Assembly: GCA_003134815.1 (NCBI GenBank)
Contig: PLCO01000007.1
Coordinates: forward strand, 1-64,000
Length of the DNA stretch: 64,000 nt
Origin: Acidobacteriaceae bacterium
GTDB taxonomy: Bacteria; Acidobacteriota; Terriglobia; Terriglobales; Acidobacteriaceae
Reading direction: 5' to 3'
Shown in pieces: positions 1 to 64,000 of this stretch; the stretch's first letter is position 1, and every line of letters starts with the position of its first letter. The position numbers were made by a program, and so were the translations under genes. Below the pieces are notes generated by a model. It was not told the origin of the DNA. It was given only the letters and a program-made list of their open reading frames with translations, and did not search any database.

Positions 1-178
1 TGGCATCCTCGCTGGCCTTGCAGATGAGCTGCCGCAGACGATGGAAATAATACGCCGCGGTCGTCTTGTTGACCCCCACCAGAACGCCCGCCGTGCGGGC
101 TGTCGTACCCGCAACAAAGTGCTCCATCAGCCGTAACTGTTGGCTCCAGAGCAGGCGGCTCTTGTGCATCTTCGCCAT
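1..178 (-). CDS. IS1595-family transposase, N-terminal part (cut by window edge)
   Basis: Fifty-nine codons can be read on the minus strand from an ATG at 178 to the window edge. The peptide starts MAKMHKSRLLWSQQ and contains VGVNKTTAAYYFHRLR, which I recognise as the N-terminal region of IS1595/IS1016-type DDE transposases, where it forms a helix-turn-helix for binding the inverted repeats. The catalytic domain lies outside the window. The gene starts about 42 bp inside the probable element end, as expected for this compact IS family. Whether the rest of the gene is intact cannot be seen. Confidence 0.85.
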   Translation of the reverse strand, partial: MAKMHKSRLLWSQQLRLMEHFVAGTTARTAGVLVGVNKTTAAYYFHRLRQLICKASEDA

Positions 179-220
179 CCTAGAAAATCTAGCTCTTCGC
201 TAGTTATCTAGGACAGCCCC
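1..220 (-). mobile_element. End of an IS1595-family insertion sequence
   Basis: Read on the minus strand, positions 220 to 201 give GGGGCTGTCCTAGATAACTA, a G-rich terminus of the kind found at IS1595/IS1016 inverted repeats, followed by the transposase start. Only the transposase-5' end of the element is in the window, so the opposite inverted repeat and the target duplication cannot be checked. The outer boundary (about 220) is an estimate. The adjoining DNA (221-2450) is full of repeats, as often seen where mobile elements accumulate. Confidence 0.7.
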
Positions 221-631
221 TTGCTTTATTAGCCGCAACTTTTTCCACAGTGCACACGAGGCCCTTCGGAGGCGAGGGGCCCCTCGTGCATTTGGGGACG
301 AAGACGCTTTGTTTCCGAGATTTTTGTGGGCGGGTTTGTGCGGGGGTTGGTTATTTCCGGGCCTGAAGGCCGAGAGGAAGTGGTGGGCCGGGGCGGGGCT
401 CGTTACTTCAGGGCCTGAAGGCCGCTGCTCCTTCCGTTCGGTGCAGGGGCTAAAGCCCTGTTTATTTTTTGCGGCGTTTGCGGCATGGCTGAAGCCAGGC
501 CCTGATACAAAACCTGTCGGTTTGCGTTCGTGCTATCCCACCCTAGCAAAGCTAGGATGGGGCACCCCAATTTTGTGGTGGATTTGAGCGCGGCTTGTGC
601 GGCATTCACAGACCTATGACACGCGCAGTTT
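221..631. repeat. Repeat-rich non-coding stretch
   Basis: No convincing gene. Visible parts are a GC-rich inverted repeat (CACGAGGCCC about 254-263 against GGGCCCCTCGTG about 279-290), two copies of GGGCCTGAAGGCC (about 359 and 412), and short palindromic phrases such as AGGGGCTAAAGCCCTG (about 447) and GCATGGCTGAAGCCAGGC (about 483). A phrase around 500-530 recurs at about 2141-2180, in both cases just before a hairpin repeat. The one open frame here runs through these repeats and has an unnatural composition, so it is not called. Confidence 0.6.
530..568. repeat. Dispersed hairpin repeat, copy 1
   Basis: The left arm GTGCTATCCCACCCTAGC is followed after a few bases by the complementary right arm GCTAGGATGGGGCACCCC. 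The inner stem CCTAGC/GCTAGG is perfect and the outer arms pair imperfectly. The same frame, with variable inner stem and loop, recurs at 938, 1067, 2044, 2177 and 2260, and inside a gene at 61620. Confidence 0.75.
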
Positions 632-877
632 CTAACTGCCAGGCGGGTTGTGAAAATTTGGAGTTTTCTTTTTTGCGAAATGCAATTCTTGTAGTCCTTC
701 GAGGTGTAATTTGGCCTTCGCCTTGAGATCCAATAGGCCGGCGGCATTAAGCTGGTACTTTTCTCCATTGGGAACGGTCGCAATATAGAGATCAGCTTGA
801 CGGCCAGACGGATCAACTGCCACGGGGATTCCCTGTGCCTTCAGTTCCGCGATCGCGGCCGCGACTTGCTTATCCAT
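632..877 (-). CDS. Small hypothetical protein (81 aa)
   Basis: An 81-residue frame starts at ATG 877 behind a good ribosome-binding site (CCGGAGAAAATT then ATG). The protein is soluble and mixed alpha/beta in appearance: an Ala/Lys-rich N-terminal helix, then a segment with VDPSGRQADLYIATVP and a Leu/Lys-rich C-terminal helix. No family is recognised. The ribosome-binding site and ordinary amino-acid composition, in a neighbourhood of repeats, argue for a real gene. It lies alone between repeat blocks. Function unknown. Confidence 0.55.
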   Translation of the reverse strand: MDKQVAAAIAELKAQGIPVAVDPSGRQADLYIATVPNGEKYQLNAAGLLDLKAKAKLHLEGLQELHFAKKKTPNFHNPPGS

Positions 878-937
878 AATTTTCTCCGGCTCTCAGACCC
901 ATTCTAACGAAGAAGGCCGGATTGTGAGTTCGGGTCA

Positions 938-1027
938 GTGCTATCCCACCCTAGGCGCAAGAACAAAAGCGCGCCTAGGATGGGGCACCCGGCGCAAGAA
1001 CAAAAGCGCGCCTAGGATGGGGCATCC
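938..1027. repeat. Dispersed hairpin repeat, copy 2, with duplicated right arm
   Basis: The left arm GTGCTATCCCACCCTAGG starts at 938. The loop plus right arm is then present twice as 37-bp direct repeats, 954-990 and 991-1027, differing at one base (CACCC against CATCC). Each unit ends in CCTAGGATGGGGCA, so the left arm can pair with either copy. This shows that one arm has recently been tandemly duplicated. Confidence 0.75.
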
Positions 1028-1707
1028 TCGGTTCGTGGTGGATGAAGGCAGGGGAAGTTTGGGTCCGTGCTATCCCTGGTCCCCAAGTGCGAGGGACCAG
1101 GGGCACCATCGACGGCAACAAGGCCATTCGCCCCGGCGAACAGAACGGAGGTGATCAGCAGCCCCCAGCCGAACTCGGCCCCGCCGAACCGCCAGCGTCG
1201 GCCTAAAGCGCTGTTCAACAAGGACTGATACAGCCCGCGGAAGAGAAGTTCTTCAGCAAGACCTGGCATCACCAGCAGGTAAGCCCACCCCTCACCAGTC
1301 AGTCTGACGCGAGAGCCAAGGCTGAAGACAACAGCAGGAACCGCTGCAGCGATGAAGAGGGCGACAATTGACGGCTTCAACCAGCCCGGCTGCAGGCGCG
1401 AGGTAACACCGATGGATGCAAAGGAGACTCCAGGAGCCAACCACGCCACTAGCAATGTCAAAGCCGTTGTCAGGATCGCGGCTTGCCAACTCCAATGCAG
1501 GTGCTGGAACCCGTTCACCCGGGGGAGTTCTGCGATCGCATTCTCAAGGATGACCAAGGATCCGACAAACAGAACCAGTCCCCACCGCCGTATGCGGGAG
1601 CGCCAAAGCGCAACCAATACAAACGGCAAAGCGCACAACAGCGTAAGTCCAGCACTAAGGCCCACGCTGACCAGGTAGGTCCGCAGCGGCATATCGCATT
1701 GTCCCAC
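1012..1707 (-). CDS. CPBP-family (CAAX protease-like) membrane protein, 3' end replaced by repeats
   Basis: A 231-residue membrane protein with at least five hydrophobic helices. The CPBP (abortive infection/CAAX protease) signature EELLFRGLYQ is present near residue 155, supplying the first two catalytic glutamates and the Arg. The next motif normally has His after LF.., but here it reads LFAGAN. Right after VAVDG (about residue 203) the frame enters hairpin repeat copy 3 and stops inside copy 2, so the last motif is missing and the tail is repeat-encoded. It is probably inactive, a gene truncated by repeats. The start is uncertain (1707, or ATG at 1692); neither has a strong ribosome-binding site. 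Confidence 0.65.
   Translation of the reverse strand: MGQCDMPLRTYLVSVGLSAGLTLLCALPFVLVALWRSRIRRWGLVLFVGSLVILENAIAELPRVNGFQHLHWSWQAAILTTALTLLVAWLAPGVSFASIGVTSRLQPGWLKPSIVALFIAAAVPAVVFSLGSRVRLTGEGWAYLLVMPGLAEELLFRGLYQSLLNSALGRRWRFGGAEFGWGLLITSVLFAGANGLVAVDGAPGPSHLGTRDSTDPNFPCLHPPRTEDAPS
1067..1107. repeat. Dispersed hairpin repeat, copy 3 (second subtype)
   Basis: This copy has left arm GTGCTATCCCTGGTCCC and right arm GGGACCAGGGGCACC, with AAGTGCGA as loop. The outer edges (GTGCTATCCC and GGGGCACC) match copy 1 but the inner stem differs, so two subtypes share one frame. It encodes part of the foreign C-terminal tail of the CPBP protein. Confidence 0.75.
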
Positions 1708-1989
1708 ATGCAGCCGAAGACACCCGTAGAAGTGATCGCACCAGGCATTTCGGTTTGAGCCACCACGCGATGACTCGTGGATTGTCGGCTACTCGGAGAT
1801 TACTCATCGGTAAACGGCGTCGAGGCGACTGGAACTCTCTGGGTCCGCCGAGCGACCTGTGGTGTGCGATCCCACCCTTCGCCAAAATTCCAAGAAGCAG
1901 GTCCCCGTTCGACTCCGATCGCTGACGCGATCTTCGCTCAGGGCAGGCTTTCGGCTCCGCTGAAATGCGCTTCGCTCGGGATGGCAGAT

Positions 1990-2024
1990 CAGTTGTCAGT
2001 TATCAGTTGTCAGTGGTCAGTTGT
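1990..2024. repeat. 7-bp-period tandem array (CAGTTGT type)
   Basis: Five consecutive heptamers: CAGTTGT, CAGTTAT, CAGTTGT, CAGTGGT, CAGTTGT. It belongs to a wider set of heptameric arrays at intergenic positions in this window (18984, 27467, 27572, 28974, 38501, 50191, 55632). Confidence 0.8.
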
Positions 2025-2043
2025 CCGTGCGTAGCGACGACCC

Positions 2044-2085
2044 GTGCGATCCCAGGTCCCCAAATGCGAGGGATCAGGGGCACCC
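2044..2085. repeat. Dispersed hairpin repeat, copy 4
   Basis: Same subtype as copy 3: GTGCGATCCCAGGTCCCC, a short loop AAATGCGA, then GGGATCAGGGGCACCC. Mismatches in the stem indicate an older copy. Confidence 0.7.
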
Positions 2086-2176
2086 GTTTCTTGTGGTGAG
2101 TGTGGATCGCGGCAGTCGGGGATGAATCCCCGACCTACCAGTCAAGCCCTGATACAAGGCCTGTGAGTTTGAGATC

Positions 2177-2223
2177 GTGCTATCCCACCCTTCGCCAGAA
2201 AAAAGCGAAGGATAGGGCAACCC
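2177..2223. repeat. Dispersed hairpin repeat, copy 5
   Basis: The left arm GTGCTATCCCACCCTTCGC pairs with GCGAAGGATAGGGCAACCC. This is the copy most like the one inside the UbiD gene at 61620, sharing the TTCGC/GCGAA-type stem and the GGGCAACC edge. Confidence 0.75.
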
Positions 2224-2259
2224 GTCTGTGGAGGGTGAAGAAAGAGAAACCCGAGGTTC

Positions 2260-2324
2260 GTGCTATCCCACCGTAGCGTAGCGCGCGATCCCTGGTCCCC
2301 AAGTGCGAGGGACCAGGGGCACCC
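2260..2324. repeat. Mosaic hairpin repeat, copy 6
   Basis: The left part GTGCTATCCCACCGTAGCG is of the copy-1 subtype, but it runs directly into a complete copy-3-type hairpin (CGATCCCTGGTCCCC, loop, GGGACCAGGGGCACCC). This looks like insertion or recombination of one subtype within another. Confidence 0.7.
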
Positions 2325-2450
2325 GGCCGATACGGTTAAGTGGCGTTCTTCTTAAGAAAACGCCACATTGCTCGATCTAAAAACGCCACCGGAATTGGAG
2401 AAACGCCGGAATTGAAGAACCGCCGGAATTGAAGAACCGCGGTAGTAGTG

Positions 2451-3722
2451 TCATTGCGCGTATTTTTGTCTCCGGTTGGCAATGCTCTCCTCCTTCGCCT
2501 GCATCGTCCTCTCCGCTTGCATGGCCCGGCGAGCACGCACGAGGCGGCCCCTGGCGGCGGCGTTATTGCCCTCGATTTGCCAGGCCCGTTTATAGTTAGC
2601 TGCCGCTGCCGCGTAATTGCCCTTGTGCATCTGTAGGTTGGCCAAATCGAAATATCTCTGCGCGGAACGTGCCATAGCTCCACGGGACTCAGGAGCCGAG
2701 GTCATTCGGCGAGCGGATGTCGACGCCGGAGCCCTCGAGAATGCCGCATCATGCGACCCTCCGCTTGACCCTGACGCAACACGCGCAGTAGCTCGGCGAG
2801 ATGGACGTTCCGGTGTCATCATCGGGTGCGTCGTAGCGATCGGCGATGCTACCTTCGCCGGTGACGGCTTGACCGCAGTATCCGGGGCATCGCCGGCCTG
2901 AGGATTGACTTCAGGCACGGTGGCGGGATCCTCGGCGACGGAAGTTGGTTCGGGCGCAGAAGGAGAATCCGGCGAGTTGAGCTGCGGTGGTGAACTGTGC
3001 GCCTGAGAGCCAGGTACGGCCCCGATGCGATGAAATACAACGATGAAACCCACGCACAGCGACAGCGCGCCGATGGCGGCGGCAACCCTGTAAATTACAA
3101 TTCTCGACGCTTGAGGTGGAGACGCTGCCGGCCTGGACGCTGCCGGATTGGACGATGCAAGTTTCGACGATGCAAGTTTCGACGATGCAAGTTTTAACCA
3201 GGAGATTATCGGCCAGGAGATTGTCGGCGCAAAAGAACGGTCCAGAGCACTCCTGGGCGCAATTTCAACGCGATCTGTTGCATTGCCTTCCTTTTCTGCT
3301 TTTTCCTTTTTGACGGCCGGCGGCACATCGGCCTTTACGGCAGGCGCAACTGCGATGGGAATTACCGGCGGCGCGACATATTGTGCGGCCATTTGCTCAG
3401 GCAGCTTCGCTTTCACCGCCGGCAAAGCGGCCGTTTTCGCGGCCAGTGCAGCGGCGATCTCGATGGCCGGAGGCACAAAGTTTTCAACCAGGCCGATCTC
3501 CAGCGATGGCTCGTATTCATGCGAAACCACCGGCGCGTGCTGGCGAAAAAGATTGTTGATGAGCGCAGTCTGGCGCGGGTTCAACAGGGAAAGCGAGAGC
3601 TGTCGAAAGTTGCGGAAGGTCCAAAGCAGATAAACGCGCTGCCAAAAGGAGGGTTCAACGGCAACTAATCCTTGCTGCGTTTGGAATAGCAAGAAGCCAG
3701 ATTCAAGCTTGTTCAGAAGCAC
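2451..3722 (-). CDS. Single-pass membrane protein with C-terminal TPR-like region
   Basis: A 423-residue protein from the GTG at 3722, chosen because GGGGGAG lies four bases upstream; a GTG at 3720+18 (3738-3740) would add six residues without a ribosome-binding site. The N-terminal ~55 residues include SFWQRVYLLWTFRNFR, which I recall from Acidobacteria proteins of unknown function. A Pro/Ala/Lys linker follows, with three 15-bp in-frame repeats encoding KLASS (about 3146-3192). Then come one TM helix (around residues 210-230), another Pro/Ser-rich linker and a C-terminal TPR-like helical pair with Lys/Arg-rich tail. It is probably anchored in the inner membrane with the TPR part on the other side. 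Partner and function unknown. Confidence 0.6.
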   Translation of the reverse strand: MLLNKLESGFLLFQTQQGLVAVEPSFWQRVYLLWTFRNFRQLSLSLLNPRQTALINNLFRQHAPVVSHEYEPSLEIGLVENFVPPAIEIAAALAAKTAALPAVKAKLPEQMAAQYVAPPVIPIAVAPAVKADVPPAVKKEKAEKEGNATDRVEIAPRSALDRSFAPTISWPIISWLKLASSKLASSKLASSNPAASRPAASPPQASRIVIYRVAAAIGALSLCVGFIVVFHRIGAVPGSQAHSSPPQLNSPDSPSAPEPTSVAEDPATVPEVNPQAGDAPDTAVKPSPAKVASPIATTHPMMTPERPSRRATARVASGSSGGSHDAAFSRAPASTSARRMTSAPESRGAMARSAQRYFDLANLQMHKGNYAAAAANYKRAWQIEGNNAAARGRLVRARRAMQAERTMQAKEESIANRRQKYAQ

Positions 3723-4214
3723 AAATCTCCCCCGTGACACAGGATACAGCTTGCGTGGTACAGGGGCCTAATCGCAACCTATCGATGACGGACCCACTGA
3801 TCACGATGAGCCGAACCGCCTTCGCAAGCGAGTTGCAAAGAGTTTTCACGGCTGTGCCCTGCCGCATCCTACCGCCAGATCGTTGAAAACGGCCAAGGGG
3901 GGATTGGCATCGCTTTCGAACGCCCAAATCGGATTCCCCGACTTAGACCCCGCATCCGGACCAAAGTTGCGCTACAGGTTTCTATGCCAGGTTTCGGTGT
4001 TGCCGGCATGCAGGCCGACGGCTGCTGGGACCAGGGCTGGGACCTTAGCTAGCCGCCGAACAGGCATTATGCCAGAGCACGATTGCGCCTGGCGGAAGCG
4101 GAAGGGTACAATCGCCACTCCAGAGGCTAAATCGGGCGCTCGAATCCCGGCCAATCTGTAAGCCCTGGCCAATCTGTATCTGCGCCAATCTTTATCTGCA
4201 TCGAGGAGAGCTTC
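3723..4214. other. Non-coding stretch, nothing clear except short repeats
   Basis: No supported gene. There are minor direct repeats: GGGACCAGGGCTGGGACC near 4028-4046, and three related copies of GCCAATCT followed by GTA/TTA between about 4150 and 4200, just before the lipoprotein gene. No clear promoter was identified. Confidence 0.4.
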
Positions 4215-4595
4215 ATGAACAGAATCATCCGCTTGCCGGGCGCGAGCCTTGTGCTCACATCCGCGTTGCTTTGCGTTTCCTGCCACTCGGGATCGTCGTC
4301 GCCATCTCCGAGCTCTTCAGCGGGAGCGATCAACATGCTGTGCTATTCAAGCCCCACGGTTCAGACGGTGCGATTGAGTGCCGTCTTTCCGATCAAGACT
4401 CACGATGCAACCACGATGGTGGAGGAGCCCTGGTCCGCCGACTTCAGGCGCTATCTGGCGCATTCGGGCAATGAGGGCGGCATCAGCGTTACGTGCGACC
4501 AAGTGACCTCGACGGACGCCGAAAAAGAGAAGGCTGACGAATTGCGCAAACAGGGGCACACAGTGGTCGAGACGGGCTGGACCTACGCCAACTAG
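4215..4595 (+). CDS. Small putative lipoprotein
   Basis: A 126-residue protein with a strong ribosome-binding site (GAGGAGAG, about 8 bases before ATG). Residues 1-22 form a signal peptide ending LLCVSC, so Cys at about 23 is a plausible though non-ideal lipidation site. A Ser/Pro-rich spacer follows. The mature domain has further Cys residues (about 43 and 98) that could pair in the periplasm. No family recognised. It stands alone, and an inverted-repeat element begins directly at its stop codon. Confidence 0.65.
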   Translation: MNRIIRLPGASLVLTSALLCVSCHSGSSSPSPSSSAGAINMLCYSSPTVQTVRLSAVFPIKTHDATTMVEEPWSADFRRYLAHSGNEGGISVTCDQVTSTDAEKEKADELRKQGHTVVETGWTYAN

Positions 4596-4706
4596 AGCGT
4601 TTTCGATTGACGTGTCGACATCGCCGGCGTCGCGCAGGACGGCAATTTTTTGAGGAAATTGCTACTGGGCCCCCCGGATTCTGTTAAGAGCAGAATCGAA
4701 AACGCT
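4596..4706. repeat. MITE-like inverted-repeat element (about 111 bp)
   Basis: A perfect 13-bp terminal inverted repeat, AGCGTTTTCGATT at 4596-4608 and AATCGAAAACGCT at 4694-4706, bounds a segment with an internal hairpin (GCAATTT, loop, AAATTGC, about 4641-4661). It begins directly after the lipoprotein stop codon. It may be a small non-autonomous mobile element or a long mRNA 3' hairpin. No flanking direct repeat was found. Confidence 0.5.
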
Positions 4707-4797
4707 GTAGACGCCGGCCGCGAGTGCGCGCTACGTCCATTGCTGGGCGTTGCAGGTCTGGTTCGATGGGGTCTTCATAGAGAGGGGTCACGGTGAT

Positions 4798-5235
4798 ATG
4801 GAAGAGCCGAGAAGATTGAGATTCCCAATTCCCGCGATGGTTGTCCCGGTGGTCGTCGGGCTTCTCTATCTATTTGTGCCGGGTGTTCGAGAGCGGCCCT
4901 GGACGGCTTGGAGGATTGGGGGAGCGGCTTTTGCAGCAGCCGGCTACATCCTGTTCGTGATCTCGCGTATTCAATTGGGCAATTCATTTTCGGTCTCGGC
5001 ACAAGCAAAAGGGCTCGTCACGCATGGACTCTACGCGCGAATCCGCAATCCAATTTACGTCTTCGTTGTGGTGATGTGGGTCGGCCTGGTTGTCGCGCTG
5101 CACCTTTATTGGTTGTTCATTCCTTTGCTCGCTTTGCTCGTGATGCAAGTGATCCGGGCGAGTCGGGAAGCAAAGGTCCTGCAAGCAAAGTTCGGACAGG
5201 CTTATATCGATTACCGAAAGCAAACCTGGTTTTGA
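4798..5235 (+). CDS. Isoprenylcysteine carboxyl methyltransferase-like membrane protein
   Basis: A 145-residue protein with four predicted TM helices. The C-terminal half carries the ICMT/PEMT-type pattern: GLVTHGLYARIRNPIYV, where the G-x-Y-x-x-x-R-N-P motif binds S-adenosylmethionine, and a later acidic stretch SREAKVLQAKFG..Y..Y. Proteins of this family methylate membrane-embedded thiols or lipids; the bacterial substrate is not known. The start at ATG 4798 was chosen because GAGGGG lies about 10 bases upstream; an in-frame extension to 4750 lacks membrane character. Apparently monocistronic. Confidence 0.8.
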   Translation: MEEPRRLRFPIPAMVVPVVVGLLYLFVPGVRERPWTAWRIGGAAFAAAGYILFVISRIQLGNSFSVSAQAKGLVTHGLYARIRNPIYVFVVVMWVGLVVALHLYWLFIPLLALLVMQVIRASREAKVLQAKFGQAYIDYRKQTWF

Positions 5236-5734
5236 TATGGAATAGGCTCCTGCAATCAACCTGCTGCCGGGACCGCAACGGTACCCGCTGGATCGACATG
5301 CTTGCGGGGAATCTTTGGCAAGGCATTGGGAAAAAGCGGATCGACGGCCGAGCGTGCAGGTGGGTCTTGTAGCGCCGCAGAGACTCGAGTTGCCGCTTGG
5401 CGCGGCGGCGTTCTTTGAAGTTTCATCGGCCCAGCGAGGATGGCTTGCTGGGCCGTGCTTTGTTTTCGGGATTTGTGCGGGCGGGTGTGCGGGGGTTGAT
5501 GAGGGGCGAAGCGGGGTTAGCGGAGCTAGCGGAGTAGGCGGGGCTAGTTGGCCGGGTTGGGAGCGGAGGGTCGATCTGGATCGCGGGGGCTGGATCGCGG
5601 GGGCTGGATGGCGCGACGTGTGATCGGCGGCGGAAACGGCGTTTATCATTGCCGATCGGTGGACCTCGCGAGGACAGTACCATTTATGTGAGAGCTTTGC
5701 GGAGGACGGGGCTTCGGGCTGTCTCGCACAGCGT
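5236..5734. other. Non-coding stretch with a 9-bp tandem array
   Basis: Open frames here have G/P/R-rich, repeat-driven composition and are not called. The notable content is the 9-bp array at 5511-5546 and a GATCGCGGGGGCTG duplication at about 5578-5605. The 3' end of the next minus-strand operon lies at the right edge. Confidence 0.5.
5511..5546. repeat. 9-bp-period tandem array (GCGGAGCTA type)
   Basis: Four consecutive nonamers: GCGGGGTTA, GCGGAGCTA, GCGGAGTAG, GCGGGGCTA. The same nonamer family forms a second four-unit array at 32212-32247, between leuD and ilvD. Confidence 0.75.
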
Positions 5735-5965
5735 TTACCGGGCTGCGACGCCTTTCCTTTCCCGCCTCTCAAGCAGGTCCAACATGAGCTGCAAAGCCTG
5801 GCTTTCCTTCAGCATGTCGTCCCAACGATAGGCGGGCCCTGGCTTGTGACTAATCGTCAGGCATTCGGCCTCGAACTCAGCCACAAGGGATTCGCAATGG
5901 AATTTGCGCAGTACCGTTTGCGCTATCAGAGTTTGGATTCTGGGTTTGCTTATGATGAGTTCCAT
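5735..5965 (-). CDS. Hypothetical protein (76 aa), last gene of an uncharacterised operon
   Basis: A 76-residue, largely helical, charged protein starting MELIISKPRIQTLI. GAGGTC lies about 7 bases before the ATG at 5965. A central Cys/His-containing stretch and a Leu/Arg-rich C-terminal helix are visible. It lies 29 bp downstream of the gene ending at 5995 and in the same direction, so cotranscription is likely. No family recognised. Confidence 0.55.
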   Translation of the reverse strand: MELIISKPRIQTLIAQTVLRKFHCESLVAEFEAECLTISHKPGPAYRWDDMLKESQALQLMLDLLERRERKGVAAR

Positions 5966-5994
5966 GGTTTGACCTCGGCTGGTGCGCTCTGGCG

Positions 5995-6720
5995 TCAGGC
6001 GGGGAGCGCTGCTCCCGGGTGCTTGCGGGACAAGCTCGGCAATTCATTCAGGAAAATTGAGTTCACGGCGGAGCGAGCAGGAACCTTGCGCAGAGCGGCA
6101 GACTGCGGAGCGGCTGCGCGGCCGGGCAGCGAACGCAGGCCGATGAAGACTTCGCCCACAGTGAGGCGAGCGTTGCCTTCAAAGTCAAGGAAGCCGGCAT
6201 TGCGCTGCTTACAGAGGTCCTGTGCCTCCGGGGAGAGATAGGGCGCGATGAGAACGGGCGTCGCATCGGAGGCGAGCGGGGCGGCGGCTGCACGGTTTTC
6301 GTGAAACGCTTTGCGAAGGCGATCCGGGTCACCGTCGGGATAGACTTCGCAGGCCAGCGTGTGGCTATGACCGTAGACCTCGATTTGGGCAATGATTGTT
6401 CGCGTCGGGATTCGGTGCGACGGGATTGGTTGAGCGGGGATTGGTCGGGCGAGGATTGGGCGCGCAGGGATTTGTCGCGCGGGGATTCGCGGGGCCGAGA
6501 TGCCGGAATAAGGGTCGCGGGGCCAGGGTTCGCGTTTCATCTCCATCAGTTTAATCGCGGAGACACGGCCGAGCAGCGCCGCCAGGGCCTCGGCTGCACG
6601 GGTCTCAAGATCAGATGGGCGCGTGTCAGGTTCAGTCGAGCGCTTTGGGGATTCAGTCCGGCGCGGCGAGGGTTCGGTCGAGCGCGTTGCGGGTTCAGTC
6701 GAAACTGTGTCCATTTTCAT
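5995..6720 (-). CDS. Conserved hypothetical protein with repeat-expanded N-terminal half
   Basis: A 241-residue protein. Residues about 1-105 are low complexity: STEP-type repeats at the start, then several five-residue units such as IPARP and ILARP coded by degenerate 15-bp repeats (about 6405-6500). The folded core, about 105-205, contains IEVYGHSHTLACEVYPDG, LIAPYLSPEAQDLC and FLDFEGNARL. I recall this core from Acidobacteria proteins, and it loosely resembles AbiEi-type or restriction-related proteins, but I cannot assign it. The start overlaps the upstream gene by 26 bp, indicating translational coupling. The region after residue 205 may be degenerate. Confidence 0.55.
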   Translation of the reverse strand: MKMDTVSTEPATRSTEPSPRRTESPKRSTEPDTRPSDLETRAAEALAALLGRVSAIKLMEMKREPWPRDPYSGISAPRIPARQIPARPILARPIPAQPIPSHRIPTRTIIAQIEVYGHSHTLACEVYPDGDPDRLRKAFHENRAAAAPLASDATPVLIAPYLSPEAQDLCKQRNAGFLDFEGNARLTVGEVFIGLRSLPGRAAAPQSAALRKVPARSAVNSIFLNELPSLSRKHPGAALPA

Positions 6721-7054
6721 GAGGGTCTCCTACCTCGCCGAAAGCCGGCTCGCTCTCTTCCTTGCTTGCGGGACCAAGAATGAACGAGTTTTTTCCCGAC
6801 GGGATCAAAGCCATTGGAACTCGGGTATCGCCGTTGTGGTTGCGCTGCTTCGATTCCAGCCAGAGGCACAATCTTGGATCGTGAATCTCCGGGTGGTCAT
6901 GCCAGAAATTTGGAGCCAGCCCGCACTCGATGCGCAGATGATCGAGCTGGAGCTCAATCTGCGTGATGCGCCTGGAAAAATAGCGGCGCACGTTGCCGGC
7001 GCCAACATAGAGGCCCGTAACCCGATGACCTATGAATTGCGATGTGACAACCAT
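6695..7054 (-). CDS. Conserved hypothetical protein (119 aa), first gene of the operon
   Basis: The start at ATG 7054 is fixed by GCGGAGGAAATCG immediately upstream; the longer open frame to 7171 lacks such a site. The protein begins MVVTSQFIGHRVTGLYVG and contains YFSRRITQIELQLDHLRIEC, FWHDHPEIHDPRLCLWLE and IPSGKNSF. It has many His/Asp residues, and I recall similar short proteins in Acidobacteria without a known function. It overlaps the next gene by 26 bp. The three genes 7054 to 5735 appear to be one transcription unit. Confidence 0.6.
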   Translation of the reverse strand: MVVTSQFIGHRVTGLYVGAGNVRRYFSRRITQIELQLDHLRIECGLAPNFWHDHPEIHDPRLCLWLESKQRNHNGDTRVPMALIPSGKNSFILGPASKEESEPAFGEVGDPHENGHSFD

Positions 7055-7703
7055 CGATTTCCTCCGCAAGGTTTGATGCCAGTACTGTCCAATTCGAAAG
7101 GGAAAAATGCGCGCAAAACGCACACAATTCGAATTCCGAAGGAGTTCGCATCGAGCAGCGTCAACAGGCAAATAAGAGAACGAAAAAAGTTGAATTTCAC
7201 CAGGTACGGCAGGGCCGGCGGATGCTGAATGGGGCGCCGATAGAACCTGCGACGAACGAGACTGGCAAACCTGGTTGGCGAACTCGGTTGGCGAATAATT
7301 CTACGGAGTTGAAATCATCGCGACGATCAATCGACCAAGATCGGGACACGATGATCGGGACAAAACGATCAGCGCAAAGGGCGGCGCACGAGATCGCCGA
7401 TAGGAAGGGAGAAGAAGGAGGGGCCAGAACTGAGGCCTTGCGTAAGCTCAGCGGTCAATTTGGCGATCTAGTTGTCGATCTGACCGCCCGCGTCTTTTCC
7501 CTCGCGTTCTGTGGAAATCTTGGACCTGTTTCCGCGCAAAGTCAAGGTGATTTGATGAATGTAGTGAGAAGTTGGAACGAAACGCTGTGGAAAAGTGCAA
7601 TCGGAACTGGAGGGGCCGAAGATTTTTGGGATCGCGAGATCGCTGACGGGCTCTCTCAATGATTTGGCTGACGGCTCTGAATTCGCTGACGGCTCTCTAA
7701 TCG
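7055..7703. other. Non-coding stretch between an operon start and the ABC ATPase gene
   Basis: Holds the upstream region of the three-gene operon (right next to 7054) and the 3' flank of the ABC gene. Short repeats are present: TGGTTGGCGAACTC/CGGTTGGCGAATAA (about 7274-7300) and about three copies of GCTGACGGCTCT with 18-bp spacing (about 7640-7700). One open frame of 146 codons (7222-7662) has no ribosome-binding site and an irregular composition, so it is not called. Confidence 0.45.
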
Positions 7704-8456
7704 TCAGCGAGCTCTTGCCGACGGCTCATCGGAGAAGATCTGGCCGTCGCGGATGTGGACGACGCGGTGAGCATACTGCGCAATATCGGGTTCGTGGGTG
7801 ACGAGCACAATGGTGTTGCCGCGCGCGTGGAGTTGATCGAGGAGGGCCATAATCTCGTTTCCGGTTACGGAGTCGAGGTTGCCGGTGGGCTCGTCGGCGA
7901 GGATGATGGACGGGTTGTTTACCAGGGCGCGGGCAATGGCAACGCGCTGGCGCTGGCCGCCGGAGAGCTCGTTTGGCTTGTGCATCATGCGCGATTCCAG
8001 GCCAACGTCGGCAAGAGTCTTACGGGCGCGCGTGAGGCGCTCGGCGGCTGGAGTGCCGTTGTAGATGAGAGGCAGCTCCACGTTGTGCAGCGAGGTGGCG
8101 CGGGCCAGGAGATTGAAGGTTTGGAAGACGAAGCCAATCTCCTTGTTGCGAATGCGCGCAAGCTGGTCGTCGTCAAGATCGCTGACCAACTGGCCGTTGA
8201 GCCAATAGCGCCCTTTGGAGGGTGTGTCGAGGCAGCCGATCAGGTTCATCAGCGTGGACTTGCCGGAGCCGGAGGGCCCCATGATGGCCACGTACTCGTT
8301 GTGGCGAATGCGCAGCGAGACGCCGCGCAGGGCCTGGACCTGCTGCTCCGAGCCCATATCGTAGGTGCGCCAAAGGTCCTCGACGACAATTACGTCGTTT
8401 GCATTGACGACCTTTGCCTGCGGTAGTTCCTCGATGCCAACGCCATTCAAAGCCAT
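7704..8456 (-). CDS. ABC transporter ATP-binding protein, MacB/LolD type
   Basis: A 250-residue ATPase. Walker [10 protein letters not shown] (residues 60-68), Q-loop Gln112, signature [15 protein letters not shown] (from 164), Walker B ILADEP (185-190) and switch His221 are all present, so it should be active. The class with long D-loop region [12 protein letters not shown] and short length matches the MacB/LolD/FtsE group that powers FtsX-like permeases. It lies 99 bp downstream of the MacA-like adaptor and is probably cotranscribed with it. No FtsX/MacB permease follows, so the membrane partner must be encoded elsewhere. Confidence 0.9.
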
Positions 8457-8555
8457 CTGAAACTCATCCTTTTTCGAAATTCGATTGCCGCGCCGAAATT
8501 CGTATGCCGATCACTTTCGATTTCCGTTTTGGTTCGATTGCCGCTTTGGGGCGTG

Positions 8556-9926
8556 TCAACTTGAGCTGCTGGTGGTAACCGCTGGTACGGATTTATCGCG
8601 CTTAAGCAGCGCGCCCCCCTTGAGGTCGCGCAGAGTTTTGTAAGGGCCAATCACAATCTCCGCGCCGCTGTTCAGGCCGGAGAGCACTTCAATGTCAGTG
8701 GCACCGGTGATGCCCGTCGTGACGGGGACGAAATTTGCGCGCAGCTTGCCGTGGTCATCTTTCTGGACGATGAAGACTCCCTGGACGGCATTCGATTTTG
8801 CGCTGTTGGCGGCTGCCGGGACGCTGCCGGGCTTGGCATTGTCAGTGGCCGGATCGTGCATGGTAAGGGCCTGAATGGGCAGGGAGAGCACATCGGTCTT
8901 ATGCGCCGTGGTGATTTTCGCGGTGCAGGAGAGCCCGGGGCGAAGATCATCGGATGGATTGTCGAGCGTGACTACGACCTTGAAGTCCTTGGCTTCTTCA
9001 GTGCCGGTGGTGGACTGCGAGGTAGCGACGCCGGTCGAGCGCAACAGAGCCTGATCGCCGACAAGCGTGACGTGGCCCTTGAAAGTCTTGTTGGGCAGCG
9101 CATCAACGGTGATCTCGGCGGCCTGGCCAAGCTTGATGTCGACAATGTCGGTCTCATCCACCTTGACCTCGGCGGTGACGACGCTCATATCGGCGATGGT
9201 CATCAAGGTGGAGCCCTCGGTGTTCTGGATGCCCTCGACGACCGTTTCGCCTTCACGCACGGGTTCGTTGGTCACGACGCCGTCAAACGGAGCAACCGAT
9301 ATGGTGCGGTTGAGCATATCCTGATTCGCGCGCAGAGTGGCCACCTGGGTCTGCATGTGGCCTCGTGCCGAATCGGTGTTGGCTTTGGCCTGATTAAGCT
9401 GGGCGACGGCCTGTGCCACGGCAGCGACATCGAGGTCGTAGGCGGCTTTTCTGGCGTCGTAGTCCTGCTTGGCCATGATGCCGTCCTTGTAAAGCGCCTG
9501 AGCGCGATCCCAGTCAAGCTTTTTCTGTTCGAGGTCGGCCTGAGCGTGCTCGACATTGGCCTGGGCCGTTTTTTCCGCGGCAACGTCGGAGAGGATGTCA
9601 GTGCCGGCGGCGGAGATGGCGGCCTGCTGGCCATTCACGGTTGCTTCCTGCTGCACGTTTTCAATTGTGGCGACAACCTCGCCTTTGGTGACCCTGTCGC
9701 CTTCCTTCACATAGAGGTGCGTGACCCGGCCCATGGCTGTTGCGCCAACATTCACATAATTCGTGGGCTTGATTTGACCAGTTCCGGCGACGACGGTGGA
9801 AAGATCCTCCCGCGCGACGTTGGCTGTATAGACCTTGGTATAGCCAGACTGCTGCTTGTGGACCATAAAGGCAACAAGTCCGGCAGCAACGAGCACAGTG
9901 AGAGCAATGAGAATAATCTTCTTCAT
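8556..9926 (-). CDS. Periplasmic adaptor (HlyD/MacA-type membrane fusion protein)
   Basis: A 456-residue protein with an N-terminal anchor (residues about 4-22) and a barrel-sandwich half starting GTGQIKPTNYVNVGA. A long alpha-hairpin (about 95-205, rich in Ala/Gln/Lys) is followed by the second half-motif APFDGVVTNEPVREGETV and a C-terminal beta-domain region with VTTGITGATDIEVLSGL. These proteins bridge an inner-membrane pump and an outer-membrane channel. An Ala/Pro/Asn-rich insertion at about 365-385 is unusual. It forms an apparent two-gene unit with the ATPase and is divergent from the GWxTD gene. Substrate unknown. Confidence 0.88.
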   Translation of the reverse strand: MKKIILIALTVLVAAGLVAFMVHKQQSGYTKVYTANVAREDLSTVVAGTGQIKPTNYVNVGATAMGRVTHLYVKEGDRVTKGEVVATIENVQQEATVNGQQAAISAAGTDILSDVAAEKTAQANVEHAQADLEQKKLDWDRAQALYKDGIMAKQDYDARKAAYDLDVAAVAQAVAQLNQAKANTDSARGHMQTQVATLRANQDMLNRTISVAPFDGVVTNEPVREGETVVEGIQNTEGSTLMTIADMSVVTAEVKVDETDIVDIKLGQAAEITVDALPNKTFKGHVTLVGDQALLRSTGVATSQSTTGTEEAKDFKVVVTLDNPSDDLRPGLSCTAKITTAHKTDVLSLPIQALTMHDPATDNAKPGSVPAAANSAKSNAVQGVFIVQKDDHGKLRANFVPVTTGITGATDIEVLSGLNSGAEIVIGPYKTLRDLKGGALLKRDKSVPAVTTSSSS

Positions 9927-10328
9927 GAGGGCAAGAAATCCTGTTTTTTCTACACTCCAGTGTACGCGACCGAACCGCGAAAGGTTCCCGGCAACTGAAG
10001 TCCATTTCCCGCTATGCGAGCTGCCAATTTGCCGCGAATCGCGACAAACTACCGCCTATGGGGACGCCTGCCCGCCGGTCGGCGCGATAAATCTACCGTT
10101 GGGGCGCGATAAATGGGAGCGGCACACTTTCAGACGGTTGGACGGCGAGGGGCCTTCCGCGCGAGCTAATTGGACGCAGAAAGTGACCGAATTCCGGGCT
10201 GTGCCCGGCGCGTAACCGGTGACTTCGGCGACGCCAAAGCGTCCAATGGGCGAATGGCTGTGCCCAAGAACCTTGCCCGACGCTAAAAGCGGCTGTAAAA
10301 TGAGGAGATTGCAGGAGAATCAAAGGCA
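9927..10328. promoter_or_regulatory. Divergent intergenic region between adaptor and GWxTD genes
   Basis: A 402-bp non-coding stretch between two divergently read genes, so it must contain promoters for both. Upstream of the GWxTD gene a TAAAAT hexamer (about 10296) could be a -10 box. A duplicated GGCGCGATAAAT phrase occurs at about 10081 and 10099. Neither a clear -35 nor an operator could be assigned. Confidence 0.35.
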
Positions 10329-12158
10329 ATGATGTTCCTGAGCCGCCGTGTACTGTATACCGCTCTTGGTTGTGGCCTCATCTGGATGCCAGCAGCAGCG
10401 CTCGTGGCGCAGCAGAACGACACCCCCCAAGCCCCAAGTCAGACTCAAGTCACGCCGGCGCAAGTCACGCTGGCGCAAGCCACTCCGGCCCCAACTGTGC
10501 CCGCCCAAACTGGGCCGGCCGAGGCTGCGCCGACAGCCGGGCAGGATCAGAACGCCGATCCTCTCAAGCGCCAACTCTCCGACAAGGAGAGGTATAAGGC
10601 TCAGCGGGAACTGCGGCAAGAGTTGAAGGGTCCGTATAAGACCTGGCTGAACGAGGAAGTACCCTACATTATCTCTGACGATGAACGCAAATCGTTCATG
10701 AGCCTGGCCAACGACGAGGAACGCGAGGCGTTCATCGAGAATTTCTGGCAGCGGCGCAACCCCGATCCGGATTCCGAGGAGAATTCATTTCGCGAAGAGC
10801 ACTACCGGCGCATTCAATATGCGAACGATCATTATGCCGCAGGCAAGCCGGGATGGAAGACGGACCGCGGGCGGATCTACATCATGTGGGGTCAGGCGGA
10901 CTCGATTGACTCGCATCCTTCAGGCGGCATGTACGAGCGGCCCATGGAAGAGGGAGGCGGCGAGACGTCGACCTTTCCATTTGAGACCTGGCACTACCGC
11001 TATCTGGAGGGCATTGGCGAAAACGTCGACATTGAATTTGTGGATACCTGCCAGTGCGGCGACTATCACTTTACCATCGACCGCAGCGAGAAAGATGCGC
11101 TGAAGATGGTGCCCGGCGCCGGCCTTACTCAGTATGAGGAGCTGAACCACCAGGGCAAACAGGACAGGTTTAAGGGCAGCGGTTTGGAACAGCTTGGCAA
11201 TGGGCCGATGGGCACAAACGATCAAGCCAAGGAATTTGACCGCATTGATCTGGCGGCAAAGCTTTTTGCCCCGCCGCCCATCAAGTTCGGCGATCTTGAC
11301 GCAGCGCTCGACGCCTTCAGCTCCACACACAAGCTGCTGAGCGGGCCGCCGTTCCCGTTCGATGTGCGCACGGATTTTGTGAAGGTGACCGACAGCATGG
11401 ATCTGGTGCCGATCACCATTCAACTGCGCAACCGCGACATCACGTTCGAGACGAAGGACGGTGTGTCGAAGGGAGTCGTGAACATCCTGGGCAAAGTGAC
11501 CACGATCATGCACAAAACGGTGCAGACCTTCGAAGACACGGTCGAAGTGGAAGAGCCGTCTGAATTGCTGGAGAAGAGTCTCGATCGCAAGTCGCTTTAT
11601 TGGAAGTCGCTTCCGCTGCCCCCTGGGAACTACCGCCTGGACATCGCAATCAAGGACGTGCACAATCCGGATCACATTGGAATTTACGGAAGAGCGCTCG
11701 ATGTTCCAACGTTCGAGGACGACAAACTAGGAGCCTCGTCGCTGATTCTTGCCGACGAGATGAATACCGTTTCGTCGCGGCAGATCGGGAGCGGCAATTT
11801 CATCATCAGCAATATGTTTATCCGGCCGCGCGTAGCAACCGGCCTGGCAACGCCCGTGACCTTCAAGCGTAGCCAGGATCTGAATTTCTGGATGCAATTT
11901 TATAACCTTGGTATTGACGAAGCTACCAAGAGTAACTCGGCGACGGTTACCTACCAGATCACGGACTCATCGGGAACAGTGATTCTGGAGAAGCAATTGG
12001 ATTCAAAAGATTTAGGGGCGCACAGCGACCAATTAACTGTGGAGAAATCGCTCCCTATTGCCGGTCTTGAGCCCGGCAGGTACAAGGTGACGGTAAAGAT
12101 CGACGATGCGATCTCAAAACAAGAGATTGCACAATCGGCGCCTTTTGTCGTCGAATAG
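10329..12158 (+). CDS. GWxTD-domain protein, secreted
   Basis: A 609-residue protein with GCAGGAGAATCAAAGGCA upstream of ATG 10329 (a second ATG follows directly). Residues 1-30 are a signal peptide. A Pro/Ala/Gln linker follows, built of five-residue units (VTPAQ, VTLAQ, ATPAP) coded by a 15-bp-period repeat. The GWxTD motif is GWKTD at 175-179, followed by GRIYIMWGQAD, the signature of this Bacteroidetes/Acidobacteria family of unknown biochemical role. The C-terminal third is beta-rich, with FVVE at the end. The next gene starts 10 bp later, so the two are probably coexpressed. Confidence 0.85.
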   Translation: MMFLSRRVLYTALGCGLIWMPAAALVAQQNDTPQAPSQTQVTPAQVTLAQATPAPTVPAQTGPAEAAPTAGQDQNADPLKRQLSDKERYKAQRELRQELKGPYKTWLNEEVPYIISDDERKSFMSLANDEEREAFIENFWQRRNPDPDSEENSFREEHYRRIQYANDHYAAGKPGWKTDRGRIYIMWGQADSIDSHPSGGMYERPMEEGGGETSTFPFETWHYRYLEGIGENVDIEFVDTCQCGDYHFTIDRSEKDALKMVPGAGLTQYEELNHQGKQDRFKGSGLEQLGNGPMGTNDQAKEFDRIDLAAKLFAPPPIKFGDLDAALDAFSSTHKLLSGPPFPFDVRTDFVKVTDSMDLVPITIQLRNRDITFETKDGVSKGVVNILGKVTTIMHKTVQTFEDTVEVEEPSELLEKSLDRKSLYWKSLPLPPGNYRLDIAIKDVHNPDHIGIYGRALDVPTFEDDKLGASSLILADEMNTVSSRQIGSGNFIISNMFIRPRVATGLATPVTFKRSQDLNFWMQFYNLGIDEATKSNSATVTYQITDSSGTVILEKQLDSKDLGAHSDQLTVEKSLPIAGLEPGRYKVTVKIDDAISKQEIAQSAPFVVE

Positions 12159-12168
12159 AGGTTAAATC

Positions 12169-13971
12169 GTGCACATGCCAACTGAACTTGAGAATTCAGG
12201 AGCTTGCACGGCGAATGTTTCAGTGAAGATTGCCAGGGACGCGGTGGGGTTTTCCGATCTGCTGATGAAGCGAGTTACCCATCTCACCGGTTTGGCCGTG
12301 TTGGTCGTATTTTTGGGTGGCGCTCCAGCCTTTGGAGCGACGCCGGCGTCGGTTTCCGGCCTGGTCCGCGACTCGGCAGGCGTGCCACAGATCGGCGCTG
12401 AAGTCCAGCTTCTGCGCTCCGACCAAAGCGTTGTGGCCAGCGTTTATACCGACAGTGCGGGCCGCTTTGCAATCTCCTCGCTTGCGCCTGGCCGCTATGC
12501 TGTCAAGGCGATGGGCCCCTACTTCCTGCCTTCTCTCAGAGAAAACATCAAAGTCCAGGGCGCGATCGTCGTCAATCTCACGCTCAACACTTTGTATGAA
12601 GTGATCCAGTGGCTTCCGGCACGCCCGCGCGGCGGAGACTCCCAAAAAGACGATTGGGCGTGGACATTGCGCTCGGCGGCGAACCGGCCGCTGTTGCGCT
12701 GGCTTCAGGATGGGCCGCTGGTGGTGGTTTCAGACGGTCCTGGCGTCAGGCCGAAGCTGAAGGCCCGCTTGATGGCGACCGGCCAGGCAGGAACCTTTGG
12801 CGAGAGCGGCGAGCGCTTTTCGACAGCAGTGGAAGACACTCCGGCAGACAGCCGTGAGTTGCTGGCTCGCGTTGACTTTGCGCCGGGCACAAACGGCAAC
12901 ATGGAATCGATGCTGGGCTTCCGGCAGGACCTGGGCATGGCTGGATCTGTGCAGTCGGTTGCAGCGATTTCGGTTGCGCCCGATATAGAGGGCGCGGGCG
13001 ATCAAGGTCTGGATGAAGCCGCAGTGCGCAGCTTCGAGACGATGCATTTCGGGCCGGCAATCGATGCGGAGGTGGGTTCCACCGCGGTGATCGGGCGGCT
13101 TGGGGGAAACTCGCCAAGCACGGCGACAGCGATGCTTCCATTCGCCGACGTTGAGTGGCACAACGGCGCGAACACTTTGCGTTATCGCCTGGCCACCATG
13201 ACGCCGAGCAGGATTTCTGGCGACGATGAATCCGAGGCAACAGCGTGGTTGCCGGTGATGGCGATGCGCGGTGACGCGTTGGCGATTGAACACGGAATTC
13301 ACCAGGAGATCGGCTGGGAGCGGCAAACCGACGCTTCTGGCGTTGCGGTTCTGTTTTACTCCGATCACATTGACAACCCAGTGATCGAGGCGCTGGGGCA
13401 CTTTGCCGAGGGAAATACATCAGAAGTTAGCCTGGGCGATGAGGGTGTGCTCTTCGATCCGGCGAGCGATATGCTGCGCGCCGCGGGACCGGCATTTTCT
13501 TCGACGGGCGTGCAGGCCAGCGTAGAGCACCGGTTGTCAGGCAGCAATCACATCCGCGTGGCCTATGCCAGCGGCGCCGCTCTCTTAATGCCGAATTTGG
13601 CCAAGGCGAACCCACTGGCGGACGTGCTGGCTTCTTCTCATCCTCGCCGCGCACAGACCTACTCAATCTCGCTTTCGGGCACACTGGATGGAACTGGGAC
13701 CCGCTGGAGCGCGAGCTATCGCTGGCAGCCCGATGGCACTGTCACTGAAGTTGCGCCCTTCGCGGAGAATGCTGCCCTGCCATTCCTCAACGTCCGGCTG
13801 CGCCAGCCCATCCACATAGCGCGCGATGGATCGGGAGGCCTGGAGGCGCTGCTCGAGGTGAGGAATCTGCTCGCCCAGGGTTATCAGCCGTACATTCTGA
13901 GCGACGGCTCGCTGCTGCTGTTCGCCGACGATCAGCGCAGCCTGCGCGCCGGCCTCGCGTTCACGTTCTAG
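12169..13971 (+). CDS. Carboxypeptidase-regulatory-like domain protein, probable outer-membrane barrel
   Basis: A 600-residue protein read from GTG 12169 (AGAGG seven bases upstream). An internal ATG (12265) would begin directly at the signal peptide MKRVTHLTGLAVLVVFLGG. After cleavage there is a CarboxypepD-regulatory/CNA-B-like domain (about 58-130: VSGLVRDSAGVPQIGAEV, GRFAISSLAPGRY). The long C-terminal part shows alternating strand patterns and ends in LAFTF with a terminal Phe, as in beta-barrels. No TonB box or plug domain is obvious, so it is a shortened relative of the TonB-dependent/Oar-like proteins common in Acidobacteria. Paired with the GWxTD gene. Confidence 0.7.
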   Translation: MHMPTELENSGACTANVSVKIARDAVGFSDLLMKRVTHLTGLAVLVVFLGGAPAFGATPASVSGLVRDSAGVPQIGAEVQLLRSDQSVVASVYTDSAGRFAISSLAPGRYAVKAMGPYFLPSLRENIKVQGAIVVNLTLNTLYEVIQWLPARPRGGDSQKDDWAWTLRSAANRPLLRWLQDGPLVVVSDGPGVRPKLKARLMATGQAGTFGESGERFSTAVEDTPADSRELLARVDFAPGTNGNMESMLGFRQDLGMAGSVQSVAAISVAPDIEGAGDQGLDEAAVRSFETMHFGPAIDAEVGSTAVIGRLGGNSPSTATAMLPFADVEWHNGANTLRYRLATMTPSRISGDDESEATAWLPVMAMRGDALAIEHGIHQEIGWERQTDASGVAVLFYSDHIDNPVIEALGHFAEGNTSEVSLGDEGVLFDPASDMLRAAGPAFSSTGVQASVEHRLSGSNHIRVAYASGAALLMPNLAKANPLADVLASSHPRRAQTYSISLSGTLDGTGTRWSASYRWQPDGTVTEVAPFAENAALPFLNVRLRQPIHIARDGSGGLEALLEVRNLLAQGYQPYILSDGSLLLFADDQRSLRAGLAFTF

Positions 13972-14190
13972 AGCTTCCGGCCACACATCACATCTCAGCC
14001 TAGTTCGCCGGTTCCGGCGTCGCGCTGCGCGGGATTGTGTTTCTTTGTCGGGCGCAATCGGGGCCGCAATCATGGACGAAATTGGGCGCAATCGGGGCGG
14101 CCTCTATCGCGCATCGCAGTCCGCGCAAACCAGTCGTCAACGACAGCGTCGGTTTCTCCCGACTAAGCAGCGAATCTACAATGGTTCCTT
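13972..14190. other. Intergenic stretch before the GH106 gene
   Basis: Contains a short direct repeat (GGGCGCAATCGGGGC at about 14050 and again at about 14086) and no gene. A promoter for the glycosidase gene is expected here but not clearly seen. Confidence 0.35.
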
Positions 14191-17100
14191 ATGAAGAGAA
14201 CTCGGCTGGTTCTGGTTGTTTTCATTTGCGCCGCTTGCGCGGCAGGCTGCCGGCTCAAAGCGCAGGCTCCCGCAGATTCACGTCCAACCGCAGCTTCGCA
14301 TGACGATCCGTTGCTTGAGGGGTTTCTCGATCCGCCCAACGGCGCACGGCCGCGCGTGTGGTGGCACTGGATGAACGGCAACATCTCGGAGCAGGGAATC
14401 AAGCTCGATCTCGAATGGATGCACCGCGTGGGCCTGGGCGGCGTGACGATCTTCGAGGGGGCAATCAATACGCCGCAAGTGGTTCCGCAGCGGCTGATCT
14501 ATATGACGCCGGAGTGGAAGCAGGCCTTCAGAACTGCGGTGACTACGGCCCGCGGAATGGGCATGGAGGTTGCGATCGCGAGCTCTCCGGGCTGGAGCGA
14601 GACCGGCGGACCTTGGGTGCCCGCAGCGCAAGGCATGAAGAAGATGGTGTGGACGGCAACGCGCATCAAAGGGGGACGGCCGTTCACCGGCAAGCTGGCC
14701 CATCCGCCGGAGGTTGACGGAACCTTCCAGAACTTCGCGGTTCAGGGGCGGCGGACTCCGGATGGAACGGTTGTGACTCCTCCGCAATTTTATGCCGACT
14801 CCGCGGTGATCGCATACAGGATTCCCGATGGCGACGAATCGCAGGAGGAGCTGAGCCCAAAGATCACCACGAGCGGCGGGACAGCAAATGTAGCTGCGCT
14901 CTCCGACGGCGATGTGAATACGGTGGCGCTCGATCTGCCGGCGGCAACGCCTGGCGCATCGTGGGTCGAATTTGATTACGGCCACCCACAGATGATTCAG
15001 GCGGTGACGCTGGCCAGCTTGAATGATGCGATCAGCGTTTTCGATCATGACGGCAATGCGGTCCCGCCCTTCATCGAGGCCGGCGACGATGGCGTGAACT
15101 TCAAGAAAGTGGCCGATATTCCGTTCAGCAGCCTGGTGCAGAGGACGGTTTCGTTTGATGCGGTGACGGCGCGGTATTTTCGCGTCGCGTATCTTTCGCA
15201 GCCAGGCGGCCCGCCGGAGCACGACCATAAGATCACGGAGCTGGTGCTCGATAGCGGCGTGCGGATGAATGAATGGGAGCAGCGCGCAGGGTACGCGAAT
15301 GCGCGGGACTTTTACGCGATTCAAGATCCAGAGGTCGCGCCAAAGTTTGTCGTGCCGCCGCAAGATGTGATCGATCTGGCGGGCAAGATGAAGCCCGATG
15401 GAACGCTGGATTGGACGCCGCCGGATGGGAACTGGATGGTGCTGCGCATTGGCTACTCGCTTACCGGGCATGAAAACGGGCCGGCTCCGGCGGAGGCGAC
15501 GGGCCTGGAAGTGGACAAGCTGAACCGCGAGTATGTGAAGAACTATGTTGACGGCTATCTGAAGATGTATGCGGATGCGGTTGGGCTGGAGAACATAGGC
15601 AAGGATGGTATCTCGTACTTACTCACGGATAGCATTGAAGTAGGGCCGCAAAACTGGACGGATAACATGCTTGATGAGTTCAAACAGCGGCGCGGCTACG
15701 ATGCACGGCCATGGTTACCAGCGCTTACCGGGGTAGTTATCAAGAGCGCTTATGACACAGATCGATTTCTTTGGGACTTTCGGCGGACGCTTGGCCAGCT
15801 TCTGGCAGAAAACCATTACGGAGAAATTGCAGACGACTTACATGCTCACGGGATGAGTTACTACGGCGAGGCGCTCGAGTATCATCGCCCGTCTCTCGGC
15901 GACGATATGGAGATGCGCAGCAAGACCGATGTCCCCATGGGTGCGATGTGGACCTGGGCGGGCGGCTCGGAACCGGATATCGATTATCTCTCTGACTTGC
16001 GCGGAGCTGCGTCGGTGGCTCATATCTATGGGCAGAATCTGGTTGGCGCGGAGTCCATGACCTCGCGCGGACCGGCGTGGTCGTTCTCGCCCAACAGCCT
16101 TACGAAGGTTGCGGACCTGGAGTTTGCGCTGGGCGTGAACCGCTTTGAGATTCATGAGTCCACGCATCAGCCTGTGCCAGATTTGGCGCCGGGGCTGACT
16201 CTCGGCCCCTACGGGCTTTGGTTTAATCGCAACGATACATGGGCAGACGAGGCAAAGCCGTGGGTCACTTATCTGGCGCGCTGCTCTTACTTGCTGCAGC
16301 AGGGACATTATTCAGCCGATGTCGCGTACTTCTACGGCGAGGAAGGCCCGCTGACGGCGGTTTTCGGATGGAAGTCGATCGGGAACGAGCCGGATGGTTA
16401 CGGCTTCGACTTTGTGAACAGCGATGTGGTGCTGCATGAATTGTCGGTGAAAGATGGACGGCTGGTGACGCCGGGTGGCACAAGTTACAGGATTCTTTAT
16501 CTCGGCGGGCGGAGTCAGCGCATGACGTTGCCGGTGCTGCGCCAGTTATTGAGCCTGGTTACACAGGGCGCGGTGCTTTTAGGCGAGCCGCCAACTGATT
16601 CGCCGAGTATGGCCGACGATGAGAAGGAGTTCGAGCGGGTGACGGATCGGCTTTGGGGGAAACGGCCTGCGGCTGGTAAGTCGATGCGAAAAGTAGGTAA
16701 GGGAAGCGTGTACACGGGCATGAGCGCGAACGAAGGTCTGGCTGCGCTTGGAGTGGCGCGCGATTGGGAGTACACCAAACCGGAGCCCGATTCCGAGTTG
16801 ATGTTTGTGCATCGCAAACTCGACGACGGCGATATTTATTTTGTCGACAACCGTGAAGACCGCGCCGAGAACGTGGACGCAACCTTTCGGGTGGAAGGAA
16901 AAGCGCCGGGGTTATGGGATCCCGCGACGGGTGTGGCGCAGCCTACTTCGTATAGCACAACCGCTGACGGCCGGACGACTGTGCCGTTGCATCTCGATCC
17001 GTATGGGACGACGTTTGTACTCTTTCGCGCGCCGACTACGAAAACTGCACTGGAACTGCCCGAGCCGCGGGAGACGGTGATTGGCGGATTGGACGATGCG

Positions 17101-17604
17101 CTCAATCGCGATTGGAGCGTCAGCTTCGAGCCCGGCAAAGGCATTCCCGAGTCGATCGGCTTCCATCACCTAATTTCGTGGACCGACTTTCCAATTCCGC
17201 TCTCGGACCAGGCGCTCAAGTATTACTCCGGCACGGCGACTTACTCGAAGACGATTGAGGTGCCGGCGGATGAATTAATATCTGGCGCACATCTCTGGCT
17301 GGACCTTGGCGATGTGCGCGAACTCGCCGACGTAAAGGTGAATGGCGTGGACCTTGGCATTTTATGGAAGACGCCATTCAAGGTTGACGTGACTAGTGCA
17401 CTAATGCCGGGCACCAACCAACTAGAAATTCGCGTGACGAATCTCTGGGTGAACCGCATGATTGGCGATCAGCAGCCGTGGGCATTAAAGAAGTATGCAT
17501 TCGCCGATTTCACGCCGTACAAAGCCGATTCGCCTCTGTTGCCGTCGGGGCTGTTGGGGCCGGTGCACCTGATTGCAGTTGTCGACTCACAGGCAACGAA
17601 GTGA
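14191..17604 (+). CDS. Large secreted glycosidase, GH106 (alpha-L-rhamnosidase)-like lipoprotein
   Basis: An 1137-residue protein. Residues 1-20 form a lipoprotein signal peptide with lipobox AAGC (Cys20). The mature protein begins near LLEGFLDPPNGARPRVWWHW; this opening, WWHWMNGNIS..GI..DLEWM, followed by GVTIFEG and later GYDARPWLPALTG, is typical of GH106-type enzymes that remove L-rhamnose from plant or microbial polysaccharides. A discoidin-like insertion is likely at about 230-350, and a C-terminal beta-sandwich (about 1000-1137) contains LWLDLGDVRELADVKVNGV. Length agrees with the family. It is alone in its transcription direction unit, without sugar transport genes nearby. Confidence 0.85.
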   Translation: MKRTRLVLVVFICAACAAGCRLKAQAPADSRPTAASHDDPLLEGFLDPPNGARPRVWWHWMNGNISEQGIKLDLEWMHRVGLGGVTIFEGAINTPQVVPQRLIYMTPEWKQAFRTAVTTARGMGMEVAIASSPGWSETGGPWVPAAQGMKKMVWTATRIKGGRPFTGKLAHPPEVDGTFQNFAVQGRRTPDGTVVTPPQFYADSAVIAYRIPDGDESQEELSPKITTSGGTANVAALSDGDVNTVALDLPAATPGASWVEFDYGHPQMIQAVTLASLNDAISVFDHDGNAVPPFIEAGDDGVNFKKVADIPFSSLVQRTVSFDAVTARYFRVAYLSQPGGPPEHDHKITELVLDSGVRMNEWEQRAGYANARDFYAIQDPEVAPKFVVPPQDVIDLAGKMKPDGTLDWTPPDGNWMVLRIGYSLTGHENGPAPAEATGLEVDKLNREYVKNYVDGYLKMYADAVGLENIGKDGISYLLTDSIEVGPQNWTDNMLDEFKQRRGYDARPWLPALTGVVIKSAYDTDRFLWDFRRTLGQLLAENHYGEIADDLHAHGMSYYGEALEYHRPSLGDDMEMRSKTDVPMGAMWTWAGGSEPDIDYLSDLRGAASVAHIYGQNLVGAESMTSRGPAWSFSPNSLTKVADLEFALGVNRFEIHESTHQPVPDLAPGLTLGPYGLWFNRNDTWADEAKPWVTYLARCSYLLQQGHYSADVAYFYGEEGPLTAVFGWKSIGNEPDGYGFDFVNSDVVLHELSVKDGRLVTPGGTSYRILYLGGRSQRMTLPVLRQLLSLVTQGAVLLGEPPTDSPSMADDEKEFERVTDRLWGKRPAAGKSMRKVGKGSVYTGMSANEGLAALGVARDWEYTKPEPDSELMFVHRKLDDGDIYFVDNREDRAENVDATFRVEGKAPGLWDPATGVAQPTSYSTTADGRTTVPLHLDPYGTTFVLFRAPTTKTALELPEPRETVIGGLDDALNRDWSVSFEPGKGIPESIGFHHLISWTDFPIPLSDQALKYYSGTATYSKTIEVPADELISGAHLWLDLGDVRELADVKVNGVDLGILWKTPFKVDVTSALMPGTNQLEIRVTNLWVNRMIGDQQPWALKKYAFADFTPYKADSPLLPSGLLGPVHLIAVVDSQATK

Positions 17605-17803
17605 CTCGGAATTGACTCACGAGGCGCCGGGAAAAACACTTGCAAAGTGCAAGGAAAATTAGGAAGAATGACGAAGCGGTGTCCGGGGAGTCGGTTCTCA
17701 AGGCCGAGCTGCCGGCTAGTAGAAATTGAATGTCTGTTTCGGGCTGGGAAACAAGCAGGAAACTTGGCACGAAATCAGGCACGAAACAAGGCAGGAGGCC
17801 GTT

Positions 17804-18985
17804 ATGAGCAGTGTGCGCGTGCTTGTGGGAACGCATAAAGGGGCGTTTGTTCTGAACTCCGACGGCAGACGCAAGGACTGGACGGTGAGCGGGCCGTTCT
17901 TTGCCGGCTGGGAGATCTACCACATGAAAGGGTCGCTAGTTGATCCTAATCGCATTTACGTTTCGCAAACGAGCGGGTGGTTTGGGCAACTGATCCAGCG
18001 CTCGGACGACGGCGGCAAGACCTGGCACCAGCCGGGGTTGCCCAATGAAGCGATTCCTGCTCCTGGGCCGCCGACAGCATTGCCAAATCGCTTTGCGTAC
18101 GATACGTCGCCGGAGACCGGGAAGCCGCTGACGACGCATCAGTGGTACGACGGCACGCAGCATCCGTGGGAGTTTAAGCGCGTGTGGCACATTGAGCCAT
18201 CGCTCACCGATGCGGAGACCGTTTATGCGGGTGTGGAGGACGCGGCACTGTTTCGCTCGACCGACGGCGGCGAGAATTGGCACGAGCTCTCAGGCCTGCG
18301 TGGACACGGCACCGGGCCCAAGTGGCAGCCGGGCGCGGGCGGAATGGGGCTGCATACGATCATTCTCGATCCGACCGATCCGAAACGGATATACATCGCC
18401 ATTTCTGCTGCGGGCGCGTTCCGCACCAACGACGGTGGCGCGACGTGGAAGCCGATCAATAAGGGACTGCGCAGCGAGTTCATTCCCGACCCCAACGCCG
18501 AGGTCGGCCATTGCGTGCATCATGTGGCGATGCATCGCTCGCGGCCAGATGTGCTGTTCATGCAGAAACACTGGGACGTGATGCGCACGGACGACGCCGG
18601 CGAGAACTGGCGCGAGGTGAGCGGCAACTTGCCCACCGACTTTGGATTCGCGATCGACGTGCACGCGCATGAGCCGGAGACGCTGTATGTTGTGCCGATC
18701 AAGAGCGACTCGGAGCATTATCCGCTCGATGGAAAACTGCGCGTCTACCGCAGCCGCACGGGCGGCAATGAGTGGGAGGAGTTGGCCAAAGGATTGCCTG
18801 AGAAGGACTGCTATGTGAACGTGCTGCGCGACGCGATGGCCGTGGACACGCTCGACGATTGCGGAATTTATTTCGGTACTACGGGCGGACAGGTTTACGG
18901 CTCGGCTGACGGAGGCGATAGTTGGGCGCCGATTGTGCGCGACCTGCCGGCGGTGCTGTCTGTGGAAGTGCAGACGCTGAATTAG
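17804..18985 (+). CDS. BNR/sialidase-like beta-propeller protein
   Basis: A 393-residue protein; ATG 17804 follows GCAGGAGGCCGTT. No signal peptide, so it is probably cytoplasmic. Repeated S/T-D-D-G-G-x-x-W (Asp-box) motifs are visible: [45 protein letters not shown]. Together they predict a beta-propeller of the exo-sialidase/YVTN type. The catalytic Arg triad of true sialidases cannot be identified, so enzymatic activity is not claimed. It is followed by a MoaD/ThiS-like gene about 100 bp downstream, a pairing I recall from other genomes. The first unit of the heptamer array overlaps its TAG stop codon. Confidence 0.8.
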
Positions 18986-19055
18986 AGAACAGAGAACAGA
19001 GAACAGAGAACAGAGAACAGAGAACAGAGAACAGAGAACAGAGAACAGAGAACAG
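18984..19055. repeat. 7-bp tandem array (AGAGAAC, about 10 copies)
   Basis: The 72 bp is made of roughly ten uninterrupted copies of AGAGAAC. It overlaps the last two bases of the TAG stop codon of the upstream gene and ends about 30 bp before the MoaD-like start. Perfect copies indicate a young or actively slipping array. Confidence 0.95.
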
Positions 19056-19087
19056 GTAGAGGACATCACCGGACCGCGGAGGGCGGA

Positions 19088-19414
19088 TTGAGTAGCGCTG
19101 GAGAGTCAAACGCGGCAACGGTGCGCGTTGCGCTGCCGTATCATCTGCGCAACCTGGCGAAGGTCGAGGGCGATGTGCTGCTGGAAGTAGCCGCGCCGGT
19201 GACGATTCGTGCTGTCCTCGACGCGCTTGAAGCGCGCTATCCCATGCTGCGCGGGACGATTCGCGAATATGAAACTGGCCAGCGGCGCGCGTTCCTGCGC
19301 TTCTTTGTGTGCGAGGAAGACTGGTCGCTGGAATCGCCGGACAAAGCGCTGCCCGATGCAGTGGCGGCGGGAAAAGAACCGCTGCTGATTCTGGGTGCGA
19401 TCGCGGGCGGATGA
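19088..19414 (+). CDS. MoaD/ThiS-family ubiquitin-like protein
   Basis: A 108-residue protein starting at TTG 19088, preceded by GGAGGG about 7 bases upstream. It has the beta-grasp pattern: [18 protein letters not shown], a helix [12 protein letters not shown], then [11 protein letters not shown]. The C-terminal Gly-Gly is the site where MoaD/ThiS proteins are adenylated or thiocarboxylated. No MoaE, ThiG or E1-like gene is nearby, so a role in molybdopterin or thiamine synthesis is not established. It is likely cotranscribed with the BNR-repeat protein, which may be a partner or target. Confidence 0.8.
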
Positions 19415-19445
19415 AGAAGCGGGGAGCAGGGACTCGGGGAACGGA

Positions 19446-20453
19446 TCAGCGCTCTTCTTTGCCGGGGCGGAGCATGAGGGCGCGGATGGCTTCGCGGGGG
19501 TCTTTGCCTTCGTTGAGGATCAGCTCCATTTGCTCGGTGATGGGCATTTCGACGCCGTGCTTGCGTGCAAGGCCGAGAGCGGCGTGCGTGGTGAGCACTC
19601 CTTCAGCAACTTTGCCGCCGAGGCTATCAAGAATCTGAGGCAGCTTGCGGCCCTGGCCGAGCTCCTGGCCGACGGTGCGGTTGCGGCTGAGCGAGCCGGT
19701 GCAGGTGAGCACCAGATCACCGACGCCGGAGAGGCCGGCGAGGGTTTCGCGGCGCGCTCCGCAGGCTACGGCGAGGCGCGTGATTTCGGCAATGCCACGA
19801 GTGATGAGCGCGGCGGTGGAGTTGTGGCCCAGGCCGACGCCGACGGCGATTCCGGCAGCGATGGCGATGACATTTTTGAGCGCGCCGCCGAGCTCGACGC
19901 CGATAACGTCCGCGGACGTGTAGAGGCGGAGGGTTTCAGAGGAGAATTCCTGCTGGATGAGGGCGGCGACTTCAGGGTCGCTGAAGGCTACGGTAAGGGC
20001 GGTGGGCTGGGCGTTCGCCACCTCGAGCGCGAAGCTGGGGCCGGAGAGCGCGCCGATTGAGAGCAGGAGTCCGGCCGGTTCCAATGTTTCGGAAAGCACC
20101 TGAGTCATGCGAAAGAGGGTGCGGTCTTCAACTCCCTTGGTTGCGCTGACGACGAACTGGCCGATGCGCAGATGCGCGCGGACGCGGAGCAGCGTGGCGC
20201 GCAGGAACTCAGAGGGGATGACGGAAACGACGATGTCGGCGGCGGTGATGGCGTCGCGGTCGGCGGTGATGGTAATGGCCGGCGGAATGCGGAAGCCGGG
20301 AAGGAATTGGGAATTTTCCTGTGCGTCGAGGATCTGTTGCGCGAGCTCCGGGGCGTGCGCCCAAAGCGTGACCTGGTGGCCGCCGCGACGGTCAAGCGAG
20401 AGCGCGAGAGCGGTTCCCCAGGCGCCTGCACCTAAGATGGCGATTCGGCTCAT
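19446..20453 (-). CDS. gpsA: NAD(P)H-dependent glycerol-3-phosphate dehydrogenase
   Basis: A 335-residue enzyme making sn-glycerol-3-phosphate from dihydroxyacetone phosphate for phospholipids. The dinucleotide-binding loop GAGAWGTALA is at residues 7-16. SATKGVE (about 110) carries the catalytic-site Lys, and GALKNVIAIAAGI and SRNRTVGQELGQG are family motifs. Length is normal. Its ATG overlaps the plsY stop (ATGA), so the two steps leading to lysophosphatidic acid are translationally coupled. It converges with the MoaD-like gene. Confidence 0.95.
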   Translation of the reverse strand: MSRIAILGAGAWGTALALSLDRRGGHQVTLWAHAPELAQQILDAQENSQFLPGFRIPPAITITADRDAITAADIVVSVIPSEFLRATLLRVRAHLRIGQFVVSATKGVEDRTLFRMTQVLSETLEPAGLLLSIGALSGPSFALEVANAQPTALTVAFSDPEVAALIQQEFSSETLRLYTSADVIGVELGGALKNVIAIAAGIAVGVGLGHNSTAALITRGIAEITRLAVACGARRETLAGLSGVGDLVLTCTGSLSRNRTVGQELGQGRKLPQILDSLGGKVAEGVLTTHAALGLARKHGVEMPITEQMELILNEGKDPREAIRALMLRPGKEER

Positions 20454-21082
20454 GCTAGTTTGTGCGCTCCGATGCGGACTTCAGTGCCGTCGATCAGGCG
20501 GCGAATGTTTGTGTGGTGCTTGACGATGATGAGCAGGGAAACGAGCGCGCCGGCGATAAAGAAAAATTGCGGGCGCGAGCCGGTGACGAGAAACCAGGCA
20601 AAGATGGGGAAGCTGAACGCAGCGGCGATGGAGGAGACGGACACATAGCGGCTGACGGCGAGAACGACTGCGAAGACTCCGATGGCGGATAGAGCCGCCC
20701 AGGGCGAGACGACGAGGAAGACTCCGAAGCCGGTGGCGACGCCTTTGCCGCCGCGAAATTTGAGCCAGATGGGGAACATGTGGCCGAGCACGGCGCAGAG
20801 AGCCGCGAAGGCTTCGGCGGTGCGCAGGGGGACAGCGGGCATCCAGAGCGATGCGAGGTAGCCGCCGAGCCAGACGGCGGCGCAGCCCTTGAGGACGTCG
20901 AGGAGAAACGTGGCGATGCCGAGGCCAGTGCCACCGGCGCGCAACACATTTGTTGCGCCGATGTTGCCGCTGCCGAAGGAACGTATGTCCTGGCGGCGAA
21001 AGATGCGATAGAGCAGGTAGCCCGTGGGGATGGACCCGAGCAAGTATGCGACGACAGCGATAGCAAGGCCGGCGGGATACAC
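20450..21082 (-). CDS. plsY: Glycerol-3-phosphate acyltransferase PlsY
   Basis: An integral-membrane acyl-phosphate:glycerol-3-phosphate acyltransferase. Motifs: LGSIPTGYLL, GSGNIGATNVLR and FRGGKGVATGFG (phosphate and glycerol binding). Five or more TM helices. The start is uncertain: the frame is open to ATG 21193, which would add 37 residues rich in Arg/Pro/His not found in the family. The GTG at 21082, just before the first TM helix, gives the usual length (about 210 aa), although no strong ribosome-binding site is visible. It forms an operon with gpsA through an ATGA overlap. Confidence 0.92.
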   Translation of the reverse strand: MYPAGLAIAVVAYLLGSIPTGYLLYRIFRRQDIRSFGSGNIGATNVLRAGGTGLGIATFLLDVLKGCAAVWLGGYLASLWMPAVPLRTAEAFAALCAVLGHMFPIWLKFRGGKGVATGFGVFLVVSPWAALSAIGVFAVVLAVSRYVSVSSIAAAFSFPIFAWFLVTGSRPQFFFIAGALVSLLIIVKHHTNIRRLIDGTEVRIGAHKLA

Positions 21083-21376
21083 AACGTGTGAGTTTAGCAG
21101 GTGAGGGCGCGGTTGAAATACGCGCTGACGCGGCGCGTGAGTTGCGCGCGAGCCGGGCATTCCGGTGATGTAGGGGGCGACGGCCAAGGCCAATTTCCCT
21201 CATTTCGTTGTCGTTCGTCGCTAGCAGACTCCCCGATCTCCACCCCACGGACCAGGACCTGTCCGCGGGGACCCCGGGTCTGCGTCGCTCCTCGGTCTTG
21301 TTACCGAAAAGATTGGGAACTGAGAAAAACTGCCTCCCGCACCGTCCGCCGCAGAAGTGCGAGCAGGTCTTGATTA
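21083..21376. other. Intergenic stretch upstream of plsY
   Basis: A 294-bp region between the plsY start and the stop of the cyclic-nucleotide-binding protein gene. It contains a GC-rich complementary pair, CCCCACGGACC..GTCCGCGGGG (about 21242-21271). No gene is supported, apart from a possible N-terminal extension of plsY. Confidence 0.35.
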
Positions 21377-21814
21377 CTAGAGCGTCTTGCGGGTGCCGCG
21401 GACGTCGGCGGCCAGGAGGTCAAGGATTTTGAGAGACAGAGCCGGGTCACTTTGCATGAGCGCAGTGAGATCGTCGCGACTGACGAAGCTCACTTTTGCA
21501 CCTGCGCCAGCAGTCGCGCTCATCGCGTAGGGTTGATTGCCGATGACGCCGGGGAGGCCGAGCAAAGAACTGGGCCTGGCCTGCACGGCGAGGAGGGAGT
21601 GGCCATCCTGCGACATCATGCTGAGCATGACCGGGCATTTGTGGACGATGAAGATTCCGACAGCAGGCTCGTCCTGGCGGAAGAGCACGCGCTCAGCCTT
21701 ACAAGGCACGGACACAGAGTGCGCGTCGAGAGCATGAATCAGCTCAGGGTCAACAACAAACGCCGCGGGGTCAAGCTGCGAAAATTCGCTTCCCAGGGGA
21801 GGGGAGTTCTTCAT
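21377..21814 (-). CDS. Single-domain cyclic-nucleotide-binding protein (Crp/Fnr-like, no HTH)
   Basis: A 145-residue protein matching the cNMP-binding domain: VLFRQDEPAVGIFIVHK, followed by SLLGLPGVIGN, the phosphate-binding-cassette position, and the C-helix LTALMQSDPALSLKILDLL. The protein stops after the C-helix, so the DNA-binding helix-turn-helix of Crp/Fnr regulators is absent. The cassette lacks the conserved Arg, so cAMP binding is doubtful. Possible roles are protein-protein sensing or redox sensing. It is unrelated to its neighbours. Confidence 0.7.
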   Translation of the reverse strand: MKNSPPLGSEFSQLDPAAFVVDPELIHALDAHSVSVPCKAERVLFRQDEPAVGIFIVHKCPVMLSMMSQDGHSLLAVQARPSSLLGLPGVIGNQPYAMSATAGAGAKVSFVSRDDLTALMQSDPALSLKILDLLAADVRGTRKTL

Positions 21815-22055
21815 GAACGTGCTCCGGGTGGAACTTCTAAATCATCATTTCATTTACTTGGGCCCGGATTTCGTGATCTGAATCACCTTCCCTAGGTTAA
21901 CAGAGTGGCGAAATGCGGAGATCTGACGTTCCCTTCGGCATGCTGCGGCGCCTGTGGAGAATTTCAGCGCTCTTGGGCGGTGAGCCGGGTGAGTGAGAGC
22001 GGGACGCCGAGACTCGGCGCTGCGCTCGGCTAGACTGAAAATTGGAAAACTTAGA

Positions 22056-22922
22056 ATGGCCGGCATACTGAACAAGATCGGCACGACGCTGGAGATGATC
22101 AAGTGGGAACACTCGATCTTCGCGTTGCCGTTTGCTTTGACAGCGATGCTGTTGGCCGCGAACGGGCTGCCGGGCTGGCGAAAGGTGGCGTGGATCGTAG
22201 TGGCCATGGTGGCGGCGCGATCGGCGGCGATGGCGTTTAACCGCTGGGCCGACGCGGACCTTGACGCCGAGAATCCGCGAACGCGAACGCGGGCTATTCC
22301 CAGAGGGCTGCTGAGCCGGAATTTTGTGCTGGGTTTCACGATCGTGGCTGTCGCGGTGTTTCTGGCGGCCGCGGCGGAACTGAACCGGCTGACGCTGGAG
22401 CTTGCGCCGGTGGCGCTGGTGGTGCTGCTTGGCTACAGCTACCTGAAGCGGGTGACTCGGTGGTCGCACTTGGGATTGGGCCTGGCGCTGGGACTGGCGC
22501 CCGCGGCGGCGTGGATTGCGGTGCGCGGCAGCCTCGATCCGCGCATTTTGGTGCTGACGGCGGCAGTGACGTTGTGGGCGGGCGGATTTGACGTCCTCTA
22601 CGCTTGCCAGGACTACGAGCACGACCGCTCAGCGGGGCTGCACAGCCTGCCGCAGGCGAGCGGGCCGACGGCGGCGTTTTGGACGGCGCGGATTATGCAT
22701 CTGGCCATGCTGGGGCTGCTGGTTTGGTTTGGGAAGCTGTTCAGTTTTGGCGTGGCGGGGTGGCTGGGCGTGGTTGCCGTTGCTCTGCTGCTGGCTTATG
22801 AGCACTCCATTGTTTCGCCGCGCGACCTGCGCCGGATGAATGCCGCGTTCTTTACGATGAACGGCGTGATTGCGATGGTGTTTCTGGGATTTGTGACGGC
22901 GGATTTATGGATGAGGCGCTGA
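22056..22922 (+). CDS. UbiA-family prenyltransferase
   Basis: A 288-residue membrane enzyme with 8-9 TM helices. The first prenyl-diphosphate-binding motif is NRWADADLDAENPRTRTRA (about residue 62) and the second is YACQDYEHDRSAGLHSLP (about 182), matching NxxxDxxxD and DxxxD. It joins a polyprenyl chain to an aromatic acid in quinone synthesis; in Acidobacteria it could be MqnP of the futalosine menaquinone pathway or 4-hydroxybenzoate type. The start was placed at ATG 22056; the frame extends 21 residues upstream with Arg-rich, atypical sequence. A UbiD-family decarboxylase gene is at 61488. Confidence 0.88.
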   Translation: MAGILNKIGTTLEMIKWEHSIFALPFALTAMLLAANGLPGWRKVAWIVVAMVAARSAAMAFNRWADADLDAENPRTRTRAIPRGLLSRNFVLGFTIVAVAVFLAAAAELNRLTLELAPVALVVLLGYSYLKRVTRWSHLGLGLALGLAPAAAWIAVRGSLDPRILVLTAAVTLWAGGFDVLYACQDYEHDRSAGLHSLPQASGPTAAFWTARIMHLAMLGLLVWFGKLFSFGVAGWLGVVAVALLLAYEHSIVSPRDLRRMNAAFFTMNGVIAMVFLGFVTADLWMRR

Positions 22923-22941
22923 AAAGGCACGGGCGATTGCT

Positions 22942-23739
22942 ATGATTGCACGCATGAAAGCGCATCATTTTTCTCTCGCGAGTCTCGTATTGTGTGCTGG
23001 GTTTTCTGGACCGGCACCCGCATTCGCTCAGGCGCAGTCTTCCACTCCGCCGGCCCAGACCGCCGCTGTGACGGTGCCGTTTGTCGGCTGCGCATCGGAT
23101 GGGCAGGCGGGACCGATTGCGGCGCCGAGCGGCAAAAGCGTGACGGTTGCGATTCCCGCAGCAACGGCGCAACGGCTCGCCTATTACAAGGCGGAATACC
23201 GAATCGGGGTTCTTGCACCGCGAGGTTGGTATTGCTTTTCAATCTACGGCTCGAGCGGCATTGAGCTGTTTGTGACTCCTAATCCGATCGACACGAATGG
23301 ATTGTTCGCGGACGATTGGAAAGGGTTCCCAGGGCAGGTGATCGAGCTTGCCTTCGACAATGGCGGCACGAGTGGAAGGTTCGAAGTTGCGAAGGTCATC
23401 GCGCGGGTATTTCCAGAGTACAAAGCTTTCGCGCAAGGCGTGATCGCAGAGGGAATCGAGCCGGCGAGCGACTTTCCCTCGGGTCCTTACCCCAGTGACA
23501 AGCTGACCTATCGCGGCAAGAGCGTGGTGGAGTTCGAGACTCCTGCAAAAGCGCAGGGGCTTGGGACGGATTCGCGCCTGTTGATGAACGCGAGCGCGAT
23601 TGATGGAGTTGCGATCGTCAGCGGTGCGGATACGAACTTGACGCTGTGGACGGCGCGAGTGCCAGTGACCGAAGGCGATTTGATCCCGGCCATGGTTGCG
23701 CAGGTCGAAAGGGAAGCCGCTGCCGCTGCTTCAAATTAG
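22942..23739 (+). CDS. Secreted hypothetical protein
   Basis: A 265-residue protein with a signal peptide (residues about 5-29, ending APAFAQA) and a periplasmic domain of mixed beta character. Motifs: VPFVGCASDGQAGP, LAPRGWYCFSIYGSSG and DWKGFPGQVIE. Two Cys residues (about 51 and 98) could form a disulfide. No family recognised, though I recall related proteins in Acidobacteria. It starts 20 bp after the UbiA-type gene, so cotranscription is possible. Start ambiguous between 22942 and ATG 22954. Confidence 0.6.
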   Translation: MIARMKAHHFSLASLVLCAGFSGPAPAFAQAQSSTPPAQTAAVTVPFVGCASDGQAGPIAAPSGKSVTVAIPAATAQRLAYYKAEYRIGVLAPRGWYCFSIYGSSGIELFVTPNPIDTNGLFADDWKGFPGQVIELAFDNGGTSGRFEVAKVIARVFPEYKAFAQGVIAEGIEPASDFPSGPYPSDKLTYRGKSVVEFETPAKAQGLGTDSRLLMNASAIDGVAIVSGADTNLTLWTARVPVTEGDLIPAMVAQVEREAAAAASN

Positions 23740-23859
23740 GGCCCGGTTTGGGGCCGAGCGCGTGAGGATTGCGAACGATCGCCTGTGGTATGGTGCGAAA
23801 TGGACGCGCGGATGAGGTTGACTGCCGATCGTGCGCGGCCCGGAGCAAAAGACGACAGC

Positions 23860-24714
23860 ATGAAGATTGCAATTCAGGGAGAGCCCGGCTCGTTCAGCCA
23901 CGAGGCGGCGCTGAAGCTGGTGCCGGATGCGGAGATTGTTCCCTGCGCGCTCTCGGCGGAGGTGTTTGCGGCGCTCGACTCGGGAGCGGCCGATGCCGCC
24001 GCAATTCCCATTGAGAACAGCCTGGCGGGATCGGTGCTCGAACATTTCGACCTGCTGTTGCACCATGACGTCACTGTGGTTCGCGAGGCGCTGTTGCGCA
24101 TCCGGCACAACCTGATTGCGGTTGCCGGCGCGAAAATGGACGAGATCGACCGCGTGTATTCCCATGCCGTGGCGCTGGCACAGTGCCGTCGCTTTCTGGC
24201 CGAGCATCCACGGATGAAGGCCGTCGCTTTTTATGACACTGCAGGCAGCGTGAAACAGCTTGTGAATCAGCGCGACAAACAGGCGGGAGCGATTGCCAGC
24301 GCCCAGGCGGCCGCCTATTATGGCGCGGAGATTCTTGCCCGCGGCATTGAGGACGACGCGGAAAACTACACACGATTCTTTCTGGTGAGGCGCAGCAGCG
24401 AAGCCGAGACTGACCCTGCGGCGAACAAGATGAGCGTGGCCTTTACGCTGGAGCACAAGCCGGGCTCGCTGGTGGCGGCGCTGAGCGCACTTAGCGCGAC
24501 GGGGACAAATTTGACCAAGATTGAGTCGCGCCCCGTTCCAGGCAAGCCGTGGGAGTACATTTTCTATGTCGATTGCCAGATTGCATCGAAAGACGACGGA
24601 ACCCGGGCCGACGATGGAACCCGCGCCCTGCAGGCGCTAAGCCAGCACTGCGGCATGGTGAAGGAGCTGGGACGATACCGCGAAGCGCGTGGGATTGAGA
24701 CTTCGACGACCTGA
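23860..24714 (+). CDS. pheA: Prephenate dehydratase
   Basis: A 284-residue monofunctional enzyme (prephenate to phenylpyruvate, for phenylalanine). The catalytic domain has IENSLAGSV (about 51-59) and the essential TRF triad at 171-173 (NYTRFFLV). The C-terminal ACT domain, about 190-280, contains HKPGSLVAAL and ESRPVPGKPWEYIFYVD, the Phe-binding region responsible for feedback control. Within it, DDGTRA occurs twice in tandem (residues 245-256, 18-bp repeat), which is not usual and may be a recent duplication. The start was taken at ATG 23860 where family similarity begins. Confidence 0.92.
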   Translation: MKIAIQGEPGSFSHEAALKLVPDAEIVPCALSAEVFAALDSGAADAAAIPIENSLAGSVLEHFDLLLHHDVTVVREALLRIRHNLIAVAGAKMDEIDRVYSHAVALAQCRRFLAEHPRMKAVAFYDTAGSVKQLVNQRDKQAGAIASAQAAAYYGAEILARGIEDDAENYTRFFLVRRSSEAETDPAANKMSVAFTLEHKPGSLVAALSALSATGTNLTKIESRPVPGKPWEYIFYVDCQIASKDDGTRADDGTRALQALSQHCGMVKELGRYREARGIETSTT

Positions 24715-24784
24715 GTGGAATCTAAGTCCAGGCAGCGAAAAGGGGATCGGCAACGGCAGTCTCAAAATCTGAAGGGGGCAAAGG

Positions 24785-25537
24785 GTGAGACGAACCGAGG
24801 GCCCAAGCGCGTTGGAGAGACTTCTGGCGCGCAAGAGCGTAGGGAGGATTCTGCGGAGTTTTCTGCGTCCGCCGGAAGTCACAGCCACGAATCAATTGGA
24901 CGTACGAGAAGCTTATCGTCTATGGGCTCCTAGGTATTCCAATGAGACCACAACGCATTATCTCGATGACGAATTGGCACGAACCATGCTCGAGGGCCTG
25001 CCGCGCAATCATCTGCTTGATGCGGGTTGCGGGGCAGGGGCCAGAATCCGCGATATTCCCGGGGCTGTAGGAATCGATTTAAGTCCGGAGATGCTGGCAG
25101 CAGGAGGCTTGCACTCGGTTGTTGCAGGAGACATCAACGCAATGCCATTCGCCAGCGGCCAATTTGACATGGTGTGGTGCCGGCTTGTTTTAGGCCACCT
25201 CCGCGATCCCTTCCCGGCCTACCGGGAATTCTGCCGTGTTTGCATGCCCGGCGGACACGTCTTCGTTACGGATTTCCATCCCGAGGCCGTAGTCGCGGGC
25301 CATCGCAGAGCATTCAATGACCAGGCCGGCGCCGTCCACGAGATTGAACACTATGTACACACCGACCACACCGAGTTGGCGGCCCAAGCCGGACTGGAAT
25401 TGGTTGCAACCCGCGATGGCGCTGTGGGGCCGTCGCTACGCGATTTTTACGTTCATGGAATTGGACGGAAGGCGTACATAAGAGACTTCGGACTCAATCT
25501 CGTAAGTGCATACCTTTTCCGTCTTCCGCGGAATTGA
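24785..25537 (+). CDS. SAM-dependent class I methyltransferase
   Basis: A 250-residue protein from GTG 24785 (AAGGGGG just upstream). The core begins near residue 40 with REAYRLWAPRYS. Motif I is LLDAGCGAGARI (about 77), followed by GIDLSPEMLA and MPFASGQFDMVWCRLVLGHL, the usual pattern of UbiE/BioC-like enzymes. The substrate cannot be deduced. The intergenic region to pheA (70 bp) contains the phrase AAAAGGGGATCGGCA, which recurs in the terminator after this gene. Confidence 0.82.
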   Translation: MRRTEGPSALERLLARKSVGRILRSFLRPPEVTATNQLDVREAYRLWAPRYSNETTTHYLDDELARTMLEGLPRNHLLDAGCGAGARIRDIPGAVGIDLSPEMLAAGGLHSVVAGDINAMPFASGQFDMVWCRLVLGHLRDPFPAYREFCRVCMPGGHVFVTDFHPEAVVAGHRRAFNDQAGAVHEIEHYVHTDHTELAAQAGLELVATRDGAVGPSLRDFYVHGIGRKAYIRDFGLNLVSAYLFRLPRN

Positions 25538-25577
25538 AAACGCGGCGACTGGGTGAAGATAGAAAAGCATGAATAGA

Positions 25578-25609
25578 AAAAGGGGATCGGCATAGGCCGG
25601 TCCCCTTTA
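25578..25609. terminator. Bidirectional terminator between convergent genes
   Basis: A hairpin of AAAGGGGATCGG and CCGGTCCCCTTT (one mismatched pair) with A-rich sequence on the left and T-rich on the right, which would work for either strand. It lies between the methyltransferase (plus) and the barrel protein (minus), which converge on it. Confidence 0.75.
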
Positions 25610-25634
25610 TGTTGAGTCTCGCGAGCCGCGTTTC

Positions 25635-26255
25635 TTAGAAGTGGTAGGCGACGCCAACTATGGGCTCAGAGATGTTGTACCAGCGGTTGGTGGTGAAGTT
25701 GTAGCTTGATGAATTAACGCCAAAGGTCGGGACCTTTGTGACGAGCCCGCGATACTCAACGCGGATGTCGAAGCTGGGGCTGATCTCGTAGGCAAAGCCC
25801 GCGCCATACATTGCGCTGATCTCCGTCTGCCGGCGCGCGTCCTGGATTTTGGTGCCGGAGTTCTGGATGGGCATGAAGATGAGTGCTGCCGGGCCGGCCT
25901 CAACAAAGGGATTGAAATTCTTGAAGACGAAGGAGCGGACGTAAGCGCCCGAGATCTCCTGGTTGCGAGTCAGAATGGTGATGCCGTTCTGGAACTGGGA
26001 ACCGTAGTATGTGATTTTGTTCTGGTAGGTCATGCCGTAGTTGCCCTCAAGCGCGCTGCTCGGCGTGAGCATGAATCGGTAGCTGAGCAATCCACCATAG
26101 GCGGTGGTGGAGTGGACTTGAATATCGGTGGAAGAAGCCTTGTACGGCTCAATCAGCGCTGTTCCGCTCAGGCTGATGTCCTGGCGGCTTTCCTGGGCGT
26201 GGGCTGCGGCCGCGCTCACGGCCAGCAGGGAAACTAAAAAAGCGATCCTCTTCAT
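25635..26255 (-). CDS. Outer-membrane beta-barrel protein
   Basis: A 206-residue protein. Signal peptide MKRIAFLVSLLAVSAAAAHA, then alternating strands (YKASSTDIQVHSTTAYGGLLSYRFML, split by turns). It ends in GVAYHF with the terminal Phe that outer-membrane barrels use for BAM recognition. This is the size and shape of an 8-stranded barrel (OmpA/OprF N-domain-like). The start at ATG 26255 was chosen because the signal peptide begins there; the frame is open to 26282 without a signal. No partner genes. Confidence 0.75.
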   Translation of the reverse strand: MKRIAFLVSLLAVSAAAAHAQESRQDISLSGTALIEPYKASSTDIQVHSTTAYGGLLSYRFMLTPSSALEGNYGMTYQNKITYYGSQFQNGITILTRNQEISGAYVRSFVFKNFNPFVEAGPAALIFMPIQNSGTKIQDARRQTEISAMYGAGFAYEISPSFDIRVEYRGLVTKVPTFGVNSSSYNFTTNRWYNISEPIVGVAYHF

Positions 26256-26524
26256 TCGATCCTGATCCTCACGACTGCACAAAGGTGCAGGTGCTAAGAA
26301 ACCTTACGAATTCGATGCAATGGTCCGGTGAACCGGTCCGGCGCAACAGTCCGGCGCACAGGAAGCTCCCGTACCCCGCTCAAAGAATTGTAAATGGCCG
26401 GGGCGGGTTGGGGCCGTTCATCCTGATTAGACACCGCCGGCGAGAATCTCTTGAGCTATAGACGCGCGAACGCCCGTTGGGAGAGTGAGATGGTGGAATA
26501 GTTTTGGTGCATCGCGATATGTTC
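26256..26524. other. Intergenic stretch, no gene seen
   Basis: A 269-bp region between the barrel gene and the end of the LysR gene. A duplicated phrase, GGTCCGG/CAGTCCGGCGCA, is visible at about 26322-26355. No credible frame or clear regulatory site. Confidence 0.35.
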
Positions 26525-27448
26525 CTATCCCGCGCGCTCCACATGGTAAAAGAACGGCGGTCCCTGCTCCGTGGCCAGTTTTCGGAGCGTTTGCAGGAAG
26601 GCCTTGGCGGCATAGGAGAGCGCGGCCCGGCGACGGTGGGCGAGACGCAGCACGCGGCGCACGTCCAGTTCGTCTACCTTTACACGGACGAGGTCGCCGG
26701 TTTCAAGCTCACGGGCCACCGTGAGGTGTGGCACGAGCGCGACGCCATTGCCCATGGCCACAAAACGTTTGATGGCCTCGATGGTAGGCAGCTCGATTTC
26801 CATGTTGAGCGGCGTGCGGTGGCGCTGGAAGGCCTCAATCACCTTGCGGCGCAGCGGCGAGGCCACGTTGTGTGCGATGAAGAGCTCGTTGCCGAGGTCG
26901 CGGATGGAGACGCGCTCTGCCTTGGCCAGCGGGTGACGCGGACCGACAATCAGGGCCAGGCTGTCGCCATACACCGCGATGGTGCGGACCTGCGCGGGGT
27001 CCGGCTTGAAGGAGATGAGGCCGAGCTCGAAGGTGCGCAGGCTGAGCTCCTGTGGAATGCGCGAGGCCAGCATGCGCTGCACGGTGACGCCGATGTGAGG
27101 ATATTCGCGGCGGAATGCGTCGACGGCCGGCAGCAGGTACATGCAGGTGTACTCGTTGGCTGCCAGCTGCAGATGGCCGCGCTCGAGACTCCTCAATTCG
27201 TCGAGGGCGCTCGAGGCTTCGCGGCGCAAGGCCAGCAGGCGGAGCGCGTAGTCGCGGAGTAGGTTGCCGGCGGCGGTGAGCGAGCCATCGCGGGCGGCGC
27301 GGTCAAAAAGAGTCTCGCCGACCGCGCCCTCAAGCTTACGGATGACCTGGCTGACGGCGGGCTGAGTGCGGTGAAGGCGCAGCGCGGCGCGTGAAAAGCT
27401 GCGCTCTTCGGCGACGGCGAGAAAGGTTTCGAGCTGGCTGAGTTCCAT
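26525..27448 (-). CDS. LysR-type transcriptional regulator, divergent from leuA
   Basis: A 307-residue regulator. The winged HTH at about residues 2-60 (ELSQLETFLAVAEERSFS, AALRLHRTQPAVSQVIRKLE) is followed by a periplasmic-binding-like effector domain (about 88-295). ATG 27448 is chosen over the ATG two codons earlier because GGAGG is seven bases upstream. It is transcribed away from leuA, so it is a good candidate regulator of the leu-ilv block; the effector is not known (alpha-isopropylmalate, as for LeuO/LeuR-like proteins, is only a guess). Confidence 0.88.
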   Translation of the reverse strand: MELSQLETFLAVAEERSFSRAALRLHRTQPAVSQVIRKLEGAVGETLFDRAARDGSLTAAGNLLRDYALRLLALRREASSALDELRSLERGHLQLAANEYTCMYLLPAVDAFRREYPHIGVTVQRMLASRIPQELSLRTFELGLISFKPDPAQVRTIAVYGDSLALIVGPRHPLAKAERVSIRDLGNELFIAHNVASPLRRKVIEAFQRHRTPLNMEIELPTIEAIKRFVAMGNGVALVPHLTVARELETGDLVRVKVDELDVRRVLRLAHRRRAALSYAAKAFLQTLRKLATEQGPPFFYHVERAG

Positions 27449-27466
27449 GGGCATTCCTCCGGAATG

Positions 27467-27487
27467 CAGAGAACAGGGATCAGACCG
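27467..27487. repeat. 7-bp-period array upstream of the LysR gene
   Basis: Three degenerate heptamers, CAGAGAA, CAGGGAT, CAGACCG, 19 bp before the LysR start codon. Same family as the arrays at 18984 and 28974. Confidence 0.6.
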
Positions 27488-27571
27488 ACACTCGCGGGCA
27501 TCGGCAGCATTCGAAGCGGATTCCGATTGGATCTCGTGCCGTGTCGAATCTGCCAGATGTGCACGAAGAAA

Positions 27572-27599
27572 CTGATCTCTGATCTCTGGCCACTGATCT
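27572..27599. repeat. 7-bp-period array (CTGATCT type)
   Basis: Four heptamers, CTGATCT, CTGATCT, CTGGCCA, CTGATCT, the reverse-complement orientation of the CAGRGAT family. Together with 27467-27487 it brackets a 84-bp segment in the LysR-leuA intergenic region. Confidence 0.7.
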
Positions 27600-27603
27600 C
27601 TCG

Positions 27604-27660
27604 CATTATAAGCAATTCTAATCGATTATAAAAGAATTATAACTTTGCCTTATAATGTGG
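27604..27660 (+). promoter_or_regulatory. Probable leuA promoter and LysR-binding region
   Basis: A conspicuously AT-rich patch in GC-rich DNA. It contains ATTATAA-type words at about 27605, 27625, 27636 and 27649, including ATAAGCAATTCTAATCGATTAT, a partly palindromic T-N11-A-like LysR box. A perfect TATAAT at 27651-27656 is a candidate -10 box for leuA. The -35 match is weak, as expected for an activator-dependent promoter. Read both ways it could also serve the LysR gene. Confidence 0.55.
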
Positions 27661-27701
27661 AAGTGGGCGAGAATGGAAGAACTGGACTAGGCCGGACGTC
27701 T

Positions 27702-27746
27702 TTGAAAGGCATTCGCTTGAAATGCATTAGCTTAAAAGGCACAAGC
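27702..27746 (+). repeat. 15-bp tandem repeat in the leuA leader
   Basis: Three consecutive related units: TTGAAAGGCATTCGC, TTGAAATGCATTAGC, TTAAAAGGCACAAGC. It ends 11 bp before the chosen leuA start codon, and so lies in the untranslated leader. Its function, if any, is unknown. Confidence 0.75.
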
Positions 27747-27757
27747 CCGGCGGGCAA

Positions 27758-28969
27758 ATGGCAGGCACAGAGATGAGCAATGACCACGTAGTTTTTTTTG
27801 ACACCACGCTGCGCGACGGCGAGCAGTCGCCTGGTTGCAGCATGACCACGCAGGAAAAGCTCACGATGGCCCACGCTCTGGAAGATTTGGGCGTGGACAT
27901 CATCGAGGCCGGCTTCGCCATGGCCTCGGAGGGCGATTTTGCCGCTATTGCGACCATTACCCAGGCCATTCGGAAGCCGCGGATCGCGTCATTGGCCCGG
28001 GCTAAAGCAGAGGACATCGAGATGGCGGCGCGGGCGCTGCAGTTTGCCGATCGCGCGCGCATTCACGTGTTCCTGGCGTCGAGCGATCTGCATCTTGAAT
28101 TCAAACTCAAGATGAGCCGCGCAGAAGCGCTGGAACAGTGCGGCGAGAGCGTGCGGTTGGCGCGGTCGCTTGCTGACGATGTGGAGTTTTCGCCCGAGGA
28201 TGCGACGAGGTCGGATCGCGATTTCCTGGTGGAGATAGTGCGTGTTGCGGTCGAGGCCGGGGCAACGACGATCAATATGCCCGACACAGTGGGCTACGTG
28301 ACTCCCGAAGAATACGGCGCGATGTTTAGTGAGGTACGCGAGCGCGTGCCTGCGATCGACGAAAAGGGCGTGGTGCTGTCGGCGCACTGCCATGACGATC
28401 TGGGGCTGGCGGTAGCCAATTCGCTGGCGGCCATTCAGGCCGGCGCGCGGCAGGTGGAGTGCACCATCAACGGCATCGGCGAACGGGCCGGCAATGCGGC
28501 GCTTGAAGAGATTGCGGCGGCGCTTTACGTGCGCGGGGATTATTTTGGGCTGACGACGTCCATCAAATTGGACAAGCTTTACCCGACCAGCGAAGTGCTG
28601 GGTCAGCTCATCACGTTCAAGCCTTCGCCGAATAAGGCGGTGGTGGGCGCCAATGCGTTCGCGCACGAGTCAGGCATTCACCAGCACGGCATGTTGGCGA
28701 ATCCGCTGTGCTACGAGATCATGACGCCGCAGCTTGTGGGCGTGGCGAAGACACATCTGGTGCTGGGCAAGCACTCGGGCCGCGCGGCTCTGCGGCACCG
28801 GCTGGAGCAGCTCGGCTTTACAGTGAGCCGCGAGGAGTTGCAACAGATGTATTACCGGTTTGTCGCGCTGGCCGATCGCAAAAAGAACATTTACGACCAG
28901 GATCTGGTGGGATTGCTGCCGGACAACATTCGCGAACGGCGGAGCGAGCCGGTGAGCGAGCTGGATTAA
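27758..28969 (+). CDS. leuA: 2-isopropylmalate synthase lacking the C-terminal regulatory domain
   Basis: A 403-residue enzyme that condenses acetyl-CoA with 2-oxoisovalerate, the first step to leucine. The catalytic barrel has DTTLRDGEQSPG at residue 15 and the metal-binding HCHDDLGLAVANS (near 210), followed by INGIGERAGNAALEE, AFAHESGIHQHGM and LGKHSGRAAL. Typical LeuA has about 510 residues because of a C-terminal leucine-binding dimer domain; here it ends at NIRERRSEPVSELD, before that domain. Either feedback inhibition is lost or it works differently. Heptamer repeats begin directly after the stop. Start 27758 or 27773. Confidence 0.93.
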   Translation: MAGTEMSNDHVVFFDTTLRDGEQSPGCSMTTQEKLTMAHALEDLGVDIIEAGFAMASEGDFAAIATITQAIRKPRIASLARAKAEDIEMAARALQFADRARIHVFLASSDLHLEFKLKMSRAEALEQCGESVRLARSLADDVEFSPEDATRSDRDFLVEIVRVAVEAGATTINMPDTVGYVTPEEYGAMFSEVRERVPAIDEKGVVLSAHCHDDLGLAVANSLAAIQAGARQVECTINGIGERAGNAALEEIAAALYVRGDYFGLTTSIKLDKLYPTSEVLGQLITFKPSPNKAVVGANAFAHESGIHQHGMLANPLCYEIMTPQLVGVAKTHLVLGKHSGRAALRHRLEQLGFTVSREELQQMYYRFVALADRKKNIYDQDLVGLLPDNIRERRSEPVSELD

Positions 28970-28973
28970 CAGG

Positions 28974-29001
28974 CAGAGACCAGAGAACAGAGATCAAGAT
29001 A
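28974..29001. repeat. 7-bp-period array between leuA and leuB
   Basis: CAGAGAC, CAGAGAA, CAGAGAT, CAAGATA directly after the leuA stop codon; 20 bp remain to the leuB start. Confidence 0.75.
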
Positions 29002-29020
29002 AAAGCAGGGACAAGCGCGC

Positions 29021-30112
29021 ATGAAGCTGAAGATTCTAGTGACAGCCGGCGACGGCATCGGCCCCGAGGTAACGAACGAAGCGGTCGCTGCGTTGAAAGA
29101 GATTGCCGCGATCGGCGGGCACGAATTTGCGTTCACTGAAAAGCGCATTGGCGGAGTGGCCATTGTGCAGGACGGGACGCCGCTGCCCGCGGACACGCTC
29201 GAAGCGGCGCTTAAGTCGGATGCGGTTTTGTTGGGTGCGGTAGGCGGCAATGAATTTAACGCGCTGCCGCCTGACAAGCGGCCGGAGGCTGGCTTGCTTG
29301 CGATTCGCGCGGCGCTGGGCGGATTTGCCAATTTGCGGCCCGCGTTTGCATTCAAAGAGCTGGCGGTTAACAGCCCGCTCAAGGCCGAGATCGTGGAGGG
29401 CGCGGATGTGCTGTTTGTACGCGAGCTGCTGGGCGGGTTGTACTTCGGCCAGCCGCGTGAGTGGAATAAGACTTCTGGAGAAGCATGGAACACGATGCGC
29501 TACACGCAGGATGAAGTGGCTCGCGTGGCGCGGATTGCGTTTGAGCTTGCCGGCAAGCGGCGCAAGAAACTGACCAGCGTGGACAAGGCCAATGTACTCG
29601 AGGTTTCGCAGCTTTGGCGCGCGACCGTGAATGAGGTTGCGAAGGAATTTCCGGGTGTAATGGTGGAACACCAATATGTGGATGCGATGGCCATGCACCT
29701 GATGAACCGACCGCGCGATTTCGATGTGGTGCTCACGGAGAATTTATTCGGCGATATTCTGAGCGACGAGTCGGCGGTGATTACGGGTTCGCTGGGCATG
29801 TTGCCCTCGGCGACGATTGGCGGGAAAGTAAATTTGTACGAACCGGTGCATGGATCTGCGCCGGACATTGCAGGCAAGGGGCTGGCGAATCCGCTGGGCG
29901 CGATTTTGACGGGAGCGCTGATTTTGCGGCACTCAGGCGGGCTTGAAACGGAAGCTGCGGCGATTGAAGCGGCGGTACGCAAGGTGCTTGAACTGGGCTT
30001 CCGCACGCCGGACCTGGCTCGCGGCGGCAGTCAGGGATTGACGGTGCTGTCGACGAAGGAAATGGGCGCGAAGGTGAGGGAGACGGTGAAAGAGCAGCTC
30101 GTTCGCGCGTAA
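29021..30112 (+). CDS. leuB: 3-isopropylmalate dehydrogenase
   Basis: A 363-residue NAD-dependent enzyme (isocitrate/isopropylmalate dehydrogenase family), third step of leucine synthesis. It opens with [15 protein letters not shown]. The active-site loop [26 protein letters not shown] and the metal-site region [11 protein letters not shown] are present, and [10 protein letters not shown] and [14 protein letters not shown] are family signatures. Length is usual. It follows leuA by about 50 bp and precedes leuC by 38 bp. Confidence 0.95.
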
Positions 30113-30150
30113 AGGCTGATAGCTGCAAGAAGTTTTAGGAGCTGTATTCA

Positions 30151-31596
30151 ATGAGTAGCGAAGCGAAAACATTATTCGAGAAAGTATGGGAGCAGCATGT
30201 GGTGGTTGAGCCGAAGGGCGAACCTACGCTGATCTATATCGATCTGCATCTGGTGCATGAGGTGACTTCACCTCAGGCGTTCGAGGGGTTGCGGCTTGCT
30301 GGGCGCAAAGTGCGCAGGCCTGATCGCACCATTGCTACTGTGGACCACAACGTGCCGACAACGATTGAAGGCAGGCTGAATATCGTGGACCAGATTTCGG
30401 CGAAGCAGATCTCCACCTTGCGCACGAACTGCGCCGATTTCGGAGTCGAGCTGTACGACGTGAACTCGCGCGAGCAGGGAATTGTGCACGTGATCGGGCC
30501 GGAGCTGGGGCTGACCAAGCCGGGCATGACGATTGTGTGCGGCGACTCGCACACTTCGACGCACGGCGCGTTTGGGGCGCTGGCGTTTGGAATCGGCACG
30601 AGCGAAGTGGAGCACGTGCTGGCGACGCAGACGCTGCCGCAAGGGAAGCCGCAGACCTTCCGCATTGCTATCGAGGGCAAGCTGCCGCTGGGCGTTACTG
30701 CGAAGGACGTGATCCTGGCCATCATCGGGAAGATCGGCACCGACGGCGCGACGGGATGCGTGATTGAGTATGCCGGCTCGGCGATTCGAGCGCTTTCGAT
30801 GGAAGGCCGCATGACCATCTGCAACATGAGCATTGAGGCGGGCGCGCGCGCGGGCTTGATCGCTCCTGACGAGACGACATTTGCGTATCTGAAGGGCCGC
30901 CAGTTCTCGCCGAAGGGCGCCGACTGGGACAAAGCTGTGGCCGAGTGGCGCAAGCTGCCATCCGATCCGCGCGCAACGTTTGACCGCGAGCTGGTGATTG
31001 AAGCTGCCACGCTGGTTCCGTATGTGAGTTGGGGTACGAGCCCTGGCATGGTTGCTCCGGTTGTGGGGAAGGTGCCGGATCCGGCGAAGGCCGGCAATGA
31101 GATCGATCGCAAATCGTTCGAACGTGCGCTCGAATACATGGACCTGAAGGCGGGAACGCCGTTTGAGGAGATCGAGATTGATCGCGTCTTCATCGGCTCC
31201 TGCACCAACGGACGCATTGAAGATTTGCGCGCTGCGGCGAAGATTGCCGCGGGCCATAAAGTCTCAACGCATGTGAGCGCAATGGTGGTTCCTGGCTCGC
31301 AACTGGTGAAGGCTCAGGCGGAGAAGGAAGGCCTGGACCGCATCTTTATTGACGCTGGTTTTGATTGGCGCGAACCGGGCTGCTCCATGTGCCTGGGGAT
31401 GAACCCCGACATTCTTGCGCCGGGCGAGCGCTGCGCTTCGACGAGCAACCGCAACTTTGAAGGACGGCAGGGACGCGGCGGCCGCACGCACCTGGTTTCG
31501 CCGGAGATGGCCGCGGCGGCCGCAATTGCCGGGCATTTTGTGGACATTCGCAACTGGCCCGTTACTGAGTTTGCCCACGAGGAGGTAAAGGCCTGA
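30151..31596 (+). CDS. leuC: 3-isopropylmalate dehydratase large subunit
   Basis: A 481-residue aconitase-family protein carrying the [4Fe-4S] cluster. The cluster cysteines are in IGSCTNGR (about 350) and CSMCLGMN (about 412). [21 protein letters not shown] is another signature, given here only in parts: [11 protein letters not shown]. It isomerises 2- to 3-isopropylmalate together with LeuD. Its TGA stop overlaps the leuD ATG by one base, so subunits are made in step. The ribosome-binding site is AGGAG, about 15 bases before the ATG. Confidence 0.96.
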
Positions 31597-32207
31597 TGGA
31601 ACCCTTTCGCACATTGACCGCGCTGGCTGCGCCGCTGGACCGAGCTAATGTGGATACAGACCAGATCATTCCCAAGCAGTTTTTGAAGCGCATTGAGCGC
31701 ACGGGTTACGGCGATTTTCTGTTCTTCGACTGGCGGCAGACGCCGGACGGCAAGCCGGTTGAGGGATTTGTTTTGAACGATCCGCGCTACAAGGGCGCGA
31801 AGATTCTGATTGCGGGCAGGAATTTTGCCTGCGGCTCAAGCCGCGAACACGCGGCATGGGCGCTGAGCGACTACGGCTTTCGGGTGGTGATTGCGCCGAC
31901 CTTTGCCGACATTTTCTTTTCGAATGCGGGCAAGAATGGGATTGTTCTGGCTCGATTGAGCGAGGAAGAGGTCGACACACTGCTCCGAAACGCGCAGCAA
32001 ATTCCGAATTATCAGCTCACCGTTTCGCTTGAAGCGCAGACGGTGACGGATGGACGCGGATTCACGGCGAAGTTCGAGATTGATCCCTTCAGGAAGTTTT
32101 GTTTGATCGAGGGGCTCGACGATATTGGCCTGACGCTGCGGCACGCGGCGGCGCTGGACACATTTGAAACGAAGCACAACGAAGCCGGATGGCTGAAAGC
32201 GAAATAA
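31596..32207 (+). CDS. leuD: 3-isopropylmalate dehydratase small subunit
   Basis: A 203-residue swivel-domain partner of LeuC. Family motifs: [20 protein letters not shown] (trimmed) near residue 20, [15 protein letters not shown] (about 76-90) and [15 protein letters not shown] lies in the end of leuC, giving translational coupling (TGATG). Length is normal. A 9-bp tandem array begins a few bases after the stop codon. Confidence 0.95.
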
Positions 32208-32211
32208 GACA

Positions 32212-32247
32212 GCGGAGTTGGCGGTGCTAGCGGAGTTAGCGGAGCTA
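32212..32247. repeat. 9-bp-period tandem array between leuD and ilvD
   Basis: Four nonamers: GCGGAGTTG, GCGGTGCTA, GCGGAGTTA, GCGGAGCTA. Same family as the array at 5511-5546, 27 kb away. It fills a third of the leuD-ilvD gap, starting 5 bp after the stop codon of leuD. Confidence 0.8.
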
Positions 32248-32324
32248 TAAAGACATCGCCATAGATGAATAAGAAGTTAATTTGACTAACGGACCGCGCA
32301 ACAAAGAGGGGACCAAGGTAGCAA

Positions 32325-34013
32325 ATGACGATCGAAGGCAAGCGACAAAGTATTCCGTTGACCGAGGGACCGAGCCGCGCGGCGGCGCGATCCTATCTGC
32401 GCGGGTCCGGATTTAAGAAGGATGATCTGCACAAGCCGATTATCGGCGTTGCGAATACATGGACCGAGATCGGTACCTGCAACGTGCACCTGCGCGAAGT
32501 TGCCGAGGCTCTGAAAGAAGGGATTCGCGAGGCCGGCGGGACGCCGATGGAGTTCAACACGGTTACGATCTCTGACGGCATCACCATGGGCACGCAGGGC
32601 ATGAAGGCGTCGCTGGTGAGCCGCGAAGTGATTGCCGATTCAATTGAGCTGGTCGCGCGCGGAAACCTTTTTGACGGGCTCGTGGGCATTGGCGGATGCG
32701 ACAAGAATATGCCGGGCATCATTATGGCGCTGTGCCGGCTGGATATTCCGGGCATGATGCTTTACGGCGGATCGATTGCGCCGGGCAAGCTTGACGGCCC
32801 GGATGGCAAGAAAATCGACATCTCGATTCAGAACGTCTTCGAAGGCATCGGATCGTATGCTGCAGGGCGGATCGATGATGCGGGCCTTGAGGCTCTCGAA
32901 GCCAATGCCTGTCCTGGCGCGGGCGCATGCGGCGGCCAATTTACCGCAAACACCATGGCCATGAGCGCGGAGATTCTGGGCATCTCGCCGATTGAGCTTT
33001 CGGGCGTTCCTGCCACCGCGCCCAGCAAAGCTGAAGCAACTCGCGCGGCGGGACGCATGTTGATGGACGCCGTCCGCGCGAATCGCCGCCCTTCACAGAT
33101 CATCACCCGCAAGTCTCTCGAAAATACAATCGCCAGCGTTGCCGCCAGCGGCGGATCGACAAATGCGGTGCTGCATTTCCTCGCCATCGCGCGCGAATTG
33201 GGCTTGCCGCTGAGCATTGACGACTTCGATGCGATTTCGAAACGCACTCCTTATATATGCGATCTGACGCCGGCGGGAAAGTACATGGCGTCGCACTACC
33301 AGGCAGCGGGCGGGTCGCGGCTGCTCGCGAAACGCATGATTGACGCCGGATTCGCCGACGGATCGGCGCTGACCATCAGCGGTAAAACGCTGGCAGAAGA
33401 GGCCGCGCTAGCGAAAGAGACTCCGGGTCAGGATGTGATTCACACGTTTGAAAAACCGATCAAGCCCAACGGCGGCCTGGTGATTCTGAAAGGCAATCTG
33501 GCGCCGGAGGGTTGCGTGATGAAGATCGCGGCGACGGGCAAGTACGAGCATCGCGGACCGGCGCGCGTGTTTGACTCCGAAGAAGACTGCTTCAAGGTTG
33601 TGCAGGCCGGCGGCATCAAGCCCGGCGACGTGGTGGTGATTCGCTACGAAGGGCCGAAGGGCGGGCCGGGCATGCGCGAGATGCTGCAGGTGACGGCGGC
33701 GATCTCATCTAACCCCGAACTGAGCGCGCAGGTTGCGCTCTTGACCGATGGACGATTCAGCGGCGCGACGCGCGGATTTACCGCGGGCCATGTGGCGCCA
33801 GAGGCGTTTATTGGCGGGCCGATTGCGGCGGTGCGAGAAGGCGACATCATCGCGTTCGACATCGCAAAGCGCACGCTGAATGTGGAGATCAGCGAAGCGG
33901 AGATGGCGGCGCGGCTTAAGGATTTCAAAGCGCCGGCGCTGCGCTGGCCGAAGGGCGTGTTTAGGAAGTATGTGGATCGCGTGAATTCGGCATCGTTGGG
34001 TGCGACGACGTAA
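32325..34013 (+). CDS. ilvD: Dihydroxy-acid dehydratase
   Basis: A 562-residue iron-sulfur enzyme that makes the 2-oxoacids leading to valine and isoleucine. Cluster motifs: [10 protein letters not shown] (about 122) and [16 protein letters not shown] (about 193-208), and [11 protein letters not shown] later. It starts at ATG 32325, about 118 bp after leuD, still in one direction with the block. Length is normal for the family. Confidence 0.96.
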
Positions 34014-34069
34014 GAGCAGGGACGTAGGGACTAGGAAAAGCAGGCAGCATCAGTGCACAAGGAGTTGTT

Positions 34070-35995
34070 ATGGGACATAAGGAAAACGCAAAGACACAAG
34101 CGAACGCGTCAGAAGGAAACGCAACCGAGGGCGGAAACGCAACCGAGGGCGGAAACGCAACCGAGGGCGGAAACGCAACCGAGGGCGGAAACGCAACCCA
34201 GAGCGGAAACGCGACTGCGGCGACCACAAACGCTGCGGATTCGCAAGCACACTTGACCACGCCGACGCGCCTGACGGGTTCCGAAATTCTATGGGCTACG
34301 CTGGTAGGCGAGGGCGTTACTGAGGTCTTTGGCTATCCCGGCGGCGCCATTTTGCCGGCCTACGATGCGCTGCGCAAGTTTCCCATTCACCACGTATTGG
34401 TGCGGCACGAGCAAGGAGCCGCGCACATGGCCGACGGCTACGCGCGCGCATCCGGCAAGGTTGGCGTGGCTGTTGCCACGAGCGGCCCGGGCGCGACGAA
34501 TCTCGTTACGGGAATCGCCACGGCGATGCTCGATTCGATTCCCATTGTGTGCATTACCGGCAACGTGTCGAGCAAGGTGCTGGGCACGGACGCATTCCAG
34601 GAAGTGGACATTACCGGGATTACGCTGCCGGTGACGAAGCACAATTTTCTGGTGAGCAAGGCGGAAGACTTGGCGCGCGTGCTGCGCGAAGCTTTCCAAA
34701 TTGCGCGCTCGGGACGGCCGGGCCCCGTGCTGGTGGACATTACCAAGGACGCGCAGCAGGCGACGGCGGAGTTTGACTTTGAAGCTGCCAAGCCGCGCGC
34801 GTATCGCCCTCATCCCATGCTGCACGTTGACGATTCTGGATTGGCGCAGGCTGCCGAGTTGATTCGCAACTCGAAACGGCCGGTGATTCTTGCCGGTCAC
34901 GGCGTGATGGAGTCAGGCGCGATGGAGCAGATTCGCACGCTGGCCGAGCGCGCGCAGATTCCCGTGGGACTTACGCTGCTGGGGCTGGGCGGATTTCCCG
35001 CGTCGCACCCGCTGAGCCTGGGCATGATGGGGATGCACGGCGAGGCGTGGGTCAACGAGGCCATTCAGGAAGCCGACCTGCTGATCGCGTGCGGCATGCG
35101 CTTCGACGATCGCGTGACGGGCACGCTTGCAACTTATGCGACCAAAGCGAAAAAGATCCACATCGAAGTTGATCCGTCGGAGATCAATAAAAACGTAAAA
35201 GTCGATGTGGCGCTGGTGGGCGATCTGCGCGAAGTGCTGGAGCAGTTGCTGCCGCGAATCGGGTCTCGTAACAACGGGGGACGCGACGGCTCGGCGTGGC
35301 TCAAGACGATTGAGGCCAGCAAGGGCGCGGTCGCGGTGCGCGACATCAACAACCTGCCTGACTCTGGTCACTTGTACGCGGCGCACGTGATGCACGATTT
35401 GTGGCGCATTACCGGCGGCAACGCAGTTGTTGTGACTGACGTGGGCCAGCACCAGATGTGGGAGGCGCAGTACTTCCATCACGACAAGCCGCGGACGCTG
35501 ATCACTTCTGGCGGGCTGGGAACGATGGGATTCGCGCTGCCCGCGGCCATCGGCGCCAAGTTTGCCTGCCCGGAAAAAGAAGTATGGGTTGTCGCCGGCG
35601 ATGGCGGATTTCAAATGACGGCGGCGGAGCTGGCTACCATCGTGCAGGAAAAAATCAAAATCAACATTGCGATCATCAACAACGGCTATCTGGGCATGGT
35701 GCGGCAGTGGCAGGAGTTTTTCTACGAGCGCAACTACGAATCCACGCCGCTGGTGAGCCCGGATTTTGTGAAGCTGGCCGATGCGCATGGCATTCCAGGG
35801 CGCGCGGTGCGCAAGCGCTCTGAAGTGGACAGCGCGGTGAACGCGGCGCGGTCGGCGACTGGTGCGTTCTTGCTCAACTTCATGGTGGAGAAGGAAGACT
35901 CGGTGTATCCGATGATTCCTGCCGGCAGCGGACTGCATGAGATGATTCGGCGTCCCGATCACGATCCGCTGGAAGAGACCGCGGACGATAAATAG
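34070..35995 (+). CDS. ilvB: Acetolactate synthase large subunit with repeat-built N-terminal extension
   Basis: A 641-residue ThDP- and FAD-dependent enzyme, about 60 residues longer than usual. The start is set by AAGGAG 6 bases before ATG 34070. Residues 16-51 are six units of GNATEG-type sequence from an 18-bp repeat. The catalytic protein begins near residue 65 (LTGSEILWATLVGEGV), with GYPGGAILPAYDAL, the catalytic Glu in VRHEQGAAHMADGYAR, and the ThDP motif GDGGFQMTAAELAT ending INNGYLGMVRQW. It pairs with the small subunit downstream. The extension is probably disordered; its function is unknown. Confidence 0.95.
   Translation: MGHKENAKTQANASEGNATEGGNATEGGNATEGGNATEGGNATQSGNATAATTNAADSQAHLTTPTRLTGSEILWATLVGEGVTEVFGYPGGAILPAYDALRKFPIHHVLVRHEQGAAHMADGYARASGKVGVAVATSGPGATNLVTGIATAMLDSIPIVCITGNVSSKVLGTDAFQEVDITGITLPVTKHNFLVSKAEDLARVLREAFQIARSGRPGPVLVDITKDAQQATAEFDFEAAKPRAYRPHPMLHVDDSGLAQAAELIRNSKRPVILAGHGVMESGAMEQIRTLAERAQIPVGLTLLGLGGFPASHPLSLGMMGMHGEAWVNEAIQEADLLIACGMRFDDRVTGTLATYATKAKKIHIEVDPSEINKNVKVDVALVGDLREVLEQLLPRIGSRNNGGRDGSAWLKTIEASKGAVAVRDINNLPDSGHLYAAHVMHDLWRITGGNAVVVTDVGQHQMWEAQYFHHDKPRTLITSGGLGTMGFALPAAIGAKFACPEKEVWVVAGDGGFQMTAAELATIVQEKIKINIAIINNGYLGMVRQWQEFFYERNYESTPLVSPDFVKLADAHGIPGRAVRKRSEVDSAVNAARSATGAFLLNFMVEKEDSVYPMIPAGSGLHEMIRRPDHDPLEETADDK
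34115..34222 (+). repeat. 18-bp tandem repeat inside ilvB (six units)
   Basis: Four identical units GGAAACGCAACCGAGGGC, then two diverged ones (GGAAACGCAACCCAGAGC and GGAAACGCGACTGCGGCG). In frame: each encodes Gly-Asn-Ala-Thr-Glu-Gly or a variant. Confidence 0.95.
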
Positions 35996-36039
35996 GGGAC
36001 GACAAATAGAGCACGACAATTAGGAAAGTGGGTTCGATC

Positions 36040-36621
36040 ATGTTGCACACATTTGTCGCTTATGTTGAAGACCGTCCGGGCGTGCTGACGCGCGTGGCGT
36101 CGCTGTTCCGGCGGCTGAATATCAACATTAACTCGCTTACCGTGGGGCGCAGCGAGCGGCCGGGCCTGTCGCGGCTCACGCTGGTGTGCGAGGCGTCGGG
36201 CGAGGCCGGGCACCGCATCCGCGCCAGCCTGTTTAAACTGGAGAACGTTGTCGATGTGGACGACATTGCGCAGGCGCCGTCGGTAACGCGCGAACTGGCG
36301 CTGATTAAAGTTGCGGCCTCGCCGCGGAAGCGTGCGCAGATTTTCGACCTGGTCGAGGTTTTTCGCGCACGCATCGTCGATCTCACCTCTGAGTCGTTGA
36401 TGATCGAGATGACGGGCGTCGAAAGTAAGATTGAAGGGCTTATCGAAGTGCTGCGCGAGGACGATGGGCAGGTTTTGGAGATTTGCCGCAGCGGCAAGAT
36501 GACCATGCGGCGTGGCCACCACGTAAGCAGCGTCGTGAAGGCGATGGGTGTGGTAGACGGCGAGGCTGCCGAGCCGGAAGTGGAGCCTGCTGCAGACAGC
36601 GTTGCTGGCGAAGCCGGGTAG
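36040..36621 (+). CDS. ilvN: Acetolactate synthase small (regulatory) subunit
   Basis: A 193-residue protein. The N-terminal ACT domain starts FVAYVEDRPGVLTRVASLF and continues ININSLTVGRSE, the valine-binding region; the C-terminal domain contains the DLTSESLMIEMTG pattern. The start at ATG 36040 fits the family (MLHTFVAYVEDRPG); a GTG at 36028 is an alternative. A Glu/Ala-rich tail of about 25 residues extends the usual length. It follows ilvB by 44 bp. Also known as ilvH in other species. Confidence 0.93.
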   Translation: MLHTFVAYVEDRPGVLTRVASLFRRLNININSLTVGRSERPGLSRLTLVCEASGEAGHRIRASLFKLENVVDVDDIAQAPSVTRELALIKVAASPRKRAQIFDLVEVFRARIVDLTSESLMIEMTGVESKIEGLIEVLREDDGQVLEICRSGKMTMRRGHHVSSVVKAMGVVDGEAAEPEVEPAADSVAGEAG

Positions 36622-36692
36622 GGGAAGGTCGTCGTGCCCAGTAATAACGGGCGAGAACATGGGTTATGATTCTGGCTTGAGAGGAAAGATGG

Positions 36693-37310
36693 ATGAACGC
36701 TGACGAGAAAGCCTGCCCTGTCTGCGGTGAGACCATCAAGGCCGTCGCGATCAAGTGCCGTTTCTGCAATACGGACCTGACTGCTTATGCCGCGACAAAG
36801 GACCTGGAAACCGAAAAAATTCTGTTCACCGGGCACCCGGCGATCATCTATACCGTCGGACAGTTAATGCCCTTTGTCGTGGTAATTGCGGTAACGATTC
36901 TGGTTGGGTATCTGATGCAGGCCGGGTATGTTGAGAGTTCCGATCGAAATGTTGCTTATTTGAGCCTGTTTTTTCTGGTGACGTGCGCGGCAATCGGCAT
37001 CCATTACTTCATCAAGAGCAGAAGTATTCATTATGAGATCACCACGCAGCGGATCAAACTGGAGCACGGTCTGCTTTCGAAAGTCCAAGAATCTCTGGAG
37101 CTGTTCCGCATCGATCATTTTGAATTGCGCAAGCCGCTGGGGAAGCGGTTGCTCGGACAGGCATCGTTGCATCTGTTCTCCTCCGATGCGGAATTGGAGA
37201 ACTTTTCAATCTATGGAGTACCTAACCTGGAGTCTCTCGCGGATGAAATGCGGAACTGCCAGCTTCGTGAGCGCACGCGCCGGGGGTTAACGACATTTGT
37301 AAGGGCTTAG
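36693..37310 (+). CDS. Zinc-ribbon and PH-like (DUF304 type) membrane protein
   Basis: A 205-residue protein. The N-terminal zinc ribbon has CPVC and CRFC (residues 8-28). Two TM helices follow (about 55-80 and 92-112), then a bacterial PH-2/DUF304 domain (about 120-185: [38 protein letters not shown]). A ribosome-binding site (AGAGG) is in place. It sits between ilvN and ilvC in the same direction and is likely cotranscribed, with no known link to amino-acid synthesis. Role unknown; such proteins are membrane-associated. Confidence 0.75.
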
Positions 37311-37334
37311 GCTGGAAAGCCCCGCCCCTCTTAA

Positions 37335-38495
<1,161 letters not shown>

Positions 38496-38500
38496 AAGAC

Positions 38501-38539
38501 AGCTTCCAGCTATTAGCTGTTAGCTGCTAGCTGGAGGCT
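38501..38539. repeat. 7-bp-period array after ilvC
   Basis: CAGCTAT, TAGCTGT, TAGCTGC, TAGCTGG (7-bp period), flanked by near-complementary arms AGCTTCCAGCT and AGCTGGAGGCT, so it can also fold as a hairpin. It could act as the 3' end of the leu-ilv transcript, but no U-tract follows. Confidence 0.65.
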
Positions 38540-38553
38540 CACTCAATTGATAG

Positions 38554-38620
38554 TTCCGCAAATAGACGTCACCCTGCGCGGAGCGAGGCGAAGTCGAAAG
38601 ACCTGCGGTTGCTTTTCAGC
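38554..38620. repeat. Dispersed repeat of the GTCACCCTG..GAAAGACCTGCGG type
   Basis: The phrase GTCACCCTGCGCGGAGCGAG followed by GCGAAGTCGAAAGACCTGCGG resembles a repeat I recall as widespread between genes in Acidobacteria (GTCATTCTGAGCGAAG..GAAGGACCTGC). It lies at the left edge of the AT-rich island, after the ilvC transcript, and may mark an integration boundary. Confidence 0.5.
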
Positions 38621-38639
38621 CAATGAGTAGAAGCACTCT

Positions 38640-39401
38640 TTACTCCCACCAGTTTTCCTTTGTGAAGTCCGGCTCTTCACTGTTGCATACGGGAAACTGC
38701 TCGACCAGAGCTTTTCGGTTTTGATCGACCAAAGGTTTGGTTTGTTCGAGGAAATCGAACGATTCCTGCGGATCCGATGCAAGGAAGAAACTCCACTTTT
38801 CGGACTCTCTCCAGTCATTTTTGTGTTTCCCTGCCTCTTTCTGTTGCTCCGCATAGCCCAAGACCGAGTCCTTGCCAAGAACCTCTTCAGAAACTTTCTT
38901 GGAGGCCAGTACAGCTTCATGTTCTGCGGGCAAACCCCACGGGAGAGAATTGTTTTCTTTTATTGTGCGAATTTGTCTAATTGCATCGTTCGCCATATAC
39001 ACCTTATAACTGAATCCATATTGCATAAAATGCTGCAACTCATGAGCAATGGTTATGACAGTTCCTGTTGTAGACTGGCAGACTCTATGCGTCAAGTAAA
39101 TCAAAATATCGTACGTCCTGTCTTGACTGTCTCGAAGTCGTTCGATAATATCGCTCGGCAAACGAAAGTCGAATCCCAAGGCCGATGTCGGAAACTGTGT
39201 CGGGTAAAAGAACCCACAACAGCCCTCGCCAAAGCATCTGGTAAACTCCGGGCGCTCCATATTATCGAAGATGCAAATGAGCGATTGATGCGGAAGTCGA
39301 AAACATCCGAGAACCTTCTGGCAAAGCGACTCCAAGCCAGTTTCATTGGAACCGTAGAAAAAGTCCAGTTTCGGCATCAATCCCGATTCGTTTGTTGGCA
39401 T
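38640..39401 (-). CDS. Putative zinc metallopeptidase (HExxH protein) in AT-rich island
   Basis: A 253-residue soluble protein. VITIAHELQHFMQYG supplies an HExxH site at residues 120-124, and a downstream PAEHEA (about 158-163) could give the third metal ligand, as in gluzincins/IrrE-like proteins. Before it is a Cys-rich stretch FGEGCCGFF. No known family recognised. AGGATAATAAT precedes the ATG. Codon usage and low GC differ strongly from the neighbours, indicating recent transfer. The next gene upstream (39471) is in the same direction. Confidence 0.6.
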   Translation of the reverse strand: MPTNESGLMPKLDFFYGSNETGLESLCQKVLGCFRLPHQSLICIFDNMERPEFTRCFGEGCCGFFYPTQFPTSALGFDFRLPSDIIERLRDSQDRTYDILIYLTHRVCQSTTGTVITIAHELQHFMQYGFSYKVYMANDAIRQIRTIKENNSLPWGLPAEHEAVLASKKVSEEVLGKDSVLGYAEQQKEAGKHKNDWRESEKWSFFLASDPQESFDFLEQTKPLVDQNRKALVEQFPVCNSEEPDFTKENWWE

Positions 39402-39470
39402 ATTATTATCCTCGATCTCACCGCGTGGGAAAGTAATTCTCGATTTGAAAATCGTGGTTGCGTAGAAATT

Positions 39471-40145
39471 TCATCTCGGTCTTGATATCTGGTTATAGGC
39501 CTCAAGAAACAAAGATTTTCGTTCTGCGGCAACATCTGCTTTGGTTAATCCGTTTACGCTCTTGAAGGCATCTGCGTATACCGAATTCTTGAAGCAGAAC
39601 TCTATGAATTCTTCGTTATAGTCGCCAACATCGACAGATTCGACAACGCGGGAATACCATACAGCAGGCAAAGACAGGACCAACAAAAGTATTACAGGAA
39701 CCAAGTTGTTCCAATCCTTCCAAATCCCAAGTCCAAAGCTGCATATGGCAACTAAAACCATGTAAATAGTGCTCTGTTTACGTCGGTGCGCTACGATCTT
39801 TGCGCATTGGTCGCAATGTGGAATCTTGATAGATAGGTAATCGTGGCGGGTGTGCGTGAACCTAAAATGCCTGTGGGATAAGGAATTAAAATTGACGTCG
39901 TTAACAATATCAGTTCGAAGGCACCCCGGGCACATTTGGGGGAATATAATCCCATATGATCGTCGCGGGACTACCACACTAACACCCGATTTGCCCTTAT
40001 TTGTTTGCGGCGATTCGTTCGCTCTTTTATACAACTCCTGCATCAACGCAATGCGAGCATCGGGTATGATGCCATCACACTCCTCGGAAAGTTGAAGTAG
40101 CTCTCCATCCGTCATCTGAGAGTATGTCTTCGCGAAGTCTTCCAT
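39471..40145 (-). CDS. Two-TM zinc-ribbon membrane protein in AT-rich island
   Basis: A 224-residue protein. The N-terminal helix pair (YSQMTDGELLQLSEECDGI..ARIALMQELYKR) resembles acidic helical motifs seen in some bacterial zinc-ribbon proteins. CPGC (about 92) and CDQC (about 132) could bind zinc, followed by a two-helix TM hairpin (about 148-186) and an acidic, Phe-rich C-terminus. The start was taken at ATG 40145; TTG at 40157 is an alternative. It lies 70 bp before the zinc-peptidase gene and is probably expressed with it. Unknown function. Confidence 0.55.
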   Translation of the reverse strand: MEDFAKTYSQMTDGELLQLSEECDGIIPDARIALMQELYKRANESPQTNKGKSGVSVVVPRRSYGIIFPQMCPGCLRTDIVNDVNFNSLSHRHFRFTHTRHDYLSIKIPHCDQCAKIVAHRRKQSTIYMVLVAICSFGLGIWKDWNNLVPVILLLVLSLPAVWYSRVVESVDVGDYNEEFIEFCFKNSVYADAFKSVNGLTKADVAAERKSLFLEAYNQISRPR

Positions 40146-40227
40146 TTTCTCACTCAAAGTTGCAATGCAAGCACTGTAAGACGAATTATACCCAGCTTCG
40201 TTTTTTGTTCGCCAACTTCGCCTTTAC

Positions 40228-40274
40228 ATGTTGCATGAAACAATTGTTCTGTTGTATCATGTTTCATGAAACAT
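40228..40274 (+). promoter_or_regulatory. Twin palindromic operator and promoter of mazEF
   Basis: ATGTTTCATGAAACAT (40259-40274) is a perfect 16-bp palindrome. A second copy with one mismatch (TGTTGCATGAAACA) is centred 31 bp upstream, about three helical turns. A plausible promoter, TTGCAT (40231-40236) and TATCAT (40255-40260) with 18-bp spacing, is interleaved with them. The downstream palindrome covers the first start codon of mazE, so autorepression by MazE-MazF is likely and the transcript would have little or no leader. Confidence 0.65.
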
Positions 40275-40496
40275 ATGCCGACGACAAAGAGTTCCGTCAC
40301 AATCCGGGTCCGAAAGCACCGCGAGCAGCTCCGCGCCGCGGGGCTGCGTCCAGTACAGTTTTGGCTGCCGGATACTTCATCGGAGAGTTTCCGCAAGAAG
40401 TGCGAGCGCGAGTCGCTGTTGCTGGCGAACGATCCGCTCGAGGCCGAAACCCTCGCATGGGTCGCTGAGGTCGCCGACACGGACGGATGGGTATGA
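40266..40496 (+). CDS. mazE: MazE-family antitoxin (DUF3018 type)
   Basis: A 76-residue protein: SSVTIRVRKHREQLRAAGLR, then PVQFWLPDTSSESFRKKCERE and a C-terminal acidic region (LEAETLAWVAEV). This matches the MazE-like antitoxin family DUF3018 that partners PemK/MazF toxins: N-terminal DNA-binding part and C-terminal toxin-wrapping part. Start is ATG 40266 or ATG 40275. Its TGA overlaps the toxin ATG as ATGA, so the two are translationally coupled. Confidence 0.82.
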   Translation: MKHMPTTKSSVTIRVRKHREQLRAAGLRPVQFWLPDTSSESFRKKCERESLLLANDPLEAETLAWVAEVADTDGWV

Positions 40497-40816
40497 AACG
40501 CGGCGATCTGATCCCGGTGGTATTAGCGGGAGCGTACGGCAAACCAAGGCCCGCTCTGGTGATTCAATCGGATCTTTTCGCGCACCATCCTTCGGTCACG
40601 ATTCTTCCAGTCACCACTGAAATGCGGCCGATCGAGACATTTCGAATTTCTGTCAGCCCTTCATCGCGGAATGGACTTCGCGCTGCGTCGCAGATCATGG
40701 TGGACAAGGCGCACACCATTCCGCGCGACAAGGCCGGCGCCCCTTTCGGCGAGCTGGAACCGCGCACGCTCAAGGTTGTGGACCGCGCGCTCGCCGTCTT
40801 CCTCGGATTGGGCTGA
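40493..40816 (+). CDS. mazF: MazF/PemK-type toxin endoribonuclease
   Basis: A 107-residue protein beginning MKRGDLIPVVL; ATG 40493 was chosen over 40487 because of the ATGA overlap with the antitoxin gene. It shows the family pattern GDLI, KPRPALVIQSD, SVTILPVTTE, then AASQIMVDKAHTIPRDK (with the catalytic Ser/Thr-Arg positions) and a helical C-terminus. These toxins cut mRNA at short motifs when freed from the antitoxin. It directly precedes mraY, with about 100 bp between. Confidence 0.88.
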   Translation: MKRGDLIPVVLAGAYGKPRPALVIQSDLFAHHPSVTILPVTTEMRPIETFRISVSPSSRNGLRAASQIMVDKAHTIPRDKAGAPFGELEPRTLKVVDRALAVFLGLG

Positions 40817-40914
40817 GTTCCGCTCGGCGCGAACCTTTCCAGGTATCCTTTGTGAGGTTCGCCGCCTTGTAGAATCAACCTGAAACTCCGCCCCGATCCG
40901 GCTTGGGAGGCTTC

Positions 40915-42051
40915 TTGCTTTACTGGCTGCTCTACGAAAAGCTGTTTCCGTTCTTTCACCCGTTCCGGATCTTCCGCTACCTGACGTTTCGTACTGCGTT
41001 TGCCTCGCTGACGGCGATGCTGATTGCGCTCTTCATCGGGCCGTACGTGATCCAAAAGCTGCGCGAGTTCCAGATCGGGCAGTTTGTGCGCGACGACGGA
41101 CCTCAGTCGCACCTGAAAAAAACGGGAACGCCGACGATGGGCGGGGTGCTGATCTGCATCGCCATTCTGCTGCCCACGGTGCTTTGGTCCGACCCGGCGA
41201 ATCCGCTGGTGTGGATCGTTGTCTTTTCCACGCTTGCGTATGGCGCGATCGGGTTTGCGGATGACTACATCAAAGTGGTGAAGCGGCGGAGCCTGGGCTT
41301 GACGGCGCGGGCCAAGCTGCTGTGGCAAGGGCTGGCCGGAGTCGTGGTGGCTGTGGCGCTGGTGGTGCTGGACCAGTTCGACGTGTTTTCAACGCGCCTG
41401 TCGGTTCCGTTTATCAAAAGTCTGCACCCGACCCTAATGTGGCACGTGTGGCCCAGCACCCTGCCGCACATGGCGCTATTTGCATTTGCGCCGTTCGTTT
41501 TGTGGGTGGTGCTGTGGCTGGTGGGAACGTCGAACGCCGTGAACTTGACCGACGGGCTCGACGGGTTGGCCATCGGCTGTACCATCATCGCCGCCGCCGC
41601 GTTGGCGGCGCTTACTTACATCAGCGGCAACGTGGTCTTCGCGGACTACCTGGAATTGCAGCGCATGCCGATGGTGGGCGAACTCGCGGTCTTCTGCGGG
41701 TCGATGGTGGGCGCATCGATCGGATTTCTCTGGTACAACGCGCATCCCGCCGAGATTTTTATGGGCGACGTGGGCTCGCTGGCGCTGGGCGGGGCCATCG
41801 GCACGGTGGCCATCATCATCCGCCAGGAGCTGCTGCTGCCGTTTATCGGCGGAGTCTTCATTCTTGAAGCAGTTTCGGTGATTCTGCAGGTGGGCAGCTA
41901 CAAACTGCGCAAGAAGCGCATCTTCAAAATGGCGCCGCTGCACCACCACTTCGAGCAGTTGGGCTGGAGCGAGTCCAAGGTGATCGTGCGCTTCTGGATC
42001 GGCGCCCTGGTGTTTGCATTGTTTGCACTCACAACGCTGAAATTGCGCTAG
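40915..42051 (+). CDS. mraY: Phospho-N-acetylmuramoyl-pentapeptide transferase
   Basis: A 378-residue integral membrane enzyme forming lipid I. TTG 40915 is proposed because GGGAGG ends 4 bases upstream and the product then begins MLYWLLYEKLFP, like other MraY proteins; the frame is open to TTG 40903. Motifs: TPTMGG, FADDYIKV (Asp-Asp pair), NAVNLTDGLDGLA, MGDVGSLALGG and PLHHHFEQLGW. Ten TM helices expected. Leads mraY-murD-ftsW-murG. The usual upstream genes (murE, murF, ftsI) are not here. Confidence 0.95.
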   Translation: MLYWLLYEKLFPFFHPFRIFRYLTFRTAFASLTAMLIALFIGPYVIQKLREFQIGQFVRDDGPQSHLKKTGTPTMGGVLICIAILLPTVLWSDPANPLVWIVVFSTLAYGAIGFADDYIKVVKRRSLGLTARAKLLWQGLAGVVVAVALVVLDQFDVFSTRLSVPFIKSLHPTLMWHVWPSTLPHMALFAFAPFVLWVVLWLVGTSNAVNLTDGLDGLAIGCTIIAAAALAALTYISGNVVFADYLELQRMPMVGELAVFCGSMVGASIGFLWYNAHPAEIFMGDVGSLALGGAIGTVAIIIRQELLLPFIGGVFILEAVSVILQVGSYKLRKKRIFKMAPLHHHFEQLGWSESKVIVRFWIGALVFALFALTTLKLR

Positions 42052-42144
42052 CCGCGCGCACGCCGCATCCCCCGCGGTGCACAATAAAGTTGGTGGCGTT
42101 TCGTCAGCAGCGGGCACTTCGTCAGGAACAAGCGTTTGGAACAA

Positions 42145-43539
42145 ATGATGGAATTGAAGGGCAAAAAGGTTCTGGTCGTGGGCCTGGGCAAGTCCGGGCT
42201 GGCGGCGGCACTGTTTTTGCGCCACAAGGGCGCGCAGGTGACCGTTTCCGATATCCGCTCGGCCGAGTCGTTGGCTAAGGAGATTCCGGCGCTGCTCGAT
42301 GAAGGAATCAATGTGGAGGCGGGCGGCCACGGCCTGTTGACGTTTCGCCGACAGGATCTGATTGTGGTGAGCCCCGGCGTGCCTCTGAATACGCCGGAGC
42401 TGGTGCAAGCCAAGAGCTTTGGCCGCCCGGTGATCGGCGAGCTGGAACTGGCGGCGCGCTTCCTGAAGGGACGGATTCTGGCCATCACCGGATCGAATGG
42501 GAAAACGACCACGACGGCGCTCGCCGGCGAGATTCTGAAGGAAGCCGGCTACCCAATACTGGTTGCCGGAAATATCGGCGTGCCAGTGATTGGTTTGATT
42601 GACGAAAGCACGGACGACTCGTGGTCGGTGCTTGAGGTTTCAAGCTTCCAACTGGAGAGCACGGAAGAGTTCCATCCACGGATTGCCGTCATTTTGAACA
42701 TCACGCCGGACCATCTCGATCGACATGGGAGCTTTGAAAATTATGCGCTGGCAAAGGAGCGGATCTTCGCCAAGCAGGATGCAGGCGACTGCCTGGTGCT
42801 GAACGCCGACAATGCCCGCACTGCAGAAGCAGCGGCCCGCACGCACGCTTCGGTTTATTGGTTCTCGGCGAAGCATGAAGTGAAACAGGGAGCATGGGTT
42901 GAAAACGGCAACGTAGTCTACCGGTCAGGACCGGATGCGGGGCCGGACGCGGCGATCGAAACGATTTTGTCGGTCGCAAAAATTCCGCTCAAGGGTATGC
43001 ACAACGTGGAGAACGTGCTGGCAGCGGTGTGCGCGGCACGGCTGGCGGGTGTGCCTGCCAACTTAATTGCGCGTGCAGTTGAGAAGTTCCAGGCGGTTGA
43101 GCATCGCCTTGAGTTCGTGGCCACCGTCAATGGCGTTGAGTTCTACAACGATTCAAAGGCCACCAACGTGGATGCAACCGCGAAAGCCGTTGCTGCGTTT
43201 CCTGGCGGAATTCATTTGATTCTTGGCGGCAAGGACAAGGGATCGGACTATTCCGAGCTCGCGCCGCTGCTGCGTGAGCGAGTGCGCGCTGTCTACACCA
43301 TCGGCGCGGCCGCGGCAAAAATCGAATCGCAACTGCGCGGAGCGGTGACCATCCGCTCCTGCGGGACGCTGGCGACCGCGGTGAGCGCCGCTGTTGTTGA
43401 GGCGCGGCCCGGCGATGTGGTGCTGCTGGCGCCGGCTTGCTCCAGCTTCGATCAGTTTGAGAATTACGAGCATCGCGGGAATGTCTTCAAGCAACTGGTT
43501 GCGGAGCAAAAAGATTGGAAGCTGAACGAGAACGTATAG
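42145..43539 (+). CDS. murD: UDP-N-acetylmuramoylalanine--D-glutamate ligase
   Basis: A 464-residue ligase adding D-Glu to UDP-MurNAc-L-Ala. Rossmann-like N-domain (KVLVVGLGKSGLAAALFL), ATP loop GSNGKTTTTAL (Lys at about 118), LEVSSFQLE and NITPDHLDRHGS, then the C-terminal domain with NDSKATNVDATAKAV and GGKDKG. Length normal. The start is the first of two adjacent ATGs (42145); TTG 42136 also possible. Cytoplasmic; 93 bp after mraY. Confidence 0.96.
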   Translation: MMELKGKKVLVVGLGKSGLAAALFLRHKGAQVTVSDIRSAESLAKEIPALLDEGINVEAGGHGLLTFRRQDLIVVSPGVPLNTPELVQAKSFGRPVIGELELAARFLKGRILAITGSNGKTTTTALAGEILKEAGYPILVAGNIGVPVIGLIDESTDDSWSVLEVSSFQLESTEEFHPRIAVILNITPDHLDRHGSFENYALAKERIFAKQDAGDCLVLNADNARTAEAAARTHASVYWFSAKHEVKQGAWVENGNVVYRSGPDAGPDAAIETILSVAKIPLKGMHNVENVLAAVCAARLAGVPANLIARAVEKFQAVEHRLEFVATVNGVEFYNDSKATNVDATAKAVAAFPGGIHLILGGKDKGSDYSELAPLLRERVRAVYTIGAAAAKIESQLRGAVTIRSCGTLATAVSAAVVEARPGDVVLLAPACSSFDQFENYEHRGNVFKQLVAEQKDWKLNENV

Positions 43540-43559
43540 GCGAAATCGAGTAGGAACTT

Positions 43560-44654
43560 ATGGCAAAGCGAGTTGGCGTTGACAAATGGCTCTTTTTCAC
43601 TACGCTGGTGCTGGTGGTCGCCGGATTAGTGATGGTCTTTTCGGCTTCGGCCGTGGTTGACCAGGAGAAATACCACTCCGCGTACACCTTCATTCTGACG
43701 CAGGCTGTTTGGGCCGCTTTGGGCGTGCTTACCATGCTGGTGCTGATGCATGTGGACGTGAGCCGCTATAACTCGCCGCGCTTCATCTATCCCGTTCTTT
43801 GTGTCACAACTGTCTTGCTGGTGCTGGTGTTCCTGATGCCCGGCTCGCATCACACGCATCGCTGGATTCGCTTCGGCAACTTCTTTACCTTTCAGCCATC
43901 GGAGATCGCAAAGCCAGTGCTGGTGCTGTTTCTGGCTTGGTTCCTGCACGCGCGCCTCGGCGCAATGCGCGATTGGAAGCACACGCTGCTGCCCGCGGCG
44001 CTGATTCCGGGGATGTTTGTCGTGTTGGTGGCGGCGCAGCCCGATTTGGGCACGGCGCTGGTGCTCGCGGGCGTGACGGCGATGATTCTCGTGCTGGCCG
44101 GGTTGGAGTGGAAGGTTCTGCTGGGCGCTTTTGCCGCCGCGCTGCCGGCGCTGGCCGCGCTTCTGCTCATGGTTCCCTGGCGACGCGCGCGCATGCTGGT
44201 CTTTCTCAATCCCGAATCCGATCCGCAGGGCGCCGGCTATCACATTTATCAGTCGCTGATCGCCGTGGGCACGGGCGGGCTCACGGGGCGCGGCTACATG
44301 GAGGGGATGCAGAAGCTTTTCTTTCTGCCCGAGGCCGCGACTGATTTCATCTTCGCTAACATTGCTGAGGAACTGGGCTTCATTGGAGCCATGTTGATTG
44401 TGTTGCTTTTTGCTATGTTCGGCGTTCGCGGATTGCGCACGGCTTTCCGCTGCACCGATCCGTTTGCGCGGCTGGCCGCATTCGGCATCACCACTACAAT
44501 TCTGCTGCAGGCCTTCTTCAACATCAGCGTGGTTCTTTCGCTGGTTCCCAACAAGGGCATCCCCCTGCCCATGATCTCGCACGGAGGCACGTCGCTATTC
44601 TGCACGCTGGCCAGCATCGGAATCCTTCTTAACATCAGCCGGCAGGCGGAATAA
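43560..44654 (+). CDS. ftsW: Peptidoglycan glycosyltransferase FtsW
   Basis: A 364-residue SEDS-family polymerase with about ten TM helices. Motifs: VMVFSASAV near the N-terminus, FTFQPSEIAKPVLVLFLAW, QPDLGTALVLAG, a large periplasmic loop with YHIYQSLIAVGTGGLTGRGY, and KGIPLPMISHGGTSLF. FtsW polymerises septal glycan from lipid II together with a class B PBP. It lies 20 bp after murD. Confidence 0.95.
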   Translation: MAKRVGVDKWLFFTTLVLVVAGLVMVFSASAVVDQEKYHSAYTFILTQAVWAALGVLTMLVLMHVDVSRYNSPRFIYPVLCVTTVLLVLVFLMPGSHHTHRWIRFGNFFTFQPSEIAKPVLVLFLAWFLHARLGAMRDWKHTLLPAALIPGMFVVLVAAQPDLGTALVLAGVTAMILVLAGLEWKVLLGAFAAALPALAALLLMVPWRRARMLVFLNPESDPQGAGYHIYQSLIAVGTGGLTGRGYMEGMQKLFFLPEAATDFIFANIAEELGFIGAMLIVLLFAMFGVRGLRTAFRCTDPFARLAAFGITTTILLQAFFNISVVLSLVPNKGIPLPMISHGGTSLFCTLASIGILLNISRQAE

Positions 44655-44690
44655 GGCGTCAAACACCCGGGGGAAAGGTAAAACAAGCGC

Positions 44691-45770
44691 ATGGCGAAGC
44701 TGCGAATCATCATCGCAGGCGGCGGGACGGGCGGGCACATCATTCCCGCGCTGGCCGTGGCGCGCGCTCTGGTAGAGCGGCACGGGGCTGAAGTCCTGAT
44801 GGTCGGCACCGCGCGCGGTCTCGAGTCGCGCCTCGTGCCTGAGGCCGGGTTTCAACTCAAGCTGATCGATATAGGCCCCTTGAAAAGTGTCTCGCTCATG
44901 ACGCGGCTACACACCCTTACAAGCCTGCCGCGAAGCATTGGCGATTGCAAGCAACTGATGCGTGAGTTCCGCCCCGGCGCCGTGCTGGGCGTGGGTGGCT
45001 ACGCATCCGGGCCGGCGATGGTGGCCGCGCTGCGGCTTAAGATTCCCGCGATGGCCTTTGAGCCGAACGCGATGCCCGGCTTGGCCAATCGGCTTGTGGG
45101 CAAGTGGGTGAAGACCGCGGCCATCAATTTTCCCGCCGCGGCAACATGGTTCCGCAATGCAGAGGTCACCGGCGTTCCCGTGCGGCCGGAGTTCTTCAAG
45201 CTTGAGCCTCCTTCTGGGCCGCCGCATCTGCTGGTCTTTGGCGGCTCTCAGGGCGCGCGGATCTTCAATACGCATATGCCGCACATTGTCCGGTCTTTAC
45301 TCGACGCGGTTCCCGGCCTGACGGTTCTGCACCAGAGCGGCCTGCGCAACGCCGATGCGACAGAAGCGGCATACAGGGTGAGCGGCGCGTCGCCGTTGCG
45401 CTGGTCGGTGCGGCCGTTTCTCGACGATATGGCGGCGGAGTTTGCTCGCGCGCACCTGATCATGTCACGCAGCGGCGCGTCAACAGTGGCCGAGGAGGCG
45501 GCGGCTGGCAAGCCTGCTCTGCTGGTTCCCTTTGCTGCCGCAACCGACCAGCACCAGCTGCGCAACGCAGAAGCCATGGTGGCGGCTGGGGCCGCGGTGA
45601 TGCTGAAGGAAAAGGATCTGGACGCTCCCGACAAGTTGCTATGGATAATCGCCGGCTTGATCACGGATCCTGCGCGGCTGGCTGCGATGTCCGCTGCCGC
45701 GCGCACGCAGGCGCATCCGAGCGCGGCAGAGAGAATCGCCGATCGTCTGGCGGAGCTGGCCGGGCGCTAA
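44691..45770 (+). CDS. murG: UDP-GlcNAc:lipid I GlcNAc transferase
   Basis: A 359-residue GT28 enzyme producing lipid II at the inner face of the membrane. GGGTGGHIIPALAVARAL (residues 9-26), GVGGYASGPAMVAA, FEPNAMPGLANRL and GGSQGARIFN are the acceptor- and donor-binding loops; the donor site has MSRSGASTVAEEAAAGKPAL. Length normal. Its stop codon overlaps the opposite-strand VOC gene stop by 4 bases. Last gene of the first dcw half. Confidence 0.96.
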   Translation: MAKLRIIIAGGGTGGHIIPALAVARALVERHGAEVLMVGTARGLESRLVPEAGFQLKLIDIGPLKSVSLMTRLHTLTSLPRSIGDCKQLMREFRPGAVLGVGGYASGPAMVAALRLKIPAMAFEPNAMPGLANRLVGKWVKTAAINFPAAATWFRNAEVTGVPVRPEFFKLEPPSGPPHLLVFGGSQGARIFNTHMPHIVRSLLDAVPGLTVLHQSGLRNADATEAAYRVSGASPLRWSVRPFLDDMAAEFARAHLIMSRSGASTVAEEAAAGKPALLVPFAAATDQHQLRNAEAMVAAGAAVMLKEKDLDAPDKLLWIIAGLITDPARLAAMSAAARTQAHPSAAERIADRLAELAGR

Positions 45771-46213
45771 CCGTATGTGAGGTCGGTGCTCTGTCCGACT
45801 TCGATGATGTAGCCGTCAGGATCGCGGATGTAGCAGCGAATCTCGCCGTACTTGGGAATCGGCGGCGTGATGAACTCGGCACCACGGCTTTTCCACAATT
45901 CGTAGCAGGCCTGAATATCCGCAACGCGGAAATTCATAAAGCTGTTGATGTGATTGGGGTCGGGGACGCTGAGCGTTACCGTCGGCTTATCCGGTGTCGG
46001 CCCGCCGCCGACGTTCAAAATCATCCAGATATTCGCGAGCTGAAGGTACGGAGGCGCGTTACCGTCGCCCATGGTCAGAATGCGAGCGCCAAAGACCTTC
46101 TCATAGTAGCGAGCCGATCGCTCGACGTCGGCGACGGTGAGAAAATGAGCGATACTGATCCCCTCGCGCGGGGGCATCTCATAGCTCTTCTGATCGAGTT
46201 CGACCGCGGTCAT
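45767..46213 (-). CDS. VOC-family (glyoxalase/bleomycin-resistance) protein
   Basis: A 148-residue protein with two beta-alpha-beta-beta-beta modules: ISIAHFLTVADVERSARYYE, then FRVADIQACYELWKSRGAEF and a final DPDGYIIEVGQS with the usual Glu ligand (metal site H..E). VOC proteins bind metals and act on varied substrates, so no reaction is assigned. It converges with murG, overlapping by 4 bp. Confidence 0.82.
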   Translation of the reverse strand: MTAVELDQKSYEMPPREGISIAHFLTVADVERSARYYEKVFGARILTMGDGNAPPYLQLANIWMILNVGGGPTPDKPTVTLSVPDPNHINSFMNFRVADIQACYELWKSRGAEFITPPIPKYGEIRCYIRDPDGYIIEVGQSTDLTYG

Positions 46214-46340
46214 TGATGGCTCCTTTCGGTTCGATGCTGATTACACCAGCGCTCATTACAAATACGGTAAAGCAAGTCCCGCTTCCATTTGTGAAAAATC
46301 GATCAACACGAATCGGCCGGGAAGAATTGGTTCGCATGCG

Positions 46341-46700
46341 CTAGTTCAGCAGCGATTCCCAGTCGGCTGGCACTTTTCCTCGTGGTCCGGGAGCGGGCTG
46401 ATTGGTGGGGTGCGAATGCGGCGGAAGCAACTTCGCACCCGCTGTCTCCCCCTGCGTCTCGTAGTCGTAGAACCAGTCCTCGCCTGGCTCAAAGCTGGCT
46501 ATGATCGGATGCCCTGTTGCCGCCGCATGCTTGGATGCATGCTGGCTCGGAGAACTGTCACAGCATCCGATGTGCCCACACTCCGCACACCGGCGGAGGT
46601 GAAACCACCAGCCCTGCGGCGACGCGAGACATTCCACACAGCCGGGGCCACTGGGTTTGGAGGCGAGATTAATTCCACGGCGATCTTTTTTCATCTTCAT
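46341..46700 (-). CDS. UBP-type zinc-finger protein
   Basis: A 119-residue protein. The zinc pattern CVEC, WWFHLRRCAECGHIGCCD, then H..K H...TGHPIIASFEPGEDWFY (given here in pieces) matches the ZnF-UBP domain known from deubiquitinases and found in small bacterial proteins. ATG 46700 is chosen because conserved sequence starts there. Possible C-terminal tail-binding role; unknown in bacteria. No ubiquitin-like partner is near it. Confidence 0.8.
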   Translation of the reverse strand: MKMKKDRRGINLASKPSGPGCVECLASPQGWWFHLRRCAECGHIGCCDSSPSQHASKHAAATGHPIIASFEPGEDWFYDYETQGETAGAKLLPPHSHPTNQPAPGPRGKVPADWESLLN

Positions 46701-46734
46701 TTCTCGCTTAGGTGATGGATGTGCGGCAACGAAT

Positions 46735-47640
46735 TCAAGGCACCAACAGAATCTTGCCGATTCCGCCCTTTTCTGCCGCTGCATGGGCCTCTGCCGCTTT
46801 ACTGAGTGGCATTTTGGGGCCGATCGGAATTACTAGCTTGCCATCCCTCACCGCTTCGGCCATGAACTCGAGCGTAGCCCTGTCGAAATGCGAGAAGACG
46901 AGCGCCGCCTTTACAGACGGGTAATTTGCGGCGTTCTGCGGCGGCCCGACAACCGATGCATACACTCCGCCCGGCTTGACCTTGGCGATCAATTTCTCGG
47001 CTGTTTTTCCGCCGACTGCATCCGCAACGGCATCGAGCGGCGAAAGACTCGCAATTGCGGTGTCGTCGTCGGTTGCAACGAGTTGATCGGCGCCGACAGT
47101 TTTCGCTTGATCGAATTGCCTCTTCAAAACCCCCGCGATCACATTCGCCCCGCGCGCCTTCGCAATGAACACCGCCGAACGCCCAACACTCCCTGCGGCG
47201 CCCACGATCATTACCGTCTGGCCCGATTTGATTTCCGTGGCTGCGAGCAACTGGTTGCCGGTGATCGTGACCAGCGGCAACGCCGCGGCCTCGATCAAGT
47301 CGAGGCCCTCGGGAATATCCGCAAGAACGTCGGCTTTCACTACGCAGAGTTCGGCGTAAGTGTTGTCCGCCATTGCGAACACCCGGTTGCCGGCAGTAAA
47401 GGTCTCGACTCCCGGCCCAACCTTCACAACGATCCCCGAAACATCGACTCCGATGAGGCCGGGGAACTGGAGGGGATAAAAATCTTTCGTTAATCCGGCA
47501 CGCCGCTTGTAGTCGATCGGGTTCACGCTGGCGGCGGCGACCCGCACCAGCATCTCGCCCCGACCCGGAACCGGATCAGGGTAGTCCTCGTACTTCAATA
47601 CTTCCGGACCACCGTATTCGTGGACAACAATCGCTTTCAT
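46735..47640 (-). CDS. NADP-dependent quinone oxidoreductase-like (MDR) protein
   Basis: A 301-residue member of the medium-chain dehydrogenase/reductase superfamily, zinc-free type. KAIVVHEYGGPEVLKYED opens the protein, followed by ASVNPIDYKRRAG. The NADP Rossmann region has VGAAGSVGRSAVFIAKARGANVI. Family members reduce quinones or alkenals. Standalone; 34 bp before the UBP gene, so possibly one unit with it. Confidence 0.9.
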   Translation of the reverse strand: MKAIVVHEYGGPEVLKYEDYPDPVPGRGEMLVRVAAASVNPIDYKRRAGLTKDFYPLQFPGLIGVDVSGIVVKVGPGVETFTAGNRVFAMADNTYAELCVVKADVLADIPEGLDLIEAAALPLVTITGNQLLAATEIKSGQTVMIVGAAGSVGRSAVFIAKARGANVIAGVLKRQFDQAKTVGADQLVATDDDTAIASLSPLDAVADAVGGKTAEKLIAKVKPGGVYASVVGPPQNAANYPSVKAALVFSHFDRATLEFMAEAVRDGKLVIPIGPKMPLSKAAEAHAAAEKGGIGKILLVP

Positions 47641-48093
47641 GATTCATCTCCAGGCTGGCCGAACTATATACACGAACTGTTGGGCACGAATCATTCGATG
47701 AAGAAAACTGGAATTCGTTGCATCGCAGAGTTTCGATTGCAGGCTCGCGCGTCGAGGCCAAGATTCGTTCTTCTTCGATAGAGTTTGGGTCGAGAGCGTT
47801 TGGAAAGAGGACAAACCTCCCGATCTCCGGCCGTGAGCTCGAGGGCCGAAGCCCACTTTCACATTTTGCCATTAAGCCAGAGATAGTGTGAAGAATCAAA
47901 TTGGAAGGCTCTATCGGGCGACGCTTTTACCGCGGGTGCAGCGGAAAGAAAGGATTGACGTCCGTTAAGTCGAGCGAGTCTGTACGCAAACAAAAAGCCC
48001 GCCTGTCGAAGCAAGCGGGCTTTCTTATCCATCAGCGGAAATTCAATCTTCCGCCGTAAGCCGGAATTACCGGTCCAGATCTACGGGTGCCGA
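47641..48093. other. Intergenic stretch (453 bp)
   Basis: Contains the upstream region of the oxidoreductase gene at its left and a terminator at 47994-48023 serving the Gly-rich protein gene to the right. Nothing else with support was seen. Confidence 0.45.
47994..48023 (-). terminator. Rho-independent terminator after the Gly-rich protein gene
   Basis: AAAGCCCGC and GCGGGCTTT form a perfect 9-bp stem. On the minus strand it is followed by TTTTTGTTTG. It lies about 70 bp downstream of the stop of the Gly-rich protein gene. Confidence 0.85.
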
Positions 48094-48714
48094 TTACCGG
48101 TGACCACCACCGCCGTGGCCGCCGCCGCCTCCACCATGGAAGCCGCCTCCGCCACCGCCGCCATGGAAGCCGCCACCACCACCGCCGTGGAATCCACCAC
48201 CACCGCCGCCGTGATAGCCGCCGCCACCGCTAAATCCACCGCGCGCGCCGCCGCCGCCGGTGTAGCCACGTCCGACGCCACCCGAATAGCCGCGACCGGC
48301 GTACCCGCCGCGTCCGCCGTCCCCGTACCCGCTACGTCCGCCGTAAGCATAACCGCCGCGTCCGCCGTAAGCATAACCGCCGCGACCGTACCCGTATCCG
48401 CCGCGATAGCCATAGCCGCCGCGGCCATAGCCACCCCAGCCGCGCCGGCCCCATCCGTACCACGGTCCGGCGCCGATGAAGAGGCCGCCGTCAAACCAGT
48501 TAGGACCGTAATAACCGTAGGGAGCGCAGGCATAGGGGTAATACTGGTAATAGCCCCACGAGCAATCCGGAGGGCCGTAGTCGTCATATCCTGGATCAAC
48601 CGCCGCGGGGCCGATGCCGATTCCAACCCCGATCTGGGCGTTCGCTTTAGCGGCGAACGGCAGAACGACAAGCATTGCCAGCATTGCCAATAGAACTAAG
48701 CGGAATCTCCGCAT
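48094..48714 (-). CDS. Secreted Gly/Tyr-rich repeat protein
   Basis: A 206-residue protein. ATG 48714 follows AAGGAGGATGTC. Signal peptide MRRFRLVLLAMLAMLVVLPF ends at about 26 (AKANAQ). The mature part begins with a Tyr/Pro/Cys-containing region (DCSWGYYQYYPYACAPYGYY) and turns into Gly-Tyr-Arg and then Gly-His repeats (GGGGFHG). It is disordered and may coat the cell or bind to surfaces. A good terminator follows. Similar proteins are frequent in Acidobacteria; function unknown. Confidence 0.75.
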   Translation of the reverse strand: MRRFRLVLLAMLAMLVVLPFAAKANAQIGVGIGIGPAAVDPGYDDYGPPDCSWGYYQYYPYACAPYGYYGPNWFDGGLFIGAGPWYGWGRRGWGGYGRGGYGYRGGYGYGRGGYAYGGRGGYAYGGRSGYGDGGRGGYAGRGYSGGVGRGYTGGGGARGGFSGGGGYHGGGGGGFHGGGGGGFHGGGGGGGFHGGGGGGHGGGGHR

Positions 48715-49102
48715 GACATCCTCCTTGTGCGGTACCGTCCTCGCCTTGCCCGGATCGGAACCCGGAGTCGCCTCCGGTTTCAGCACTTTCCAGCCTCCAT
48801 CATTTGATCTTCTGGCCGGCCATCAGCTTCTTTAACACTTCTTTCGCCCCTTTGTTGCGGTCCGTAGAAAGCATGAATTACGGCTCCAGAAAGGGCAAGA
48901 ACCTTTTGCGCCTCCGTGCTTTGGCGGTCACTGCGGAGGGTGTTACGTCGCGCGGCGACCGGAGTTACGGCACACCCTAAGAGACGCTTCAAGTCTCGAA
49001 AGGGCGCAAAATCGTCAAGGGGCTCAAAATCGCGATATGGCGCAAAAAAACGGCCCCTCCAAGTTTGGAGGGGCCGCATGGCGCAGGCAGCAGAAGGCGG
49101 AG
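48715..49102. other. Intergenic stretch (388 bp) between two secreted-protein genes
   Basis: Contains the upstream region of the Gly-rich gene at its left and a perfect terminator (49051-49076) of the WXXGXW protein gene at its right. Between 48975 and 49045 there is a degenerate 18-bp repeat (AAAGGGCGCAAAATCGTC and AAGGGGCTCAAAATCGCG). No gene seen. Confidence 0.45.
49051..49076 (-). terminator. Rho-independent terminator after the WXXGXW protein gene
   Basis: A perfect 12-bp stem, CGGCCCCTCCAA with TTGGAGGGGCCG. On the minus strand it is followed by TTTTTTT. Confidence 0.9.
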
Positions 49103-49474
49103 CTACCTGCGAAAGTGAGCGTCGCGGTCAAAATGCCGGTCGTCACGGTCGCGACGGTCAAAGTCGCGGTGGTCGTCACGGTCGAAGTCGCGGTGATAGA
49201 CGTATCCGCGATCCCACCCAAAGCCGTCGCGAACCACGACGCCAGGGCCATAGCCCACGAAGTTCCAATAGCCCGGCGTCCAGTAGCCGTCATCCCAGTA
49301 GCCGGCCACCCACGCATAGCCCGGTCCAGGGCATGGCGGAGCTGCGACTGCGCGCGCTCCAAAATAAACGCCAATGCGAGCTGCCTGAGCGGGAGCTGCG
49401 CTGAATGCCAGAGATCCGACTGCCAATGCCGCTGCCAAAAAACCATTCTTGATCCACTTCTTCATGCTGACCAT
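49103..49474 (-). CDS. Secreted WXXGXW-repeat protein
   Basis: A 123-residue protein. ATG 49474 has GGAGG close upstream. A signal peptide (about 4-31, ending APAQA) precedes YAWVAGYWDDGYWTPGYW, two WxxGxW units (family PF12779), and a strongly charged tail of Asp/Arg/His (RDFDRDDHRDFDRRDRDD). Found in the periplasm of many bacteria with no known function. Followed by a perfect terminator; monocistronic. Confidence 0.85.
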   Translation of the reverse strand: MVSMKKWIKNGFLAAALAVGSLAFSAAPAQAARIGVYFGARAVAAPPCPGPGYAWVAGYWDDGYWTPGYWNFVGYGPGVVVRDGFGWDRGYVYHRDFDRDDHRDFDRRDRDDRHFDRDAHFRR

Positions 49475-49801
49475 AATCCCTCCATTCCGTGCGGACCGAT
49501 TTTCTTGTCCGCCCCGGTTTGCCACCACCTGGGAGCTTGCTTCTTGCTGCTCCTTCTGGCTCGCCGGTTCTGCCCTATGCAAACACTACGCAAGCGGAAG
49601 GTTGCGGGTGCCGCGCGAAAATAAAGTCGCGCAACTTTTGGTGGCAACAGTGTTGATGGCGGGGCTTTTCTGCGCAGGATCGACAACCATTAAAGGTCGT
49701 CGCGGTATTCTGAAAAGCGATTGGTATTGCGTATGATTGCTGCGCGGCACAGCCCGGCGCAGCGCGCGCCGCAAGCTTCCGCGCTGCTAAAGGAGATCCC
49801 G
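49475..49801. other. Divergent intergenic region (327 bp)
   Basis: Lies between the WXXGXW gene (minus) and the DUF3224 gene (plus). It should hold both promoters. A possible -10, TATTGCGTATGAT region (about 49723-49735), precedes the DUF3224 gene. No gene recognised. Confidence 0.35.
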
Positions 49802-50188
49802 ATGCATCACGCCCAAGGCACCTTCACCGTCGACATTCGCCCGCTTTCGCCCGCGTTCGCTGAGGGAATTGGGCGCTTCTCCGTCAACAAAACGATGCAC
49901 GGCAATATTGAAGCGACGACGAAGGGCGAGATGTTTACCGGCGGCGATCCGAAGAAGGGCCTGGCGGGATACGTGGCGGTCGAGCTCGTCACGGGCACTC
50001 TCGGCGGCAAGGACGGCGGCTTTGCGCTGCAGCACTTTGCCACCATGGACGGCCACGGCCCCAGCATGCAGGTGGTCGCGGTACCGGGATCGGGAACCGG
50101 CGAGTTGGCCGGCATTGAGGGCACGTTCACGATTCGCGTCGAGAACGGCCAGCACTTTTACGAATTCGAATACGCGCTGCCGGAGTAA
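49802..50188 (+). CDS. DUF3224-family protein
   Basis: A 128-residue small beta-barrel-like protein: GRFSVNKTMHGNIEATTKGE, GYVAVELVTGTLGGKDGGF, then GTGELAGIEGTFTIRVENGQ and HFYEFEYALPE. This agrees with DUF3224 proteins, which are related to allene-oxide-cyclase-like barrels. The start ATG 49802 has AAAGGAG upstream. Function not known; a lipid-like ligand is possible. Downstream is a 7-bp-period array. Confidence 0.85.
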   Translation: MHHAQGTFTVDIRPLSPAFAEGIGRFSVNKTMHGNIEATTKGEMFTGGDPKKGLAGYVAVELVTGTLGGKDGGFALQHFATMDGHGPSMQVVAVPGSGTGELAGIEGTFTIRVENGQHFYEFEYALPE

Positions 50189-50190
50189 GG

Positions 50191-50232
50191 CAGTGATCAG
50201 GGGTCAGGCGTCAGAGTCCAGTTGTCGGAGAT
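50191..50232. repeat. 7-bp-period array after the DUF3224 gene
   Basis: Six degenerate heptamers, CAGTGAT, CAGGGGT, CAGGCGT, CAGAGTC, CAGTTGT, CGGAGAT, starting two bases after the stop codon and running up to the next gene. Confidence 0.8.
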
Positions 50233-50248
50233 GGGGAGACGAAAGCGA

Positions 50249-50596
50249 ATGGCAGAACCGTCGGATCGCAAGTCTGCTTTCATCCCCGGAGCCGAGATAG
50301 CGGAACTCTTCAGAAGGGCGCTGCGCGGCGAGGCGAAGATCTTCACCGTCGGAGGTTCGTGGACCGAGATCTATGCCGCCAATGTGGAGGTGCGGATCGA
50401 CGGCTACAAACTGGCAATTTTCAATGATTGCAACCAGGTGGACTACGTTGACCGGGCGATCGCTCCGGATGGCCGCGAAAGCGAATTTGACGACTGGTGG
50501 TTTGCGCATGACGAGCCGGTTGATCTGCTGACCGATGAGGAGCAGGATCGCCTTGAAACCCTGATGGAAGCCGCGCAAGTCATTTCGGAGGATTGA
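50249..50596 (+). CDS. Conserved hypothetical protein (115 aa)
   Basis: A 115-residue acidic protein. Core: EIAELFRRALRGEAKIFTVG, NVEVRIDGYKLAIFNDC, VDYVDRAIAPDGRE and DEPVDLLTDEEQDRLE. The pattern resembles a family of small proteins (DUF7693-like, from memory) with no assigned function. ATG 50249 was chosen with GGGGAG upstream; ATG 50231 is also possible. It lies 117 bp before murC in the same direction. Confidence 0.6.
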   Translation: MAEPSDRKSAFIPGAEIAELFRRALRGEAKIFTVGGSWTEIYAANVEVRIDGYKLAIFNDCNQVDYVDRAIAPDGRESEFDDWWFAHDEPVDLLTDEEQDRLETLMEAAQVISED

Positions 50597-50713
50597 GAGG
50601 CGGGCGAAACGTACGGGCCGACAGTTCAACAATCGCCGCAGCCACAGCCAGTCGGGTTTTTCGTTGCGTATCGAGGCAGTCTCCACACTCTGCTACCCTG
50701 ATCCTTCAACCCC

Positions 50714-52132
50714 ATGTTTGCCACCTCGCAGCACGCGCACTTCATCGGCATCGGCGGCATCGGCATGAGCGGCATCGCCGAGATCATGCTGAGCATGGGC
50801 ATTAAGGTCTCCGGCTCCGATCTGAAGCGCAGTGCCGTTACTGACCGGTTGGCGCAAATGGGCGCAACCGTATATGAAGGGCACCACGCGGCCAACGTCG
50901 CCGGGGCAACGGTGGTGGTAACAAGCTCAGCCGTCAACGCCAGCAATCCCGAGGTGCGCGAGGCGCACGCGCGGAAGATTCCCGTTATCCAGCGCGCGGA
51001 GATGCTGGCCGAGCTGATGCGCCTGAAATACGGTATCGCCATTGCCGGCATGCACGGCAAAACGACGACTACGTCGATGGTGGCGGCGGTGCTATCGGCG
51101 GGCGGACTCGATCCCACGGTTGTCGTCGGCGGCCGAGTGGACGCGCTCGGCTCGAATGCGCGCCTGGGAACTACGCAATATCTCGTGGCTGAGGCGGACG
51201 AAAGCGACCGATCGTTTCTGAAGCTCTCGCCGATTCTCGCGGTGGTCACAAATCTCGATCGCGAGCATATGGACTGCTACCACGACATGGCCGACGTTGA
51301 GAACGCCTTCGTTGACTTCATGGATCGCGTGCCCTTCTATGGCGCGATCACTGCCTGCATTGATAATGCGCTGCTCAAGGGGATCCTGCCGCGTGTGCGG
51401 CGGCGCGTCTTTACTTACGGCGTGGCGGCGGAGGCGGACTATCGGCTCGAGCTGCTTGAGTTTGGACAATTGCCAAGCTCAGAGCGGGGGCAGGGAAGCA
51501 CATTCTCGCGTTTTCAGGTACACACTGCTTCAGGTCCGCTCGGTCCCTTCGAGCTGCACGTTCCGGGCCGGCACAATGTGTTGAACGCGACCGCGGCTGT
51601 CTCCATCGCGCGGCAACTTCAGGTTCAGCCGGAAAAGATTGCTGAGGGCGTGGCCAACTTTCGCGGCGTGGACAGGCGCTTTCAGCGGCGCGGAACGGCG
51701 CGCGGCGTCGCAGTGGTCGACGATTATGGTCACCATCCGACTGAGATTCGCGCCACGATTGCCGCGGCGCGGGAGTGCGCGCGCGGCCGCATCCATGTGG
51801 TCTTCCAGCCGCACCGGTACTCGCGCACTGCGGATCTAATGGACGAATTCTCGATCGCGTTTGACGGCGCTGACACGGTGATAGTTCTGCCGATTTATGC
51901 CGCGAGCGAGGAGCCGATTCCCGGCGTGACTGCGGAGCTGCTTGCTGAACGCATTCAGGCAGCGCGCGTCGAGTTCGCACTGGATTTTGCCGCTGCAGTG
52001 AGCGTGGCCGCAGCCGCGGCGCGAGACGGCGACCTGATTCTCACGCTCGGCGCAGGCAGCGTGAGCCAGCTCGCGCCGCAGATTCTGGCGGCGCTGGAAG
52101 CTGCCACTACGGAAAAGTTTCCGGTTCGCTGA
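50714..52132 (+). CDS. murC: UDP-N-acetylmuramate--L-alanine ligase
   Basis: A 472-residue ligase for the first peptide residue of peptidoglycan. It begins HAHFIGIGGIGMSGIAEIML, then has GMHGKTTTTSM with the ATP Lys near 115, EADESDRSFL, DREHMDCY and DDYGHHPTEIRATIAAAREC, VFQPHRYSRT. Length normal. In most species murB follows it; here murB and ddl are absent and a toxin-antitoxin pair lies downstream on the opposite strand. The start has a weak ribosome-binding site. Confidence 0.96.
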   Translation: MFATSQHAHFIGIGGIGMSGIAEIMLSMGIKVSGSDLKRSAVTDRLAQMGATVYEGHHAANVAGATVVVTSSAVNASNPEVREAHARKIPVIQRAEMLAELMRLKYGIAIAGMHGKTTTTSMVAAVLSAGGLDPTVVVGGRVDALGSNARLGTTQYLVAEADESDRSFLKLSPILAVVTNLDREHMDCYHDMADVENAFVDFMDRVPFYGAITACIDNALLKGILPRVRRRVFTYGVAAEADYRLELLEFGQLPSSERGQGSTFSRFQVHTASGPLGPFELHVPGRHNVLNATAAVSIARQLQVQPEKIAEGVANFRGVDRRFQRRGTARGVAVVDDYGHHPTEIRATIAAARECARGRIHVVFQPHRYSRTADLMDEFSIAFDGADTVIVLPIYAASEEPIPGVTAELLAERIQAARVEFALDFAAAVSVAAAAARDGDLILTLGAGSVSQLAPQILAALEAATTEKFPVR

Positions 52133-52185
52133 TCTTCCCGCTAGACGAGACGACCTTCTGGAAGCAGGGATTTCAGGCCCAGCGC

Positions 52186-52512
52186 TTATGCCCCCGCGTA
52201 AGCCTCCACATCGCGCTCGATCGTTTTTCTCAATTCCAGTCGCGCTTTTGAAAGGTCGTGCATCTGCTGCAGGTTCAGCCAGAACTCAGGGCTATTGCCG
52301 AAGAAGCGAGCCAGGCGCAGTGCGGTGTCCGGTGTGATCGCACGCTTGCCGTGAACAATGTCGCCGATGCGCGTAGCGGGCACGCGGATCTTCAGCGCCA
52401 GAGCGTTCTGCGTGATTCCAAGCGGGATAAGGAACTCCTCGCGCAGCATCTCGCCGGGGTGCGTGCTGACCCTCTGAAGATTCCATCCTGAAGCTGGTCT
52501 GTTGATAGCCAT
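52186..52512 (-). CDS. higA: HigA-type antitoxin
   Basis: A 108-residue XRE-family protein: VSTHPGEMLREEFLIPLGIT, QNALALKIRVPATRIGDIVH (helix-turn-helix) and GKRAITPDTALRLARFFGNS, the typical HigA/VapI addiction antidote sequence. ATG 52512, with GGAG upstream, starts 26 bp after the toxin gene stop. Opposite in direction to murC and ftsQ. The toxin-first order (higB, then higA) is the classical arrangement. Confidence 0.9.
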   Translation of the reverse strand: MAINRPASGWNLQRVSTHPGEMLREEFLIPLGITQNALALKIRVPATRIGDIVHGKRAITPDTALRLARFFGNSPEFWLNLQQMHDLSKARLELRKTIERDVEAYAGA

Positions 52513-52538
52513 ACGTTGCCACTCCATTAGCAGTGTTT

Positions 52539-52817
52539 CTAGTGGTAGTCCGTGATCTCCACCGCGTGCGCTCCATCTACCTTCCAGATAAAGCAGACGC
52601 GATATCGATCATTGATTCGGATGCTGTGCTGCCCGATGCGATCGCGTTTCAACGCTTCTAAGCGGTTGCCCGGTGGAATGCGCAGATCGCTCAAGTTGAT
52701 TGATGCTTCAATCTGATCCAGCTTGCGGTGAGCAATTGCTTGAATCGCTGCCCAGTGTTTATTCCATCCCGTTTCGAAGAGTTCTTTAGTGTCCGCGTCC
52801 TTGAAACTCTGGATCAT
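52539..52817 (-). CDS. higB: HigB/RelE-type toxin
   Basis: A 92-residue RelE-superfamily ribonuclease: LDQIEASINLSDLRIPPGNR, LEALKRDRIGQHSIRINDRY and RVCFIWKVDGAHAVEITDYH. The basic surface residues and C-terminal YxVxF/W and His/Asp are in place, so it is likely functional; it cuts ribosome-bound mRNA. It precedes higA in one operon, and reads divergently from ftsQ, with about 180 bp between. Confidence 0.9.
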   Translation of the reverse strand: MIQSFKDADTKELFETGWNKHWAAIQAIAHRKLDQIEASINLSDLRIPPGNRLEALKRDRIGQHSIRINDRYRVCFIWKVDGAHAVEITDYH

Positions 52818-52997
52818 CTCTCATCAGGGTATAACGACTTGCGTTACATGTAAAGCGTCATATGGACGCGGGCCTCCTGATCGCCGACTTTTCCACTGAC
52901 CCCGTAACCCTGCTGGTACCCCCGGCCATCTCACTGAAAACAGCCATCTCTGTGCGGTCTATAGTGAAATCTGGCGACACTGCGTACGCGCCCAAGC

Positions 52998-54401
52998 GTG
53001 ACAAATCACGTGGCGAATCAAGGGAATACGACAAATCGGCCCACTTTGTGGGAGGATGACCCGCCCGAGGAGATCCGTCCGCGGCGCATGCGGGACGATT
53101 CGCCTTTAGCGGGGCGTTTTCGTCCCGGCGCGGCGGGCAGACGTGGACCCGGAATGCCGCTGGAGTTTGACGATCCTGACGGCGACGGAATGTTGCGCCC
53201 GACGACGGATCGATTCGGCTCCTCATCGGATCGTTTTGGATCTACCAAGAGGCCGTGGTGGCAGCCGGCCAGCACAGTGGGCCGCGTGTTTCTCGCGTCG
53301 GGCGCGCTGCTGGTCTTCGTCGCTTTCACCACTGCCTGCCTCATGGTGCGCCACTCGCTCGAACGCGACGCACGGTTCCGCATTGCAGGCACTGACGACA
53401 TTCAGGCTGCCGGCCTTACTGAAGTGAGCCGCTCGGAGATGATGCCCGTCTTCGGCGAAGACATTGGCCGAAATATTTTCTTCGTTCCCATCGACCAGCG
53501 CCGCCGCCAGCTCGAGGAGATTCCATGGGTCGAACGAGCAACAGTGATGCGGGTGCTGCCCAACCAGATTCGCGTTGATGTAGTGGAGCGCCAGCCGGTC
53601 GCGTTCACGCGGCACGGCGAGCAAATCGGACTGGTGGATGCGAATGGCGTTCTGCTGGCCATGGCGCCGGCGACGATGGCCAAGCACCACTACTCGTTTC
53701 CCGTGCTGACGGGGATCGATGCGGGCGATCCCGCCGATTCGCGCAAGGAACGCATGGATGTTTACCTGCGCATGATGGCGGAGCTCGACGCCGGCGGCAA
53801 GCACAACTCCGAGCAGATTTCAGAGATTGACCTCACCGATCCCGAAGACGCGCGCGTGCTGATGCCGGAGCAGGGCGCCGACATTCTGGCGCACCTTGGT
53901 GAAGATCATTTCCTTGAGCGCTATGAGCGCTACCAGGAGCACATTGCGGAGTGGAGGCAGCAGTATCCGCACCTCGCGGGCGTCGACCTGCGCTACGACA
54001 ACCAGGTGGTGCTTGACATGGCCTCCGGCAAGGAGACCGCCGAGACTTCAAGCGGCGATGCGGTGCCGGCAGCAACGGCAACGCCTGAGACGAATCCGCC
54101 AGCGGCCATGAAATCGTCCGATGCGAAATCGGCGGGCGCGAAACCATTGGCCGCGAAAACGTCGGGCACAAAAACGCCCGGTCCGAAAACGACTAGCGCA
54201 ACGGCTGCAAAGAAAAGCAAGTCAGAAAGAGACAAGCTGGCGCAGGACAAAAAGCACGCGACTCAACACACGGTTCCGGCAAAGCGCGCCGCAACGCAAA
54301 GCACAACGAAGCGGAATTCCGCTTCCACAAACCGTCCGGCTACGGCCACCAAGGGAAGCAACAGCCGGGCGTTGCCAGCGACCGTCACGCAGGGCGGGTA
54401 A
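52998..54401 (+). CDS. ftsQ: Cell division protein FtsQ with an unusually long C-terminal tail
   Basis: A 467-residue bitopic membrane protein. Residues 1-95 are cytoplasmic, charged and Asp/Arg-rich. One TM helix (about 96-117), then a POTRA domain and beta domain (about 120-345, with RFRIAGTDDIQAAGL, PWVERATVMRVLPNQIRVDV, and VDLRYDNQVVLDMA). After that about 110 residues of Lys/Ala/Thr/Ser-rich sequence follow, including SAGAK, PLAAK, TSGTK, TPGPK from a 15-bp-period repeat, not found in typical FtsQ (about 280 residues). The start is GTG 52998. Recruits FtsL/FtsB in the divisome. Confidence 0.92.
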   Translation: MTNHVANQGNTTNRPTLWEDDPPEEIRPRRMRDDSPLAGRFRPGAAGRRGPGMPLEFDDPDGDGMLRPTTDRFGSSSDRFGSTKRPWWQPASTVGRVFLASGALLVFVAFTTACLMVRHSLERDARFRIAGTDDIQAAGLTEVSRSEMMPVFGEDIGRNIFFVPIDQRRRQLEEIPWVERATVMRVLPNQIRVDVVERQPVAFTRHGEQIGLVDANGVLLAMAPATMAKHHYSFPVLTGIDAGDPADSRKERMDVYLRMMAELDAGGKHNSEQISEIDLTDPEDARVLMPEQGADILAHLGEDHFLERYERYQEHIAEWRQQYPHLAGVDLRYDNQVVLDMASGKETAETSSGDAVPAATATPETNPPAAMKSSDAKSAGAKPLAAKTSGTKTPGPKTTSATAAKKSKSERDKLAQDKKHATQHTVPAKRAATQSTTKRNSASTNRPATATKGSNSRALPATVTQGG

Positions 54402-54407
54402 ACGACC

Positions 54408-55628
54408 ATGGGCCAGAGGCAGGACAACCTGGTTGTGGTGCTCGACATCGGCAGCGCGTTTACGCGCGTTCTGGCGGCCGATGTCAACGAGAGCGTGTTG
54501 CGCTATCGCGGGCATGGCATCACTGCGTCGGCAGGAATGCGCAAGGGTTTGATTGCCGAGCTTGCTCCCGCGGCCAAGGTGGTACGCGCCACCAACGAGC
54601 AGACTGAGCATGTAGCCCGCGTGAACATTGACGAGTGCGTGGTGGGCATTGGCGGGCCGCACATTCGCGGCGTAAACACCAACGGCGGATTCCAGTTGAG
54701 CCGCGGAATGCGCGAGATTACCGGCGAGGACGTTCGCGCCGCCATCGGCCGCGCCCGCGCCATTGAGCTGCCCGCCGACCGCGAGGTTCTTCATCTGCTG
54801 CCTCGCCAGTTCATCCTCGACGAGCAGCCCGGCATCTTCGATCCGGTTGGTATGGTCGGCGCACGGCTTGAAGTCGAGCTGCACATCGCCACATGCGGCG
54901 GAAGCGCGCTGCAAAGCACGGTCACCTGCGCCAACCGCGCCGGGCTTGAGGTTTCAGAGGCGGTGCTGGAGTCGCTTGCCGCCGCCGAGTGCACGCTCTC
55001 AGCCGACGAGCGCGAGCTGGGCGTATGCGTCATCGACATCGGATCGCATTCCACCGATCTGGCTGTCTTCTTTGAAGGCGCGGTGGCCTACACTGCTTCG
55101 GTTCCCATCGGCGGAGCGCACTTTACCAACGATCTTGCCATTGGACTGCAACTGCCGATGGCGCAGGCCGAGGACCTGAAGCGGCAGTATGGCAACGCAG
55201 TGGTCACCTCTGTTCCGCAACTGGCGGAGGTTGAGATCACCACGCCGCAAGGCGCGCCGGCCACGCTTTCGATCCGCACCATGGCCGAGATTCTGGAGCC
55301 GCGCGCGCGTGAGCTCATGCACTACCTGAAAGAAAGCCTGCGCTACGGCGGCGTGGTAGATGCGCTTGGCGCGGGTTGCGTGCTTACCGGCGGCGGCGCC
55401 ATGCTGCCCGGCATTCTGGACGTGACGGAAAGCCAATTGCGCGTTCCGGCGCGCATTGGCATGCCCGTGCGCTTGTCACATATGCCTCAGGAACTGAACC
55501 ATCCGTCGTGGGCTGTTGGGATCGGTATGGTTCTCTACGCGCATCGCACACGGATGACGCGCGAGGCCGAGGACAGCAGCGGAAGCTTGCGCGACAGGTT
55601 GCGCGCGATGTTTGCAACGAGCTTTTAA
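54408..55628 (+). CDS. ftsA: Cell division protein FtsA
   Basis: A 406-residue actin-like ATPase that tethers FtsZ to the membrane. LVVVLDIGSAFTRVLA (phosphate-1 loop), 1C domain, GVCVIDIGSHSTDLAVF (phosphate-2), and GAGCVLTGGGAMLPGI (adenosine motif) are clear. A C-terminal amphipathic end (SLRDRLRAMFATSF) is present for membrane binding. It begins 6 bp after the ftsQ stop, so coupled. A heptamer array follows. Confidence 0.96.
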   Translation: MGQRQDNLVVVLDIGSAFTRVLAADVNESVLRYRGHGITASAGMRKGLIAELAPAAKVVRATNEQTEHVARVNIDECVVGIGGPHIRGVNTNGGFQLSRGMREITGEDVRAAIGRARAIELPADREVLHLLPRQFILDEQPGIFDPVGMVGARLEVELHIATCGGSALQSTVTCANRAGLEVSEAVLESLAAAECTLSADERELGVCVIDIGSHSTDLAVFFEGAVAYTASVPIGGAHFTNDLAIGLQLPMAQAEDLKRQYGNAVVTSVPQLAEVEITTPQGAPATLSIRTMAEILEPRARELMHYLKESLRYGGVVDALGAGCVLTGGGAMLPGILDVTESQLRVPARIGMPVRLSHMPQELNHPSWAVGIGMVLYAHRTRMTREAEDSSGSLRDRLRAMFATSF

Positions 55629-55631
55629 GGG

Positions 55632-55666
55632 CAGGGAACAGGGATCAGGGATCGGGAAAAGGGAAC
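55632..55666. repeat. 7-bp-period array between ftsA and ftsZ
   Basis: CAGGGAA, CAGGGAT, CAGGGAT, CGGGAAA, AGGGAAC, 3 bp after the ftsA stop codon. Confidence 0.8.
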
Positions 55667-55685
55667 CGGAGCGAGGTCAAACACG

Positions 55686-57254
55686 GTGAAGAAGCAGATA
55701 AAAATCGAGGAGAGCAAAGCCCCAATGGAACAGCACATCAATGAAGCCCGAGAAATGCGCAACGAAGCCCGCGAAGCCTGCAACGAAGCCGGAGAGATGC
55801 GCATTCAGTTTCACGACGAGGTTGTGCGTGGAGCGCGCATCAAGGTAGTGGGCGTGGGCGGCGGCGGCAGCAACGCCGTCAATCGCATGATCCAGGCCCG
55901 CATGGAAGGCGTCGAGTTTATCGCCGCCAACACCGATGTGCAGGCGCTCAAGCTGTCTGAAGCTTCAGTCAAGCTGCAACTGGGCGTGCGGCTTACCTCG
56001 GGGCTGGGCGCGGGATCAAATCCCGACGTGGGCCGTCGCGCCGCGCTGGAAGATTCGGAAAAAATCATCGAGGCGCTCGAAGGCGCGGACATGGTGTTTG
56101 TGACCGCGGGCCTGGGCGGCGGCACGGGCACTGGCGCCGCGCCGGTGATCGCTTCTTTGGCAAGTGAAATGGGAATCCTTACTGTCGCCGTTGTTACCAA
56201 GCCATTTGCCTTCGAGGGCAAGCGCCGCCTGATGCAGGCCGAGCGCGGCCTGAGCGAGCTGCTCGACAGCGTGGACACGATGATCGTGATTCCCAACGAA
56301 AAACTGCTCGCCGTGGCCAAGGACGCGGGATTCTTCGAAAGTTTCCGCATTGCCGACGACGTGCTTCGCCAGGGCGTGCAGGGCATCAGCGACATTATTA
56401 CCATTCCCGGAATCATCAACCGCGATTTTGCCGACGTGAAGACGACCATGGCGGGCATGGGCCACGCCGTGATGGGCACGGCTGTGCGCTCCGGCACGAA
56501 CCGCGCCATTGAAGCGGCGCAGGCGGCCATGGCTTCGCCGCTGCTTGACGCGGGCGCAATCGACGGCGCGCGCGGCATCCTTATCAACATCACCGGGTCA
56601 AGCTCGCTGAAGCTTTCCGAGGTGAATGAGGCGTCGTCGCTCATCGAGTCGGCCGCGCACGAAGACGCCAATATCATCTTCGGCGCCGTGCTCGACGAAA
56701 AGATGGGCGAAGAGGTGAAGATCACGGTCATCGCCACCGGCTTCCGCGACCAGATGCCCGAGCGGCGCGCGCGCATGCTGAGCGTGGACGAAACGCCGGT
56801 GATCTCGGTACCCGTTGTGTCGACTGGCAACTGGATGCGCGAGAGCTCGCCGGAGCTTGCGCCTGCGCCGGCACGCTTTATGAGTGAGGATGATGAATCC
56901 GCGACCGAGAGCGCGGAGGATGGATTCTTCTTTGCTGCTGCTGCGCCAGGAGTTTCGACCACGGTGACGGTTGCGGCTGCGCAGGCGAGAGAGATTGGCG
57001 ATCGGGAGATGGGGATCGAAATGGCCCGGGTAAGCGACGCGCCGGTTGGCGCGCAATTTGAAGCCCCGGATTTCGAGGGAATGGAGTCCGAATTTCAGCC
57101 TGTTCCTCGGGATTACTGTGCTGATTTTGGTGTGAATTCTCGCGAAGGAACGGAGCCGGGCGCAGAGGCTGGCAAGGCGCTCTTCGCTGGTCCCGCTGAG
57201 CAACCAGAGCGGGACCTGGATGTTCCCACTTTTTTGCGCCGGCTGAAGTTCTAA
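55686..57254 (+). CDS. ftsZ: Cell division protein FtsZ with a heptad-repeat N-terminal extension
   Basis: A 522-residue tubulin homologue. The GTPase core begins about residue 50 with [17 protein letters not shown] and has the signature [13 protein letters not shown] (about 143-155). Upstream is an unusual 45-residue extension, including three 7-residue units ([21 protein letters not shown]). After the core (to about 365) comes a long variable linker and the C-terminal peptide [11 protein letters not shown] that binds FtsA. The GTG 55686 start gives the full extension; a later start (ATG 55725) would retain the repeats. Confidence 0.95.
55740..55802 (+). repeat. 21-bp tandem repeat inside ftsZ (three units)
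   Basis: Three consecutive 21-bp units encode [14 protein letters not shown] and NEAGEMR. Seven-residue periodicity with charged/hydrophobic alternation is compatible with a coiled coil. Confidence 0.85.
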
Positions 57255-57661
57255 AGGGCCATCGAATCAAGTGCATGGGGCCATAGCCTGCTATTGGGAA
57301 TGGTTCACAGACGGGGGCGAAAGCAGTATAGTAAAGAGACTGCCCCCCCGAAAGTTGTATGGGTTGCGACCTCTAATCGAGGGACACTACTGCCCTCAGG
57401 GTTGTTTTTGGAGTTTCAAGAAGCCCGGCTGGCGGCAAATCCCGCGATCGCGCAGTGGTTTTGTCGCACTTTTCAATGTCGCACTTTTTTGGCGCGCCGA
57501 TAAGAGAGATATGCTTGGCTCGCGAATGAATCACAGGGGCGTCAAAGTTCATTAGTACGGGTTCATAAGTATGAAGTGCGGAGCCCACGGGCGAACGAGC
57601 GGCACGAGATTCGGGACACGGGTTCCAATAGTCGAGTCTGAGTGGAGAGGTTGTTGACTGG
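57255..57661. other. Intergenic stretch (407 bp) after ftsZ
   Basis: No credible gene. A hairpin of GGGGGC and GCCCCC arms with an inner GCAGT/ACTGC stem spans about 57315-57350, possibly the ftsZ transcript end although no U-tract is present. A duplicated phrase GTCGCACTTTT occurs at about 57465 and 57478. Confidence 0.45.
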
Positions 57662-59062
57662 ATGAAGCAGTTGCGCATCAGGACTAATTATTTATTCGTT
57701 TTCATCTTAGGCTTGACTGCCGTCGGCGTCAGCATGAGCGCCGCCTACGCCGCGGCATTGGATGCTCCGCAGCCTTTACATCACTCTAGATCCAGAACCG
57801 AATCACGCGTCAACACGACACACCGTAGCTCGACTAGCGGATACACTACTCATTCGAGCACCGCCCACACCAGAACCTCGGCCGCGCATTCCAGATACGC
57901 GGGCAGATCCAATACTCGCGTCACGGGCACTCGCGTCACGGGGAGATCCACCACGGCCAGCCGCCTTACTGCTACTGCCGGAGCGCGCCTGCACAGCGCG
58001 TCTTTTCGTCGTATCCATCATTATTACGAGCGCTTCACGGCCAGCTCATTTATTCAAGGGGAGAATGGCGCGGGTGACAATACAGCCGGCGAAGATCCCG
58101 TGGTGCGCCAGGCGGCAATCGATGCTCTGGGCGACATGAACGGCACGGCGGTTGTGATCAATCCCAGAACCGGCCGAATCCTGGCCATGGTTAATCAAAA
58201 GCTGGCGCTTTCGCCGGGCGCGGAGCCCTGCTCCACCATCAAGCTCACGGTGGCGCTGGCTGCGCTTTCTGAATCTCTGGTTACGAGCGACACGATGGTG
58301 CAGCTCCCCGGCTTCCGCATGAACATGACGCAGGCGCTGGCCAAGAGCAACAACCTCTACTTTGAAGAGATGGGCCGCGAACTTGGCTTCGAACGCGTTC
58401 GCCACTACGCCACGCAGTTTGGCCTGGGCGAATTAGCCGGCTACAACATTTCCGGCGAGCAGTTGGGCACTTATCCCGAGCAGGCGATTCCCGAGTCCGA
58501 GGGCGGCGTTGCCCGCATGTGCAGTTTTGGGCAAGGCGTCTCGCTCACTCCGCTGCAACTGGGCGCGCTTGTCGCCGCTATAGCTAACGGCGGAACACTC
58601 TACTACCTGCAGCATCCGACCACGCCGGAAGATATCGCCGCATTCGAGCCGCGGATCAAGCGCACGCTCAATATCGCCCGCTACGCTACCGAACTCGAAG
58701 ACGGCATGGCCGGAGCGGTGGAATATGGAACTGCGCGTCGCTTGCGCGCCAACTTCCGCGAGCTGCCCATCTTTGGCAAAACCGGAACCTGCTCCAACGA
58801 CGGAACGCGCTTCGGCTGGTTTGCCGCGTATTCTGAGTCGCCACAGGGCGGACTCGTGACTGTCTTCTTCCTTGAGGGCGGGCGGGCTACTTTCGGCCCA
58901 CGTGCCGCAGAACTGACAGGCGCGTTTTACGCCAATCTCTGGGACCACAACTATTTTGGCGAGACCGACCAGGAAGCGCAATCCGCGCCAGGCCGACCGC
59001 CTGCGCAAGGTGCGGCGTCTCAGGCGCGGCCCACGTCCGACTCTGCGGCTCCCGCGCAATAA
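57662..59062 (+). CDS. Secreted transpeptidase-only penicillin-binding protein
   Basis: A 466-residue protein. Signal peptide or anchor at 10-31. Residues 35-130 are Ser/Thr/His/Arg-rich and disordered (with RVTGT and RVTGR from a 15-bp repeat). The transpeptidase domain has SxxK = STIK (Ser191), SxN = SNN (229-231) and KTGT (373-376), so it should be active. There is no glycosyltransferase or dimerisation domain and no PASTA. A Pro/Ala/Gln-rich tail closes it. It lies 400 bp after ftsZ in the same direction, and could be a D,D-carboxypeptidase/transpeptidase in division or a beta-lactamase-like enzyme. Confidence 0.82.
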   Translation: MKQLRIRTNYLFVFILGLTAVGVSMSAAYAAALDAPQPLHHSRSRTESRVNTTHRSSTSGYTTHSSTAHTRTSAAHSRYAGRSNTRVTGTRVTGRSTTASRLTATAGARLHSASFRRIHHYYERFTASSFIQGENGAGDNTAGEDPVVRQAAIDALGDMNGTAVVINPRTGRILAMVNQKLALSPGAEPCSTIKLTVALAALSESLVTSDTMVQLPGFRMNMTQALAKSNNLYFEEMGRELGFERVRHYATQFGLGELAGYNISGEQLGTYPEQAIPESEGGVARMCSFGQGVSLTPLQLGALVAAIANGGTLYYLQHPTTPEDIAAFEPRIKRTLNIARYATELEDGMAGAVEYGTARRLRANFRELPIFGKTGTCSNDGTRFGWFAAYSESPQGGLVTVFFLEGGRATFGPRAAELTGAFYANLWDHNYFGETDQEAQSAPGRPPAQGAASQARPTSDSAAPAQ

Positions 59063-59094
59063 CTCCGAAGCCCTCCCACATTTCGTTCGCAATC

Positions 59095-59130
59095 AAGCCG
59101 CTCCAGGGTTCTCAACAGGGCGGCTTTTTT
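59095..59130 (+). terminator. Terminator after the PBP gene
   Basis: AAGCCGC (59095-59101) pairs with GCGGCTT (59120-59126), followed by TTTTTT. It ends the dcw-side transcript about 40 bp after the PBP stop. Confidence 0.75.
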
Positions 59131-59184
59131 GCGCGCCTGCCACTTCCGCGATTTATTCTGGCCTAGGTTAATTTGGTCGAGACC

Positions 59185-60195
59185 ATGGACACCGTCAACT
59201 GGGTCGTCGCCGGCATTGGCGACATCGCACGCAAGCGTGTCATTCCCGCGATCGAAGCTGAGCCTCGAAGCAGGCTCTATGGATTCGTTACGCGCGATCC
59301 GGCCAAAGCCGCGGAGTATTCCGGAACTCATTCGTGGGCCAGCATCGAGGAGGCAGTTGCCGACCCTGCTGTCGACGCAGTTTACATCGCATTGCCGGTC
59401 GCGTTCCATGCCGCCGCTGCGACCGCGGCTCTGCGCGCGGGCAAGCATGTGCTCTGCGAAAAACCCATGGCGATGAACTTTGCCGAGGCCGAGCGGATGG
59501 TCGCCGACGGCCGAGCGGCAAGTTGCACTTCGGGGCGCGCTGGGGGCCCCCTCTTCGGCGTCGCGTATTACCGCCGCCTCTATCCCAAATTGATTCGCGC
59601 TCGCCAACTCATCGCCGAGGGCGCGATTGGCCGCCCGCTGCTGGCCGAGGCTAATTGCCACAGTTGGTTTGAGATTGCAGGCCGCGAGTGGCTGGCCGAT
59701 CCGGCGCTTTCCGGCGGCGGCCCGCTTTATGACATTGCCTCGCATCGCATTGACGCCATGAACTTCCTCTTCGGCAAACCGGAGCGCGCCACTGGCCTGC
59801 AGTCGAATGCTGTGCATCGCATCGCCGTCGAGGATTCCGCGACGATCCTGATGCAGTTTTCCGGCGGCGTGCACGCGGTGATTGATGTGCGCTGGAATTC
59901 GCGCGTGGCGCGCGACCAGTTCCAGATCATCGGCGAAGACGGCGAGATCGGTCTCGATCCGCTGAATGGGCCAGAGTTACGCCTGGGTTCTGACCTGCGC
60001 GTAGCCGGCCGCACCGAGTTGCTGCCTCCGCACGCGAACCTTCATTTCCCAATTGTCGAGAACTTCGTCGAAGCCGTCCTCGCCGACGATCCAACTCGTC
60101 TCGCTTGCCCGGCGGAGCAGGCCGCCTGGGTTGACTGGACGATTGACCGGGTGGTTTCTGATCAGCTGGTTTCAGCGCCGGCGAGGCCTTCCTGA
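59185..60195 (+). CDS. Gfo/Idh/MocA-family oxidoreductase
   Basis: A 336-residue NAD(P)-binding sugar oxidoreductase-like enzyme. The Rossmann start VNWVVAGIGDIARKRVIPAI, VLCEKPMAMNFAEAERM (the CEKP catalytic Lys motif), and GGPLYDIASHRIDAMNFLFG with the Asp/His pair are all visible. The substrate is unknown. The start is ATG 59185, or TTG 59173. Not coupled to the neighbours. Confidence 0.9.
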   Translation: MDTVNWVVAGIGDIARKRVIPAIEAEPRSRLYGFVTRDPAKAAEYSGTHSWASIEEAVADPAVDAVYIALPVAFHAAAATAALRAGKHVLCEKPMAMNFAEAERMVADGRAASCTSGRAGGPLFGVAYYRRLYPKLIRARQLIAEGAIGRPLLAEANCHSWFEIAGREWLADPALSGGGPLYDIASHRIDAMNFLFGKPERATGLQSNAVHRIAVEDSATILMQFSGGVHAVIDVRWNSRVARDQFQIIGEDGEIGLDPLNGPELRLGSDLRVAGRTELLPPHANLHFPIVENFVEAVLADDPTRLACPAEQAAWVDWTIDRVVSDQLVSAPARPS

Positions 60196-60351
60196 CCAGC
60201 GTCCGCAGATTTTCCTCATTCCCTTGTAGTGAAGTTTGCAACGAAGTTGGTTTAGATTCATCTCATAGGGAGTCGCCGCTTCTTTCCGGATTCGAAAGCG
60301 GGTGGTCCCGGCGGTTCGACCTTCCAATACGCGTAAGATTCGAGTGGAACT

Positions 60352-61326
60352 ATGGCGCTTCCGACGGACATTCTGCTGATGTACGGCTACCTGCTCATCT
60401 TTGCCTGGGTGCTGGTGGAGCAGCTCGGCGTGCCATTGCCGTCGGTGCCCATTTTGCTGGCCGCAGGAGCGCTTTCGGCGCAAAGACAGATCAGCTTTCC
60501 CCTCGCGCTTGGCGTGGCTGTAGCCGCATCGATCATTGCCGACAGCGTCTGGTTCTTCATCGGGCGCACGCACGGCCATCGCGTGCTGCGCCTGCTTTGC
60601 AAACTCTCGCTTGAGCCGACTACTTGCGTTCGCCGCACGCAGGATTCGTTTGGCCGCCGCCGCGGCACCATGCTCATGTTCGCCAAGTTCGTTCCCGGGC
60701 TCTCCACGTTGGCGCCGCCCGTTGCCGGCCAGAACGGAATGAGCTATGGCCTGTTCCTGCTCTATGACGGCATCGGTTCCATTTTCTGGGTGGGCGTCAC
60801 GATGGCCTGCGGCAGGTTCTTCGGCGACCTGCTCAAGCGCAACCCCAGCCTTCTAGACTGGGTCGGCCGCTTCTCAGGCGCGCTACTGATTCTGGGCGTC
60901 GTCGCATTCTTCATTGGGCGCCTAGTTCGCCGCCGCATGGTGCTCAGAAACCTTGTCGCCTCGCGCCTGGAGCCTGAAGAGCTGAAGCGGCAACTCGATG
61001 CGGGCGAGCAGGTCTACATCGTTGACCTGCGCCATCCCCTTGAGCTCGTGCCTGACCCGTTCAAGCTGCCCGGCGCCGTGCACTTTTCGCCTGACACGCT
61101 CACAGCGCGCCAAAGCGAGATCCCTCGCGACCGCGACGTGGTGCTTTACTGTACCTGCCCCAGCGAGGCCACCGCTGCCAAGACCGCGATGCAGCTGCAC
61201 AAGCTCGGCATTGAGCGCGTGCGCCCGCTGCGCGGCGGCCTGGATGAGTGGAAGCGGCTCGGCTATCCGATGGACGAGATTCCGCCGTTCATGTCGATGG
61301 TTCCGGTTATTGAGCCGGCCAGCTGA
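60352..61326 (+). CDS. DedA (SNARE-associated) membrane protein fused to a rhodanese domain
   Basis: A 324-residue fusion. The DedA/VTT part (about 1-205) has four to five TM helices, and includes the DedA motif region FAKFVPGLSTLAPPVAG and SGALLILGVVAFFIGRL. The rhodanese part (about 210-310) has VDLRHPLELVPD, the Cys loop VLYCTCPSEATAAKTA with active-site Cys about 267, and RPLRGGLDEWKRLGYP. DedA proteins are flippases for lipid carriers such as undecaprenyl phosphate or phosphatidylethanolamine; the rhodanese domain would face the cytoplasm. Its sulfur acceptor is not known. Similar fusions occur in other bacteria. Confidence 0.87.
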   Translation: MALPTDILLMYGYLLIFAWVLVEQLGVPLPSVPILLAAGALSAQRQISFPLALGVAVAASIIADSVWFFIGRTHGHRVLRLLCKLSLEPTTCVRRTQDSFGRRRGTMLMFAKFVPGLSTLAPPVAGQNGMSYGLFLLYDGIGSIFWVGVTMACGRFFGDLLKRNPSLLDWVGRFSGALLILGVVAFFIGRLVRRRMVLRNLVASRLEPEELKRQLDAGEQVYIVDLRHPLELVPDPFKLPGAVHFSPDTLTARQSEIPRDRDVVLYCTCPSEATAAKTAMQLHKLGIERVRPLRGGLDEWKRLGYPMDEIPPFMSMVPVIEPAS

Positions 61327-61487
61327 CAACGCGCGGCGCGCAGGCAGACAATTCGCTCCGGTTAGGAGAGCGGTTCGCTCCGTTCGGGCGAACTGCACCG
61401 CTCACGCGAACGGGGCCGCGACACTATAAGCTAAAGGCCTATAAGCTAAAAGATTGAAGGCGGCCATTGCCGCCCGGGAGCACTCCC

Positions 61488-63176
61488 TTGGCCTACGATG
61501 ATCTGCGCGATTGGATCAAGACGCTTGAAAAACACGGTGAGCTCAGACGCATTCGCGAAGAGGTTTCGCCGGAGCTTGAAATTACCGAAATCACGGATCG
61601 CGTGTCGAAGATTGGTTCGCGGTCCCACCCTTTCCGCGATGAAGCAGCGGAAAAGAGTGGGGCAACCTCGACGAAAGGGAAATACGCGCCGGGCGGGCCG
61701 GCGCTGCTGTTTGAAAATGTAAAAGGGCATCCAGGACACAAGGTTCTCATCAACCAGTTCGGCAGTGAGCGGCGTATGGCGCTCGCTCTTGGCGTCGATC
61801 GCCTCGACGAGATCGCCGATCGCATTACTGGCCTGATGAATGTGAAGGCTCCCGAGGGCTTGTTTGACAAGCTGAAAATGCTGCCGCAGCTTGGCGCGCT
61901 TGCCAGTGCTTTTCCCAAAACAGTGAGCGCCAAAGACGCGCCGTGCAAGGAAGTGATTCGAAAATCCAAAGGCCAGGGCGGCAGCGAGAACATTGATCTC
62001 CACTTTTTCCCCATTCTCAAGTGCTGGCCGCAGGACGGCGGGCGTTTCATCACCTTGCCCTGCGTTCACACGCGCGACCCAAAAACAGGCAAGCGCAACA
62101 TCGGCATGTATCGCATGCAGGTCTACGACGGCCAGACCACCGGCATGCACTGGCAGCGGCAGAAAGTTGCCGCCGAGCACTACCGCGAGGCGCTGCGGAA
62201 TGCGGCCTCTGCTGACGCGGGCCAGTTTGACGCGAAGAGCGCGCGCGTTGCGATCATGGCCGAAAGCGCAGGCGGCGCGGTCACGATTCCTGACGGCCCT
62301 CTTGCCGGCACGCCGCAAATTTCTCTCGGCAAATTGAAAGGTTCGCGGATGGAAGTTGCGGTCGCCATCGGCACCGATCCGGCCACGACCTTCGCCGCCA
62401 TCGTGCCGGCTCCGCCCGAGGTCGAAGAGTTTTTGATTGCCGGATTTTTGCGCGGCAAGCCCGTCGAGATCGTGAAATGTGAGACGGTCGATCTTGAAGT
62501 GCCGGCACACGCCGAGATTATTCTCGAAGGCTACGTGGAGCTTGGCGAACTGCGGCCGGAAGGCCCGTTCGGCGACCACACAGGCTTCTATACGCTCGAA
62601 GACGAGTATCCTGTCTTCCATCTGACTTGTATCACGCACCGCAAAGACCCTATCTACGCCGCGACCGTTGTCGGCAAGCCTCCCATGGAGGACGCGTGGA
62701 TGGGCAAGGCCGTCGAGCGTATTTTTCTGCCCGCGATGAAGATGACCATCCCAGAACTGGTCGACATTCACTTGCCCGTCGAGGCTGTCTTTCACAATCT
62801 GATGATCGTCTCGATCAAAAAGAGCTATCCGGGCCACGCGCGCAAGGTGATGAATGCGATTTGGTCGCTGGGCCAGGCCATGTTTACGAAATGCATCATC
62901 GTTGTCGACGAAGATTGCGACGTGCAGAATATCGGAGAAGTAGTTCTGCGCGTCGCCAATAACATCGATCCCGAGCGCGACATTCAGTTCACGCTTGGAC
63001 CCATCGATTCACTCGACCATGCGAGCCGCCTGCCCAATTACGGATCGAAAATGGGAATCGATGCCACGCGCAAGTGGAAGGCTGAGGGCTTCAACCGCTC
63101 GTGGCCGGCAATGATCGAGATGGACCGCTCGACGAAGGCCAAAGTCGATGCGATGTGGGCGAAGCTCGGGCTATAG
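61488..63176 (+). CDS. UbiD-family decarboxylase carrying an in-frame palindromic insertion
   Basis: A 562-residue prenylated-FMN-dependent decarboxylase. TTG 61488 is proposed because GGGAG is 8 bases upstream and the product begins MAYDDLRDWIKTLEKHGELR as in the family. The active-site motif GELRPEGPFGDHTGFY has the catalytic Glu at about 358. Between DRVSK (residue 41) and GGPALLFENVKG (69) are about 27 extra residues, encoded largely by a copy of the hairpin repeat family. The rest is intact, so the enzyme may tolerate the insert. Pairs functionally with a UbiA/MqnP-type enzyme (quinone synthesis). Confidence 0.9.
   Translation: MAYDDLRDWIKTLEKHGELRRIREEVSPELEITEITDRVSKIGSRSHPFRDEAAEKSGATSTKGKYAPGGPALLFENVKGHPGHKVLINQFGSERRMALALGVDRLDEIADRITGLMNVKAPEGLFDKLKMLPQLGALASAFPKTVSAKDAPCKEVIRKSKGQGGSENIDLHFFPILKCWPQDGGRFITLPCVHTRDPKTGKRNIGMYRMQVYDGQTTGMHWQRQKVAAEHYREALRNAASADAGQFDAKSARVAIMAESAGGAVTIPDGPLAGTPQISLGKLKGSRMEVAVAIGTDPATTFAAIVPAPPEVEEFLIAGFLRGKPVEIVKCETVDLEVPAHAEIILEGYVELGELRPEGPFGDHTGFYTLEDEYPVFHLTCITHRKDPIYAATVVGKPPMEDAWMGKAVERIFLPAMKMTIPELVDIHLPVEAVFHNLMIVSIKKSYPGHARKVMNAIWSLGQAMFTKCIIVVDEDCDVQNIGEVVLRVANNIDPERDIQFTLGPIDSLDHASRLPNYGSKMGIDATRKWKAEGFNRSWPAMIEMDRSTKAKVDAMWAKLGL
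61620..61667. repeat. Dispersed hairpin repeat, copy 7, inside the UbiD gene
   Basis: The left arm GGTCCCACCCTTTCCGC, a loop GATGAAGCA, and the right arm GCGGAAAAGAGTGGGGCAACC. It agrees with the intergenic copy at 2177-2223 in arm order, stem and edge (TCCCACCCTT..CGC / GCG.AA.GA..GGGGCAACC). In frame, no stop codon in the gene frame. Confidence 0.8.
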
Positions 63177-63243
63177 CGCGTGGCCGCGTGGGCCGAAGCG
63201 GCTGTAACTTTTGCTCCGCACTTGCCGCGTGAGATACTAGAAG

Positions 63244-63918
63244 ATGAAGAACCCCACACAACCCCTGATCCTGCCCGAACAGCCCCTCATCTTGTCTGAC
63301 CGATTCACTCGCGCCGTTGACTACGCGCGTGTACTCCACACGGAATTCCGCAAGGGAACCCAGATCCCGTACATGGCTCACCTGCTCGGAGTGGCGTCGC
63401 TGGTGATGGGCGAAGCCGGCGGCGCGGTTCCGGTCACCGAGGACATGGTGATTGCGGCGATCCTTCACGACACCGTCGAAGATCACGGCGGCCAGCGCAC
63501 GCTCGACGAGGTGGGAGAGAAATTCGGCGCAAACGTCGCGCGGATGGTCGAAGGCCTCTCCGACACTCTCGCCGAGGATCACGACAAGAAGGAAGGCTGG
63601 GAGGCGCGAAAGTCAGCCTATCTCGCGCGCCTGCGCACGGAACCCGAAGACGTTCTCGTCATCTCCGCCGCCGACAAGCTCTACAACGCGAAGGCCATTC
63701 TCGACGATCTGAAGGAGATCGGTCCCGCGGTCTGGGACCGATTCAAGCGCGGCCCGAAGGAACAGCTCTGGTATTTTCGTGCGCTGCTTGAGATATTCGA
63801 GACGCGCCTGAACAGCCGCACGGTCAGCGAGCTGAAACGCGTCGTCAATGAGATTGCAAAGTTGGTTGTAGCCGAATGGCCCGGAGAGCAAGGCGCGACG
63901 CTGTCCCGCAAAAGATGA
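63244..63918 (+). CDS. HD-domain hydrolase, small (p)ppGpp-hydrolase-like
   Basis: A 224-residue protein. HD metal motif: H45/LL..A and AAILHDTVEDHGG (about 73-85), then the catalytic-lobe region VLVISAADKLYNAKAILDDL. This resembles the hydrolase domain of RelA/SpoT and the Mesh1-type small alarmone hydrolases, but no synthetase, TGS or ACT domain is present. The N-terminus has two 21-bp-encoded units, QPLILPE and QPLILSD. Substrate not proven. It reads plus, about 67 bp after UbiD, possibly coexpressed. Confidence 0.82.
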   Translation: MKNPTQPLILPEQPLILSDRFTRAVDYARVLHTEFRKGTQIPYMAHLLGVASLVMGEAGGAVPVTEDMVIAAILHDTVEDHGGQRTLDEVGEKFGANVARMVEGLSDTLAEDHDKKEGWEARKSAYLARLRTEPEDVLVISAADKLYNAKAILDDLKEIGPAVWDRFKRGPKEQLWYFRALLEIFETRLNSRTVSELKRVVNEIAKLVVAEWPGEQGATLSRKR

Positions 63919-64000
63919 ACGAACTCGTCCATGAAAAGGACACGTTTTGAACTGGCGAGGTGGGCGACTCGCCTGTGCTACTCTTCCTTTGTGTTTTGCC

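Follow-up and report, generated by a model that had tools for sequence, protein, structure and literature searches.

A cluster of hairpin repeats in an Acidobacteriaceae genome is probably a set of REP-like mobile palindromes of a RAYT system

Hairpin copies at the start of the window

The window analysed here is the whole stretch of bases 1-64000 of contig C17, in a 96%-complete draft genome of 4.18 Mb and 66 contigs. Its first 2.4 kb hold a series of short hairpins next to a transposase remnant. The features are as follows:

1-178, minus strand: IS1595-like fragment of 59 aa, 66.7% identical to an annotated IS1595 transposase
530-567, plus strand: hairpin copy 1, arms ACCCTAGC/GCTAGGAT; found by R1 match, exact-ended pattern and ssDNA folding
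938-990, plus strand: hairpin copy 2, arm ACCCTAGGCGC, long A-rich loop; folding z -5.6; R1 match
991-1027, plus strand: the 3'-terminal 37 nt of copy 2 repeated in tandem at 97% identity, lacking the 5' edge
1067-1108, plus strand: hairpin copy 3, arms TGGTCCC/GGGACCA; its 3' edge GGGGCAC (1100-1106) adjoins a truncated CPBP (CAAX) protease gene
1864-1890, plus strand: broken copy, 5' half only (GTGCGATCCCACCCTTCGCC...), found by repeat comparison
2044-2085, plus strand: hairpin copy 4, arm AGGTCCC, stem partly decayed
2177-2223, plus strand: hairpin copy 5, arm ACCCTTCGC, 3' edge decayed
2260-2324, plus strand: composite copy 6, a CCC-type 5' edge and then a complete GGTCCC-type hairpin (2283-2324)

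A sequence-only reading of the window had proposed six or more hairpin copies of one family at 530-2324 with an IS1595 element as neighbour. Both statements hold. The covariance model R1 matched six copies, all within the first 2.4 kb, to which the half-copy at 1864 can be added, and the IS1595-like fragment lies at 1-178, where it gave no Pfam match at E<=0.01. The input to R1 comprised 18 dispersed copies, including four from the window, and the copy at the RAYT gene L020; these match by construction and are not independent. The model comprises 8 outer pairs only, because the alignment A2 misplaces the inner arms of both types against each other. The shared outer edges, GTGC[TG]ATCCC and GGGGCACCC, were kept as that reading had stated, with changes in the copies at 1067 (GGGGCACCA), 2044 (GTGCGATCCC) and 2177 (AGGGCAACCC). 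Its division of the copies into two subtypes was too narrow: CCC-type and GGTCCC-type arms are both present, but the family has more than two arm types, and these are found beside different RAYT lineages. Copy 6, described there as a mosaic, does have a CCC-type 5' end followed by a GGTCCC-type hairpin, but a better reading is recombination between two copies, or insertion of one into the other.

Structure and covariation of the hairpins

The unit follows the plan GTGC - 3-nt bulge - CCC - arm - loop - arm - GGG - GCAC(CC). When folded as ssDNA, five of the six window copies stood clearly above their shuffles (z -2.4 to -5.6), and the copy at 2044-2085 was weak (z -0.77). GTGC and GCAC paired across the bulge in the folded window copies, except at 2177, where the outer stem is lost.

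Covariation was counted on end-anchored arms because A2 misaligns the inner ones, and the copies were picked by their edges only (96 copies from three genomes, with 65 distinct insides). Over the first seven inner positions, the arms of the 65 distinct copies paired at 0.881, against 0.536 after the arms were shuffled (maximum 0.618 in 1000 shuffles); the shuffles take no account of ancestry, and 29 arm combinations are present. At least three standard pair types occurred at each of these seven positions. The second inner pair was a C.A mismatch in 25 of the 65 copies, namely in the ACCC...GGAT and GCCC...GAAC types. The compensated stems had earlier been taken as a sign of selection on structure, and the pairing counts support the view that the stem is under such selection.

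Family size and distribution

The family extends well beyond the window. An exact-ended pattern found 19 copies in the 4.18-Mb genome and 0 with the reversed-pattern control, and R1 gave 63 matches in the same genome at E<=0.05, with 150 of the 1844 first-look candidates scored. A foot-blind search for the GGTCCC arm yielded 28 copies against 0 in its control; the foot was GTGC in 17 of these 28 and GTGG in 1. Of 36 genomes of the genus, the own one among them, 19 had exact-ended copies; of 24 genomes from other families, none did. Among 120 genomes of the order, 18 matched R1 at E<=0.001, all of them in the window's family, the family make-up of the remaining genomes not being given. The profile search of own and related genomes that had been suggested from the sequence was productive in both. 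Confinement to these 2 kb, or a loss of pairing elsewhere, had been named as signs of a merely local duplication. Neither was seen, given 19 exact copies genome-wide and arms that pair at the rate above, and local duplication as the only process is ruled out by the genome-wide copies and by the occurrence in relatives.

The richest genome, G008, has 51 exact copies, and G005 has 26. Many copies in G008 form direct tandem arrays about 80 bp apart, and in one of its loci, L173, the arm types alternate. Dispersed single copies have unrelated flanks. According to crude gene calls, 5 of 42 own copies lie inside predicted ORFs (the coding density of the window is 0.72), and 18 of the 42 have no predicted gene on one side.

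RAYT genes and their flanking hairpins

Two RAYTs were found in the window's own genome; they score 106.8 and 110.1 bits against NF047646, whose cut-off is 80. One of them, L020, has a PDB match to the TnpArep chain 4er8 (E 1.5e-7). Pfam finds Y1_Tnp alone in L020 and L021, the two that were scanned, and the C-terminal HTH domain of TIRYT/subclass 2.1 is absent from both. At its 3' end, the L020 ORF runs into a family hairpin. Among the RAYT flanks of the own genome, this 3' flank is the sole one with a hairpin, and its arm is unlike that of the L020 clade. The exact pattern of the arm typical for that clade occurs once in the own genome.

Hairpins were then counted around the best 80 of the 117 RAYT loci found. 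A first, loose rule had given 80 matches against 34 in the reversed control, and it was replaced by a stricter one. Under the strict rule, the 250 bp upstream of the RAYTs held 17 hairpins in 18.7 kb, 17/17 of them on the minus strand, and the 250 bp downstream held 14 in 19.5 kb, 12/14 of them on the plus strand. Farther away there were 14 hairpins in 103 kb (250-1000 bp) and 10 in 242 kb (1-3 kb). A hairpin lay within 250 bp at 23 of the 80 loci, and the reversed-sequence control returned 2 in all versus 56.

A finder that ignores the foot was applied to 111 non-redundant RAYT loci, own included, which remained from 153 loci (148 with a RAYT match) once duplicates were removed. Outward CCC-arm-loop-arm-GGG[GC]C[AG] hairpins were present at 97 of them, on both flanks at 72 and on one flank at 25, leaving 14 with neither. 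This finder is lenient: 21 of 111 reversed controls also gave a hairpin, and wrongly oriented ones turned up at 14 flanks upstream and 30 downstream. Because of this leniency we ran an edge-blind test, in which the best hairpin of each flank was taken regardless of its edge. The outward edge GGG[GC]CA appeared at 63/111 upstream and 63/111 downstream flanks. The remaining flanks (upstream/downstream) had the edge facing inward (3/6), other hairpins (19/18) or none (26/24). In control stretches 1 kb away, the edge was seen in 4 of 92 on either strand.

One further idea concerned the foot: that it is absent from RAYT-flanking hairpins and kept in dispersed ones. Foot-blind counting refuted it, since a GT[AG][CG] foot was present at 38/187 RAYT-proximal and 12/66 distal hairpins (Fisher p 0.86). 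GTAG is present in two hairpins of L042.

Arm type and RAYT lineage

The upstream and downstream hairpins of one RAYT shared the same six-base arm label in 52 of 70 loci, compared with a mean of 6.9 and a maximum of 15 under shuffling (2000 shuffles). On a tree of 95 RAYTs, where the arm test covered 13 groups of two or more RAYTs (83 rows), the arm types need 20 changes versus 58.2 when shuffled, and 0 of 200 shuffles went as low. By these measures, stem arms track RAYT lineage. The signal is uneven among groups. Neither the GGTCCC group, which is the window's type, nor the CCCTTG group clusters by itself on the tree, and the CCCTAG group is weakly clustered (31 of 500 shuffles as low). Support for single forks is often weak (32/92 open), and all GGTCCC rows fall within one larger fork of GGT arms (support 90). 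Dispersed copies gave a mixed picture: in G005, the AGGTCTC arm that flanks its RAYT L251 recurs in 9 of 26 exact dispersed copies, and in G008 the arms of the dispersed copies were not found beside its three RAYT matches.

The window copies were compared by eye with RAYT-flanking hairpins of relatives. From CCC to GGG, copy 1 differs from one hairpin at L262 and one at L146 in the first inner pair only, A-T for G-C. Copy 2 is similar to hairpins beside RAYT L150, and the arms and loop of copy 5 are the same as those of the hairpin upstream of RAYT L062. Copies 3, 4 and 6 have the GGTCCC arm, which is also present at the RAYT loci L147, L084, L109 and L113. RAYTs with arms matching the window copies fall in different forks of the tree. 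The two subtypes of the sequence-only reading are, as far as arm matching can tell, arms that in relatives adjoin at least three RAYT lineages.

Of the two RAYT matches in the own genome (a 96%-complete draft), neither was found with the window's arms. Most window copies look orphaned, because no RAYT of their lineages was found there. Such RAYTs may lie in sequence that the draft lacks or be hidden at contig ends. The window's arm types are likely inert in this genome now.

Mobility at single sites

We inspected individual sites in relatives. At the L019 site, both anchors were present in 9 of 19 relatives, and 10 were without one anchor. The own genome has a hairpin between the two anchors, the only one here scored by the finder. 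Judged by eye, a decayed or different hairpin occupies the site in G006, G011, G013, G015 and G022, and the hairpin is absent in G002, G005, G014 and G019. The L012 site carries little weight, as only 1 of 14 relatives (G006) had both anchors; a decayed AGGTCTC-like stretch is visible there by eye.

Copy 3 borders a truncated CPBP protease gene, whose homology to an intact gene in G179 starts at base 1107, straight after the GGGGCAC of the copy (93% DNA identity over 681 bp). Compared with the intact gene, the junction GGGGCAC|CATCGAC is base-exact. Among 80 genus genomes, the gene was found at E<=1e-8 in the own genome and G179 only, and its other half was not found in window positions 1-6000. 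Because that half is absent from this stretch, the junction is not a clean insertion: it arose by insertion with a later deletion, or else by recombination. The check for empty sites proposed in the earlier reading thus found variable occupancy at L019 but no clean empty site at copy 3.

Past mobility is supported by these sequence comparisons, namely by the outward hairpins at RAYTs, the variable site occupancy and the base-exact junction, and we infer that the hairpins transposed. The earlier suggestion of ongoing mobility is supported for the past but not for the present, with no matching RAYT found in the genome and no movement observed.

Origin of the cluster

The RAYT/hairpin system is widespread in the window's family, Acidobacteriaceae. 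Judging from position and arm matching, the window cluster is very probably made up of REP-like palindromes, mobile but non-autonomous, that belong to a RAYT (REP-associated tyrosine transposase, TnpA_REP, HUH-Y1) system. By analogy with published TnpA_REP biochemistry, movement would be mediated by the RAYT through folded ssDNA, and the RAYT link makes folded ssDNA a likelier substrate than RNA. In single-stranded DNA, such as the lagging-strand template, the unit would form a hairpin. Its 5' foot (mostly GTGC in the own genome), a 3-nt bulge (often TAT) and the CCC/GGG stem base would be followed by a lineage-specific arm, often with a C.A mismatch, then by the loop and the 3' edge GGGGCAC. 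Binding of the structure and the arm by the cognate RAYT, with a cut beside it, would let the unit spread, mainly into intergenic positions. The window would then have collected copies whose arms belong to three or more RAYT lineages, and these would have duplicated and recombined. Points against this reading are the rarity of the GT[AG]G foot, the 14 RAYT loci without such a hairpin, the missing arm match in G008, the unclean junction at copy 3 and the fact that neither RAYT found in the own genome has the window's arms, so that these two may or may not act on the window copies.

A more speculative extension, which we regard as rather unlikely, is a heritable recognition code, in which the stem arm co-evolves with its RAYT and the edges stay constant. 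The mixed arms of one genome would then preserve, like fossils, the RAYT lineages that came and went, and a surviving RAYT might move the orphans of other lineages through their edge and fold, which would explain the composite and array copies. Arms that vary naturally with RAYT lineage between constant edges, at 97 RAYT loci, would allow such a specificity code to be tested both with sequences and in the laboratory. This bears on how a RAYT tells its own REP from others, a question for which one REP recognition study covered three RAYTs (PMC8266576). A genome with mixed arms could also keep a record of RAYTs gained and lost within one bacterial family.

It is possible, if not the reading we favour, that the spread is now passive: the copies would be what RAYTs left behind long ago, altered today by homologous recombination, slippage and gene conversion alone. 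This is compatible with a RAYT origin. The direct tandem arrays of G008 with their spacing of about 80 bp, the 37-nt duplication in the window, composite copy 6, the missing cognate RAYT in the own genome and the copy-3 junction without the other gene half all fit it, but dispersed single copies with unrelated flanks require transposition at some time.

A rival view of function, which we consider very unlikely, is an RNA element acting in cis, such as a riboswitch, terminator or mRNA stabiliser, and maintained because it regulates neighbour genes. Stable GC-rich stems with covariation would suit such an element, as would the nearest gene end being a 3' end in 14 of 19 placeable own copies and the placement of 39 of 54 codirectional copies on the gene strand in the G008 arrays. 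Yet Rfam gave 0 matches at E<=1 for window positions 1-4000, and no strand was consistently preferred (codirectional same/opposite: own genome 8/3, G008 39/15, G005 3/6, by crude gene calls). The L019 site, by eye, has a separate terminator-like hairpin while the family hairpin is absent in four relatives, and an RNA element does not predict outward pairs at RAYT genes.

Least probable of all, and again very unlikely, is that the copies are MITEs of a classical DDE transposon such as the nearby IS1595, with the GTGC/GCAC edges as short terminal inverted repeats, for despite the IS1595-like fragment at 1-178 and the complementary edges, these edges bound a single folded hairpin, whose arms vary, and not the two ends of a transposon, and the RAYT-flanking hairpins show a fixed strand and matching arms.

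Comparison with known systems

If the copies are mobile palindromes of a RAYT, they can be set beside described families. The hairpin family itself had no description that we could find in the searchable literature, whose scope leaves out most subscription journals, figures and supplements. Like the REPs and REPtrons of TnpA_REP/RAYT, the family consists of short imperfect palindromes with irregular stems, in many copies and mainly intergenic (Corneloup 2018 PMC6006769, PMC8266576), and as in REPtrons there are inverted pairs at RAYT genes, each RAYT having its own palindrome type (PMC6006769, PMC8266576). An unpaired bulge in the stem is seemingly crucial for recognition of E. coli REPs (PMC8266576). 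REPs usually exceed 100 copies per genome (PMC2817692), and the copy number of the own genome is at the low end for them.

The foot sets the family apart. The REP foot is GT[AG]G, whereas the window's family mostly has GTGC or another sequence, and the REP search rule places the foot 0-2 nt from the stem, whereas the spacer here is 3 nt, outside the canonical 2 nt (PMC6006769, PMC8266576). Unlike REPs, the family also shares its CCC/GGG base and GGG[GC]CA edge across many RAYT lineages while the arms vary freely. In placement the family agrees with REPs, and its mechanism is probably alike. Because the GT[AG]G foot is mostly absent, we file it, on these sequence features, as a variant of the REP/RAYT kind with an atypical foot and not as a canonical REP. 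It resembles the "double foot" REPs of TnpA_Y1 subclass 2.4 in that a 5' foot faces its own complement at the 3' end (GTGC...GCAC in the window's family), whereas theirs read GT[AG]G...C[TC]AC (PMC6006769). The L020 motifs EHVH, WQ and YIHRNP had no match among the class 2 and 3 table rows compared (PMC6006769).

Two further systems have been described in Acidobacteria. Class 3 TnpA_Y1 likewise combines high-copy hairpins with Y1 genes, and its foot is CnGA, with about 600 copies in Solibacter; L020, however, has YIHRNP rather than the Y----Q signature, and the foot differs (PMC6006769). TIRtrons have RAYT-like genes (TIRYT) with flanking inverted repeats, some of them over the gene 3' end, and one TIR family is repeated in Koribacter (Di Nocera 2013 PMC3733652). 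Their shared motif is GGGGWSAS, in contrast to GGGGCACC here (PMC3733652), and 20 of 26 TIRYTs belong to subclass 2.1 with a C-terminal HTH (PMC6006769), whereas Pfam finds no HTH in L020 or L021. Set apart here by motif and description, some TIRtron elements may nevertheless be the same as the window's family.

A second palindrome family beside the hairpin cluster

Besides the R1 hairpins (the REP-like family, six copies at 530-2324), the same end of the window carries a second palindrome family, short tandem units and two gene remnants:

1-178 (-): N-terminal part of a transposase like that of IS1595 (66.7% identity), whose gene is cut off by the contig end
354-525 and 2140-2165: second palindrome family, GGCTGAAGCC..GCCCTGATACA
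1012-1707 (-): CPBP (CAAX) protease gene, which breaks off at hairpin copy 3
1988-2029: three 14-bp units, ATCAGTTGTCAGTT-like
2386-2440: three tandem units with 17-bp spacing, CCGGAATTGAAGAACCGC-like, immediately past the hairpin cluster

By eye, GGCCTGAAGGCC and GGGGCTAAAGCCC are further forms of the second family. Genome-wide, with at most two mismatches allowed, this family had 10 matches, half of which lie 5' of an R1 hairpin match with 19-20 bp between the two (on contigs C16, C17, C27, C34 and C60). This fixed spacing suggests that the second palindrome and the R1 hairpin form a composite unit. Inspection by eye also placed palindromes on either side of L021, the second REP-associated tyrosine transposase (RAYT) of this genome:

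L021:40-65: palindrome GGCTTAAGCC
L021:565-590: palindrome GGCTGAAGCC

Their presence on both sides suggests that the second family is owned by this RAYT.

Hairpins and RAYT genes in related genomes

At many CTCATC-clade RAYT loci, L127, L128 and L257 for example, a CCCG...CGGG hairpin was seen by eye upstream and a CCCA...TGGG hairpin downstream, a difference between the sides that recalls the left and right ends of an IS200/IS605 element; L123, of the same clade, does not show it. In the 3.4-Mb genome G016, 13 RAYT matches were found, fragments among them.

The Pfam search with the IS1595-like fragment returned no match. The counterpart of the truncated protease gene is intact in G179 (L293, 257 aa). 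In G008, the genome richest in exact hairpin copies, three loci (L173, L174 and L177) are direct tandem arrays with a unit of ~80 bp, and among the six copies listed for L173, ATGTCTC and GCCCTAG arms alternate.
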